A DNA stretch of 64,000 nucleotides. It comes from Pogonophryne albipinna (Eukaryota > Chordata > Actinopteri > Perciformes > Artedidraconidae). The position numbers and the translations under genes were made by a program. The stretch spans positions 12,907,112-12,971,111 of the forward strand of contig CM053253.1 in the NCBI GenBank assembly GCA_028583405.1, written 5' to 3'. The stretch's first letter is position 1; every line of letters starts with the position of its first letter. Positions 1-64,000 of this stretch are shown in pieces. The notes below the pieces were generated by a model, which was not told the DNA's origin, did no database searches, and saw only the letters and a list, made by a program, of their open reading frames with translations.

Positions 1-924
1 CCACATGCACAATAGTGTTCTTTGTTTTCTTGTACTTTTTTGGCAAGTTTATATTAGGTCTATTTTGACAACCTTTTTTATAAGGGCCCGCAAAATTACA
101 AGGCTGTCAGGGTCATCTGAGGACAAATATGGACATCGAGTTTTTTGTATTGTGTGAAATCTGGATTTAGTGTGCAGTGTTCGTGTGCAGCCAACATAGA
201 GTAGAGCTTTTCATTTTTATTAAAGTGATAAGTTGGTCAAATGTTAGTATTTTGAATAATGTGTCTAACTTAAGCATTTATTTTAAGATATCGGCATGGA
301 TTTTATAAGTTCTTAAAAACCTAAGCCATCTATCTGTATTGGCAAAATGTGTTTATTTGTCGTTTATATTTTTCTATTTAGTCAAATAAATGCTAAACTG
401 TGCAGGTTCTCAAGCTTTTACTCTCACAATATTAACTGGTTTATTAGCTTGAACGAAATCACACATCATTTGATGAAATATTAATTATTTTAGGAAAATA
501 TTGATTAAAATAAATTACATTACATAAAGCACACCAGATTTCTGCTGCCATCTGAAGGCAGTTTTGTTTTTTAAAGGAATAGCTGTTTTCATTGACCCTA
601 AAAGTCACTGGGTTTTCTTGGCTCACAGAAGGCCATGTTATCTTTCAGGGGAACTGACAACTAAGTTCCCCTAAATTGGACTTTCGAGGTTAACATCACA
701 ACAGTAACGTGTATTTCCCACCTTCTAAAACATCACACCCGTCCTGTCAGTGTCTGGGACAATAAAATCTCCCTCCTCTCACCACCACCCAGTTTTCAGT
801 TTTACACTCAGATGCACAAACAGCTTGCTTCACTCTAACACTTATTCTGTTTTTGGACCAAGTCACTTGATGAGCAACAGTTTACCCGCCTCTCCATGGA
901 GTATCCTCATCTAACCTCTCCAAC

Positions 925-970
<46 letters not shown>

Positions 971-2364
971 TGTGTGGACACAGTTGCCATGGTGACAATG
1001 TGGTGGATGGGGAGACGGCAGGGAGTTGGCTGTTGAGACAGACTTGCGGGTGAGTGCGGGCCTGAGTGACAGCACAGTGCTGTGGCGTTGTGGCGGCGGC
1101 GGGAGCAGAGATGGTGGCGGCGGTGGCGGGGCGATCAGCTGGGCTGGCCGAGCGGCAACCATCACTTCAAAAGAGCTCATTTAAAACGCTTGGAGAAGAA
1201 TTAGTAGAGCTCCCCCGCACTTCTCACTGAATGAAACAAGGCTGCAAAATCTCTGACACATTCGAGGACTCAAACACAAACACTCACGCACAGAGACCTA
1301 AACAAACAAACACAATCACACATTTCTCTTTGAAAAAAATAATGATTGCACATGCACACAAACATGGCACACACGCATGCACACACACTAGCAATCACAC
1401 ACATTTCTCCACACCCCTGCTGTGACACACAATTAATATGCAAAGACACATATCCTGTATCCACAACAACTGTTGGTAATATCAACAGTGTTTTTGTCAG
1501 CTTTTGGGTGGGTGGTGACCAGCTTTGCCTATCACTGGGGGAGTAAGTACTGCCGCCTGAGGGAGTATTTGTGTGTCTGTAGCTGTCCGTGTGTGTCTGA
1601 AAGAGAAGGGGTGGGGGGTGCTTGTAGTAAGCTCAGACACTGAAGAATACAGAGAACACCCGGGGGTGTCGTGGGGGTGGTTCATGAAAGTGGTACAAAA
1701 AACATATCTACATATTCCAATCATCCCCTGAGAGTCAGAGATGAAAACTCTCCTGCTGTGAGCGCTCTTTGTGTGTGTGTGTGTGTGTGTGTTTTTTTTC
1801 TACACACATACTGTGCTGCCTCTGAACTTCATTGGCTGCAAAATATATTTTTAGTCCACATGTGGGAGTAATGTGTTTGAATGAAACGAGTAAGCTGGGT
1901 AGTTTCAGTCCCACCGCAGTGCTCATAGGTAATGACTAATTAGCGACAGCTATCAGAAAGCTAGTTTCTAACCTTCTTAAAGAAGTTCATAAAAGAGAGT
2001 CAATAGCTGATTTCTGGCCATCTGTCTGATGCTGCTGAATGTTTGTTTGCATGTCTGACTGGACTGACAGCTGGGTCTTAACCACAACTGACGCCAAGAC
2101 CTGGCAGACTGTTCTGTGTCCTCACTAAATCTGTCTTTTTTTCTGTCCCCTTCCTCCCTTTTACCTTCTCTATCTCCGTTTCTGTCCACTCTCATCCTCT
2201 CTCTAGGTGAGTGGCGCTTCAATCGGAAAGAATCAACAGTGATCTGACAGTGATGCTGTGTAGCAGCGTCCCTCTCTGTCTGCCCCCCTCATTCTCCCGT
2301 GAGGCCCATGTGACCTAACCTACACCCACACACAGGGGGCCCCCAGTGCCGCTGGAGCCCACCC
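1..2364. other. Upstream/5'UTR-intron region of the ataxin-1 family gene
   Basis: No protein-coding exon could be supported here. It is AT-rich at first, then holds TG/CA microsatellites (928-969, about 1770-1793, scattered CA around 1280-1400) and a GGC/GGT-rich patch at about 1085-1135. Pyrimidine-rich sequence ending in CTCTCTCTAG just before 2207 is a plausible 3' splice site for the exon that carries the ataxin start codon. In vertebrate ATXN1 genes the coding exons follow several non-coding 5' exons, so this region is probably the last 5'UTR intron. That is inference. Confidence 0.5.
928..969. repeat. (GT)n microsatellite
   Basis: Uninterrupted GT dinucleotide run of about 42 bp. The small open frames overlapping it on either strand are low-complexity artefacts. 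Confidence 0.95.
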
Positions 2365-4660
2365 ATGAATCCCAGCCCCGACCGCGGCAAAGAGTGCCTC
2401 CCTCCCAAAAAAAGGGAATCTCGGCAAGGATCGTCCGAACACAACACCCCTCTGGACGAGTTTAAAACCCCTGTGCCGCTCCGGAGTCGGTCCAGCACAG
2501 GGGGAGGGGAGGGGGGCAGGGAGGCCAGCGACAGGGAGCGAGCTCTGATCAACCCGAGCCCCCATCTCCTACATACTCCTCCACCCCTTCCTGCTCCAGC
2601 ACCAGGCCTCCCCCTGCCCCTACCATGGCATCTGGGCTACTCTCCCTCCATCTCCCTCCCCCTTTTCCCAGGGCAGATTGGAGAGAGGAGGGGCTCAGGG
2701 TCTCCCGCTTGGAGAGATGATCCTCTCTCCTCAGCCTTGCCCCACCACTCCAGGTGGCTCAGAGGGGAAGGCCCCCTCTCCTTGCCACCTTCCCCATCTT
2801 CTTCTGCCGCCTCCTCCTTCAAGACTCCCTACCCAGCCGATTCTAGAGAGATTTGGTCCTACATCAACAGTGGCCGGCGGGACAACAGCTCCCCTCTCTT
2901 CTCCCCCTCTTACTTGTTCAGCCAGCACTCTCTCTACCCTCAAGATCCAAGTTATACTGAAGCCAGACATAGATACCTGGGCAAGAGGCTCAATGGCCTA
3001 GAGGGGCCTGGCAGCAGGACTGCCTCAACCTCCAGGTCTCTGCTCTCAGGAGAGTATGGGAACGAGAGCAGCAGAGCCAGGCTGGACATGGGTCCACACA
3101 GCTCCCATACCAACGGTGGACGGAGACAGCAGGAGGATCTAACATCCCGTGTCCATACTGGAGGGCCTTATTTGTCAGACTCTCTAGCTCAGGAGGGCCC
3201 TGAGACACATTCCTCACTGCAGGACAGACATACACATGGGATAGTTAAGACCAGCTTACTCTCCTCCAGTCCCCATCCCCTGGGACCAGTCCCCAGGGCA
3301 GGTAGAGGGGGTCTCCTGGACTCCCTAGGGGTCACACCAGCTGAGGCCCAGATCTACTACTCCTTAGGATCGGTGGGCCACCCCAGCCCTCAGGTCCAGC
3401 CCTACCCGCTCTACAGCCCCTCAGGAACCGCTCTGTACAACCTGCACAGGGAGCCAGTACCCAGGCATCACAGTGTAAGGAACTCCCCTCACTCCCCCCT
3501 GGGTCTGCATAACAGCCATGACAGGTCACCAAGAGACCGGGACAGAGACCTAGAAAGAGACCGAGAAAAACTCCTACAAAGGGACAGGGAGCGAGGCAAA
3601 GACAAAGAAAAGCACCTTCAACATGACCAAGAAAGAGACAGAAGGGATAGAGAAAGAGGGAGAGAGTTATCTCCCTCTCATGCTCACACCTCGCCCCCGA
3701 CCCCTCACCCATCCCCACCCCCTGCGCTCCTACCTCACTTCACCAAGGGTTCTCTGATCGAGTTGGCCAGCGGCCGGTTGAAGCAGGTGGAGGAGCTGCG
3801 GACCGAAGACTTCCTGAGGAGCGCAGATACCTCCCCCGAGTTTCACCTCAGCACCTGCACTGTGCTGCTGATTTCCCCCAGCAGCACACAGGGCTTCAGC
3901 CACCTGCAGGTCCACCTCACAGACCGCAACACTCAGGTCAGCTTTATCCTAAAATATCTTCATTTTAGTAGCAGATATGTTTTTACCAGCACAATCAGAA
4001 AGAATTTCATAAAAAACTGCATGGAAAGATGATTGTTAATGTAGTGCAGTTGAGGCTGTAGATTACCCATCTTTAATCTAATTCCTAACACACCTTATTG
4101 CACACCAAAGTCACATTGAGGTGTTATTAACTTTCTGATTACAGACATTGAATCCCTCTTTGTTGAGTGTATAACATTGTTGTGCTTTTGTGTAGGAGCT
4201 ACTGAAGGTCTTGGTGGAGTATCCGTTCTTTGTGCAGGACCGAGGCTGGTCTTCTTGCTGCCCGCAGAGAACCTCACAGCTGTACGGCCTGCCCTGTCGC
4301 CAGCTCATGGAAGGCGATGTCTGCCTGGCTCTCACCCCCACCCCCACCCAAACCTACCGGACACGCACGCGTACTGGCTCCAGGGCCCATCGCACGCAAC
4401 TCCCCCCAAGGGCTGCAGGAGATCCCAGCAGCTTGCACAGGGAGGAGATGCCACCTCCACCTCCCCCTCCCCCTCTCCCTCACCACCCACCTCCTGCTGC
4501 ACCGGCCCCTCGGCGGGCGCTGGCTGCAGTCCCCCCTGCTCAGGAGCAGCAACGTCCGCGAAAACGGCGCTGGTCTGCCCCGGATACCCTACCCTCAACC
4601 GGCACTGATGAAAGCCTCATGGATTTACCTCATGGTTCCAAGCTAATGAAGTGGCAGTAG
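2365..4660 (+). CDS. atxn1: Ataxin-1 family protein (AXH domain transcriptional co-repressor)
   Basis: Two coding exons, 2365-3936 and 4196-4660, joined by a GT-AG intron, give 678 residues (1572 + 465 nt, frame closes). The N-terminus carries ECLPPKKRE, the ataxin-1 family signature. The middle is Pro/Ser-rich with an Arg/Asp/Glu-rich stretch (about residues 385-435). The AXH domain begins near residue 459 (FTKGSLIELASG) and crosses the intron to VEYPFFV, GWSSCC and TSQLYGLPC. Near residue 650 is RKRRWSAP, the nuclear-localisation / UHM-ligand / 14-3-3 motif that ATXN1 has and ATXN1L lacks. There is no polyglutamine tract, and the AXH-to-NLS linker is polyproline instead. Known family role: nuclear co-repressor that binds Capicua. 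Which teleost paralogue (a or b) this is cannot be decided here. It is convergent with irf10. Confidence 0.9.
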
Positions 4661-5876
4661 AAACTTGGAAATGCATATATGCATACTTACACACACACAT
4701 AAGCACATACACACCCTCCTAGTCTCTGTTGCACCCACCAAGAAGACAATGGAGAGACCTCAAGGTAGGGTTGCAGGGAAGGAATACAAAAAAAGGAAAA
4801 CGCAATTTACGGGTGTCCACTCTGCTGCCCAAAATATTAACCCCCACCCTAGTCTGGTCCTTGTTGCACCCTTCTATCCTATCCTTTCCTTTCTTCCCCT
4901 CAACATTACTTAGCACACCCCTAAAAGGAGCAGCAGCAGAAGAATCCCTAGATGGCTCCTTACAGACACTGAAGACATTTAGTGAGACAATCAAGCACTT
5001 GTCTGTGTTCACTGTTTTTGTAATGGTTGTCGCACACACCTACTTAATGACAGTGTGTTCTGCAGGGTATTGACTTCCAATCAGTGTTATGAAAGTAAAC
5101 GCTATTGAAGAAGTGCAGATATATATGAACAAAGGTTGACTATATATATTACATTGCAGATGTTAAATACAGTACATATGCTAAACAGATTTAATGCAAT
5201 CTCTTTGTCGATTTCGCGATGCATTTTTTGTTTCTTTAATTGTCTTGCAGCTGAGCCGATGTCTACATGTCGGCCTAGGCAGGCAATGTGAATGTATGAG
5301 CAACTTATAGCCTTTTTTTATTCTCATCACTGGGTGTCATTTAAAACAAATGATTGTTCTTCAAGGCATTACCCTCCAATATGTTCTTAACATTTTCTCT
5401 GAGAGAGGGAGAACACTAATGAAAACTGCGTAACAGACAATCCCGCCCACACAGACAGGTCTGTGCCACATTGCCTCGACACTCATGGTGTTTTTCCATT
5501 AAAAACAGAATGATGGAAAGAGTAGGAAGTGCAGTATGGCTGACGAGTAATGGTGCTAGTAACAAGTTGGAACATGATGCTTTGTGAACACTCTTGACCC
5601 CTGTGTATTGTACGCTTCTGTTCCCATTTCATTTTTTTATGTACTGTATTTGTTTGAAGGCAGGGAAAATGATGAAAGTATTTTAAACTCAGATACGGGT
5701 ATCTCCTCTGATTCAGCACACTCTCTCACTTTAGTTTTTGTGTTTTTTTTATTTAAAAAAAACCTTACCTGTGGATTTTCTTTTTAAATGTTATAGCTAC
5801 AAAAATGTATATTTTTAAAAATTGTGAATCTGTTATATGATGTTCGCTAGAAATAAAGGAAAAAAAGCTTTATAGA
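4661..5876 (+). other. 3'UTR of the ataxin-1 family gene with poly(A) signal
   Basis: The sequence after the stop codon holds no further exon. An AATAAA hexamer at 5852-5857 is followed by an A-rich run and is the best poly(A) signal. This makes a 3'UTR of about 1.2 kb. Confidence 0.6.
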
Positions 5877-5893
5877 TTTAATCAAATGTGTGA

Positions 5894-6314
5894 ATTTATT
5901 CTCTGCATGTGTCAAGTACTGAACACTTAAATTATTATTTATTACAGATGCTGAATATGAGGTTAGCAAAAAATACAAACATATTTTTTTACATAAATAC
6001 AATCTTATCAGCATGATTTATTGGTGAAACAAGAAATCTGGTTTGACAACAGCTGATTAATGAAATTAATATAAGGTAAAAATACATAAGCATAATGAAA
6101 ATCCTTTCATGCATTGCAGGAAAGATCTATAATGCAAAACCACAATGTTTCTTCATTCAATACTCCATATTGTTTGCTCTGCTCTTAGGATATATTTCAT
6201 TATGATGACAGGGGAAGGAATGAGGCTTCAGTTACCCACGTGCATATTGTTCATGGCTAACCCGGTGTAGGTAGCTTCCCCTGTCCTCCTGTGTTGGAGG
6301 TGAGAATCGGCCGC
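5894..6314 (-). other. 3'UTR of irf10 with candidate poly(A) signals
   Basis: Plus-strand TTTATT (AATAAA on the transcript strand) occurs at 6017-6022 and again at 5894-5899. Either would end the irf10 transcript within about 50-160 bp of the poly(A) signal of the convergent ataxin gene. Confidence 0.45.
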
Positions 6315-10453
<4,139 letters not shown>

Positions 10454-10726
10454 CTCCAACACTGACTGCTGTTTTACAAGGAACAAAGCCTCACTTCCAA
10501 ATGTCAGACATGCATGTGAGAAGTTTAATCCCGTTCGCACCTTGCAAGCGAAAAAACAAATTCCAATAATTAATTATTCTAATGCTACTCAAGCCTATAA
10601 AATAAGTTTCACAATAATAAAGTCTGATAATATGATGCAGTGATAACAAAAAAAGAAAGTTGTAGACAAACAGACCTCACATGTGAATGCAGAAGTCCTT
10701 ACTAAATGTTTAGTGCGCTCTTGGAA

Positions 10727-10767
10727 GGGAAAGCGAAAGCGAGATCATTTGATACTTTCGGTTTCCT
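10727..10767 (-). promoter_or_regulatory. Paired ISRE/IRF-binding elements upstream of irf10
   Basis: Two matches to GAAANNGAAA lie within 41 bp and in opposite orientation. The first is GGGAAAGCGAAAGC at 10727-10740. The second, on the minus strand, is AGGAAACCGAAAGT at 10767-10754. They sit about 270-310 bp upstream of the irf10 start codon, just outside a possible first non-coding exon (a donor-like GAG/GTCTGT lies near 10676 on the minus strand). A third, weaker match, GAAAATGAAA, is at 11235-11244. Together they suggest an interferon-inducible promoter; the sites are seen, the function is inferred. Confidence 0.65.
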
Positions 10768-13051
10768 CATGCAGCTACAGTTTAACATGTAACGCGTCAA
10801 GTGAAGTTTATGAGGTGGTGACACACCGGCAGGTCACTCACTGGATCAGTGGAACGGACTGTCTTTTCGTGAAAGTAATTTACGCACATGTATAATGCAC
10901 ATGCAACGTTTTAGTTTGTGTTGGATTAGATATTACTTTGCCAGAAGGCAAACCAAAGCTTTATATAATTAAAGCTTTTGTATGACTGATCCAAACATGG
11001 CAGCCATATAAATATATATCGTACAATATTTAAAGTAGGATGAAAAGCCAGGTCACCATCATCATCATCATCATCATCAACAAAACTGCTAAATTAAAAG
11101 AAGTTCTGTTGGAAAATTCTCTTTTTCATTTCTCTCCACAGCAGTCAGCATGTGGGCAATGGTACAGCACCAAGCGTTATTATTTACATAACACACACAC
11201 ACAAACCTAAACTACCATACTGAAACGTTCGTGTGAAAATGAAAGTGTGTGGGAGTTGGGGACTTTTTTGTATGAACTCCGCCTCCTCCATGCAGTCTTT
11301 ATGGTTCTAACTGGAGATGTAATCGTTTCTTTACACATCAGGTCATTATTCAAAGCAGTCAGGCGGACAATACAAATGCAAAGTTCAGATCGATAAGACA
11401 GCGCTTATCTATGAAAAAGGGATCCTCGTGTGACATTACGATGTGTAAACAGACAGTTTAGTTTTGCCCAGCAGAGGGCAGTGTAAACCTGTGTTGTTGG
11501 TTACTGTTATGTTTTGTTCTTTATAAACCAGGCAACTGTGTACTACTAGAGGTAGATTACGTCATGAAATAAATAGCATTAACATCCTGGAAGGAGGAGG
11601 CAAAACATCAAGCTTGTAAGCAGTATTATTTGCAAGATGCAATCGATATTAACAATAACCAGTGGATACTATGCACATGCATTGGTTTGTACTGCAAATT
11701 CTAAAAGAAATTCTCTCAATGAATTGCCCAAAAATATGTATTAATGGCTTTATGGTAGAGATGAAATACAGAACATGCAGTACATTAAAATGCATGTGCA
11801 AAGATCCAACCACCACAAGACAGAACTCTCACATCTGTCACAGGCATAAACCACAAAGACACACGCTGCCTGTACCTCAACAGAAACAGGAACAAACTGA
11901 ACAGTTCTTGGTTTGCTATCGGACACGGAAAGGCAACACACTCTAACATTCAGTATATCAGTTCATGAGATAAAGCGTGTAGCAAAGGAATGTGTCAAGA
12001 ACAGCATGTCAAATTAATTCTGCCTTTCATTCAGATTAAACACACCTCAAGGTGTTTTTTGTTGCTTTTCTCCCAGTTTATTGTTGTACCAGTTCAGCAG
12101 TAAAACATCGTTGAGACATCGGAGCACACTGTACATCTTAGCCAGCTTTCAATAAATAGACCTTTTTAAATATGACAGATTGTATTACAGCAGAGGAATA
12201 TACACCTGAAAATGCCTACCACACAAAACAAGATGCTTCGTACAAAGCTCCATCTCTCTAGTCTTCCTTCTCTCTGACAGTTAGGCTGATTGTTGCTATA
12301 AAAATGTAAAAGATGAAATATAAACTGCCTCTACCTGTGTAGCTCATGTACACGGGAGGCGCTTCGAGTTTCAGCTGAACGCTCGTGTCAGAGTATTTTT
12401 CTGTCAGCTTTGTTTTGATTTTCTTAGAGTTTGTGTGTACTAAGATGCGAAAGAAAACAGGCAGCATTACATACAGGAGAAAAACACAAACCCAAGTGAC
12501 ATTCTAGGAAATAAATACACTTCTTGCTTTGTTTGAAAAAAAAATATTTACACAGTATTGTACATCGAAGAAATTCAGAAAATCCATTCGAGTCTCTCTC
12601 AGTCATAAAAAATATATATATATAATAAAATCTACAGTAAAAGAATCAACTACAATAACAATTATTGAAATAAACAAAAGATTGTTGACTGTGGATGAAT
12701 ATACAGTACAATCACTGCTTTTAATGTCTTGTATACACAGTAGAAAGCACAAACGTGAGTGTGTGTGTGCGTGTTTGTTTGTATGGTGCGTGTCGGCACA
12801 TGTGGCGAGGAGTCTGAAATTGAATCAAATTCCTGTTCAGCCGCACAACTGTGGGTTTGCATCAAGACGACCTCAAAAATGAAACACCAGTATCCTCCAC
12901 ATGGGAGACACTCAGATGGTTCATAACAAAGATATTCATCTTTTTTGAATCCATTCCTAGTGTTTCAAGTGGAGCCTGACAGCAAGAAGAAGCCCTTTCT
13001 ACTCATGAGTGTGTGCATGTGTGTGTGCCTTGATGTGAAGATGCTGAGAGT
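10768..13051. other. irf10 upstream region and bmp7 3'UTR/flank
   Basis: No coding exon is supported. It contains an ATC/CAT trinucleotide run near 11055-11080. AT-rich sequence from about 12000 onward is probably the bmp7 3'UTR on the minus strand, with a candidate signal TTTATT (AATAAA on the transcript strand) at 12078-12083. The exact transcript end was not resolved. Confidence 0.45.
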
Positions 13052-16000
13052 CTAGTGGCAGCCACAAGCTCTGACCACCATGTTGCGGTATTTTTTGAGA
13101 ATGACATTAGAGCTGTCATCAAAGTAAAGCACTGAGATGGCGTGGAGCTGTGTGGGGGCACAACAAGGCTTAGGAACCGTCTCCGGGTTAATAAAATGAA
13201 CCTGGGAAGAGAAGTGGGAGATCAAATGTTAAAATCATCCTTACACCACAAATTCATGTTGAAAAATGGGGGAAAAGATGTATGACAAAGGGTTATACAC
13301 TGAATCCAAGTACTGTGGGAAAAAGGCAGTTTTTTTTATGTTGACCTCCTCTGCTGTCACATCACGGATGACAGTTTAATTTAAAATACAATGTGAAACT
13401 CATATAATACAGTAGTTGCAACAGCGACTACATTGTTCTGACAGTTGATGAAATGATTAGACTCCTAACATGACGGCTGGGTTTGTGTTTCCTGCCTTCA
13501 TGGTTACTCACAAGGGTTTGCACAATGGCATGGTTTGTGGCGTTCATGTAGGAGTTCAACGGGAAGGCACACTCTCCCTCACAATAGTAGGCCGCGTATC
13601 CTTCAGGAGCGATGATCCAGTCCTGACAGAGGAGAGGGGGACGGAGAGAAAATCAGGTTGGAGAATTTGAAAATTGTTTTTCATTATCTCTTCTTAGAGA
13701 CCTGATACTAAGAGGTGCATAATGTTGTATTTGCAATTAACATTTGTACTTAAAAGAGCAGACCCAATTACTGTCATATATTTGATTATGCTGTCCTTTA
13801 GAAGAATATTATAATTATACATACTAATAAATTATTATAGTCAGACAGGCAACTGTATTTGCATATTTTTGTTTTATGGTCTATAAAATGTTGAAATATT
13901 GTTCAAATACATTTGATCTACTCTCATAGAAGACAAATACAATCAGAAAACACAGAATCAAAAAAGGAAGGAACCACTGTCATTCTCTCTTTTAAAATAC
14001 TGAAATGTTTTACAGATTTATTTTTGTCCTCAGACAAATCAGTTAATTGACTCATGTTTTGGGGTTCTCAAAGTACATTTTCCCGCTTGGCCCAATCATG
14101 ATATAAAATGAAAAGATCAGGGCAACCTATATGAAGTTTGAAAGCATTCTAAGCTTGTTGATTAAAAATATTTAAAAAATTTAAAGTTAATCTTGTTTGA
14201 TAGCTGGACAGCAAGAGGACAATGTTTGGGGATATTCTATTGAGTACACCCAGCTGAAACTGTAGAAATGTTCTTGACTTGTCCCTTGTGGAAAAAAAAC
14301 TAAGGGCTAAAGTATTTTGTAAATCTATTGCATACAATGTCATTTTGGGAGCAAAACGTTTTCCGTACCTGCCAGCCCAAGTCTCTGAAACTGACGTAGA
14401 GCTCGTGCTTCTTACACGCCTGCTTCTGATCAGTACTGCTGTTTTCTGAGGAAGAAAAACAGACGGAGAGAAATTATACTCCAACACATGTGCCATTATC
14501 CCATACAGCTAGAAGAGTAACTATTTACTGCAGTCCAACGACAATTAGACAGAGATGATACAGAACAGACCTAAATACAGCCAGTTTCCTCATTCAAAAC
14601 ATTAACATTTAAACAATGAAAGAAGGAAATCACCTCCAGATACAGCAGCAATTTGGTAATTGTTTCAAATGAATGGGCCACCCTGCTTATAGGTCACTAT
14701 GGCGTGCTTTGAGTTTCCTCTGGGTAAAACAGATGTGCACAGAGAACAGTTTTTCCCTTTGTTCAAAACTCAAACCCTTTATTTATTCTCTCTCATTTCT
14801 CTTCACCCATTTCAACATCTATTTTCCCCTTTACCCCATCTGCACGCAAAAAAGAATGGTCTGTTTTCTATCTAATAGTATCTCTCTCGCTTCCTCTGGT
14901 GACCTCTGGGGCTCTGTGGTACATTAGTTCCTGAGGGTGGTTCACATTGGAAACGATCATGAGCGACTGGTTCTCATCATCCAGTTAAAGAGCGCTGCTA
15001 TCCAAAGTTCCAAACAGGCCCATTTGGCCCATGTGTTGTGGCCCCGGTTGCCCCACAGCACACTGCAGATGTGTTCTGCCATAAAAGCCTGCAATGCCTT
15101 ACCTCCATGCAGGGAACTTGGCCCCGACCGCTCTGTAATGCTTGTGTAAATAAACAAAGACAGCAGATGGATATTTGAAGCTCAGGCATTACAGTCTAGT
15201 GTTTCAGCACTTTACATAAACACAGCCCTCTCACACCTCTAAAACAAAGGCCCCAAGTATGCATTGCGTGTTTTGTCGCGCAAGAAGCCGATCAGTTCCA
15301 ATGTCATATGTTGGTCTGGATATTGTGTATATTTGTGTTTGAATGCCAGTGACTACCAATTATACGAGTAGGAGAATTCCAATTATTTGTTTCCCATTCC
15401 ATGGTTTCCTCTCCAAAAAAAAGACACAAACACATTTCTGTGTGTTTACCTGCAACATTGGCCACTCTCAGTGCCTCTTGGTTCTTTGTCCCTTTGGAGC
15501 GGTTGGGGTTTCGCTGTTTGGCCCCTCCTTGTGCTGAGCGGATGCTTCGCAGGTGCACCTCAGTGGCTTTGAAGAAGGCCACCATGAAGGGCTGTTTATT
15601 CTGAGGCCCACTGCGACCAATCAGCCCTGCTACACGAGGGTTGATGCTCTCTCCTGTAGGGGGGACAGAGAGACCGGTACAACAGGTGTTAACATCACAG
15701 ACATTTCGTTTTTATTCAAACAGCTCGATAATCAAAGAGAAAGGGAAATCCAATAGATGTGTGCCCACTTGGGGTGCCTGTGTTTGGAGTTAATGTTGCA
15801 TGCGTGAGGTCCTCGCCATCCTCACTGCCACCACTTTTGTCTGTTTTGCAAATGAGATTTCCCTCTGTGAATTCCTTTCCCTTTTTCTCATTGCTTCTGC
15901 ACCTCTGAAATACCAAGAACAAACGTAGCTCTGAACATCAAAGCCTCTCTTCTTGTGTTTGAGAGTGTGTGTGTGTTTGTGTGGGTGTGTTGGTGCATGC

Positions 16001-19000
16001 TCGTGCATGTGCTCTCCAGCAATGTCTATACAAGAATGTGTGTCTGATCGCCATTATGTGGTAAATCAAGGCTTCTGGTCGCCGCTGGCGACGGGGTGTC
16101 CCGTGTGCCTGTCTGTGCATGTTCAGCCATAACCCTTCGTACACAAACACACACTCATGGATTCAGCCTCTCCAGCACTCCCCTACCACAACATGAAAGC
16201 AATTCCCTGTGTGTTTTCCTCAGCTAACATGTAATATCCTGCCATCCTCAGAGATAATATTCCCAAACACGCTCTTTTACTCCACACACTGTTTGTTGAT
16301 TACGTTTTCCACTGACTAACATCCAGGCCCAGTGATGACAAACTCCTGCTGAGATGTTATCCTGAAGATAACGCAGGGACTTTCTGCATGCCTGCTAATG
16401 ATGCTGAGGGTATGACGGATGAAGACGAGGATGAATGAACGATGATGAGGAGCACGGTTTGACTTATCTTTGCTGTGTACACACAAACAATAAATCAACG
16501 GATGTTTCGGCCTTCAAGAGAACAGCTATGATTGTTGAATGATAATGCAGACGTCTAAACAAATTAACACATTACAGTGATACATACATAGTTGATGTGG
16601 ATGTTTGACTTCATGAATGAATGTTATCAATACTTCCCTTATTTCAATAACGCTTTTACTAAAGTTGTTTTAATCACTACATATTTAATAAAGTATAAAT
16701 GCTTTTAAGTAAACAAACTTATCATTACGTTGTACACATCAGATTGCATCTTCTGCATTCAAAATCTTTCTTCAATTCACTAAGGAATATTAAGTAAAAG
16801 TAAAAGTGGTAACCGTGAAATAATGGGTAACTACTTTAAAGGTGGGGTAGGTACGTTTGAGAAACCGGCTCGAGATACACTTTTTGTTATATTCCATGGA
16901 ATGCTCTTAACATCCCGAGAGCAATGAATATCTGAAGTGCTTTGACAAAAAATCCATTACAAAATGTCATCTGTGGAAGCCGTAGTACTGTAAAAAGCAC
17001 GACCAATCATTTTAGCCGGCCCGGCTAAAATAACTGGAGCCTTCCATCTGTGCACAAACTTATCTCGTGCCCTCATTGGTCATGTGCGCGTTCGTGTGTG
17101 TTGGAGGAGGGGCTCTGTAAGGAAGTGGCAGATTTTCTCCGGTCGTGTATTTTCAAATTCTAGCGCACTCGAGCTGGTTTCTCAAACTTACATACCCTAC
17201 CTTTAACTGAATTAGATACTGTAATTCTAATTAGAATAGCTACTGTGTGCCACTATGTCTATATCTGCAATCTCTAGCAAACCCAATACAATAAAAGTAG
17301 AACAAATAACATCTGAATTGTATGATTCTTGTTGAAACTGTCAAATTGAAATTAAGACATTTATTTATTTATGGGGTTTTTTCTGGTTCCTAATCACCTC
17401 GTCTTTAAACCTTTGTTTTTTTCCTCTTATAATGCACATAGCTGCTGGTCCTTGGTAACATGGCCACCTGTGACTTCCTACAGTATGTGCGTGAAACCAC
17501 TGATCTGGAGACACTCACCGTTGGTGCTCTCCAGGGCCAGCTGCAGACCCAGGTTCCTGCCGGGGTTCAGGACCCAGTGGTTACTGGTGGCTGTCAGGTC
17601 GAACACCAACCAGCCCTCCTCTGCTGCCCAGATCACACGGGAGTCCAGCAGGAACAGGTCCGACTTCCTGGAGAGGACGAGAAGATCAAACACTTAAAGT
17701 CAGAGATGAACATAGATCGACAGGGGTTATATGAACAATTACGAAATATTTAAAACCATGTGAAGGGTAAAGCAAAGTGAGCAAAGCGCAAAGTAATGGA
17801 GTGGAGAGAGGGAGTTAGAAGAGTGTGACGGAGTGAAACAAAGAGATGGAGCAAGAAGAGAGAGTGAGGGAGGGAGGCTCCAGATGGTGAGGCCCAGGGG
17901 AACACTTCATTTTCTTAATTGACAATAATGGCTTTATAAACGACCGGTCCTTTCATACACTACGCACAGTCCATCACCGGCTGGAATCTTGTGGGAGAGA
18001 CAGCCAAATGGAGAAAGTGCAAGAGATATAAATATAGAGAGGGCGAGAGAGAAAAAACAGCTGCGGAAGTGGGGGAAAGTGTGTGAAAAGTAGAGAGAGA
18101 AATAGTGCATATCCAAGTCAATCCTATTGTCTGTCACTGAACTCTGTTTTTTTACTCTTTCAACATGGGAGACTACAATCCCTTGTTCTTCATGTGGCCA
18201 TTCATGTATCCCGACCTATTTTCTGACTGGGCAGATAATGTGTCACAGAGCTCTGCTTCATTCATGTACCCAGGCCCGTCTCTGGCAAAGGGATAAATGA
18301 CTGTGTTGTTCCCTCTGGACAACAGAAACCTTTAGGAGGGGTCGAGGAGAGCAGGACCCCGGCCTGTCCCGAGTTACATACACCTTTTGGACGTCCACGA
18401 TAAGCCTCGTGGAGGAGGTGGGGCTAAGACCAGTTTAATAAGAGAAGCTTCAAGATAAAGAATGCTACGAATGCTAATTTTAATAATTGATAATGTTTTG
18501 TAATGAATTGTGTCTACAACATAGGAACATAATGACAAAGGGAAATATCACAAATTCCTGGATCCCAAAGTGATTTTTAAATGATGCACATTATCAACAA
18601 CCTGCATAAAGAAGAGACAGCTACTGTAAGGTTCAGTGGTTTTGGAGTTATTTGGTTATAAATGAAATCATTAGGAGCACTATTCCAAATGTTGTCATTG
18701 CTTAGGAGCATGAAAACAATAACAAAAAAAGTACATTACTATAAACAAAACAACTTATATCCATGCTCACCTATCAGTGTGTTCCTTCAACACCTGGAAG
18801 ACGCTGATGCGGAAGGTCTCATTGTCAAAGCGCTCGTGGATGAAGTCTTTATAAATACGAAACTCTGCAGCAGTGACCGCCTCGCCCTCTGGGATTCGTG
18901 ATAGGTCGAATCTGAACTCACGGTGATGCCGTCGCACTGGAAGGAATTCCTTATCGTGCTCTACTGCAGAAAAAAGAGAAGGTGAAAATAAAAATTATAC

Positions 19001-22000
19001 TATCAATCACATTGTATGCTTGCAGAGAATGTAACTTTTGTAAGCGTTTTGCATCAATCCTCTCTAACAGCAGGGATAGGAACAGGTACTATGTGTTCAT
19101 ATGAAACTAAAGAGTTTATAGTGAGGTATTGAGTTGCATTTTACAGAGTAACAAGACACGTTTGTTCTCTACCTCTTTCTCAATATATTCTTCTCATAGT
19201 CTCTCAACCTGAGCTGTTAGCAAGAAGCTGACATAGCTTGTCAGGCTCTGGGTCAGTCCCAGATTAAAAACATCTACGGTTATGCAGTACACATGTTGGT
19301 TTGTGATTCATGAGGACCAGCACTCGGAGCCATGCAGCTGGCACACACTGAGCCATGATAGAGAGATGCAGGCGGACTCTGACAGCTTTATGAGCCCCTT
19401 TCTTCTCCCTCTCTTCCTCTCGCAGCCCCAGAGAGTAATCCAGTCTGCCCTTCATCTGGTTCTCATGAGTTGGGGGCTCAATATTTGTGTGCCCCATCCC
19501 CTCCTCTCTCTCATCCCCACATCCCAAGTTTCCAAGTCCATCCACCCCCTGCACCCCCAAGACGTGGCCCCCCTGACCCTGCTCCTCTCATGTCCCAGCA
19601 GGACGTCCCAGGGGTCAGCGCCTTGTCTCTCATCATCTCCTGGCTCTCCCTCCACCTCTCTCTTTATTAACTGCCAGACAGACCGCACACACATACAAAC
19701 ACATGCAAACAGATACACACCGACACTTAAAATGATTTATTATCAACCAAAAACCGTGAAGACAATACGTCATCTCCCCAGACCCCCGGTGGCATTTCAA
19801 GAACATTTCTTCTCAATAAGTGTGGTCATAAACCTTAGGTTTCGAAGGATTGAAGTGTTGTTGAAGCTAAAAAGGGATCTCCCTTGTGGTATAGATTATC
19901 CTTTTTAATTTGGCTAGTAAAAAAGGAAGAGTAAAAGTCAGGGGATGACCAATATGATTAGGATGTATCCTGTGGAGACGTTTGCACAAAAAGCCATGGT
20001 GGATGAAGTCAATAGTTAACAGTCCTAATACAGTTATGTTGTTGAGTATAAACTAAAAACCCCACAGCTGATGACAGATCAGATCTCTCAAGCACTGCCT
20101 CTGCCATTTCTAGCAACTATCCATGAACCACCATTGCCAACAAGACAGTTCTGTATCAGAGTCGACTGCCTCTAAACTCTGCAAAAATCTGGTTGAAAAA
20201 AACCCTTTTCCGACATTTGCCAAGCTATCATCATCCCCCTAGTGCTCACACACACACGTTATAATTCTAAATAATTCCTGACTACAACATACTTCTACAC
20301 CAGCTGGTAGTAATAGAAGTATGCAATGATGTAAATGTTATGCATGTTTCACTGCACAGCTTGTGCGGTGTTATTTCTTTCACTGCACACCTGCCTCTTT
20401 GTCTTTCTCAGCCATGTTTCCGCTCTTATGTAGTTCTCCCAGCGGACTCTCTCTCCCCTACACCCCCTTTCATTTATGTCTGTATTAAACCCAGTTGCTG
20501 AAGGACATTATACAAAGGCAGCACTGTGAGATGATTGGCCAGAGAAGAAGTAAAGAAAGGATCTAATTACTCTTCAATGAGGGACAGCTCTGCTCTCTGC
20601 AGCCAATAGATGGCCTTGCTTTAGGCTCCCATTGTCCTGGATCTGCTCTCTGCCCACATTGGACTGGTTGAAACAACTATTTACCTCTTCCTGAAAACCA
20701 GTTTTAGGCTGTATTATTAACTCAAGATCACATCTCACTCTCTATCCACCAAATCTGCACTGCACCATGTAGACAATTCATATATTTGAATGGTGAAAAT
20801 GTCTAAAGATACACCTGAGTCTGACCTCAGCAAAGTGGTTAGGAGCCTGCAGTCCCTTTAAACAGAGCTACTTTTCTCTATTCAAAAGTGAAATAAGGTG
20901 AGGACAATGATTTTTATTTCATCATCCATCTAATTACTCAATGTCTTTAGTGTCCTCTCTCTTTTCTCCTTCATACCTCTTTGCTCCGGGGCTTGCTTTT
21001 TCATCTGCTGCACCAGGGAGCTCTCCCTCCTCCTGCAGCCCAGCGCAGGTGCACTCCCTCTGGGGAGAGCGCCAGAGCAGCCGCCCGCCCCTTCACTATT
21101 AAATCTCTTTATCTTTTCTTGTGAGAACAGCTGGGTGCTGCAGTAAAACTCCCACACTAACTATTTCTCTCACAACACTTTCTATATCCACTCCTTATTG
21201 AATGGATTTCATCTGTATGGAGAAAACGAGAGCAGCCTACAGAGCTTATAGCTTTAGCATCTGCCGTTGTCTGTGTGCTTCTCTTTCTCCTACAGGCCAT
21301 TACAGCAGTATGGCAGTCATTAGATGAGGGGAAGAGGCACAGTCTAAGCCACGCGGGTGCATTTATGACTTCCTCTGGGAGGAAGTGAGTAGCCATCGCC
21401 CCACCTGTGTCACAAACATACACACACACACCACAAACATGGTGAACACACCCTCTCATGGGTTATGAGTCCTTCATTCTGAGTAGCCGGCGTTTAGATC
21501 GGTTGCTGCTCCTCACACACACACCCAAACACGCACACAAACACTCCAATACACAATATACAATCCTGTGAAGCGAACGATCTTGTGCGTCACAGCACGG
21601 TAACACAATCATTATGGGTTTGTGTAATCCGTAATTAGAGATGCAACACACAGGCAAAAGAGAGAAACACACAAGCACACATACACTTACATGGAATGAG
21701 CTGCTTTTATAGTTTGATTTGCTTTTACTACAAACTGCTGATGAAGCAGAGTCATACCACATCATTTGACTTGTGCGGGCCACACACGTGCACAGCAGCA
21801 CACATCAGAGATATCGGGATGATGACGACTCCAACCAAAATTCAGTGCACCTGGCAACCAGAGGTTTACTACGCTGTGAACAAAGTGTTAGCAATGCATC
21901 CTCTGTTATTTATGTCCCCCCCCCCCCACAGCGTACGTCTTCCTCATCATGTTCTCTACTACTGAGAGTCTCTGAATTTCATTACATTTAAAGGAATCTT

Positions 22001-25000
22001 CATTGGAATTTTCTTGTGTTTTGTATAAAACATGTGGTGGCCTTTAAAGGATAACTATTTTGGTGTATATATTGTTTATGTAAATTAAAAAACAACTCTT
22101 TGTGCAGCCCAAGCCTGATATTGTTCATTGCTCTTGCCATTAAAAACATATTAGGGAGCCACACTGTTGTTATTTTACTAGCAGAGACATTGGAACTGAC
22201 ACACACCATCCTGCTTCTGTAAATTCTTGATAGTGTATCAAATCCACAGCTGAAAAAAGTCTTCCAACAAATACACTTTAACCATTGGTCTAACATTTGC
22301 AAGTTCATAGTTGTGTAAGGAAATAATGAAACATGTTTGCCAGTTTAGTTTAATGGGATTTGTTAACAGTAAAAAAAGAGATATACTTGAATATAACCAG
22401 ACTAATCCTTTAACTGTTTTTCCCCCTCCCTCCCTCCCTCCCTCCCTGCCTCCTGTTCTGCCAGGCCAGTAGACCTAAGAGACTTCTCCAACACCTCGAG
22501 CTCCGGAGCAGCAGCGGCCAAATCTGACGGCTCACATTAGCCCAAGTGTCTGTTCGCCACCCTCACACCACTCAGTCCCTCTTGCACGCTTCCGCTGCTC
22601 AGCAGGGGGGGGATTTCACCTCTGGCACCACTCTCACTTCTCTCAACCGACAGCTTAAGCACCCCCCCCCCCTTCTTCCCTTACTACCTTTATTTCTCTA
22701 GAGATAACTGTACAACCATTACCTGCACCTCACTCTGCATCACTGTAGAGCCCATTAACTCTAGCTTTACACCTGATTCCCAAACCAGCAACTAGAAAAA
22801 GCAATAAATCACATCAGGGTCAGATTATTTCCTCTGGAAGTAAACCATGTGCATTTGATTGATGCCCCATAATGATCTCTCCCTCTTTCTTTCTTTTCCT
22901 CTTTCTGTTGCTCTTAATTCAACAATGTTTTAAGCACAGTACTGGGAACAAGTAAGTCATAGTTTCCGTAAGCTAAATCAGAGAGAGGGGAAATAAAAAA
23001 CAGAGTGCAAGGAAAGGACGGATTGCTCTAAATGTTTATCCTATGAAGCGCAGAGGGTTTGATCTCTTGGGTACCGGGTGACTACCCACAGAAGGGCGAT
23101 TACCACGTTAGGAAACATCCTGCCCACTGGCAACTCCTGATGACATCATGCCTGCGTGATGTATTTGTACTGCTGTAGGGTCTGAGAGCACTGGCTCCCT
23201 GGGAAAGGGTCAGCAGAGTTTCATGCTATAACTTACTCACACTTAACGATCATTAACTCACCGCAGTGTGTGTGTGCACGATCAAATACACATGAGCCTG
23301 TGTGCAAGTAGAGGCAGTAACCACAGGAAGAAGAGTCTTTACATTTAAGACTTGTGGTCAGAACCAAACTTTTCTGAGTTCTTTAGCATAAGGGCCATCG
23401 AGAGGGCTCAGATTTTAATCACAGAGGCTCGGTTGACCTCTCTTTCTGCCTCGCACTGCAGCCATCAAACATGCTTGCCCTCTGCACCTCTACACTGTAG
23501 TGCTGGGTTCCACCTCATGCTTCGCTGGGCATCATGGACCAGAGATTTATACTGAAAATGTAACAGCCTGGAACTCACAGGAATGTGTCTGACCGTAAAG
23601 CCTCTCCCTGGCGCTCTCCCTCGGCACCACAGCTGTGCTAAAGAGTTGGTTCATCCAAAAAATAAAATAACAAATTATCTGACCTCTACTGGTCTCTAGC
23701 CATGCAGGTAGTTTTCATTTAAAGGAATAGTTGAGGATTTCATGCTGATTTTCTTTCTGGTGGAAAGTTTGATGTTAAGATTGATACTGTTCTCATATCT
23801 GGCTGCAGCAGCCGGCTAGCTTAGCTTAGCATAAAGACAACAGAGGAAAACAGCTAGTCTGGCTTCGTCCAGAGGTAGTTAAATCAAACTCCAAGTAACT
23901 GTCGGATAGTTGTTTCTGGTCTTTGTGCCAAGTTAAGTTAGTAGCTTCATATTTCCTTGAAAGACATGAGTAACATAATTTTCTCATCTCACTTGAGGAT
24001 TTGTGTTACCATTACTTATACAATGACTAATTGTATTTTTCATGATGGATAAACCTCTACTTTACTGTGAGACAAAGTTGCAAATCTCAAAAGCCTTCAA
24101 ACAGTGACTGAAGGTCCTGCAGGACGAATAGAGTCATCTACATAAGTGGAACTTTAGACTTCATGTTCCGTTAGAGGTCTGTCAAGAGTGATTGCACATT
24201 CGGAAAAGGCAACGGTGACAACAAAGCAACCACATCCCAAATGTTTAGTGGTCATTGTTCTGCGGTATCTCACTGTGCTAATGCCACAGTCACCATCTGC
24301 ACTTCCTCTTAACTGCAGGATAAAACAACTCAGAGACGTGGAACCACAGCCATTCAGTTTCCCCTTCTCACTCTTCCCCTCATCCCCTTGTTTTTACGTT
24401 CTTTAATTTTGTGGCCACAGGGGCCACACCCTCCCCGACTTGCCAAGCCGCCTCTTATTATAGACCTCAAGAATATTCACATACAATGTACACGTTGGTA
24501 CAAAGTGACACACAGATTTCCCGGTGTCTACATAAAACTTCTATAATTTCCTCCTGCATCCCGGAGTAGCATCTTTTGCACACATGATGCGCACATTGGC
24601 ACCCTGCTTTTAACAGCTTGTTTATTTTGTTTAATTACAGCTCATTGCCTTTTTCTTTAAAAAAAACAAACAGAATAGCTGTGGAGGAAACATAAGGGAA
24701 ACACAGCTGCATGCTTGCCTAAATAAATAGAAGCCCGTCACATGCAGTTCATATTCCATGCTGCTCAGCCACAAAATGTCATCACTTTTCATTTAAAAAC
24801 TGTGCATACAGTTGCTTGGCTTTTATAAGCTTTGATTTGGCTGCTGGAACCTGTTGAGGAATCTGGTCAGTATTACGGGCTTCCGCTAACGCAATCTTCC
24901 GCTCGGAGAACCAACACACATCACACAGTGCAGCTGGTGACTGGGCAGGGTGAGTGGCTCTGAAATAGTGTTTTACTATTCACAAACACACACATAACTT

Positions 25001-28000
25001 CCTTAACACGAATGCTTTAAAGCACGTCATGTTCCAAGGAGGAAAATAGAGCTAATGCAATTAGTTTAAACAAATGCACGGCATTAGTGATCCACCTTCC
25101 CCTAATCTTTCTCTAGGGCTGCATTTCTTCTTCTTTCTTTTCCTCTCATCTCCTTCATTCGCTCCCCCTTGCCCTGTCAGTGCCCCAGTACCAAGCAAAG
25201 AGTGTTGTATTTGTTTTTGCAGCAGAGGAGCTGTTGGTCCCAGGATCTCAGGCCGTGCTCTGGCCCACATCTGCTCTCTCAGCTTTGCTGCTTGGTACCC
25301 GCCGGCAGAGAAGTGCAGGGGAGTCTAATATGCTGCAGGTCGCTGATAAGGCAAGGTCAAAGCAACCCAGATTCAAAAGAACAGGTGGAAATATAATTAA
25401 TTCTGTTATCCACTGTACTTACTTTATTATCCTACAGGTCACTTAAAGGTGTCAATTATTTCTCTTTCAGTATGCACTTTGAAGTGGGCCAAATGATGCG
25501 AGTTTAACACAAATTGTCAGCTATGTTCGGAGAGATAGAAAGAAAAAAAATAATGTCAGAGCTGGGGAGTGGAGTTATTATTATTTTTTTTTAAATGAGC
25601 CCAACATTCCTGGCAATGAAGGAGCTCCGTCCATCATTTGAGCAAAGTTAAACCGCCCGCTTAGTACATCTGGGCCTTTTGACCACTCGCCACAATGTCA
25701 AGTCCCACCCGCAGAGTGTTTCATCATCTCTCCCAGCAAGAGCCTTTGCCTGGCCAAGAGCACAGAGGCTCTGCTACGTACATCCAGATGTCTTCCTGAA
25801 CTCCTGGGATCAACAGGTGAATCTGAGAGATAATATATGGAGAAAAACAAGATTTTCCAGAAACCGCGTGGCTGTGAAAATCTGGGTGTTTTTAGAGTTT
25901 TAGAAAAGAGAGATTTTTTGTATCAATTTGTGGAATTTATATACACACACACACAAAACCTCAGCTTAATACATCAGACTGCGGAGAGTATTAAGAGAAA
26001 TTACCTGACAGGAAGGCAGGGCTATCTGTACCAATTGTAACATTCCTCTGCTTCTGCTCACTCCCTGTCCAGCAGAAAGCAATAAAACATGCACTCAATA
26101 ACACTAATTAGCTCCAGAGACATTCCTCTTGGGCAAAAGAACGAGTGTGTGTGCATTTGTCTCCCCACGTGAATGCATGTGCGTACATACACATATGCTT
26201 TTAGTTCACTGGGAGTGTATACAGAAGCGATAACATACATGTTCAGGAGGGGGAAAAGGCAAACTAGGTGTCACGGACAAGCTGCACACACAGAGGAATT
26301 GAAGGCCTTCAACACACACACTTGTGTTTAATTTGTTGGTTCTCATGTGATGAGAAGTCTTCACGAACACATTTTGGGAAGCAGCTTCTAGTGTGAGATG
26401 GCGAGACCGACACAGACAAATCCATCACATTACAACAACTCAACAGTGGACAATAGTATGAGTGTGTGAGTATTTATGGAGACAGGAGTGAGAAATGAGG
26501 TAGAGGGAAAGGGCAAGCTGTGTTTGGGGTTCAGAGAAAGTGTGTGTTTGAGTGTGTGTCTGTTAGCATGTGTGTATGTGTGAGTGAGAGGTGGAGAGTG
26601 GAAAAACATACAAAAGAACTTGAGAAAGTGTTGAAATGTTTTATGTCTGGAAGCACGGGAGGTTTAAACCCCTGGAGGTGAGGGCCAGAGCAGGAGGTTG
26701 GAGACTAAACACCACACAACACCACTGGGAACATAGGATAACTAACTAATTAAAACTAGGAGGCCATACTGATAATCAATACTGTTGGTTTAGGAGGGTA
26801 GGAAGGGAGATTTGGTATCAGATGGTCATGCGTGCGAGACAGATTGGAGACAGGGCCAGACATGATGGTGGAGGTCGAGATGAGGGGACTTGTTGGACTT
26901 TGAAAATATAAAGTTTCTCTGCACAGCTGCTTTGGCCTACAGACAGAGCGAAACATCTGCATTAGCCTCAGCACCATGGGCAGCCCACTGTGAAGAGGAA
27001 TGTGAGGAGCAATATAGGAGGGAGGGGAGAGAATGAACAGGAGATACGAGTCTTGTTTTTTTTTAAAGAGAGATATTGGAGCTATTCAGTTGAAATTACC
27101 TCTCCGCTTCTCTGCTATCGGCTATAAAAACTAAAGCTGCGTGCCTCTGGCGTGACTACAGTGTGACACAACTGCTTCCGAGCATGCGGCCATGAGTGTG
27201 TGAGCTGGTGACACAATGCTGTCTGAACGCCAAAGCCTCTAATAAATCCAAACTAATTTACCGGTTACACATTTCTTCCCCTCTCTGCTCTCAATTACCT
27301 TCCTATTAACGCATGCTATAAAGCAAAGGAACAGGGAGACAAACTGTGTGGCAGCTCCTGGGAGCAGACGGAGGGCACTGAATGGTGGAGGGCCAGGTGG
27401 TGCCCTGTTAGTTTACCAAGATAGCACAGAGGATAATTACCTGCTAGCGCTCTGACTCACTCAGCTAAGTCTGTTATGATACATCTCCCTTTTCTGATCA
27501 GAGCCCCAACTTATTCATTAAATATAGAAGCAACATTTCAATGTGACACATTACTACTAAAACTGGTAACCTAGTGCAAAATCACAGCTTTAATTGTGTG
27601 ATCAATCATCAAAATGTTGCATATCCCATGTTTACAACAATGGCAGCAAGAAAGCAGTGTTGTTTATGTACTGCTTTATAGCTCAGTTTACTGAAATCTG
27701 TCCCATCTGGTGCAGATTAGAAGCAGAAGAACATTGGGGAATGAAATGTACCACGGTCTCTAAATGGCTTAATATGTGTTCACTTTTTAAATGCTTTTAC
27801 CTTAGAAAAACAGCACTCCCTCCATAAATAGAGGCTGACTTACAGCATCACTGTTACACATGCAGAGACCCCAAAGCTATGACTGAGTTACCAAAAAAGC
27901 TACAGAATAAACAGTCACTGTTTATAAGAAAAGTAAACCATGACAGTGTTACAGTGAGAAGGCATACACAGTACCATGATAGGATATGGTATTTAACCCT

Positions 28001-31000
28001 ACAATACTGAAAGATATCATTATATGGAAAATGTATGCAAAATCACAAAATGGTTTAATAAATGTAATCAAAGCAATAAACTGTTAGTTATACTACGATT
28101 TATTATGATTTTATTCCTGTGAAGAAAGTACTTTTTCAGAGCCAATGGGCTTGGGGCTCAATGAGTAATAAGGGACAACAAACGTATAATAAAAAACATA
28201 AAGACAATATACTTTAATTGTTAGTTTTGATATTTTTGTGGGATTGGTTGACAATTAGAAAAAAAATAGCGAAAAACATAATTTAACAATATCATAAGAC
28301 CATTTATAAAATGTTAACTGCTGAAGATGGAAAAAGCATTATGTTGAACCAGAGTTGCCTTCCTTAAACTCCCCTAAAACACCCAAAACGATGCTAATCT
28401 ATGCCAGATGAGAATGGTGACCAACACAATGACAACATTTTACAGTAAAAAGACTGAACCTCACTCTTCCACACAAATACAGGTTGATGATGATGTTGCT
28501 GTTTCAGTCATCCAGGATGCAAATAGCAGACGTCCAACTCAGCCCTGTTCTGTGGTTTGGAAGGTGTAAATGGGCATTATGAGTGTTTGTGCGTGTGCCT
28601 GGATGGTTGAGTATAAACAGCCTGTGATGGAGTTTAACATGAACCAAACTGAACCGTAGCGCAGCGCAAGCCAAAGTAGCAGCCAAAGCACTGGAAGCTG
28701 TGGTTTGTTGAGGAGGAAATGCCTTAATTCACGGTGGCTGAGGGTTAATGCTGCCAGAGACCACTGGGACTACACAAAATAATAGTTACAAAAAGGATAT
28801 GCAAGTGTAGAGTACGAGTATAAATGCTTGTGCAACCTGACATTGTTTCATACATGTTTTGCGATTTCATTTATAATCTTTTTCATACCATTTTCTTGTG
28901 GCCGTCTTAAGACACAGTGAACGTGCGTGTTCACTTGTTGGTGTGTTATCATGGCATGTCCAGCACACGCCCAGTGCCTGTGTGACCTGTGTTTCATATA
29001 GCTGTTTACATTCTGAATGTATGCTGTAAGCCATTTACACAGCTGGGCTTGTAAACTGAAGTGACTCAGTGAGAGGACGTCCCTGGCCTGGGGTCTGTCA
29101 CTAAGCCCACACCCGCCCTGGCTGGCTGCACCGGAGTCTGCAACACTCACATAAGATGACGACAAAGTGAGGCAGCTCCCCTGTGCGGCAATCAGAAAGG
29201 AAGAGATCATATTAAGAATAATGCTCTGAGGGATGTTCTTTGATCGTTGTAAAAATGTGATTTTGTCATAATAACCAGGCCCCTCTAAGCAGCAACCAGT
29301 GTGCAAAGTCTGACCAATATACTTTGCCATGGTTGTTATAGAGACATGCAGAACTTGGAGGGACAGTTTTAACGAAAAGCCACGCTCATTTTGCTCCCAG
29401 ACAACCTAAATAAGAAAACAAACCCACAATGAGCAAATGTGGAAAGGAAGGAATTTGGAGAGGAAGTACTCAATCCATTCGATAGCCATCACTTACTTCT
29501 CTGTCTCTCTCTCTCACAGATGAGGGGTAATGAAACAACTACTATGTGCTGTTTTGAATCAAGCTGGCTTGACAAATATCTGATGTCAATGCAAGATGAC
29601 TTGGCAAGAAAGCTAACCCTGAACTCTATTAGCAGATGCAACACGTGGCAGATAGCACACACAAAGCAAGGGCAAATGGCCACTTTATATCTAACTTACT
29701 GAAATATGTGTGTGACATGAGGCAGATTCAGCCTTGGATAAAAGCCATTACTAAATCACATCAGCCACAAGACCAGTGTGACTTTCTTTCCAGGATTCTC
29801 TAATATATTAAATAAAATGTTCTCTCTAGCCACTGTGACCCATCACCCAATCAAAAGAAATGGACCGAGTCCCAACCATCTCTTGTCTCTTTCTCTCTGA
29901 AAAATCTAAATTATTCCTTTTCAGCTTACTGCAGCCTCGGCCCTCGACTTTGCAAGCCTCTGCGGTCGAATCCATCTGTGTCAAAGCCTGTCGAAAATAG
30001 TCACAATGCAGCAGCTCCCAACGTAATTACACAGTGTCTATTGCCAAGACACTCCAACAATGATCTTTCCAGGATTGAATGCTAACTTGCAACTACTTTC
30101 AGAACTCAAACTAAATTTGGAGCAGAGGTGTAACCAGTACAGAATTTGTTATCTTATCTTCCCTGCCTTTCGTAGAGAAAAAGCTAAAATATATACAAAA
30201 ATTAAACACAGCAACTCATCTGAAACATAAGTGGGGCAGTTGATGTGACTGCATCATTTCTAGAGCAAATTAATATATGATGTGTTCATCTTGTCATAAA
30301 TCTGACACCGCCTGCTCATGTTGTGATCATTTACACTTAATCTCTGATTGTTGCTGACAGCATTTTTTCCGATTAGATGAGTAAACGTGTCCAGGGAAAA
30401 AAGAAACATTTATCAAGAACTGAACAAAACGACTTGCATCGATCAACACAATAAATCACTGTGGAGGAACTGGAACTAACTAACTAAGCTAACTTTGATC
30501 ATTATTGACTGGAATAATGTTGTTGTCTGAAGGGATGTCTCCAGATTAGAGAGAAGGGAGGAGCCAGTGCACTTTGAACCCATTCTGCTGTTGACTTACT
30601 CATTCTTTAGATAACACATGGTTGACATATTAGCTGCTGGCTGGTCCATTATCCACTGCTCCAGCACCTGAACATTATCTGGTTGTTGCACAGCTGTTTA
30701 ACAGAGACTGACACTGGAATGTGACACTCCTGGTATTATCTGGATAACTGCACCCAGTTGTATGTAAATATGGTTGTTGTGCAGGTCTCCTGTGTGTGCA
30801 TGTAGGTATCAGAAACATGCGTGGTGAAAGAAATGTGCTGCTGCTTAAGGCGAAGTAACAACACATAATCCAGATTTACTATCACCTATGACTCATAGAT
30901 ATCCTTTGACTGAAACAATCACAACAAGCAGTTTGTAGCAACAAGTCCAGAGAAATACTTTAATATATAGCCCAGACATAAAGCTAATCAATTGCCATAG

Positions 31001-31678
31001 AAAATTAAGCCCCAACATTTGTGAAAAATGTTAGTCTTCGAGAAAGTTAATCAAATTTCAGTTTTAGGAAACTCAAATGTCTCTGAAAGAAACCCCTGAA
31101 TAGGCTATATGGTACTTTTTTTTTAAAACACAAAACTATTATTAGTATACTGTGCTTGAGATAATTGAGACTGACTGGACTTTAATGATGCACAAAAATG
31201 ACTTTATTGGCCTGAACCTTTGCCATCATTAAAATATGTTTATAATCGTTTTTAGTCTAACATAGTAAAGGTGCCTACCCATATTGACAAAGCTCATGAC
31301 CATGTCTGCGTCGTTCAAGAAGTTGTTGTCTTGCAGGCTGGGTATCGGGGGTCCCTGGGTGGTGAAGACGGGCTTGTAGGGATAGGAGTATCTGTCCTCG
31401 TCCCCCTCCGTGGACATGGCGTTGTACAAGTCCAACATAAACATCGGGGCAGCGTTGTGCTTTCCGTGGAGGTGGGGTCGCGGCCGGTGCGGCAGCCCCA
31501 GGATCGACAGGATCTCCCGCTGCATCTCCCTGCGCTCCTGGCTCTTCAGTCGACGGTGGATGAAACTGGAGTGGAACTCGTTGTCTAAAGTAAAGTTCGT
31601 AAAAGCGGTGTCCGCCAGAACGCAGTAGCTCCAAACCAAGAGCAAAGCCGGGGCACGTCTGTCCAAAATCGGTGCCAT
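13052..31678 (-). CDS. bmp7: Bone morphogenetic protein 7 precursor
   Basis: Seven exons on the minus strand: 31678-31279, 18963-18771, 17667-17519, 15653-15450, 14445-14369, 13622-13512 and 13201-13052. They total 1284 nt, 427 residues. The start gives a hydrophobic signal peptide ([12 protein letters not shown]). The prodomain has [44 protein letters not shown] and SNHWVLNP. A basic RSIRS stretch is the convertase region. The mature domain keeps the seven cystines of the knot ([55 protein letters not shown] at the stop). Known role: secreted TGF-beta family ligand acting in dorsoventral patterning, kidney and eye. Exon sizes 193, 149 and 111 nt match the conserved vertebrate gene. Fish have bmp7a and bmp7b; which copy this is was not resolved. 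Confidence 0.95.
16840..17202 (+). mobile_element. piggyBac-like MITE (363 bp) in bmp7 intron 3
   Basis: It is bounded by TTAA on both sides (16836-16839 and 17203-17206), the target-site duplication of piggyBac elements. The ends are inverted: AGGTGGGGTAGGTACGTTTG on the left, and the reverse complement of the same phrase on the right. Next inward is GAGAAACCGGCTCGAG / CTCGAGCTGGTTTCTC. It encodes nothing. It is an internally deleted relative of 38640-39792: the first 220 bp and last 110 bp correspond and the middle is missing. Confidence 0.85.
18964..31278 (-). other. Large bmp7 intron 1, no coding gene seen
   Basis: This is 12.3 kb between bmp7 exons 1 and 2. Open frames here (for example 19282-19908 + and 28848-29330 -) show no family resemblance and no start or splice context, and are rejected as genes. 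It holds CA-rich patches (about 21420-21540), a TCCC run near 22430-22450, C homopolymers (about 21917-21926, 22663-22672) and one interspersed repeat (23720-24100). First introns of BMP genes often hold enhancers. Candidate sites cannot be fixed without alignment. Confidence 0.7.
23720..24100. mobile_element. Common teleost interspersed repeat (non-coding DNA transposon/MITE-like)
   Basis: It includes GCAGCCGGCTAGCTTAGCTT, then AGCATAAAGAC and AACAGCTAGTCTGGCTTCGTCC. I recognise this phrase from a repeat scattered through many percomorph fish genomes. Ends and TSD were not resolved and divergence is evident. It lies in bmp7 intron 1. Confidence 0.55.
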
Positions 31679-34600
31679 GGTACTCGCCGTGCGTAATTGC
31701 GCCCAGTTATGTTCGCCGAAACTCTGGAAAGTTGATATTGAACTTGTAGCAACAGGCAGCGGCTGTGTCCAATATCCAAAGTCAGGTACTGACCCTCATG
31801 TTGAGGGAAGTGCGCCCAAACGAAACATCAACTTCACTTCAAAGTCCTTTAGATGATTGGTTTTCTGGGCAGAGTGAGCTCACGCGGACCTCTGTCCTCA
31901 TCCGCAGCCAGTGGCCAACAACTACCAACTGTGGTGCAACCTGTTCTGCAGAGTAGAGGAGGCTGCGAGCACAAGCGTTTCACCGGGAGAGACACGAGCA
32001 AGTTGTGAGGAGGCGCTGTGTGCTGGGAGGAGCAGGAGAGCGAGAGGGAGAGAGAGAGGGAGAGAGGGGGGGGGGAGGCTGTGGTTTATAATGGGGATAG
32101 GGCGAATTTTGGCCTTTCTAACAAGTTGGAGAAGGCTTGAGGCTACATGCGCGAATACAACACGGATTAAAACGGGATTCGTGCGTATAATGCTTCAGTG
32201 TATGATGAAGCACATGTACCTGGCGCACCTCAATGATCTTGTTGAATCAATAGTTGTCCAGCCGGTTACAATAGGCCCCTTAGTGATAGTGTGCTTATGG
32301 AAAATAACAGACATAATTTGAGAGAGTAATTATTTGCCTGTGTGGGTGACTACTACAATACTTTGGGAGAGGATGCAACATGAAATTGCACAGCTGTAAT
32401 AGTTACTCTGCGATCCACAGGTGCACCCGAGTGAATACCTAGGTTCTTATGGTTGTGAGACTTAAAAAAAAGTCAGTGGTCTTTGTATTTTGTATCAAAG
32501 AACGAAGCAGTAGAGTTCAAAAGGGCCATCTCATGCCACATATTTGAAAAATATCCAAGCTTTCTATCCCCACTGCTGGTGCAGGAAGTTTGTGACAAAG
32601 GCAGCGGTTGCACAGACACAAAGCAGACTGCGAAGGTGGGGTGCAGATGTTTGGCAGCTGCTTCATCCCTCCATCGGCCCCCCCTCGCCCCAGCACCTCT
32701 TAAACACCAAACTTTAATGGAACGCTCCTGACCCTCTTGTGCGCCCGCTGATACAGGCCGGGGGATTTCAGATGCACCAGGAACCAATGCTTTATCTAGA
32801 CAGACCTCCTAAAACCTGTTCACTACCCAGAGTGGAGTTTTAAAGGCTCTGCAGTTAAGATGTTTTAGGGCTATAGCTTGCCAGGTGATTTTTATGGAAA
32901 TAAAATTGGACTTCAATGGCACAGCACGAGATGCTGCCAGACGGCTTAAGCTATGATTGCAAACAGAGGAAGGGAGGAAAGGAGGCAGAGCGTGTCTTGG
33001 GGTCTTCTACACTTAGCTCACCTTCCTGCCCATTTAATGTGGTCGTTCTTGTCTTCAAAAGGCATTTCACTTATCTTTTTCCAATGACAATTCAACATGG
33101 CTTAAAGCCTGAAAGCATACACAGCCTGCCACTACTCATTCTGTATATATAATCCACTATTTGCTTTTAAAATGGCCTTTCAGTAGTAGCCTGTAACATA
33201 TAAACATTTCTATCCGGTGCCTCAGATAGAATCAGCTAATGGCCGCAGGTGTTTACATTACAGCAGTTTCCAACAGGGAACTTGAAAGGGTCTTGGTTTC
33301 AGTTAAAACTATACATCTTCCTGTCTCTCTCACTTTGTTTCCCCTCTATCATTGTCTTACACTTATTCTCTTGCCCTCTCACCCTCGCTGTAAGGTTGGC
33401 GAGGTCAAACCCCCCGGTTTTCCTCCAACAATCCCCAGCCCTTTGCTCAGTCTGTGCCCAGAGAGGGGCTAATAATTCTGGGTAGGATAATAGGAACAGA
33501 CCCCCCTTTGTTTGGGCCTCCATGGGCCCGATGACAGTCACAGTAAACAGTGGGCACAGGCTGAGGCCAGGCTGGGTGAGCTGCACTGAGGGGCCTTTGA
33601 CAAGGAGAACTAAAGCAGAAAAGCAGAACAAATAGTGTTTGAACCTCCATCAATGACACACAAAGAAAAAACTGGCAAAAGAATAAAAACATTTTTCTAA
33701 TGTATTTCACACTTTTGTCTGAGATGCTAACAACCAATTCCCTATTAAGACATCAAGAGTAGCAAACCGTTACATTTAAAATGATCAAGTAGTCAAATAT
33801 TACACACAATACTACCTGCCTACATGGCTATTGAAGAGAAGTGGATGCACTTTTGCCAGGAGAGCCAGTATGAATCACTCGAGGGCAGAACAGTGGTGAG
33901 CTGCTGAACAACCATGACTATGAAGTCTTATTCTTTTAGGGCTTACAAAGGTGAGCTCATAAATATCTTTATTTCTCATATTTATGGTCAGTTGCATCTT
34001 CCTGTTCTCTATTTAGGCAGTTATCAATCTCAAATTGCATTTAGCTCAAAATCAGTCTCTTGGCATAAGGCATTTTGAGTGCACACACATACACTCTTCC
34101 TGCTATGATCTTAGACAATCTGCACAAATACACACCTCCCCACTCCAACAGGTTGGAGCATGATACTAAGCTCCAAAGAAGATCCCTGGAAACTCTTTAA
34201 AACCCTACAAGAACACAAGAAAACACTTTTCATCCTCACATTATACTTCTCCCTCTTTCTCTTCCTTTTTATCTATGGTGAGAGTTGCCTTTCCCATATG
34301 TCTGCTTATCTCTTTTTAGGAGCTCAAAAGCATGCGGTCAGAGGTCAGATTAATATTTATTTCATGTGTTGCCTCAAGAGAGCAGCAGGCAGCAGTCCTT
34401 TGAAGACCTGTGCATGCGGGGAGGCGGATGAGGTTTGGTGGAGGGGGGTCTGACCGAGCAGACGATACAGTAAAACTTCTTTCAATGTAAACTGACCCTC
34501 AAATGAAGCAGTGTGGGGTCGGGGAGCAAGGACAAGAGAGGGTGGAGGCACATTTTTTTCCTTTCCCGGTCTGCCTGTCCTGTCCGCCCTTGTCTACGTT

Positions 34601-37434
34601 TTTGGCGTAACCCCACTATGTGCACTGCACAAACCAGCGGCCTGTTAAAACAGCCAAACCAGGTGGAGCTGAGCTATTGCAAATGTTCCCTTCTGGTGTC
34701 TCACACTTCCAGGGGCCTCATGAACATATGAGACACAGCTGTGAGACAGGCAGAAGAAAAAGAGGGGGTTGGTATATGAAATAGTTCACTTGGTAAATCC
34801 AACTTAGGGTTTGGGTTAAAAGGAATTTTTAACATTCTGGATTCAGTATCGAATTATTGAATCCTAGTGCATTCCTCTTATAAAAACTATTACGTTTTGC
34901 ATTATTCAAATGAAACTCCACTTCATGTCTAGGACCTAAACGTTTGGCCATTTAGACTATTAAGCTAAAAGACTCATTTCCATGCAGGTTAAAAACAATT
35001 TGAAATATTGGCTAAGCTTTTGTATAATCAGCACTTTACAAATATTTAACAGAATGATAACTGGCGCAAATCCGTACCTCATTTTTAATATCTGCATATT
35101 ATTTGAAAGATTCAGTTTCATTACAGCATCACATGTCCACAAAGCATTCAGAGATTCTATGAGGAACACATGATGATTGTATTTGAAAATCCTGCACATT
35201 GCAATCCTTCTTCCCATCATCACTCAGTACATACTTTCGCCTGTATCCGGCATATCCTGTCACTACTGCTTCTGTCTGCAGCCAGATATGGTGCAGGGGA
35301 ACACCAGAGTAGCTCGGGTCTGATTCATAGCTCTCAGCAGTCCAGCCAGACCCATCAGTTATAGCTGGTGTCACTGAGATACCGTTTTAGCAAAGCTTTC
35401 CAAAATGCCTGGCTTAGTAGAGCTTATCCATTGCAGGATGTTATCACTCAGGCCCTCTGTCACTTGTGTCATCGGCACAGAGTCCGGGCTTGACGCTGAG
35501 CTGGTGTCTTCGCCTAGCCAGCCACATACTTATCAGCATCCATTACTGAGGTGTGAGGGCCTGATAAAGGTCTCCTCAGGTCCATGCAGCTCACGGCAGA
35601 GGTCCTATTTAGATTGTTGTCTCGTCAGCGAGAGGCCTTGCCCCTTTGACTCTTGCTCTCATCACTCTGTAAGGCTGTGTTAGTCTGTCAATCAGAGGGG
35701 ACCCTGGGTGCTCAGTCAGCTCCTCTTTAGGGGATGCTGGTCTGAGGAGCCATTAGAGAGGAGACGGCATAGCCAGACTAGTCCAGGCCAAAAGCTGATG
35801 AGAAACAGAGGAGCAGCAGGGCCTGGGGTTGAAAGTGGGGGGGATGGGGGGGGGCAGAGGAGCAGGAGGTGGATGTGCTGAGCTATGTGGATTGTGAAGG
35901 GAGGGCAGCTCTGTTTTCTATTTGTGAGGATTAGGTTGACAGATCTGTATTTAGTTTCTTTGGGCCTCTAGCTGCAGCTAATCCCCCTCACCTGCAGCGA
36001 GTGCCCCCACTTTCTTTCCTCTGACCCTGCAGCCCCTTACTTCCCCCATGTGTCCCCCCTCCTGCCCAGTACAAACACTCATCCCAAGACAAGCACATGA
36101 CTCGTTGCACTCTGTCTCCTCAGGTTAGGGCCTCACACTCGACACAAATCTCTCCCGGGCCAAAAGAACAGCAGGGGTCTCAGCCTTTCTGGAACAGAAG
36201 AAAAAAGGACCCTTACAACCTGTGGTCTTCCACATGTTAAGATTTTTTCAGCTTGGGTGAGGGGTTGTCCATCATCACCTAGAGATAGCAATTACTCTGA
36301 AATTAAGAGCCATTACTACGGAAGCAGCTTGTCAAAGCCACTCAGGGGAAAGGGGGACCTTTGGTAAAGCTGCACATTAGGAAATATTCAGGGTCAGGTC
36401 AGGGGCACAGACCTCTTCTCTTTAGATCCCGGCTCCCACACACTCTGATCAGGCCTTCACACTGTGAGAGAAAGACCGCAGTGCCTCCGCAAACACACAC
36501 AGCGTGCCTGCCAGCAATTGTTGAAGGTGGGGACTGTGTGTGACCTAATAGTTTTAGAATCTAAGTACATTTCTCTGTTTTTACAATACCGTGACATGAC
36601 TGCAACATGATGCAACAAAGAGAATGAAACAGATTTTGAAAGGTCGTGGACAAATATATATGTGGGATTTTCTCAAGGCTTAATATTCAGTAATGCAATT
36701 TGAATGTTTGGAGCTTAAAAGAGCCATACTTACTCAATAAGTGTCTGATTCATGAACTGCTGAACTGCCTTAAAACAGAGTAAGCAACATGTATAGCCCT
36801 AAAACACATGTTGGCCAGCATTATCGTTACACACAGCCAGGATCAAAATGATATCTAGAAATCACTTCCACATGGCTGACAGATACAATATATATTAGGA
36901 TTCTCTTGGACTCTAACCACAGTCAATTACCCCCGACCCACCCTACTGGAAACCACCACCCACACAAACAGAAACACATACAGTAGACAAAATGTTGGAC
37001 AAGTAGCAGCACGCTCACATAAAGGGTCTCATTACTGAGTGTTACAGAGGGGGCTAATGGGGATTTTACTTAACACCACCAGGCCTAGTAGCTAGTACCT
37101 TACACCAATGGGGCCAACTGGCCCACACACTACATTCCTGGATGTTATTAATGGACAAAGCTTGGAAATGTGCACGGACCTTTCGCTTGAAAACAAAGAC
37201 TGGTAGCTGCTTGCCGACTTTTCCAGGCTATGGGCCTGTAAGGACATCAGTAATTGTGACAGAGTTAGTGGTATGTTATTAAAAACTAGAACAACAACAA
37301 CAACTAAGTGGCAACAAAAGTTAATCATGCTAATCATGCTAAGCAGTAGTTGTGTGATGGAAATAATGACCATATACTCTTATTTACCAGGTGGAAGTAC
37401 CTGCAGCTACACAGAGCCACAATCAACAATCAAC

Positions 37435-37500
<66 letters not shown>

Positions 37501-38086
37501 TCTATAGACTATTTGGGATCAACACAAGTGCAGTCAGAGCCTGCAGACCATCCCTACTGACCTACCAAGTGCATTAGAAAATAAATTACAAAAGAGAAAA
37601 TGTGATTTAATGTATCCTTAATTATAGAGTTGCCCCTACAAACTAAAGACACATGGCAGATTGGAAATACTTTTTTTTAAAGATAAGTGTACAAACAACT
37701 ACTTTAACTGCTTTATGTAACTTATGAGGTGCACACACTTCGGGCTAATATGTACACAACGATTTCCCCAATTGAACCCCATTCAGTAACAGTTAATATA
37801 AACTACATTAAAAAAGAATGCTTTGAATATATACTTACCGTGCAAAATGTAATATGGCGAATCTGGAGTGATCCTAATTGTTGTTCAGTTTCTTGGGTCC
37901 ATGTTCTCTTTAAACATCCATGGTCCTTGTTCAAAACAAACAATTTTGCAAGGTGAATACTTCCGGATTTAAATTCAGCCAATCAGCCAGCTTCCCAAAT
38001 CGCGCGAGATGTCCGAAAACCCTTACGCGGGAACGTCCTGGCTTTTATTAAATTAATTTACAGTCGGATGTCAGTGATAATTCAAA
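31679..38086. other. Intergenic region between divergent bmp7 and spo11
   Basis: It holds both promoters. The bmp7 side has a purine-rich run (about 32037-32077, GAGAGGGAGAG ending in G9). No TATA box is obvious at either end. On the spo11 side the last 100 bp includes CGCGCGAGATG and TTACGCGGGAACG. A TA microsatellite occupies 37439-37495. No coding exon or clear transposon is seen in the 6.4 kb. Several stretches (for example about 35400-35700) look unique and could be conserved non-coding DNA, but this needs alignment. Confidence 0.6.
37439..37495. repeat. (TA)n microsatellite, about 57 bp
   Basis: Perfect AT/TA dinucleotide run. Tyr-Ile repeat frames across it are artefacts. Confidence 0.96.
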
Positions 38087-41000
38087 ATGGGATCCCCTTG
38101 TGCTGAGTTATTTTCAGAAATTGACAAGCTCCGTGCTGAACTGCTAAAGAAAGTCGAAGTCATAACAGACTGCCAGCGTGTCGAAAAAGAAATTAGCCCG
38201 TAAGTTAACATTATATTAAATTGGTTTATCTAGTTTCAATCCTGGTTCCCAGTGTGGTGTAGCAGGTGCCATAGTGGTTCTCCATCAGCAATGCAACGGT
38301 CAATGCATCTGGTATTTTAATTTCTTAATTATAATGTACCTTGGCAAATGATTGATTAGTTTGTCAAAGTGCAATTTAGCTAAAGTTAGATTTTACTATG
38401 CACTGTAATTACGTCACCACACTGATGACAGCTGGTTAGCTAATTTATATCTATGTCCCTCACTATCTAGTTATGTCTTACAAACATGTGTAGAGTAAGA
38501 TTTGGTTGATTTGACAGTCTTAAGACATAATTAATTCGCCCGAATAATCTTTATTTGGAACATATATAACAGGTATCTTACACAGCAAGGAGTAGTGGAA
38601 AGTAACTACATTACACTAAAGTAACAATTAACCACTTAAAGGGGGGGTAGGTAAGTTTCAGAAACCGGCTCGAGTGCACTAAAATTTGAAAGTACACAGC
38701 CGAAAAGAATCCGCCCCTTCCTTCAGACTTCCTTACAGAGCACCTCCTCCAACACACATGAACGCGCACATGACTTAGGTTGGCTATATAGTTCAGGGGA
38801 ATTGTAAACCATACAAAACCTGTCCAAGAGAAAAAGAGCGACCACGGCGTCAGATTTCAACTCGGTGTGTATGGGGGTTATTCCCTATCTTTATTCAAGA
38901 GCGTGGTATTTACATTTGAGAGCATACTTTATTGATTTCCTTCACTCAAACCCTGTCATCGCACCAAAGACAAACCAAAGAGTAACCGCCCTTACGGGAC
39001 GCTGTAATAAGTAAAACGAACGCACCCGCAAGGACACCTGGCCTCCTATTGGTTGAGGGATTTTGACAGGATTGTTGCACAAAAGTTTCGAGCGCGCAGA
39101 GAATAAATCTGAGAGCAGAAAAAATCCGTAAGCAGCAATATATCTGAGTGCAAGCGTACAGTTTGAGCAGAAGCAGAGCAAATCTAAGTGCAAGCAGGCA
39201 CTATTTGAGTGCGAGGACAGGGTTTGAGGGAAATAAATACATAAAGTATGCTCTCAAATTTAAATACCACGCTCTTGAATAAAGATAGGGAATAACCCCC
39301 ATAGGTGTGTTGCATCAGTTGTCGCCATCGTTGAAAAGCAACTCCGATATTGACTCTGGTTTGAATTCTCCTAGTTTCCACTTTGTTTTGTTCCTAATTT
39401 GCTCCGTTACATTATTTCTTTTGCCACCAGTAGACGATGTTGAACCTAACTCTGCCATGGTGAAAGTGGCCGCCTGTTGCTGGCGAGTCATTTAAGTACT
39501 GCTGCAATGCACGCCCAATGACGGCACGCCCAATGAGGGCACGAGATACATTTGTGCGTGCACGAGATGGAAGGCTGACAGACAGGACGGCAATCCAATC
39601 CGTTTAGCCGGCCCGGCAAAACGGATTGGTCGTACTTTTTACAGTATTACGGCTTCCACAGATGAATTTTTTTTATGGATTTTTTGTCAAAGCACTTAAG
39701 ATATGCATTGCTATCGGGATGTTAAGAGCATTCCATGGAATATAACAAAAAGTGTATCTCGAGCCGGTTTCTCAAACTTACCTACCCCCCCTTTAAGTAA
39801 GTCTTAAGTGGTTACATTTTGAGGGATTTTGCCTGAGTATTTCTACTTTCTTATACTCCAGTAGGCTACAATTCAGACGCAATTTGTTATTTTCAATCCA
39901 CTTTTTATTACTTATTTTGTTATAAGATAAGACTTACACAGGGGAAAATTCAAAATCTTCACATAAGTAGGCTATATAATGTTTTCAACAGTACTGTAAT
40001 ATACTGTAGTCTTTATCACGTTTATATCTCAAATATAAGACTTGTTGACAATATTACAAATTAATGTACAGGGCAATATTGTAAGACCCTTGACCTATCA
40101 GACACTTCCTTAATGTTCAATACACTCCAACATATATAGATATTCTTGGTGGATCTGAAGTATTAATAAAAAATTCAGATCCCCTTTGCTAGGTTTTTGC
40201 TAGCCTATATTCAAAGCACTGTATCTTCTTTTCCAGCGGGGAAATATTGAACCGCATTGAAAACGTTATCCTTGGAATAGTGACAAGTCTTTCCAGAGAT
40301 GAGGCCCCTGTCCTGGCACTGCCCGACAGATCCAACTGGGACAACACCAGGTAACTTTATTTAAACACGCTGTAGCATGAAGAGCCCACCCTGAACACTG
40401 CGGTCATTTGAAACACCGACTTTGTGGAGATCCGTTTAATCCATCTGACCTTTTAAAGATAAACACAAACAGTCGTGTTGTGTAAATAAATAAACATTTA
40501 CCTACATAGGTTTGGTAGGTCAGGCCACACAAGATGATCACATTAGTGTTTAATCCAACACGGCTCTCTATTTGCATTAAGGGTGACGTTAGGAATCTTA
40601 ATGGGCAGCCAGGTGGCAGGAAAAAAGTTACTTTCAACTGTGGTTCAGAGAGATTGAAGTTAAAATAACTTCCTGCTGCATAGAAGATGACAGAATGATA
40701 GGTATTTTAAATCACTGTCTTACACACACCCACACAAACTCAAATATACAAAGCGCTTTAATGCGACTAGTGTGCAGAGACCTTACGCTCACAACAAAGA
40801 AGACTGTCTGGTCTTGTTTGGATCAAACCTTGCCGCAGCTTGAAGCACACTATGGCTCAGCCCTTTCAAATGTGAGAATCCCACAGACTGAGCACCAAAG
40901 GTTTCACACAGGACTCAGGACTCAGGTAGCCCTGAGGGTGTGGGGAATTTCAGATGGCTTACATGTGGGGGGCTGATTTTCAAAGCTAAAAAGTAAATGA

Positions 41001-44000
41001 TGGCTTCTTTTCTTTACTACCCTTCCACTTAAATTTCAATCTGTTTTTCTTTCATTACTTCCCACTTAAGTTTTGACAGTTCCATCGGGCTTCAAATGAA
41101 TTTAGGAAGTTCTGTCACCACCGTTAAGAGCGACTGTCCGATGTCTGTGGATAAATTTGGTAAGAAGATACTCGCACCTCTGCTGTTATTTTTCTGTTCA
41201 TGACAACCGAAATTCCTTCAAGTCAAAAAAACTAAAGTTGTACTGTACTTCATGTGGCTTTCATTTCTATTCATTGTGAACACATGCACGAACTGCACAT
41301 AAAAGTCCGATTTAGTTTAGGGTAACAAATTGGAAGAGACAGTGTATGTTGAAAAAGGCTTTTAGGGATCAGTTTACCACATGGATATCCTAATTAGGAA
41401 CAGCATTTTCCTCCAGTACTTTTTAAAGATGTGATAACTGGATAAAGTATTCATAATAATTGATTTGTTTTATTTTTCCTGTTTAAAGCACAAATTATGA
41501 GGATTTTCATGGTCATCTACAAACTTGTACAGAGCAACTCCTATGCAACCAAACGGTATTTGTCATCAGTTCACACTCACACAGGTTTTTCTTGCTAAGA
41601 AGTTTTGTTTTGCTGGGTTACTCCTCAGTTTGAAGATGAACATTTTTGTATTCCACAGAGACATCTATTACAACGATACACAGCTGTTTGGTTCACAGAG
41701 AAATGTTGATATCATTGTGGATGATATCTCCTGCATGCTAAAGGTTCCTCGCAGATCTCTACATGTGGTAAGTGTGTATGTCCATGTTAATGTGTGTGTG
41801 TTTGCATGGTCAAATATACCCACCGAGTGATACAAAACATGTTGGATATGCTTTGTTATTATTAGTCCAGGTGCCACAGGCCAACTCTGTTAGTTTAGTG
41901 TTTATTTTCTGCTTCATATTTTCCGAAACACCTGTGGAGTAAAAAGGTTCCTCTGATCAAACAGAACTTGAATGGAAGTTGAATTCAAACCTTTTCAGAC
42001 GTGTGCAAATGCATGTGTTAATAATATGAGCAAGCAATAACTTGCGTGTCTTACTTTAATGTCAACAGTTGGCCACATCCAAGGGATTAATCTCTGGGGA
42101 TCTGTGTTATATGGAGGCGGACGGCACAAGGATCGACTGCCGCTCCAGCACGGTTGTAAGTTCCTTCAATAACCCGAACTAGCTGCCCCATTAACTGAAT
42201 AACACACGGAAACATTATATACACTATACTTTAGGGTACTTAAAGTATCTTCATGGTAAAAAGGGTTTAAAATTGTATATTTCCTGTTTTTACCATGTGT
42301 TTCCCACCAAACAAACAATACTACAAGTCATGTGTCAGAAAGGACTACATTTAGTTTAGTTGAACTGATTAGTATTTCTGTATTTTGTTTTAGGTTTCTG
42401 CAGTTTCATCAAACATTGCAGGGATTAGAAGTATCCTTTGGGATTTGTCTGAGAGTTTTACACTGTTTTCACATGACTTTCCCTTTACGTCACTCTCCGG
42501 TACCTCCTGACAATGTCATATATTGTAAGGAAATCGATGCAGGGTCTTTCTTTTCCTCAACCATATACAGATATTATCTCCTCTGCAAAGTTTGTCATGA
42601 TAGTAGAGAAGGATGCAACGTTTCAGAGACTGCTGGATGACAACTTCTGCACAAAGCTGTCTCCTTGTATCATGATTACAGTGGGTTCACTTTTTAGATA
42701 TTCTCTTTGATTACATTCTTAGGAATTTCTCCAATAGCCAGTATAAGTGTCTACATAACCGATGTGTTTGTGTGGAGCAGGGTAAAGGCGTGCCAGATGT
42801 GAACAGCAGGTTGATGGTGAGGAAGCTTTGGGACACGCTGCACATCCCCATCTTCGCTCTGGTGGATGCTGACCCGCATGGTAAGCTAACATCTGTCTAA
42901 ATTGCAAACCTCTCACACATACTTCACATAGTTCCAAACACTTGCCTGTCTTTTCATCGCCACACACACACACACAGTTGGGTTGCTTGCGCCACTAATC
43001 CAGCAGATGTTAGCACCTGTGCGCTGCGTCATGGTTTCTAGTCTGACTGTTATTTCCGCTGGCGGGATCTGATCCTGCCGGGATGGCTCAGTTACTATCA
43101 GTACCTCTAAAACCTTTTCCCATCGCATGGCGAGACACATATGTAATGCTTTACTTAGTTCTAAGCTCCGTTGCACACCACGGAGGATAATTGCTCTGGT
43201 ATGTCGGTGATTGCAGCGTGTCCGTGTCTCTCCCTCTGATTTTCCCCAGGAATTGAGATCATGTGCATCTACAAGTACGGATCATTGGTGAGTCCTGCTA
43301 TGCCGCTTATTCCTGTACTGTACACTATCCACAGTGTCTTTGTTAGCAATATGTAATGATCTGTTAAACAAACAAACAAATCATCCATCTCGTATATTTA
43401 AACTGACAGTGTATGGGGTGAAAATGTTGAGTTATTGTGTGGCAAAGTCTTTGTTGACCTCTGGGATGTTTGTGTAATCATCCTCCTTCATTAACTTCAT
43501 TGTGAACATGTGTTGGACATAACCACATTATGTTGGTTCTGTATCTTGCTGATTAGTGTGTTTATTTGAGATATATTATGTGTATAAGCATTCTGCGCGT
43601 CTGTTTATGTGTGTTTTGATGTGCGTTGGTTTTTCCACAGTCCATGTCGTTTGAGGCCCACAGTCTGACCGTCCCCAGCGTTATGTGGCTAGGCCTCCTC
43701 CCCTCTGACCTCCAGAGGTTTGGACTCAACATTTGCTACTTCCTACTTCCTCCTCCTACCTCTAATTGGGATTTTATTCTATATTTGTTTTGGTTTCTGT
43801 TGCTGTCGCCCTCACTTTTTTTCCACTTCAAGCCACTGCATCTTGGAGCAGATAGAGTTTTAAGTATACGTCCCCTTGAACAAGTTAAGGCCAAAATGGC
43901 TTTTAGACATACATTTAATTGTAGTCTGTAGACTTCTCTCCTCCTATGTTTCTCCCTAAACATACACATAATAACTCCTCAATGGGAGTCTGTTGAGAAT

Positions 44001-44993
44001 GGGAGGAGACGCACTGCGGGGACGACATTCAACAGAACTGGCTGCTGTCATTTTTAGAAAATCAATTTGGTTCTGTTTAGTTAAATCAACATTTCATTCT
44101 TTAGGTTGCGGGTTCCAGAGGACGCTTTGATCCCCCTCACCAAGAGAGATGAAAGTAAACTCATTAGCCTCCTCCAAAGGCCGTACTCAGCCAGCCAACC
44201 AGACTGGCTGAAGGAGGTGAGACGGAAAGTGCTTTAGGGGAGAGCTGAGGGGGGAACATGCATAGCTAAATAAAGAGAAATGAAGGGAAGTAACTGAAAC
44301 TATTACTTCAAGTGAAGTGGCCGTGGGGCTGAAATGATTCATTATTATTAATCATTTTATCTCCATAGCTTTTTGTGTTTGATATCATTTTAGTAGTTCT
44401 CATGTCTGTTTAATAAACCTTATTCTGTCCAAACATTAGAAAACCTAATTTTATTTGTTTCCATTCATGAGTATTTGTTCTACCAAAACACTAAAGACAT
44501 TAAATTGATTGGCTTGATGTTAGCTAACAGATCATTATCAGAGGTCAATAAGCCTTATCAGTAAAAGACAAAGCTGTGAGAGGGAATTTTGTCCATATCA
44601 CACACACACGGCTAATCAAATACACTCCCCGCACCTATGAGCCTTAGGTAAATTAACCTATTTTTTTTGTGTTATTCCTCAAAGTTTACACAATTTCAAC
44701 ATATTTGCTCATCTGACACACGCTATAGGAATGCATGCGAGAGGACTCTCCGCTCACTGATGCTGAGAATACTTAAGAGCCACTCTGTTCTTTGAGATAA
44801 ACACCTGAAGATGTATGCCTGTTTGTGACTTCCTCCTGCATGCTCCTTAAATCTGTGTTTGCTCATGTTGCAGATTGAAATGATGCAGCGGAGTAAGGTC
44901 AAAGCTGAAATACAGTCACTAGCAGCCATTGCTCCAGATTTCCTCACCAACATTTACCTGCCCAATAAGCTGCGTTATGGAGGTTGGGTTTGA
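38087..44993 (+). CDS. spo11: Meiotic recombination protein SPO11 (topoisomerase VI A-like)
   Basis: Thirteen exons: 38087-38199, 40237-40350, 41071-41159, 41489-41555, 41659-41767, 42069-42155, 42394-42430, 42571-42680, 42781-42880, 43250-43287, 43641-43717, 44105-44216 and 44874-44993. They total 1173 nt, 390 residues (human protein about 396). Known role: makes the programmed meiotic double-strand breaks with a tyrosine transesterase. The catalytic tyrosine lies in KRDIYYNDTQLFGSQ (exons 4/5). The Toprim metal site shows as IVEKDATFQRLLDDNF and LVDADPHGIEIMCIYKYGS. The C-terminus ends LPNKLRYGGWV. An upstream ATG at 38068 is out of frame and quickly stopped, so MGSPCAELF is taken as the start. 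Intron 1 (2.0 kb) holds a nested transposon. A histidine replaces the usual tyrosine in DADPYG. Confidence 0.95.
38640..39792 (-). mobile_element. piggyBac-like element in spo11 intron 1, split by a second insertion
   Basis: TTAA lies on both sides (38636-38639, 39793-39796), with inverted ends AGGGGGGGTAGGTAAGTTT and its complement. It is the same family as 16840-17202 but in the opposite orientation, and longer by an internal segment. On the minus strand that segment contains a 47-codon open frame starting MAELGSTSSTGGKRNNVTEQ, near 39459 down to about 39316. The frame may be a remnant of an element protein or a captured exon. The element is interrupted by 38870-39303. Without the insert it would be about 710 bp. 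Confidence 0.8.
38870..39303. mobile_element. Nested MITE-like element with about 65-bp inverted repeats
   Basis: The left end TATGGGGGTTATTCCCTATC is matched by its reverse complement at 39303, and the match continues inward through CTTTATTCAAGAGCGTGG and TATTTACATTTGAGAGCATAC. It is flanked by GGTGTG at 38864-38869 and 39304-39309 (7 bp if the T is counted). It sits inside the piggyBac-like element, so it arrived later. There is no coding potential. Confidence 0.8.
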
Positions 44994-45048
44994 ACACAAT
45001 GCTGCCACCTAGCGGAATAACAAGGGAAGTGCTAGAGCTGGTTGCACA

Positions 45049-45195
45049 ATTAAAGAAAGATATTAAATGTATCTGTCCTGCCTGACTCGCCAGACAGATT
45101 GAAACATGAGTTTGTTTGGTTTGTATATTTATTAATGCCTGTGTGTGTTTATGTTTTCTAATTGCAGTTCATAAATGTCTCATCCTATAATTAAA
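45049..45195 (+). promoter_or_regulatory. spo11 3'UTR poly(A) signals
   Basis: ATTAAA variants occur at 45049-45054 and 45190-45195, 56 and 197 bp after the stop codon. The hAT element at 45261 inserted just beyond the second. Confidence 0.5.
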
Positions 45196-45260
45196 GCTAA
45201 TTCCTATTGACAAGTCAAAGCATGTTGTTGGTCTTGTTTATACTTCCAAGATGTTTGGAC

Positions 45261-46137
45261 CAGAGTTCCCGTTAGCCGGTAATTACCGGACTACGACCGG
45301 TAAAATATGCTGAAGACCGGCAAATCTAAATCTCTCCGGTCAAAGTGTCCGTTCAAAATAATTTCCGTTTAGCGCAATACCACATCAGTTGCGCAACTTG
45401 CGCCATTTATGTGACAGACAAGAATAGTCAATTCTAATGTCTAACACGTAATGTGGAGAAAGAGATGTCCTGTATGGGTTGATTGTGCGTTGATCTGTTG
45501 GTAATGCCTCGGGGTTCCGGTGGGCATGTAAACAAATGCATAATGCTGCGCTATACTTTGCGGCCTCACCCGGTTGCATAGCGACGCTTATTGTTTAGGT
45601 GTCTTTTAATAAGCAGGTAGTCATATCATTAGCTATAACTAGCTGGATCTGATCGATATGAACATAAACGCGAGTGAAGTCTCATCTGACGGGAGAGAGC
45701 GATCAGCTGCTGCTGACGAGTCGACACGCAGCTCTGCATGATCAGCAGTGAGCGGACAAAACACACTTCAGGTTAGAATATCACACGTAGCTATTTTAAT
45801 GACCTCTCAAACTACCTAAACTAGTTATAGATATGTTTAGTTTTACTGTCGGGTCACTCATTACTGGATCCGCGAGCTGCATGATACTGACGGGCTGTCA
45901 GGAGAGGGAGAGCGCTCCGTTTATTATTCTCGTGTTATTGTAAGTTACTGTACACTTTTGAATAATGTAGTTAATCTACTATAATTAGTTTGTTTAATAT
46001 CGAATCATATCAATTTGTTTTAAAGCACAATAAATAACACAGAAGACCTTTGACTGGCACTTTTCTCATTTTGTCCGGAAGATTTAAACTTTAACGGACA
46101 TGTTGACCGGCGAAAAAATATTCTAACGGGAACTCTG
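45261..46137 (+). mobile_element. Non-autonomous hAT element (877 bp)
   Basis: An 8-bp target duplication GTTTGGAC is perfect at 45253-45260 and 46138-46145. Terminal inverted repeats are CAGAGTTCCCGTTAG and CTAACGGGAACTCTG. Subterminal CCGGT/ACCGG motifs cluster at both ends, as expected for transposase sites. No transposase frame remains. The intact TSD implies recent insertion, immediately downstream of spo11. Confidence 0.92.
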
Positions 46138-46636
46138 GTTTGGACGTGCTGCGGCAAAGTCCCAAAACATGCTATGTCGATCAGTTTCATTCATGGGGTT
46201 AATTACTCTACAACTGTTTCAGCATTGTCTCGCTGGATTTACAACCACTGAACGCTGGTGCACATAATTGAGCAGATGAGTTATTTATTGTTTTGGAATT
46301 GGTATTACTGAGGCAGCCCATTCATTAATGCACAACATGTAACAGCTCGCACTGCTGTTTATTTCATAACATCTGTTCTCCAGTAGGTGGAGACAGGGTT
46401 CTTAGATAGGAGAATTGGGTAACATTGTAAGGTTGATCATGTAAGTAAAGAACCCATTAAAAATGCTCACAGTCTGTTAGGCTCGACAGCCGGCTTCAAG
46501 ACTTATGTTAAGAGCCGGGGGCCATTTTACTTTATCAATGTGTGCTTACTTTAACCATACATTTTACAGTAGGAGGGTAATTCAGAAGGAAAAAAAGTAT
46601 GATAATATTAAATTGGCAGCCTGTCCTACAAAAAAC

Positions 46637-47002
46637 GACCAAATAGGTCGATTGTTTAAGCATCTTAGATTACGACCCATAGCCACGTTTTAAAGTGTAG
46701 CACCTCTAGTCGTCGTGTAAGAAACAACATGCTCCCGTTTATTCACAAATAACCCTCTCTGGAAAATCCTAAATTGTAGAATAGTTTGGCCATTAAAATG
46801 CTTTTTGATTAGATTTCTAGCGAGAAGTGTATATTGTAATTTTAGAATCCACATCCAGTGAATGTGTAGGATCTATAGTTTGATAGATATTACGAAGATG
46901 ATTTGAGGTCTCACCAGGATAACGTATATGCGGCAGCTTCCATGTAAAGTTAGCGTGGGTGAAAACAGTTTTTCCGGTATCGAAGTTTTCATAATAAAAC
47001 CG
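46637..47002 (+). repeat. Left arm of a large inverted repeat
   Basis: Reverse-complementary to 52057-52408 with moderate divergence and small indels. Shared blocks include ATTCACAAATAACCCTCTCT, TTTGATTAGATTTCTAGCGA, ATATGCGGCAGC with TCCATGTAAAGTTA, and GTTTTCATAATAAAACC. The arms enclose about 5.05 kb. Confidence 0.85.
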
Positions 47003-47197
47003 GATATATTCCCCTCACTGTCAAATGATTACACAGTGATATCTGCATTACTCATCCACTAAAAAACATCAGTTTATCCTTGTTAATTACACAATATTGA
47101 TTGGTTTAAATTGTGTACAATGCTTTTGTGTTTTTAACCTTCGATTCAGAGAAACAAATAGTTTTCTAGGAGTTTAGACACTACAGTTTCCGAAGAC

Positions 47198-47291
47198 ACT
47201 ACACTACCCAGAATCCCCAGCTATCGTTTGGGACTACAACATCCGCCTTGCTTTACAAACCCCGTGAATAGTCATCAAGCCCTGTGATTGG
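47198..47291 (+). promoter_or_regulatory. Possible orphan promoter: ZNF143-like site and CCAAT box
   Basis: ACTACACTACCCAGAATCCC at 47198-47217 resembles the ZNF143/STAF consensus (ACTACAATTCCCAGAATGC). GGGACTACAAC follows near 47229-47239, and an inverted CCAAT box (ATTGG) lies at 47287-47291. Such sites mark housekeeping promoters. The only frame downstream is the small ORF at 47339. Confidence 0.4.
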
Positions 47292-47338
47292 ATGTTGGAG
47301 TGGCAGTGCGACAAGGTTACGCTGAGCATAACAGCTCT

Positions 47339-47515
47339 ATGAAATGGAATGGAACCACGGCAGAACTGCTGGCTATTGTGTGTTTCGCAACATTATATGG
47401 CACGTCTCTTTATAAGACGTTTTCGTATTTCCCACAATTAGAAGTTGCCAGTATTAAACTGTGTACACCCTGGAGGTTTAGGGGATACGAAACACAGTGG
47501 TGTTATCAAATGTAA
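47339..47515 (+). CDS. Hypothetical small membrane-protein-like ORF
   Basis: 58 codons starting MKWNGTTAELLAIVCFATLY, preceded about 120 bp upstream by a ZNF143-like motif and CCAAT box. The N-terminal half has one hydrophobic segment (about residues 9-22), then a basic/aromatic tail with no recognised domain. The in-frame codons upstream (from 47288) are open too. I do not recognise the family. It could be a real micro-protein, a pseudogene exon or chance. The enclosing region is bounded by inverted repeats, so it may be part of a mobile unit. Confidence 0.25.
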   Translation: MKWNGTTAELLAIVCFATLYGTSLYKTFSYFPQLEVASIKLCTPWRFRGYETQWCYQM

Positions 47516-47694
47516 AACATATAATTAATAAATGGGTGAAATAATATACCCACATGACACCTAAGGTCAGAAGAGCTTTATTTAACAGCTGGTCTTATGT
47601 CTGTGACCCCTCCTGTTGTTCATTGATAAGCCTGAAACATGCACTTGTCAAGGTTCAGAGGCAAATTTTGCAAATATGGCAGTAGCCATCGATC

Positions 47695-47760
47695 ATCTTA
47701 AGATAAGATAAGATATACTTTATTGATCCCAAGTTGGGAAATGTTTTTGTTACAGCAGTA
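47695..47760 (-). mobile_element. LINE-like 3' tail with ATCTT-type terminal repeat
   Basis: The minus strand reads GTAACAAAAACATTTCCC, then GGGATCAATAAAGTATATCT and repeated ATCTT. It shares the GTTACAGCAG phrase and the layout of the tail at 7672-7745, so it is probably a 5'-truncated copy of a related fish non-LTR element. Confidence 0.5.
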
Positions 47761-48374
47761 TACTACTTTGTTCTACTCCACTACAATTCAGAGGTTAACC
47801 TGGTATTTGTATTCCACTACATTTATTTTAGTTACTTTGCAGATTCTTGATTAATGATGTGAAATATAAACAACCCTTAAATCAGACTTTAGTTACACAC
47901 CTGACTCAAATTCAGGGAAGGTGATTGTCAAGTGCCAAAATAAACTATGCAATATATTGGACGTTAAGTACTTTGTCAGACTTCATATTTATCTGTGGAT
48001 AACCCCAACGTTTTTTTCTTATTCAAAAGAAGACCTTAACTTAAAGTATTCTTTAATGTTTAAATAAAGCCTTATTAGTTTGTCTGTTTTGCACATCCTC
48101 CTGTTAATATCTTTGGACGTCCTGTACTAAACTGTTTTATTGTAGAGATCACTACAGTATCTTCTTGATATTTTCAATTTTATATGTAGGCTACTCATAA
48201 TATTTAAATGTTTTCATCAAATAAAATGTATTCAACAACAAAATTAAATAACGTGCTTTAACCACTAGGTGGCACGGGTTTAAAAAAACAGTGGTGTAGT
48301 TAATAAAACATAATAATATCAAACATAATATGACTATTAACTTTATTGTGAAATTAAAACAGAACGGTAAAGGA

Positions 48375-48626
48375 AAATACAGTTTCAGTCTCTCGATTTG
48401 AAGCTTATGCATTGTACCATGAACCTGTATAGACCTGTAACAGTCAACTGCATGAGGAGTTGGAAAGGTAATGAATTAATGAATGAATTAAAATGTCGAA
48501 CTCGGACTTCATTTTAAGGACATTTCGGCCAGGGATTTAGAGCTATATTTGTTTAACCACCGGATTGGCAAAACAGGAGAGTGTGTGCACCAGTCTGCCT
48601 TGATCTATGTATTCATGTCTGTGACT
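48375..48626 (+). repeat. Direct repeat A (252 bp)
   Basis: Near-identical to 51362-51604, from AAATACAGTTTCAGTCTCTC to TATTCATGTCTGTGACT. It differs mainly by a 7-8 bp ATGA-type indel and a TG indel. The two copies flank the hAT element and about 500 bp of other sequence. Confidence 0.93.
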
Positions 48627-48904
48627 ATGGACATAGATATGTCTCATAATTATTTGTGTGAACATACAAATAATTTTGTGTAAAACACCATCCACAAATG
48701 CATTTAAAAGATTTGCAAACTCACAAATAAATGTGCAAATGTAAAACGGATCTGCAAATACGCTAAATATTTTCACAAATAAAAAAAAGATCTGTGAATA
48801 TCTCTTTAACATTTACAACTTTCGATCAGGCATTTGTGAATCCATTTTGTATTTGTCGACCAAAAATGCGCTTGCGGATCTCAAATCTCTGCTGTGGATC
48901 TCAC

Positions 48905-51132
48905 TAGTGATGTGTCGGTCGCGAACGAGCCGGCTCAAAGAGCCGGCTCTTTTAAGTGAACGACGGGAGCCGGCTCTCGCCCGCGAACGAGACGTTTTTT
49001 TTGTTTGTTTTTTGCGGAGGGATCTAGATCGGCTTGAAGGCACATTATGCAATGTGCACATTATCCCGTTTATTACATGGCCACATTCTCAACAAAGTAA
49101 CGACATGACTCCCAATATTAATTGAAATGCTTTTATGGATTTAGAAAATGATTTTATTGATTTAAAAATAGTTTTATGTATTGATTTAAATTGACATGCA
49201 TCCACTAAGAAAAGTAGTCCGTTGTTACTTTTTGAACTAACGTAGCAACGGCAGGAACTGCTTCGATAGTGTTTTTGAGGAGCTTTTTGATTTAAGCAGT
49301 ACAGGCGTACGGACCTCGGCGCAAGCGCCTCGGTCCTGCCGCAGTACTGTCGTACCAATAATGACGTTCAAGAACGGCCTCAAGTGTATGATTGCGATTC
49401 TATGACACAAACTATCATTGTAATCAACAATATCGTAAAAATAATTTCATAATGTGGGCTAATTTGCTCCCAAACCTATGCTTTCTGCTTGAGTTAATCT
49501 CCGTCAGAAAGTAGTTCCTAGAAAGTAGTTCTCATGGTAACGATAGCCGATCAATCGAACACTCCTGCTACCCCGCTTACAGTTATTGATATAATTATAG
49601 TAAATAATATATTATTAACCAATTTATTGAAAACAATTTATTGAAAACAATTCTTGAATTAGGCTATTTAAATATCTGAGTAATCACTGTGTGGGATTAG
49701 CGGAACAAATCAAATCAGGCTGTCCATGGTGCTGAAACATTTTGGGTTCAGAATGAAGGTGGATGTTCATGCTGCCATTAAAAGTGCAATTCTTGAAACA
49801 GCTCTCCATGAACTCCATGCCAGAGTTTTTTGCAGGTGGTGCTGTGGTGTTCACGGGTAGGACTACGTTATAGGAAGAGCTTTCCTCCAGTGGCCGTTTC
49901 ATGGCGTGTCCCGGACCGGCAAAAAGCGCGTTGCTCCCTGGTTGCTCCACATCTTTCTGTTGTCTAGAGATGGAGCCCAGGAGCTGCGAAGCGATGACTC
50001 GTTTTTATGTCCGCTAACGGACATGATTTCTCTGGCCTCCAACCCTGCCTCCGCCAGCCGCTGTATGCAGGTGCTTCTGACATTTTGTAGCTACCGATTT
50101 CCAACGAGAGACAATGTATAACAGTGTAACGGCTGTGTGTCGCTAAACGTCGCTATGGAAACCACACGATGTAGGCTCATGGAAGTAGTTTCGGTAGGCT
50201 AGTGGCGTGTGTAGGCCACTGGATACTTTGTGATTAGGCACGTTCTATTTAATCGTTGTTTGATCGTGGAATCAAACACGCCTATTGACCAATCAGAGAG
50301 CTTGCTCAAACCTATGTGTTATAGAATACAGATTTGAAAACATCGTTGCTTGCTTTAAAAGTAGCACAATTCATTATGTCAAACCTTGGAAAGTATCTAG
50401 ATATCCCTGCCCTAATGCCAAAGTAACTGGCAACTGAATATGTGTCGCCGTTTGATGTCTATGTCTGGACCGCTGCGTAAAAAGGAGAGTTTCTGCCCCA
50501 TTACTTCTCTTAATAAAACACGGAGGACGGAGATCTCTTTTTCTCCCCCTCTTCTGACAGCCCAGCAGCTGATCTCAGAGCACGCTCCCCTCTCCTGCAG
50601 GGGGGCGTGGTCAGCTGCAGCTCACAGAATCTGCCCCCTGCAAAAACAGCGCTGGAAAGAGCAAATAGAGCGAAATGAGGCATGGCTAAAATGCAGGATC
50701 TTTTTGGTATTTTGAAAAAAAAAACTATATTTATATAGGCTACTTTATATAGGTCGATACAGTAGCCCCTTTTTTAAATAGTTGTTAGGTGTTGCTATCT
50801 GTTTTGTGTAGCGTGGTTCTACAAGCAAGAGAAGAATGAAGAGAGTTACACGGGTCTGTAAATGCAATGAAAACAATTGGCCACAGCAAATCATTTATAT
50901 TAAACATGTAATTTTTACTTTTGAATACTTCAGTACAAAGGTTGTATTGAATAAGTTAAGTGATATATGTGTACACATATAATTAGTCAAAACAGGGCTA
51001 CATTTGATTTAATTAAAAGGTATAATATGTGGTCAACTGAAGAGCCGTTTGGGAGCCGAAAGAGCCGGCTCTTCTTGGTGAGCCGAGCCAAATGATCCGG
51101 CTCACCAAGAAGAGCCGGAATTCCCATCACTA
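48905..51132 (+). mobile_element. hAT-type element (2228 bp) with GAGCCGGCTC subterminal palindromes
   Basis: TSD GATCTCAC is perfect at 48897-48904 and 51133-51140. Ends are TAGTGATGTG / CCCATCACTA (one mismatch). Both termini carry several copies of the palindrome GAGCCGGCTC or its half AGAGCCGG (48929-48980; 51040-51118), probably transposase-binding sites. No hAT transposase or RNase-H-like motif was found inside. The interior has a short minus-strand ORF (49684-49902). It is inserted between direct repeats A and B. Confidence 0.88.
49684..49902 (-). CDS. Small ORF inside the hAT element, function unknown
   Basis: 72 residues starting MKRPLEESSSYNVVLPVNTT and including SGMEFMESCFKNCTFNGSMN. 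The frame is open further upstream, to about position 50000, without an ATG. It is not transposase-like. The CxxxCTFNG phrase and ordinary codon use look protein-like, so it may be a captured host gene fragment. I cannot name the source, and the call is tentative. Confidence 0.3.
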   Translation of the reverse strand: MKRPLEESSSYNVVLPVNTTAPPAKNSGMEFMESCFKNCTFNGSMNIHLHSEPKMFQHHGQPDLICSANPTQ

Positions 51133-51361
51133 GATCTCACATTTCTGCTTGTGGATGTCTTTTTACAAACACGGAATTTTGAGACATATTTTCCGCCGGT
51201 CTCGGCTAAAATCTACACGTGTCATTCGGTTATTTTCGGAAACCACGTGATGGCCTGCTGATGACGACATTTCCGCATGATTTCAAAGTAAGAGCATGAT
51301 GGTTTGTTTAATGCTCTGTTTTTTTATTATAATGAACAGCGGAACGTTAGATGCAATCTTT

Positions 51362-51604
51362 AAATACAGTTTCAGTCTCTCGATTTGAAGCTTATGCATT
51401 GTACCATGAACCTGTATAGACCTGTAACAGTCAACTGCATGAGGAGTTGGAAAGGTAATTAATTAATTAAAATGTCGAACTCGGACTTAATTTTAAGGAC
51501 ATTTCGGCCAGGGATTTAGAGCTATATTTGTTTAACCACCGGATTGGCAAAACAGGAGAGTGGTGCACCAGTCTGCTTTGATCTATGTATTCATGTCTGT
51601 GACT
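51362..51604 (+). repeat. Direct repeat B (243 bp)
   Basis: Partner of 48375-48626, in the same orientation. The copies differ by few substitutions and two small indels, so the duplication is recent. Confidence 0.93.
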
Positions 51605-51810
51605 CTCACAGTATCTGCTGCCCACAGCTGTTTTATAGAAGGAAAACCTCCTTCACTTCATGAAATCTCTGCAGCACCAGGAGGCAGCGGGAGGGTTAAC
51701 TCAGCCTCTGAGAAGAGGAGCGCGCAGTGCCTTTCACGCACTTTCACGCACCGCCTTCACCTTCAGAATCATTAGAAAGGCTAAAGAGCGGTGTGGCTGA
51801 TGTGTTTTAA

Positions 51811-51811
<1 letters not shown>

Positions 51812-51878
<67 letters not shown>
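51812..51878. repeat. (CA)n microsatellite, about 67 bp
   Basis: Perfect CA dinucleotide run. Confidence 0.96.
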
Positions 51879-51880
<2 letters not shown>

Positions 51881-52056
51881 TTTAAACGCAGACTTCTGTT
51901 CCTCCATGTTTCGTTGTTATCGTTTCACTGAGCGGACCCGCCGCGTTTTTTCAAACGCTCCCTTTTTTGGTCGATCTTCGGCGGTAATAGGTTTTGTGCG
52001 CTGTGATGATTCGGCTGTACCTTTAGTAACGAATATTAAATGTTCATTTGATCATT

Positions 52057-52408
52057 GGTTTTATTATGAAAACGTTGAGACCGGAAATACTGTTTTCAAC
52101 CCGTAACTTTACATGGAGGCTGCCGCATACCTCAAATCATCTTCATAATATCTATCAAACTATATATCCTACATATCGACTGGACGTGGATTCTAAAAGT
52201 ACAATATACACTTCTCGCTAGAAATCTAATCAAAAAGCGTTTCAATGGCCAAACTATCCTACAATTTAGGATTTTACAGAGAGGGTTATTTGTGAATAAA
52301 CGACCATCTGTAACGTTTGCATTCAACGGGAGCAGGACGTATTAAGCGCTTGAACAAACGACATATTTGGTCGTAATAATTGGGCCTGAACAATCGGCAT
52401 ATTTGGTC
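52057..52408 (-). repeat. Right arm of the large inverted repeat
   Basis: Reverse complement of 46637-47002. Beyond both outer ends similarity stops and no clear TSD was found. Confidence 0.85.
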
Positions 52409-52971
52409 TTATGAGTTGGAGGACTTGTTGCAAATTGGGCCCTGAAGAAATGTTACATCTCTAATGAAATATAGATTTAAAGTTTGTTTGTAATCTAAGC
52501 AGTTGCTCTGAGTAACATGGGAAATAAAAAACGTATATTTAGTTGTTTTTAATTTCATGTACTAGTGGTGGGAGTGGTAGTCAAAATACATATTTATCGA
52601 AAAGTCAATAGAAGAGACAATGTACTAAATACTTTTACTATCAATAACATATTCCTGATAATACCTATGTAACTGTACTTTAAATTAGGACTGTACTAAT
52701 TGTAAAGTCAAGGATGAACACTGATTAGTTATTCCACCAAAAGAAATACTCGGGTAAAATTACTTATTGATTTACATGCTTCATACCACTAAGATCTTAT
52801 CTCATTGGTTAACAATCTAGTAATTTTAACACATGATCGAATTCCAATAAAAAAATGTGTTATTTTACATTTAAAGTATAAACTGTGTATAACTAGTTTC
52901 TGTGTTCAGAGGAACAGACGAGGCTTCCTGTTTTCAATAGACGATCTTTGGCAGGATTATGTGACTGCTGG

Positions 52972-53123
52972 GGGGCGGGGCTCCTTTATTGTGCAACATA
53001 CTACCGCTACGTCATTGCGGTGACCGAAATGTCATTTCTCCAGCTGTAGTTTCTTCCCAAAAAGATTCGACTGGAAAACTGCCGAGGAGCATAAGACTGC
53101 GCAGTATTTAAACCACAAACCAG
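52972..53123 (+). promoter_or_regulatory. alas1 promoter and non-coding exon 1
   Basis: GC box GGGGCGGGG at 52972-52980, a CRE-like TACGTCAT at 53008-53015 and a GCGCAG (NRF1 half-site-like) at about 53099-53104. A donor CAG/GTGGGT after 53123 ends a likely non-coding first exon. Known ALAS1 promoters respond to CREB/PGC-1alpha and NRF1, which fits. The transcription start itself is inferred. Confidence 0.55.
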
Positions 53124-53771
53124 GTGGGTTACTGTAAGAACTGCATGAGGGTTTATAGCCGGGATGGTTTACATGGCTCATGTCTCATGTCTAGCTCCTT
53201 CAAAATAAGATAGTAACTGTTTTTGTCTTCCATCACTAAAACCTTGACTTAATTGGCTTTTATTGATCAAAACTGATTTTCAAAACATACCTGATCAGTT
53301 CCAGTGTGAATATTTTATGAAATTTATTTTTGTAAACAACACTCTTTTCTCAAATATGTTGTTAGTAATAACATAAAAAGCAACTGGATGCTGTGGAATA
53401 TATAGTGTTTACCACTTTTGCAGATTTAGATCTCTGTCAATACTGTTTTCATTGGGTTTTTTTTAGGTTGCGACTCTGGGAAAATTGTTATCGATTGGTT
53501 AAATGTAAAACATGATAAAAGAAAGTTGTGTAAGTGTAGTTAATCCGTTGTACAACAGTGGTCATTTTAAATTTGAATTCTGATTCAAGGTCAGCTTCCT
53601 CAAGAAAAAGTTAACTTCTAGAAATAAAGCAGTTATGAATCGGTAACATTGACAATGCAAAGGAGAGACTACAGTATGGACTTTACATAACATAACTTTC
53701 CACTTGGTGGATCTTATGGGATCCAGTAATATATGTGATGGTTAGTCTGTTATAGTTCATATAGCCTATAG

Positions 53772-54520
53772 CAGGGGTGGGGAACCGCGAGACCATTTGG
53801 TACGGCCCCCGAGGTAATTTATAAACACACGCAAAAAAGAAAAAAATTCAAGAAATCTAGACCGCAAACAAATTAAACAAGCGAGTGCCTGTTTTTCCTG
53901 GCCAAGGTCAGGGTCTCCTGAAAAACTGAGAGGCTCTGATAACCTCAGCTCAGTGAGGTAAAGGCACACCTTTATATGATCATTATAGTTATAAAAAATA
54001 CTATATGACAGTAAAAAAAAGTTGTTATTAATAAACAAGAATACGGTTTAAAAGGAGAGTGATTTGTAAAATATCCATAAATAAAGAGTAAATATGCTTA
54101 CAGTTCTGTTTCATATGGGTGTTGAGATCTGTATCCATATATCTCTTAATGTTGCTCTCAAAGTGCACCAGATTGATGCTTTCAACTTCAACATTTAAAA
54201 AAACATGTTTAAAGGTTAGGTCCCCCCCCCACTTAAATCATGTCCACATGGATAGGAAACTAAATACATTTGCACACATCTTGTGTCCATATCTTTCTGT
54301 TTTGGTGGTCATGCCACAACTGTGCACGTGCATGCATACGTGAGTCATGGTAAGATATCTGAATTAAGAGTTTGCTTTTTCTTTGCACAGCATGAAAGAA
54401 AGGCCAAATGAATGGGCTGTGATTTTGGTATTTTTAAGCAGAGGTCAATAATTTGTACGGCCCTCGGAGGATGTTGAAAAAATTGAAATGGCCCTTGAGA
54501 GGAAAAAGGTACCACCCCTG
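53772..54520 (+). mobile_element. Non-autonomous hAT element (749 bp) in alas1 intron 1
   Basis: TSD GCCTATAG is perfect at 53764-53771 and 54521-54528. Ends are CAGGGGTGG and CCACCCCTG. Subterminal GGCCC/GGGCC-type motifs (TACGGCCC, ACGGCCCTCGG) resemble Charlie-type hAT ends. There is no transposase. It sits about 65 bp upstream of the candidate exon at 54587. Confidence 0.9.
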
Positions 54521-54586
54521 GCCTATAGCCTTCATATGTTCCATCTCACCAGCAGCCAGATGGCTCTTTTTTTCCTTCGTTTCAAG

Positions 54587-54775
54587 ACAGGTCCTTGAGA
54601 GGCCTTCCCTCTCAGACTTGTCAAGGACAGCTGACTACAGGGAAGCAGGAATGAAAGTGTTCTCTCTGGTTTTAAACATAATTTTCTCTTGGGTCTCGCT
54701 GGTCAGTGTGGAGTTTTTCATCATGTTTCGCAAGAGGTTTTTGTGCTACATCAAGGTGGACTGGGATGTGTTCAG
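54587..54775 (+). other. Candidate upstream alas1 exon, in frame with the coding sequence
   Basis: It is preceded by a strong polypyrimidine tract and CAAG acceptor and followed by donor TTCAG/GTAAAA at 54776. An ATG at 54651 opens 41 codons plus 2 nt. Splicing to the acceptor before 54989 keeps the frame into the canonical alas1 start at 55005, adding 47 residues. The added N-terminus begins MKVFSLVLNIIFSWVSLVSV, a hydrophobic signal-anchor-like stretch. It could equally be an untranslated alternative exon, as known for human ALAS1. Confidence 0.4.
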
Positions 54776-55004
54776 GTAAAAGAGTGGCACTAAAGGAGAC
54801 AACGGAGAGCAAGATTTTTAGGGGATCATTTTTGTAAAAAAAATCTCAAATGTTACCCGTTAAAATTGTACTTCGATGAATTGGATTATTTCTTCATTAC
54901 GCTGCCTATGGTATCCACCTTTTATTTAAGGTTGCATTTTAATGCATCTGATCTTTGTGTTGGGTTGTCTTTTCTCCTTTTAATTTAGTTCAAGGGTATC
55001 TCAC

Positions 55005-58000
55005 ATGGAGGCAGCAATCCGCCGGTGCCCTTTCCTCACTGTAGTTCCCGGTGTTCTGCATCTGGCTGGGAAGGTGTCGCTGGGGAGATATGCCCAAAGA
55101 TGCCCCGTGATGATGGACCTGGCCTCCAGACCTCTGGCCCGAGCACTGTCCTCTTCAGCTTCTTCGTCCAAAGGCACACCAACAAATGAAGGTCAGTTGT
55201 AATGCATCCTATTATGTATGATTACCTCTTTCACAATTAAAAATATTGGAATGCTAACAATAGTAATTCTGTAGACAGCTTATGATTATGAACTGTGTTG
55301 CTGTCCCTAGATCAGAAGCAGGAAGTTAAGATGCCCCCAGGTCACTTTACGCCACCTGCTGGTCAAACTGCAGGCTCCAAATGCCCCTTCCTGGCTGCAG
55401 AAATGGGGCAGAAAAACAACAGGGTAGTAAGAGAGGCCCGCATGGAGCTGCAAGAGGACGTCCAGGAAATGCATTCTGTTCGCACAGGTAAGCTAACACA
55501 CAGCCACACCTTTAATTTAATACACATACAGTCGGTCTTGTCATTTGTAAAAAGGTCATCGCTTGTAGCCTTGACACTCTGGTGACATGTTCATAGCAAG
55601 TTGATGTCATGCATTTATTAAGATAACATCTTTCTTAAACAGGGAAAAAAGATGTGGATTTATCAGTTGTGGAACTTATCGAGGCAGACAACACAAAGAC
55701 ACCAAAAACGTTTTTTAAACCTATATCTTCCAAAGTGTCTCACCTGCTCAAGGACAATCTGCCCGAGGGTAAGAAAGAAATGTTCAAAATGAACAAAAAT
55801 ACTTAAATAGATTTTTGTTGAAGCATCTAAAATCCTTTTTCCATGTATCGTCCATTAGCCATCACCTTCCAGTATGACAAGTATTTTGAAAAGAAGATTG
55901 AAGGCCAGAAGAAAGATCACACGTACAGAGTTTTTAAGACCGTGAACAGGCTGGCCTCCTCATTCCCCATGGCAGACGACTTCTCAGAGTCAGTTTATGC
56001 CCGCAAAGAGGTGTCTGTGTGGTGCAGCAACGACTACCTTGGCATGAGTCGTCACCCCAAAGTCACCCAGACAATTATGTGAGTTGGCGCACTGATCAGG
56101 GATCCCCCGCAATCCCGATTGATCAGAAATCATATGAAGATGCTGATTATTTTTGATCAGACTGACAAAAAAAACAAGAATAAAATGTTTTAAGATAATA
56201 AACCAACTCTTTTTTTTCTTAAAGGGAGACTGTAAGAAAGCACGGTGCCGGTGCTGGAGGCACACGAAATATTTCAGGGACGAGCAAATTTCACGTGGAA
56301 CTGGAACAGGAGCTAGCTGACCTGCACAAGAAGGATGCCGCACTGCTGTTCACTTCCTGCTTTGTAGCCAATGACTCCACGTTGTTTACTCTGGCAAAAA
56401 TGCTTCCAGGTAAATTAAATTAAGTAGGTAAATATTACAACATGTGACCTTAAGTTCCATGTTTTTGCTGATTTACTGAAATCCATAGTAGAAAATGTAA
56501 CTTCTTTTAAATGTGTTTACTCCTTCAGGTTGTGAAATTTACTCTGACGCTGGCAACCATGCCTCAATGATCCAGGGTATAAGAAACAGCGGAGTGAAGA
56601 AGTTAATTTTCCGTCACAATGACGTCAGCCACCTGCGAGAGCTGCTTGAGAAGTCGGACCCCTCCACTCCTAAAATTGTTGCCTTTGAGACGGTGCATTC
56701 AATGGATGGTAAGTGACAATCCCTCCATGTCAGTGCCAGGAAATTGTAACTTCTTACTTTAATATACAAATCCAAAATAATGTGACTTAAAATTAAGAAT
56801 AGGAATAAGCAGAATTGTTCTTTCTACAGGGGCTGTGTGCCCTCTTGAGGAGATGTGTGACATTGCCCACAAGTTTGGTGCCATAACTTTTGTGGATGAA
56901 GTCCATGCTGTGGGCCTGTATGGACCCAGAGGAGGAGGGATCGGGGACAGAGACAGAGCCATGCACAAGATGGACATCATCTCTGGTACCCTTGGTAAGT
57001 TGAACCCTCAATAATGGGGGGAAACATATCCTAACACTCTGACCAGTTCCATATGTGCCTCTGACTTGTTTTGGGTTTTGTTTCCAGGAAAGGCATTTGG
57101 CTGCGTGGGCGGCTACATCGCCAGCACCAGCGCTCTGGTGGACACGGTGCGCTCCTACGCGGCAGGCTTCATCTTCACCACCTCCCTGCCCCCCATGGTG
57201 CTAGCGGGGGCAAAGGAGTCCATCAAGGTCCTGAAAAGTGAGGAAGGCCAGGTGCTCAGGAGGAAACATCAGAGGGGCGTCAAGCTGCTCCGACAGATGC
57301 TGATGGACTCGGGCCTCCCAGTGGTCCATTGCCCGAGCCACATTATTCCTGTTCGGGTAAGGAAACTAATAATTGATCCGATAAACTGGTGCTGATGCAG
57401 AAATGTGACGCTGAACTATAATGTTTGGCAGGTGGCAAATGCAGAGAAGAACACTGAGATCTGTGACATCATGATGTTACGTTACAACATCTACGTCCAG
57501 GCAATCAACTACCCCACAGTGGCCAAAGGAGAGGAGCTGCTGCGCATCGCACCCACACCTTACCACACTCCCCAGATGATGTTCTACTTTGTTGGTATGC
57601 CCACTTTAAATTATGACGCATATCCTATTATCTTAAAATATCTGAAGTATTTTGTGTTGGGCTTTGCACTCCTGAGTATATTACATTTCGGGTGAAAGTA
57701 CAATTCTTTAGTCAAATTAAAAAAAGTATATAAATATATATATTTTAGGGAATATTGCAATTCTGAAGTCCAATAGCTACATTAGAAAACAATTAAAACT
57801 CTAATTTGAAACTTAAATGTTAGGTATATCTTATGTCTACAATGTTTGGCAAAGATTGTATACTCAGGTTTTTGTTCTCTGTTGTGTCTCCATAGACCGG
57901 CTGGTGAAGACGTGGAAGGAGGTGGGGATGGAGCTGAGGCTGCACTCCTCAGCAGAGTGTGACTTCTGCAAGCAGCCTCTTCACTTGGAGCTGATGAGTG

Positions 58001-58056
58001 AGAGGGAGAAGTCCTACTTCACAGGCCTCAGTCACATGATATCAGCAGTAGCCTGA
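55005..58056 (+). CDS. alas1: 5-aminolevulinate synthase 1 (housekeeping, mitochondrial)
   Basis: Ten coding exons: 55005-55191, 55311-55487, 55643-55768, 55859-56078, 56225-56409, 56529-56708, 56830-56994, 57088-57356, 57432-57594 and 57896-58056. They total 1833 nt, 610 residues. Known role: PLP enzyme condensing glycine and succinyl-CoA in the mitochondrial matrix, the first and rate-limiting step of haem synthesis. Three Cys-Pro haem-regulatory motifs are present (RCPF at residue 8, RCPVM at 33, KCPF at 87). The catalytic core shows [37 protein letters not shown] and the PLP lysine in SGTLGKAFGC (about K415). The ending [18 protein letters not shown] is ALAS1-type, not the erythroid ALAS2-type, and no iron-responsive element was noticed. 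The first coding exon begins at 54989; the ATG at 55005 aligns with the family N-terminus. Confidence 0.96.
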
Positions 58057-58167
58057 AATCACATATAAACACTTGATCCCAACAAGCACCACCTTCCTGA
58101 ATTCAAGATATTTATTCTATTTATTTAAAACATATTACTATATAAGAATGTTCTGTGTCACCTTCAT

Positions 58168-58173
58168 AATAAA
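58168..58173 (+). promoter_or_regulatory. alas1 poly(A) signal
   Basis: AATAAA 112 bp after the stop codon, followed by GT-rich sequence. Confidence 0.75.
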
Positions 58174-58273
58174 TGTGTGGGTTAAGTGTACGTATGTGTG
58201 CTAACTCTTAAATGTATTGTTTATGACTAAAACATACTTTTAAATATGGTTGCATGCAGATTTGACATCATGT

Positions 58274-58700
58274 TGTTACAGGTTTAGCACAAGTTGGACC
58301 AACGCGCATTAAAACACAGGAGGCATCTATAAAAGTGTAGACAAAAAGTGAGCTTTATTAAATAAAGCTGATACAAAAATAACGGGGACCAGAACTAGGT
58401 CAAACAAAACAACAAAAACAAAGAAAACTTAAACAAGTACAGACCGGAGGACATGAGAGACAAGAGCGGGAACACAGGCAGGAACTCTGGGACACTGGCA
58501 GGAACATAGACAACAAACAGAGAGAACACTGGGGAAGACAGGCATATATACAAGACTAACCACAGATATAAGACACAGCTGGAGAGGGCAGGTGAAACAC
58601 AGGGGCAGCAGGTGAACACAATCATACAATCACACAGGCAGGAAAACAAAAGACAGGAAGACACAAGGAGAAAATACTTTACAAAAGAAAACAATCCAAT
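58274..58700 (-). mobile_element. Diverged solo LTR-like fragment
   Basis: On the minus strand it follows the same layout as the LTR at 61150-61577: TTGTGTTCACCTG, TGTGTTTC, CAGCTGTGTCTT, then TTTAATAAAGCTCACTTTTTG, ending in CTGTAACA. No partner LTR or internal region is visible. The start is not resolved; the Tc1 element begins nearby at 58714. Confidence 0.6.
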
Positions 58701-58713
58701 CCTACTTAATATA

Positions 58714-58998
58714 CACTGAACAAAAATATAAATGCAACACTTTTGTTTTTGCTCCCATTTTTCATGAGATGAACTCAAAGATCTAAAACATTTTCTATAT
58801 ACACAAAATAACCATTTCTCTCAAATATTGTTCACAAATCTGAAAAGATCTGTGATAGTGAGCACTTCTCCTTTGCCGAGATAATCCATCCCACCTCACA
58901 GGTGTGGCATATCAAGATGCTGATTAGACAGCATGATTATTGCACAGGTGTGCCTTAGGCTGGCCACAATAAAAGGCCACTCTGAAACGTGCAGTTTT
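58714..58998 (+). repeat. Tc1 left terminal inverted repeat (285 bp)
   Basis: Matches 60063-60347 in reverse complement, with a few differences (for example GAAAAGATCTG against the AAAAAATCTG equivalent). Confidence 0.93.
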
Positions 58999-59011
58999 AT
59001 CACACAGCACA

Positions 59012-60025
59012 ATGCCACAGATGTCGCAAGTTTTGAGGGAGCGTGCAATTGGCATGCTGACAGCAGGAATGTCCACCAGAGCTGTTGCCCGTGAATTGAA
59101 TGTTCATTTCTCTACCATAAGCCGTCTCCAAAGGCGTTTTAGAGAATTTGGCAGTACATCCAACCGGCCTCACAACCGCAGACCACGTGTAACCACACCA
59201 CCCCAGGACCTCCACATCCAGCATGTTCACCTCCAAGATCGTCTGAGACCAGCCACTCGGACAGCTGCTGCAACAATCGGTTTGCATAACCAAAGAATTT
59301 CTGCACAAACTGTCAGAAACCGTCTCAGGGAAGCTCATCTGCATGCTCGTCGTCCTCATCGGGGTCTCGACCTGACTCCGGTTCGTCGTCGTAACCGACT
59401 TGAGTGGGCAAATGCTCACATTCGATGGCGTCTGGCACGTTGGAGAGGTGTTCTCTTCACGGATGAATCCCGGTTTTCACTGTTCAGGGCAGATGGCAGA
59501 CAGCGTGTGTGGCGTCGTGTGGGTGAGCGGTTTTCTGATATCAATGTTGTGAATCGAGTGGCCCATGGTGGTGGTGGGGTTATGGTATGGGCAGGCGTAT
59601 GTTATGGACGACGAACACAGGTGCATTTTATTGATGGCATTGTGAATGCACAGAGATACCGTGACGAGATCCTGAGGCCCATTGTTGTGCCATTCATCCA
59701 CGACCATCACCTCATGTTGCAGCATGATAATGCACGGCCCCATGTTGCAAGGATCTGTACACAATTCCTGGAGGCTGAAAACATCCCAGTTCTTGCATGG
59801 CCAGCATACTGACCGGACATGTCACCCATTGAGCATGTTTGGGATGCTCTGGATCGGCGTATACGACAGCGTGTTCCAGTTCCTGCCAATATCCAGCAAC
59901 TTGGCACAGCCATTGAAGAGGAGTGGACCAACATTCCACAGGCCACAATCAACAACCTGATCAACTCTATGCGAAGGAGATGTGTTGCACTGCGTGAGGC
60001 AAATGGTGGTCACACCAGATACTGA
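59012..60025 (+). pseudogene. Tc1/mariner DD34E transposase with one internal stop
   Basis: The frame runs from MPQMSQVLRERAIGMLTAGM to GGHTRY and a stop at 60023-60025 (338 codons including the two stops). The N-terminal half has the paired helix-turn-helix DNA-binding domain (STRAVARELNVHFSTISRLQ). The catalytic triad is LFTDESRF, LQHDNARPH and SPIEHVWD, with 34 residues between the last two acidic positions. The only break is TGA at 59810-59812, between the second D and the E, so any product would lack the third catalytic residue. This copy is therefore probably inactive but could be mobilised in trans. Confidence 0.93.
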
Positions 60026-60062
60026 CTGGTTTTCGGACCCCCCCAGACCCCCCCAATAAAGC

Positions 60063-60347
60063 AAAACTGCACGTTTCAGAGTGGCCTTTTATTGTGGCCA
60101 GCCTAAGGCACACCTGTGCAATAATCATGCTGTCTAATCAGCATCTTGATATGCCACACCTGTGAGGTGGGATGGATTATCTCGGCAAAGGAGAAGTGCT
60201 CACTATCACAGATTTTTTCAGATTTGTGAACAATATTTGAGAGAAATGGTTATTTTGTGTATATAGAAAATGTTTTAGATCTTTGAGTTCATCTCATGAA
60301 AAATGGGAGCAAAAACAAAAGTGTTGCATTTATATTTTTGTTCAGTG
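60063..60347 (-). repeat. Tc1 right terminal inverted repeat (285 bp)
   Basis: Reverse complement of the left repeat, ending GTTCAGTG next to TA. Confidence 0.93.
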
Positions 60348-60349
60348 TA

Positions 60350-60800
60350 TATAGCACATTTAAAAACAACAAGAGTTGACCAAAAGTGCTGTACATTAAT
60401 AAATATATATAAAAAGCAGCATAAATACATTTAGACAAAACTGATACGAAAAAAACCAAATGTAAAAACACGAGACAATAAAACCATACTTATAGCCATA
60501 GACTGAAAAACTCTCACGATGTAAAAACAATATAAGACACAATAAAATAAAAAACCCAATTTAAAAGTGCAGACTGATACTGTAAGTGTTATACGTGGTC
60601 TTCAAAAGCATGGGAGAACAAGTAGGCTTTAAACAAGATTTAAAAACAGGCAAAGTGGGAGCAAGTCTGATCAGGGGGGGCAAATCGGTCCACAGCCTGG
60701 GAGCAGACAGAAAAGGCCCTGTCTCCCCGCTGTTTCAACGTTCCACAAGGAGGAATCTATCAGCAGACCTAAGTGACCGTGAAGAGGTATAAGGTTATAA
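60350..60800. mobile_element. Degenerate common teleost interspersed repeat
   Basis: It opens with TATAGCACATTTAAAAACAAC and CAAAAGTGCTGTACATTAA, and later has CCACAGCCTGGGAGCAGACAG followed by AAAAGGCCCTGTCTCC. These phrases mark a repeat I recognise from many fish genomes. There is no open frame of note. Edges are uncertain. Confidence 0.55.
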
Positions 60801-61149
60801 GGTTAACACAAGAAAACATAACACCAGGATCATGACAAATGTAAGTTAATCACTCTAACAACAAACATAATGACTTTTTATATAGCACTAGGTTTCAGTG
60901 CAACTACAGTTTCAATTCAATTATTACTACAATTACAACTAAACGCTAAAATCAGAAAATAAAATCATGTATTGTTTTATTGTATTATTAATTTATGTTG
61001 CATTTCTGGGTGGGTTGTCTTTCTGATGTGTTGCAAATGTGCATATTTTGTGTAAAAAAAGGGATGCACATTTCAAACATCTCATTTGAATAATCTTTCT
61101 TGACATCTCATGCTACAATAATCTTCAAGTATACAGTGAATGAGATAGC
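60801..61149. other. AT-rich intergenic DNA
   Basis: Nothing recognisable. The last five bases (ATAGC, 61145-61149) are the left target-site duplication of the following element. Confidence 0.7.
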
Positions 61150-61577
61150 TGTCACACTCCTAGGTTTATGTCACAGTTTTAGTGTTGTCTGTCTGATTAT
61201 GGGTTTTGTAAGTCTGGCCATTCGGTGTTTTGTCTTCCTCCTTGTGTTTTGTCTGGTCCTCCTCCCTGTCGTTAGTTTCCCTGGTGTGTCTGATTGTCTC
61301 ATTGTGTTCACCTGTTGCCCTTGTGTTTCTCCCTCCCCTGCCCAGCTGTGTCTTGTCCTGTGATTACCCTTCTGTGTATTTAGTCTAGTCTTCCCCTGTG
61401 TTCCATGTCGGTCCATTGTTTCCCCTCCATGTTTCCACGGTCTGTGTTCCTTGTGCTGCTCGTTTGTGTTTGGATATTTTTGGATACTGCCTTTTTGCCA
61501 CAGCTTTTATGATTTAATAAAGCTCGCTTTTTGTTAAATTCTGCATTTGGGTCCTACCTTTTCCACGCATCCTGACA
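61150..61577 (+). repeat. 5' LTR (428 bp)
   Basis: TG...CA ends. It contains TTTAATAAAGCTCGC as a poly(A) signal about 65 bp before the end. Confidence 0.95.
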
Positions 61578-61579
61578 GA

Positions 61580-63781
61580 ATGGATCGACCACAAATGGAC
61601 CCAGCAGATGATCCATTTGAGGTAGAATTACAGCATTTTACCTTTTATCTGGCTTGCTGCTTTGATTGGTGGAAGGGAGCGTCCAGTGTTCTGCAGAAGG
61701 GGGCCGCTCTGGTAGAGGCGCACCGGTTGGCTATGGAGAAACCAGGCTTGGTGAAATTTTTACCTGGCTGGATTTTGAACTTCCTCTGGGTGTGTGATTT
61801 CCAGCCTGCTGACTACAAACGTCTCGGTGTGTTCCGTCCGGAGTCAACCCCTGCTTCTTCCCCATGTCCTGCTCCTGTCCAGGAGCCGTTCTCTGGAACT
61901 CGTCTGGCTTTTGGAGGTCCACGAAGCCTCCAAATGGCTCCTAAAAGAAGGAGTCGCAAGGCCAGGCTAGCAGCCCAAGCCCCAAGAGCCATGGTTCCGG
62001 CCCAAGTTCTGTCCCCAGCAGCCATGGTCCCAGACCCAGTTCTGGCCCCAGCAGCCATGGTTCCAGCCCCAGTCCCGGTCCCAGCAACCATGGTTCCGGC
62101 CCCAGTTCCGGCCCCAGCAGCCATGGTTCCGGCTTCAGTGCCGGCCCCAGTAGCCATGGTCCTGTCGGCGTACCGGCCAACGCCAGCTCCCCGAGGCCTG
62201 TCGGTGTACCGGCCGACTCCAGCACCTCGTCTCCTGTTGGCTCTCCAGCCGACACCAGCTCCCCGTGTCCTGTCGGCGTACCGACCGACACAAGTCCCCT
62301 CTCAAGTCCCCTCTCAAGTCCCCTCTCAAGTCTCCTCTCGAGTTCCCTCTCGGGTCCCCTCTCAGGTCCCCTCTCGGGTCTCTTCTCGAGTCCCCTCTCA
62401 AGTCACCTCTCAAGTTCCTACCCGAGTCCCCTCTCAAGTTTCCCCTCAAGTCACCTCTCGAGTTCCCTCTCAAGCCCTCTCTCGAGTCCCCTCTCGAGTC
62501 CCCTCTCCAGTCACCTCTCGAGTTCTCTCTCAAGTCCCCTCTCGAGTTACCTCTCGAGTTCCCTCTCAAGCCCTCTCTCGAGTCCCCTCTCGAGTCCCCT
62601 CTCCAGTCACCTCTCGAGTTCTCTCTCAAGTCCCCTCTCGAGTTACCTCTCGAGTTCCCTCTCAAGCCCTCTCTCGAGTCCCCTCTCGAGTTCCCTCTCA
62701 AGCCCTCTCTCGAGTCCCCACTCAAGCCCCTACTCAAGTGCCGTTGGAGGTTCCGCTGGGGGTCCTGCCAACTCCATGTCCTGTCCCGTTGGGGGCCCCG
62801 CCGACTACTCTTCTGGCGGGGGTCCTGCCAACCCTATGTCCTGTGCCGTTGGAGGCCCCGCCGACTACTCTCCTGCCGGGAGTCCTGCCAACCCTATGTC
62901 CTGTCCCGTTGGGGGTCCCGCCGACTACTCTTCTGCCGGGGGTCCTGCCAACCCTATGTCCTGTGCCGTCGGAGGTCCCGCCGACTACTCTCCTGCCGGG
63001 GGTCCTGCCAACCCTATGTCCTTTTCCTCTGGGGGTCCCGCCATCACCTGTCTCGCCGGGGGTCCTGCCAACTCCTGGTCCTCTTCCGTGGGGGATCCTG
63101 CCGAAGCCTGTCCCACTGGCTCCGGTTCCTGTTCGGCCGACACCGGGTTCTGCCCGGCCTCCGGAGCTGTCTGGTCTTCGCCCTCGAGCCCGGCCCCCTG
63201 AGAGCCGCGGTCTTCGCCCTCGAGCCCGGCCCCCTGAGTGCCGTGGTCTTCGCCCTTGGGCCCGGCCCCCTGACTCTTCCTGCCGCTGCCTTCGCCCTCA
63301 TGCTCGGCCCCCTGAGTTCGCCCGCTGTGGCCTTCGCCCCTCCTTGGTCTCTGCCTTGCCCCCGGGCCGTCCGCCCGAGTTCCCCTCCTTGGTCTCTGCC
63401 TTGCCCCCGGGCCGTCTGCCCGAGACCCGTCCTCCAGACCCCCTCCACCCACCCTTTCTTGGCCCTAGTTATGTGTCCCTCCTCCGGTCCCCCTCCACCC
63501 ACCCTGCTGGACTTTTGTTTTTGTTTTTTTGGGACGTCTGGGATCCGTCCCTTGAGGGGGGGGGTTCTGTCACACTCCTAGGTTTATGTCACAGTTTTAG
63601 TGTTGTCTGTCTGGTTATGGGTTTTGTAAGTCTGTTCATTCGGTGTTTTGTCTTCCTCCTTGTGTTTTGTCTGGTCCTCCTCCCTGTCGTTAGTTTCCCT
63701 GGTGTGTCTGATTGTCTCATTGTGTTCACCTGTTGCCCTTGTGTTTCTCCCTCCCCTGCCCAGCTGTGTCTTGTCCTGTGA
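61580..63781 (+). CDS. Long repeat-rich ORF of the LTR element, function unknown
   Basis: 733 codons from the first ATG after the 5' LTR, ending inside the 3' LTR. Residues 1-85 are non-repetitive (MDRPQMDPADDPFEVELQHF, then FYLACCFDWWKG and PGWILNFLWVCDFQPADYK) and could be a small globular domain. The rest is a stack of tandem arrays: about five 11-residue units (AMVPAPVPAPA), four 12-residue units (LSAYRPTPAPRG), about 38 tetrapeptides (R/Q-V-P-S), six 20-residue units (PTLCPVPLGVPPTTLLPGVL), and 11-12-residue GLRPRARPPE units. It is extremely Pro/Val/Ser-rich with no zinc knuckle or recognised Gag motif. I do not recognise the family. Two other frames are also open across the arrays, but only this one covers the unique 5' part. 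Confidence 0.55.
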   Translation: MDRPQMDPADDPFEVELQHFTFYLACCFDWWKGASSVLQKGAALVEAHRLAMEKPGLVKFLPGWILNFLWVCDFQPADYKRLGVFRPESTPASSPCPAPVQEPFSGTRLAFGGPRSLQMAPKRRSRKARLAAQAPRAMVPAQVLSPAAMVPDPVLAPAAMVPAPVPVPATMVPAPVPAPAAMVPASVPAPVAMVLSAYRPTPAPRGLSVYRPTPAPRLLLALQPTPAPRVLSAYRPTQVPSQVPSQVPSQVSSRVPSRVPSQVPSRVSSRVPSQVTSQVPTRVPSQVSPQVTSRVPSQALSRVPSRVPSPVTSRVLSQVPSRVTSRVPSQALSRVPSRVPSPVTSRVLSQVPSRVTSRVPSQALSRVPSRVPSQALSRVPTQAPTQVPLEVPLGVLPTPCPVPLGAPPTTLLAGVLPTLCPVPLEAPPTTLLPGVLPTLCPVPLGVPPTTLLPGVLPTLCPVPSEVPPTTLLPGVLPTLCPFPLGVPPSPVSPGVLPTPGPLPWGILPKPVPLAPVPVRPTPGSARPPELSGLRPRARPPESRGLRPRARPPECRGLRPWARPPDSSCRCLRPHARPPEFARCGLRPSLVSALPPGRPPEFPSLVSALPPGRLPETRPPDPLHPPFLGPSYVSLLRSPSTHPAGLLFLFFWDVWDPSLEGGGSVTLLGLCHSFSVVCLVMGFVSLFIRCFVFLLVFCLVLLPVVSFPGVSDCLIVFTCCPCVSPSPAQLCLVL
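62289..62745 (+). repeat. 12-bp minisatellite (CAAGTCCCCTCT type) with 96-bp higher-order repeat
   Basis: About 38 units of CAAGTCCCCTCT / CGAGTCCCCTCT, each coding one tetrapeptide. A 96-bp block (8 units) starting at 62459 is repeated almost exactly from 62555. Many units create CTCGAG at the unit junction. Confidence 0.9.
62759..63118 (+). repeat. 60-bp tandem array, six units
   Basis: Units of exactly 60 bp starting GGGGTCCTGCCAACCCTATG, the last two more diverged. Each encodes 20 residues in the ORF frame. Adjacent units with no spacers rule out a CRISPR reading. Confidence 0.92.
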
Positions 63782-63995
63782 TTACCCTTCTGTGTATTTA
63801 GTCTAGTCTTCCCCTGTGTTCCATGTCGGTCCATTGTTTCCCCTCCATGTTTCCACGGTCTGTGTTCCTTGTGCTGCTCGTTTGTTTTTGGATATTTTTG
63901 GATACTGCCTTTTTGCCACAGCTTTTATGATTTAATAAAGCTCTCTTTTTGTTAAATTCTGCATTTGGGTCCTACCTTTTCCACGCATCCTGACA
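63568..63995 (+). repeat. 3' LTR (428 bp)
   Basis: Same length as the 5' LTR. By-eye differences are at five positions (for example CTGATTAT/CTGGTTAT, TCTGGCCATT/TCTGTTCATT, AAGCTCGC/AAGCTCTC). Confidence 0.95.
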
Positions 63996-64000
63996 ATAGC

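Follow-up and report, generated by a model that had tools for sequence, protein, structure and literature searches.

Near the end of the window, as we call the whole 64,000-nucleotide stretch of DNA analysed here, lies an LTR element of 2846 bp whose interior is a single long reading frame built largely of tandem repeats. The element has no retrotransposon enzymes, so that it would have to be mobilised in trans, and its occurrence raises the question of how such an element replicates and whether the protein that it appears to encode takes part. Our analysis indicates that it is probably a non-autonomous LTR retrotransposon that carries the cis-acting signals of the Tf1/sushi group (Ty3/gypsy) and codes for a single protein of its own.

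Structure of the element

The textbook LTR frame described in the first-pass annotation was fully re-found (Table 1). The two LTRs are 428 bp long, run from TG to CA and differ by 5 substitutions (98.8% identity), which supports the earlier view of a young element; they are flanked by the ATAGC duplication, and a G-rich tract, the putative polypurine tract, stands directly 5' of position 63568. What defines a non-autonomous LTR retrotransposon is thus all present, namely two LTRs, a target-site duplication, a priming site and a polypurine tract in the absence of enzymes. The LTR ends, TGTCACA...CCTGACA, match the published sushi motif TGTYANR...CNTNACA (PMC3601003).

Table 1. Features of the element in the window
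Feature	Position	Strand	Basis or remark
5' target-site duplication ATAGC	61145..61149	+	sequence comparison
5' LTR, TGTCACA...CCTGACA	61150..61577	+	423/428 same as 3' LTR
TATA-like box TGTATTTAG	61375..61383	+	about 30 nt 5' of the priming 11-mer; presumed promoter role
Presumed RNA 5' end and self-primer GTCGGTCCATT	61407..61417	+	covaries with 61579-61589 across subfamilies; presumed start
U5 motif TTTGGGTCC	61546..61554	+	TGGGTCC pairs with GGACCCA at 61597-61603
Self-priming primer-binding site AATGGATCGAC	61579..61589	+	one G.U pair with 61407-61417
ORF, 733 codons, start ATG 61580, stop within 3' LTR	61580..63781	+	
Head region, 92 codons	61580..61855	+	genome search, structure prediction
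Conserved motif PFSGTRLAFGGPRSLQ...RKARLAA, after head	61886..61975	+	comparison of head types
33-bp tandem array, AMVPAPVPAPA type	61979..62160	+	
36-bp tandem array, VLSAYRPTPAPR type	62159..62299	+	
12-bp based tandem array, SRVPSQVP type	about 62291..62739	+	
60-bp tandem array	62751..63104	+	
36-bp tandem array (second)	63152..63273	+	
45-bp repeat, two copies	63337..63424	+	
Polypurine tract region GAGGGGGGGGGTTC	63554..63567	+	putative role, from position
3' LTR	63568..63995	+	self-comparison
3' target-site duplication ATAGC	63996..64000	+	sequence comparison

The interior had been read as one ORF in which a head is followed by in-frame arrays, and this was confirmed; proline-rich arrays of 33, 36, 12-based, 60, 36 and 45 bp make up most of its length. 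Comparison of the ORF with Pfam gave 0 families at E ≤ 1, with no Gag, protease, reverse transcriptase, integrase or chromodomain found, which bears out the earlier statement that enzymes are absent. Structure prediction places four helices in residues 12-74 of the head, with a block-mean pLDDT of 91-95 over residues 11-70.

Elsewhere in the window, positions 58341-58660 (minus strand) hold a relic of a related LTR, which is 77% identical to the element LTR over 143 bp and includes a further 43-bp piece; the relic adjoins a Tc1/mariner-like transposase frame at 58973-59809 (plus strand). Probable host-gene exons lie at 2314-4029 (plus strand) and 7210-7674 (minus strand), with an AXH domain (the ataxin-1/HBP1 module) and an IRF-3 domain.

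Proposed self-priming signals in the leader and U5

In the window, the primer site that follows the 5' LTR pairs at 11/11 positions, including one G.U, with an LTR 11-mer that begins at 61407, about 30 nt downstream of TATTTAG. The leader of the window element is AATGGATCGAC, that of most copies sharing its LTR is AATGGACCGAC, and the partner is GTCGGTCCATT; other subfamilies pair AATGAACCGAC with GTCGGTTCATT or AATGAACCAAC with GTTGGTTCATT. We surveyed this pairing at 44 loci with a recognised leader, namely 35 elements with a head, counting that of the window, plus 9 leaders of sushi Gags; duplicates of the window or of other stretches were dropped, the ten short reads L064-L073 were excluded, and L041, L046, L048 and L054, the leaders of which the pattern did not recognise, lie outside the survey. 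The best LTR 11-mer, scored by Watson-Crick pairs, matched at 11/11 positions in 28 of the 44 loci, at 10/11 in 11, at 9 in 2, at 8 in 2 and at 7 in 1. Values of 7 or 8, obtained for L043, L050 and L053, are near chance because the partner is the best 11-mer out of about 400; for L050 inspection by eye makes it likely that the true partner lies beyond the scanned stretch. Among the 41 loci with at least 9 positions paired, an element's own pairs averaged 10.6, against a mean of 7.7 for cross pairs between elements with different primer sites, of which 14 of 1312 reached 11.

A second complementarity joins U5 to the start of the ORF ("MDPAD") and is formed at 7/7 positions in 38 of the 44 leaders and at 6/7 in the other 6. 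In sushi leaders with the Gag start MNP it shows a compensatory switch, from GGACCCA/TGGGTCC to TGAACCC/GGGTTCA. The RNA folds computed at three lengths (204, 234 and 294 nt) each gave a different result, and none contained both pairings together. At 204 nt the primer pairs with the ORF start, a sequence similar to the primer site; at 234 nt it pairs with the primer site itself at 9/11 positions; and at 294 nt it pairs with neither, the primer site being left out, and here alone U5 pairs with the ORF start. The covariation tracks the primer site, the ORF start being constant while the primer site changes.

Tf1 requires a U5/inverted-repeat stem beside its primer-binding site. Judged from sequence, the window element would have a primer-binding site complementary to its own presumed RNA 5' end, and the leader and U5 pairings are best described as putative self-priming signals of the Tf1/sushi type. 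Self-priming of Tf1/sushi elements is published (PMC6317226, PMC4600332). In some sushi Gags the "MDPAD" start could reflect a constraint on the RNA besides one on the protein.

A family with exchanged heads and LTRs

The 1.07-Gb genome was searched with the LTR and with the head. The LTR search yielded 2527 candidates, the best 40 of which were scored, and we examined 20 stretches covering 26 of these 40 places: array or tail sequence of the element is present in 15, a piece of the head in 1 and nothing but the LTR in 4. The first-pass annotation had allowed that no other copy might exist. Eight other insertions with two full LTRs were found (L009-L014, L018 and L023), with LTR-pair identities of 97.4-99.3%, a 5-bp target-site duplication at all 8 of these measured copies and the array classes of the window element. 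Relatives of the head, which had been taken to be unique to the element, occupy all 150 scored places (the best 150 of 1758 candidates), each with E below 1e-39.

Nine head places, among them G000:C10:11446599, C2:33952913 and C13:19597095, are equal in score and in identity (88%, E 2.3e-52) and lie in frames of 618-793 codons, which suggests a recent burst of one subfamily. L025 and L026 are opposite-strand copies on one small contig (G000:C301); the identical truncation of their 5' LTRs would fit a palindromic duplication or a fold-back in the assembly. The 20 stretches contain 15 mainly non-repetitive ORFs of at least 200 codons, 10 of which were compared with Pfam. A reverse transcriptase piece was matched in L009, on the strand opposite to the element, a LINE-type endonuclease in L028 and a phage-integrase-like domain in L024, and the remaining tested ORFs gave no domain or host-like domains. 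Among the titles and abstract openings covered, mainly those of openly accessible papers, none describes this family.

Heads and LTRs do not always travel together. At eleven loci (L009-L014, L016, L018, L020, L021 and L023) the LTRs are 94-98% identical to that of the window, and the first 300 nt of the window head find no nucleotide match; in most of these loci the post-head motif is nevertheless matched, at about 75%. At L016, for example, the LTR is 98.1% identical and none of the 300 nt is matched. L032 presents the reverse, a head identical to the window's over all 300 nt (100%) beside a different LTR that matches in two pieces at about 82%. By eye there are about five head types, which share a helical pattern and the post-head motif PFSGTRLAFGGPRSLQ; those outside the window clade are 35-56% identical to the window's head in an alignment that includes the post-head motif. 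Since such divergent types share one pattern, the head would be old within the family. Template switching between co-packaged RNAs would be a simple explanation of the mosaics, and gene conversion could also produce them.

Sushi elements as candidate helpers

We searched the genome with a fish sushi Gag query and scored the best 120 of 1936 candidates. By eye, the open frames at 20 of these 120 Gag places are each exactly 1461 codons long. In one of these frames a 400-codon piece was examined; it is free of stops and contains an RVT_1 domain (2e-38), and from their length the other 19 would also contain pol. Both complementarities described above are present in the leaders of L055 and L056, which belong to 1461-codon frames, and of L057, which precedes a 349-codon frame. 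These three leaders are nearly identical, and their LTRs include a tandem GGATTACTCTCCAGT repeat that is one unit shorter in L056. The proposal that the element is mobilised in trans is therefore supported by candidate helpers that have long open frames and, in the one piece tested, RVT_1.

The partner that had been anticipated, an autonomous element with the window's LTR, was not found in the genome searches. The LTRs of five sushi leaders that we compared do not align with the window LTR, nor do those of a further set of Gag places, and in aligned copies the LTR of the 1461-codon family starts with TGTGGTG, which is off the sushi motif and unlike the TGTCACA of the window. With a leader pattern designed to favour a Gag start, 14 of the 14 leaders found carry heads; an MNP-type leader pattern gave 1 place.

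Origin and coding status of the reading frame

The element might be a deletion derivative of an autonomous sushi element, the head being an N-terminal extension of Gag and the arrays having grown later in an ORF that is mostly a passenger. We regard this as possible, though doubtful. It draws on P0019, a protein encoded on a 1369-bp contig of other origin, in which the start of the first array, preceded by a related head and the GSRLALGGPRSLQ motif, is joined in frame to a sushi-type Gag with recognisable domains (Retrotrans_gag, 7e-16; Ty3_capsid, 6e-7). Ordinary sushi Gags in this genome also follow the same kind of leader, some of the nine that we inspected starting with MDPAD, MDQAD or MNP. 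However, P0019 is the sole fusion of this kind among the matches of two head searches (about 8000 candidates scored in each), and its joint falls within the first array, with the sushi Gag kept from the QHA(I/L) segment onward, as expected of a recombinant. In this genome, among the best 124 of 3511 Gag candidates, a single alignment entered a head and was rejected on its DNA. The first-pass annotation had named a remnant of an element whose gag contains the head as the finding that would overturn its reading; P0019 provides such a fusion, whereas none was confirmed among the 124 scored Gag places. P0019 could stand for a former Gag extension by the head, for recombination of two kinds of RNA or for a chimeric contig, and the position of its joint inside the array slightly favours recombination.

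The periods of the arrays also speak against a passenger ORF. Of 80 non-overlapping arrays in 13 element interiors, 74 have a period that is a multiple of 3, compared with 13 of 32 outside, the copies sharing ancestry and hence not being independent counts. The 12-bp based array, compared in the window, L012 and L016, varies in length from about 450 bp in the window to about 1330 bp in L012, and its period remains divisible by 3.

The same bias bears on a second alternative, in which G+C-rich minisatellite arrays gave rise to the ORF by chance and the element is a non-coding LTR derivative. The second forward frame of the arrays is likewise open, for 438 aa, so that ORF length by itself says little for coding, and many copies have a broken frame. 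The signal of selection on the head is consistent with this alternative as well. Comparisons of different head types give a dN/dS of 0.26-0.65, dS approaching saturation in the most distant pairs; in the clade of the window's head, 8 comparisons yield omega values of 0.35-1.02, none of them significant, and the range over a longer stretch is 0.22-1.10; near-identical head pairs lie on either side of 1, and pooling 19 close heads gives 0.65. From these comparisons, any selection on the head appears weak. Against a chance origin, 129 of 150 scored head places are free of stops, a count made by eye and biased in that these are the best-scoring places, and divergent head types retain both the helical pattern and a few invariant residues. 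Together with the preference for periods of 3, this makes a chance ORF unlikely in our judgement.

That the head is a captured fragment of a host gene spread by the element, as had also been proposed, is highly improbable: the head has no Pfam match and is joined to host-like sequence in P0103, but no clear host homologue is among the matches listed in the two protein searches with the head. The named matches, from notothenioid and other perch-like fish, are gene models, either uncharacterised or chimeric, that are element-like or run into such sequence. The age of the head within the family also speaks against capture. P0103 is a gene model of Notothenia coriiceps with a predicted protein, the host-like part of which presumably resembles the UNC5 netrin receptor, and represents either exonisation or an annotation error.

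A proposed model of replication

We return to the reading of a non-autonomous element that uses Tf1/sushi-type signals and encodes its own protein. Transcription would start at the LTR 11-mer, and the RNA would be packaged into particles of those sushi elements whose long frames are still open. Reverse transcription would be primed by the folded-back 5' end of the RNA itself, template switching between co-packaged RNAs could swap heads and LTRs, and the partner's integrase would generate the duplication of 5 bp. For the protein, the most likely role is in replication of the element itself. That the head docks it to the partner's Gag is a guess to which we give limited credence. As a tentative proposal, the element may be a retrotransposon satellite, a self-primed sushi-type element in which an in-frame head-plus-repeat protein, reshuffled among subfamilies, hijacks or modifies the particles of autonomous sushi elements.

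The family retains self-priming signals and a reading frame that has survived repeat expansion, and its heads stand on different LTR backbones. It could therefore provide a natural test of whether a retrotransposon parasite supplies a packaging or hijacking factor of its own, and of how frequently co-packaged retrotransposon RNAs recombine in a vertebrate.

Comparison with known systems

Non-autonomous LTR elements are usually viewed as passive RNAs, and LARDs, which have LTRs without enzymes, have non-coding interiors. LTRs without enzymes are also found in Cassandra (PMC7215508) and in TRIMs, which share the priming site and polypurine tract with the window element; TRIMs are shorter than 1 kb and have a short interior (PMC6934838), whereas the window element is 2846 bp long with a frame-keeping ORF of about 2 kb. 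The plant TR-GAG elements are closer in being non-autonomous LTR elements with a single ORF, for which transposition has been observed, but their ORF is a Gag (PMC8704663), and that of the window element is not recognisable as such. Zebrafish BHIKHARI-1 and BHIKHARI-2 (crestin) are, like it, recently active fish LTR elements with one long ORF; that ORF is a lokiretrovirus Gag with coiled-coil and capsid domains (PMC10996621), and no capsid domain was found in the window element.

The nearest likeness is to the Tf1/sushi elements themselves (sushi-ichi and Tf1), with which the element shares, at the level of sequence, the self-priming pair, the complementarity of U5 with the ORF start, the motif of the LTR ends and, for some Gags, the MDPAD start. 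It differs from them in carrying a head plus tandem-array ORF in place of Gag, protease, reverse transcriptase, integrase and chromodomain. Since no pol of the chromovirus lineage was found in its ORF, we consider the element a user of sushi-type signals rather than a member of the sushi group.
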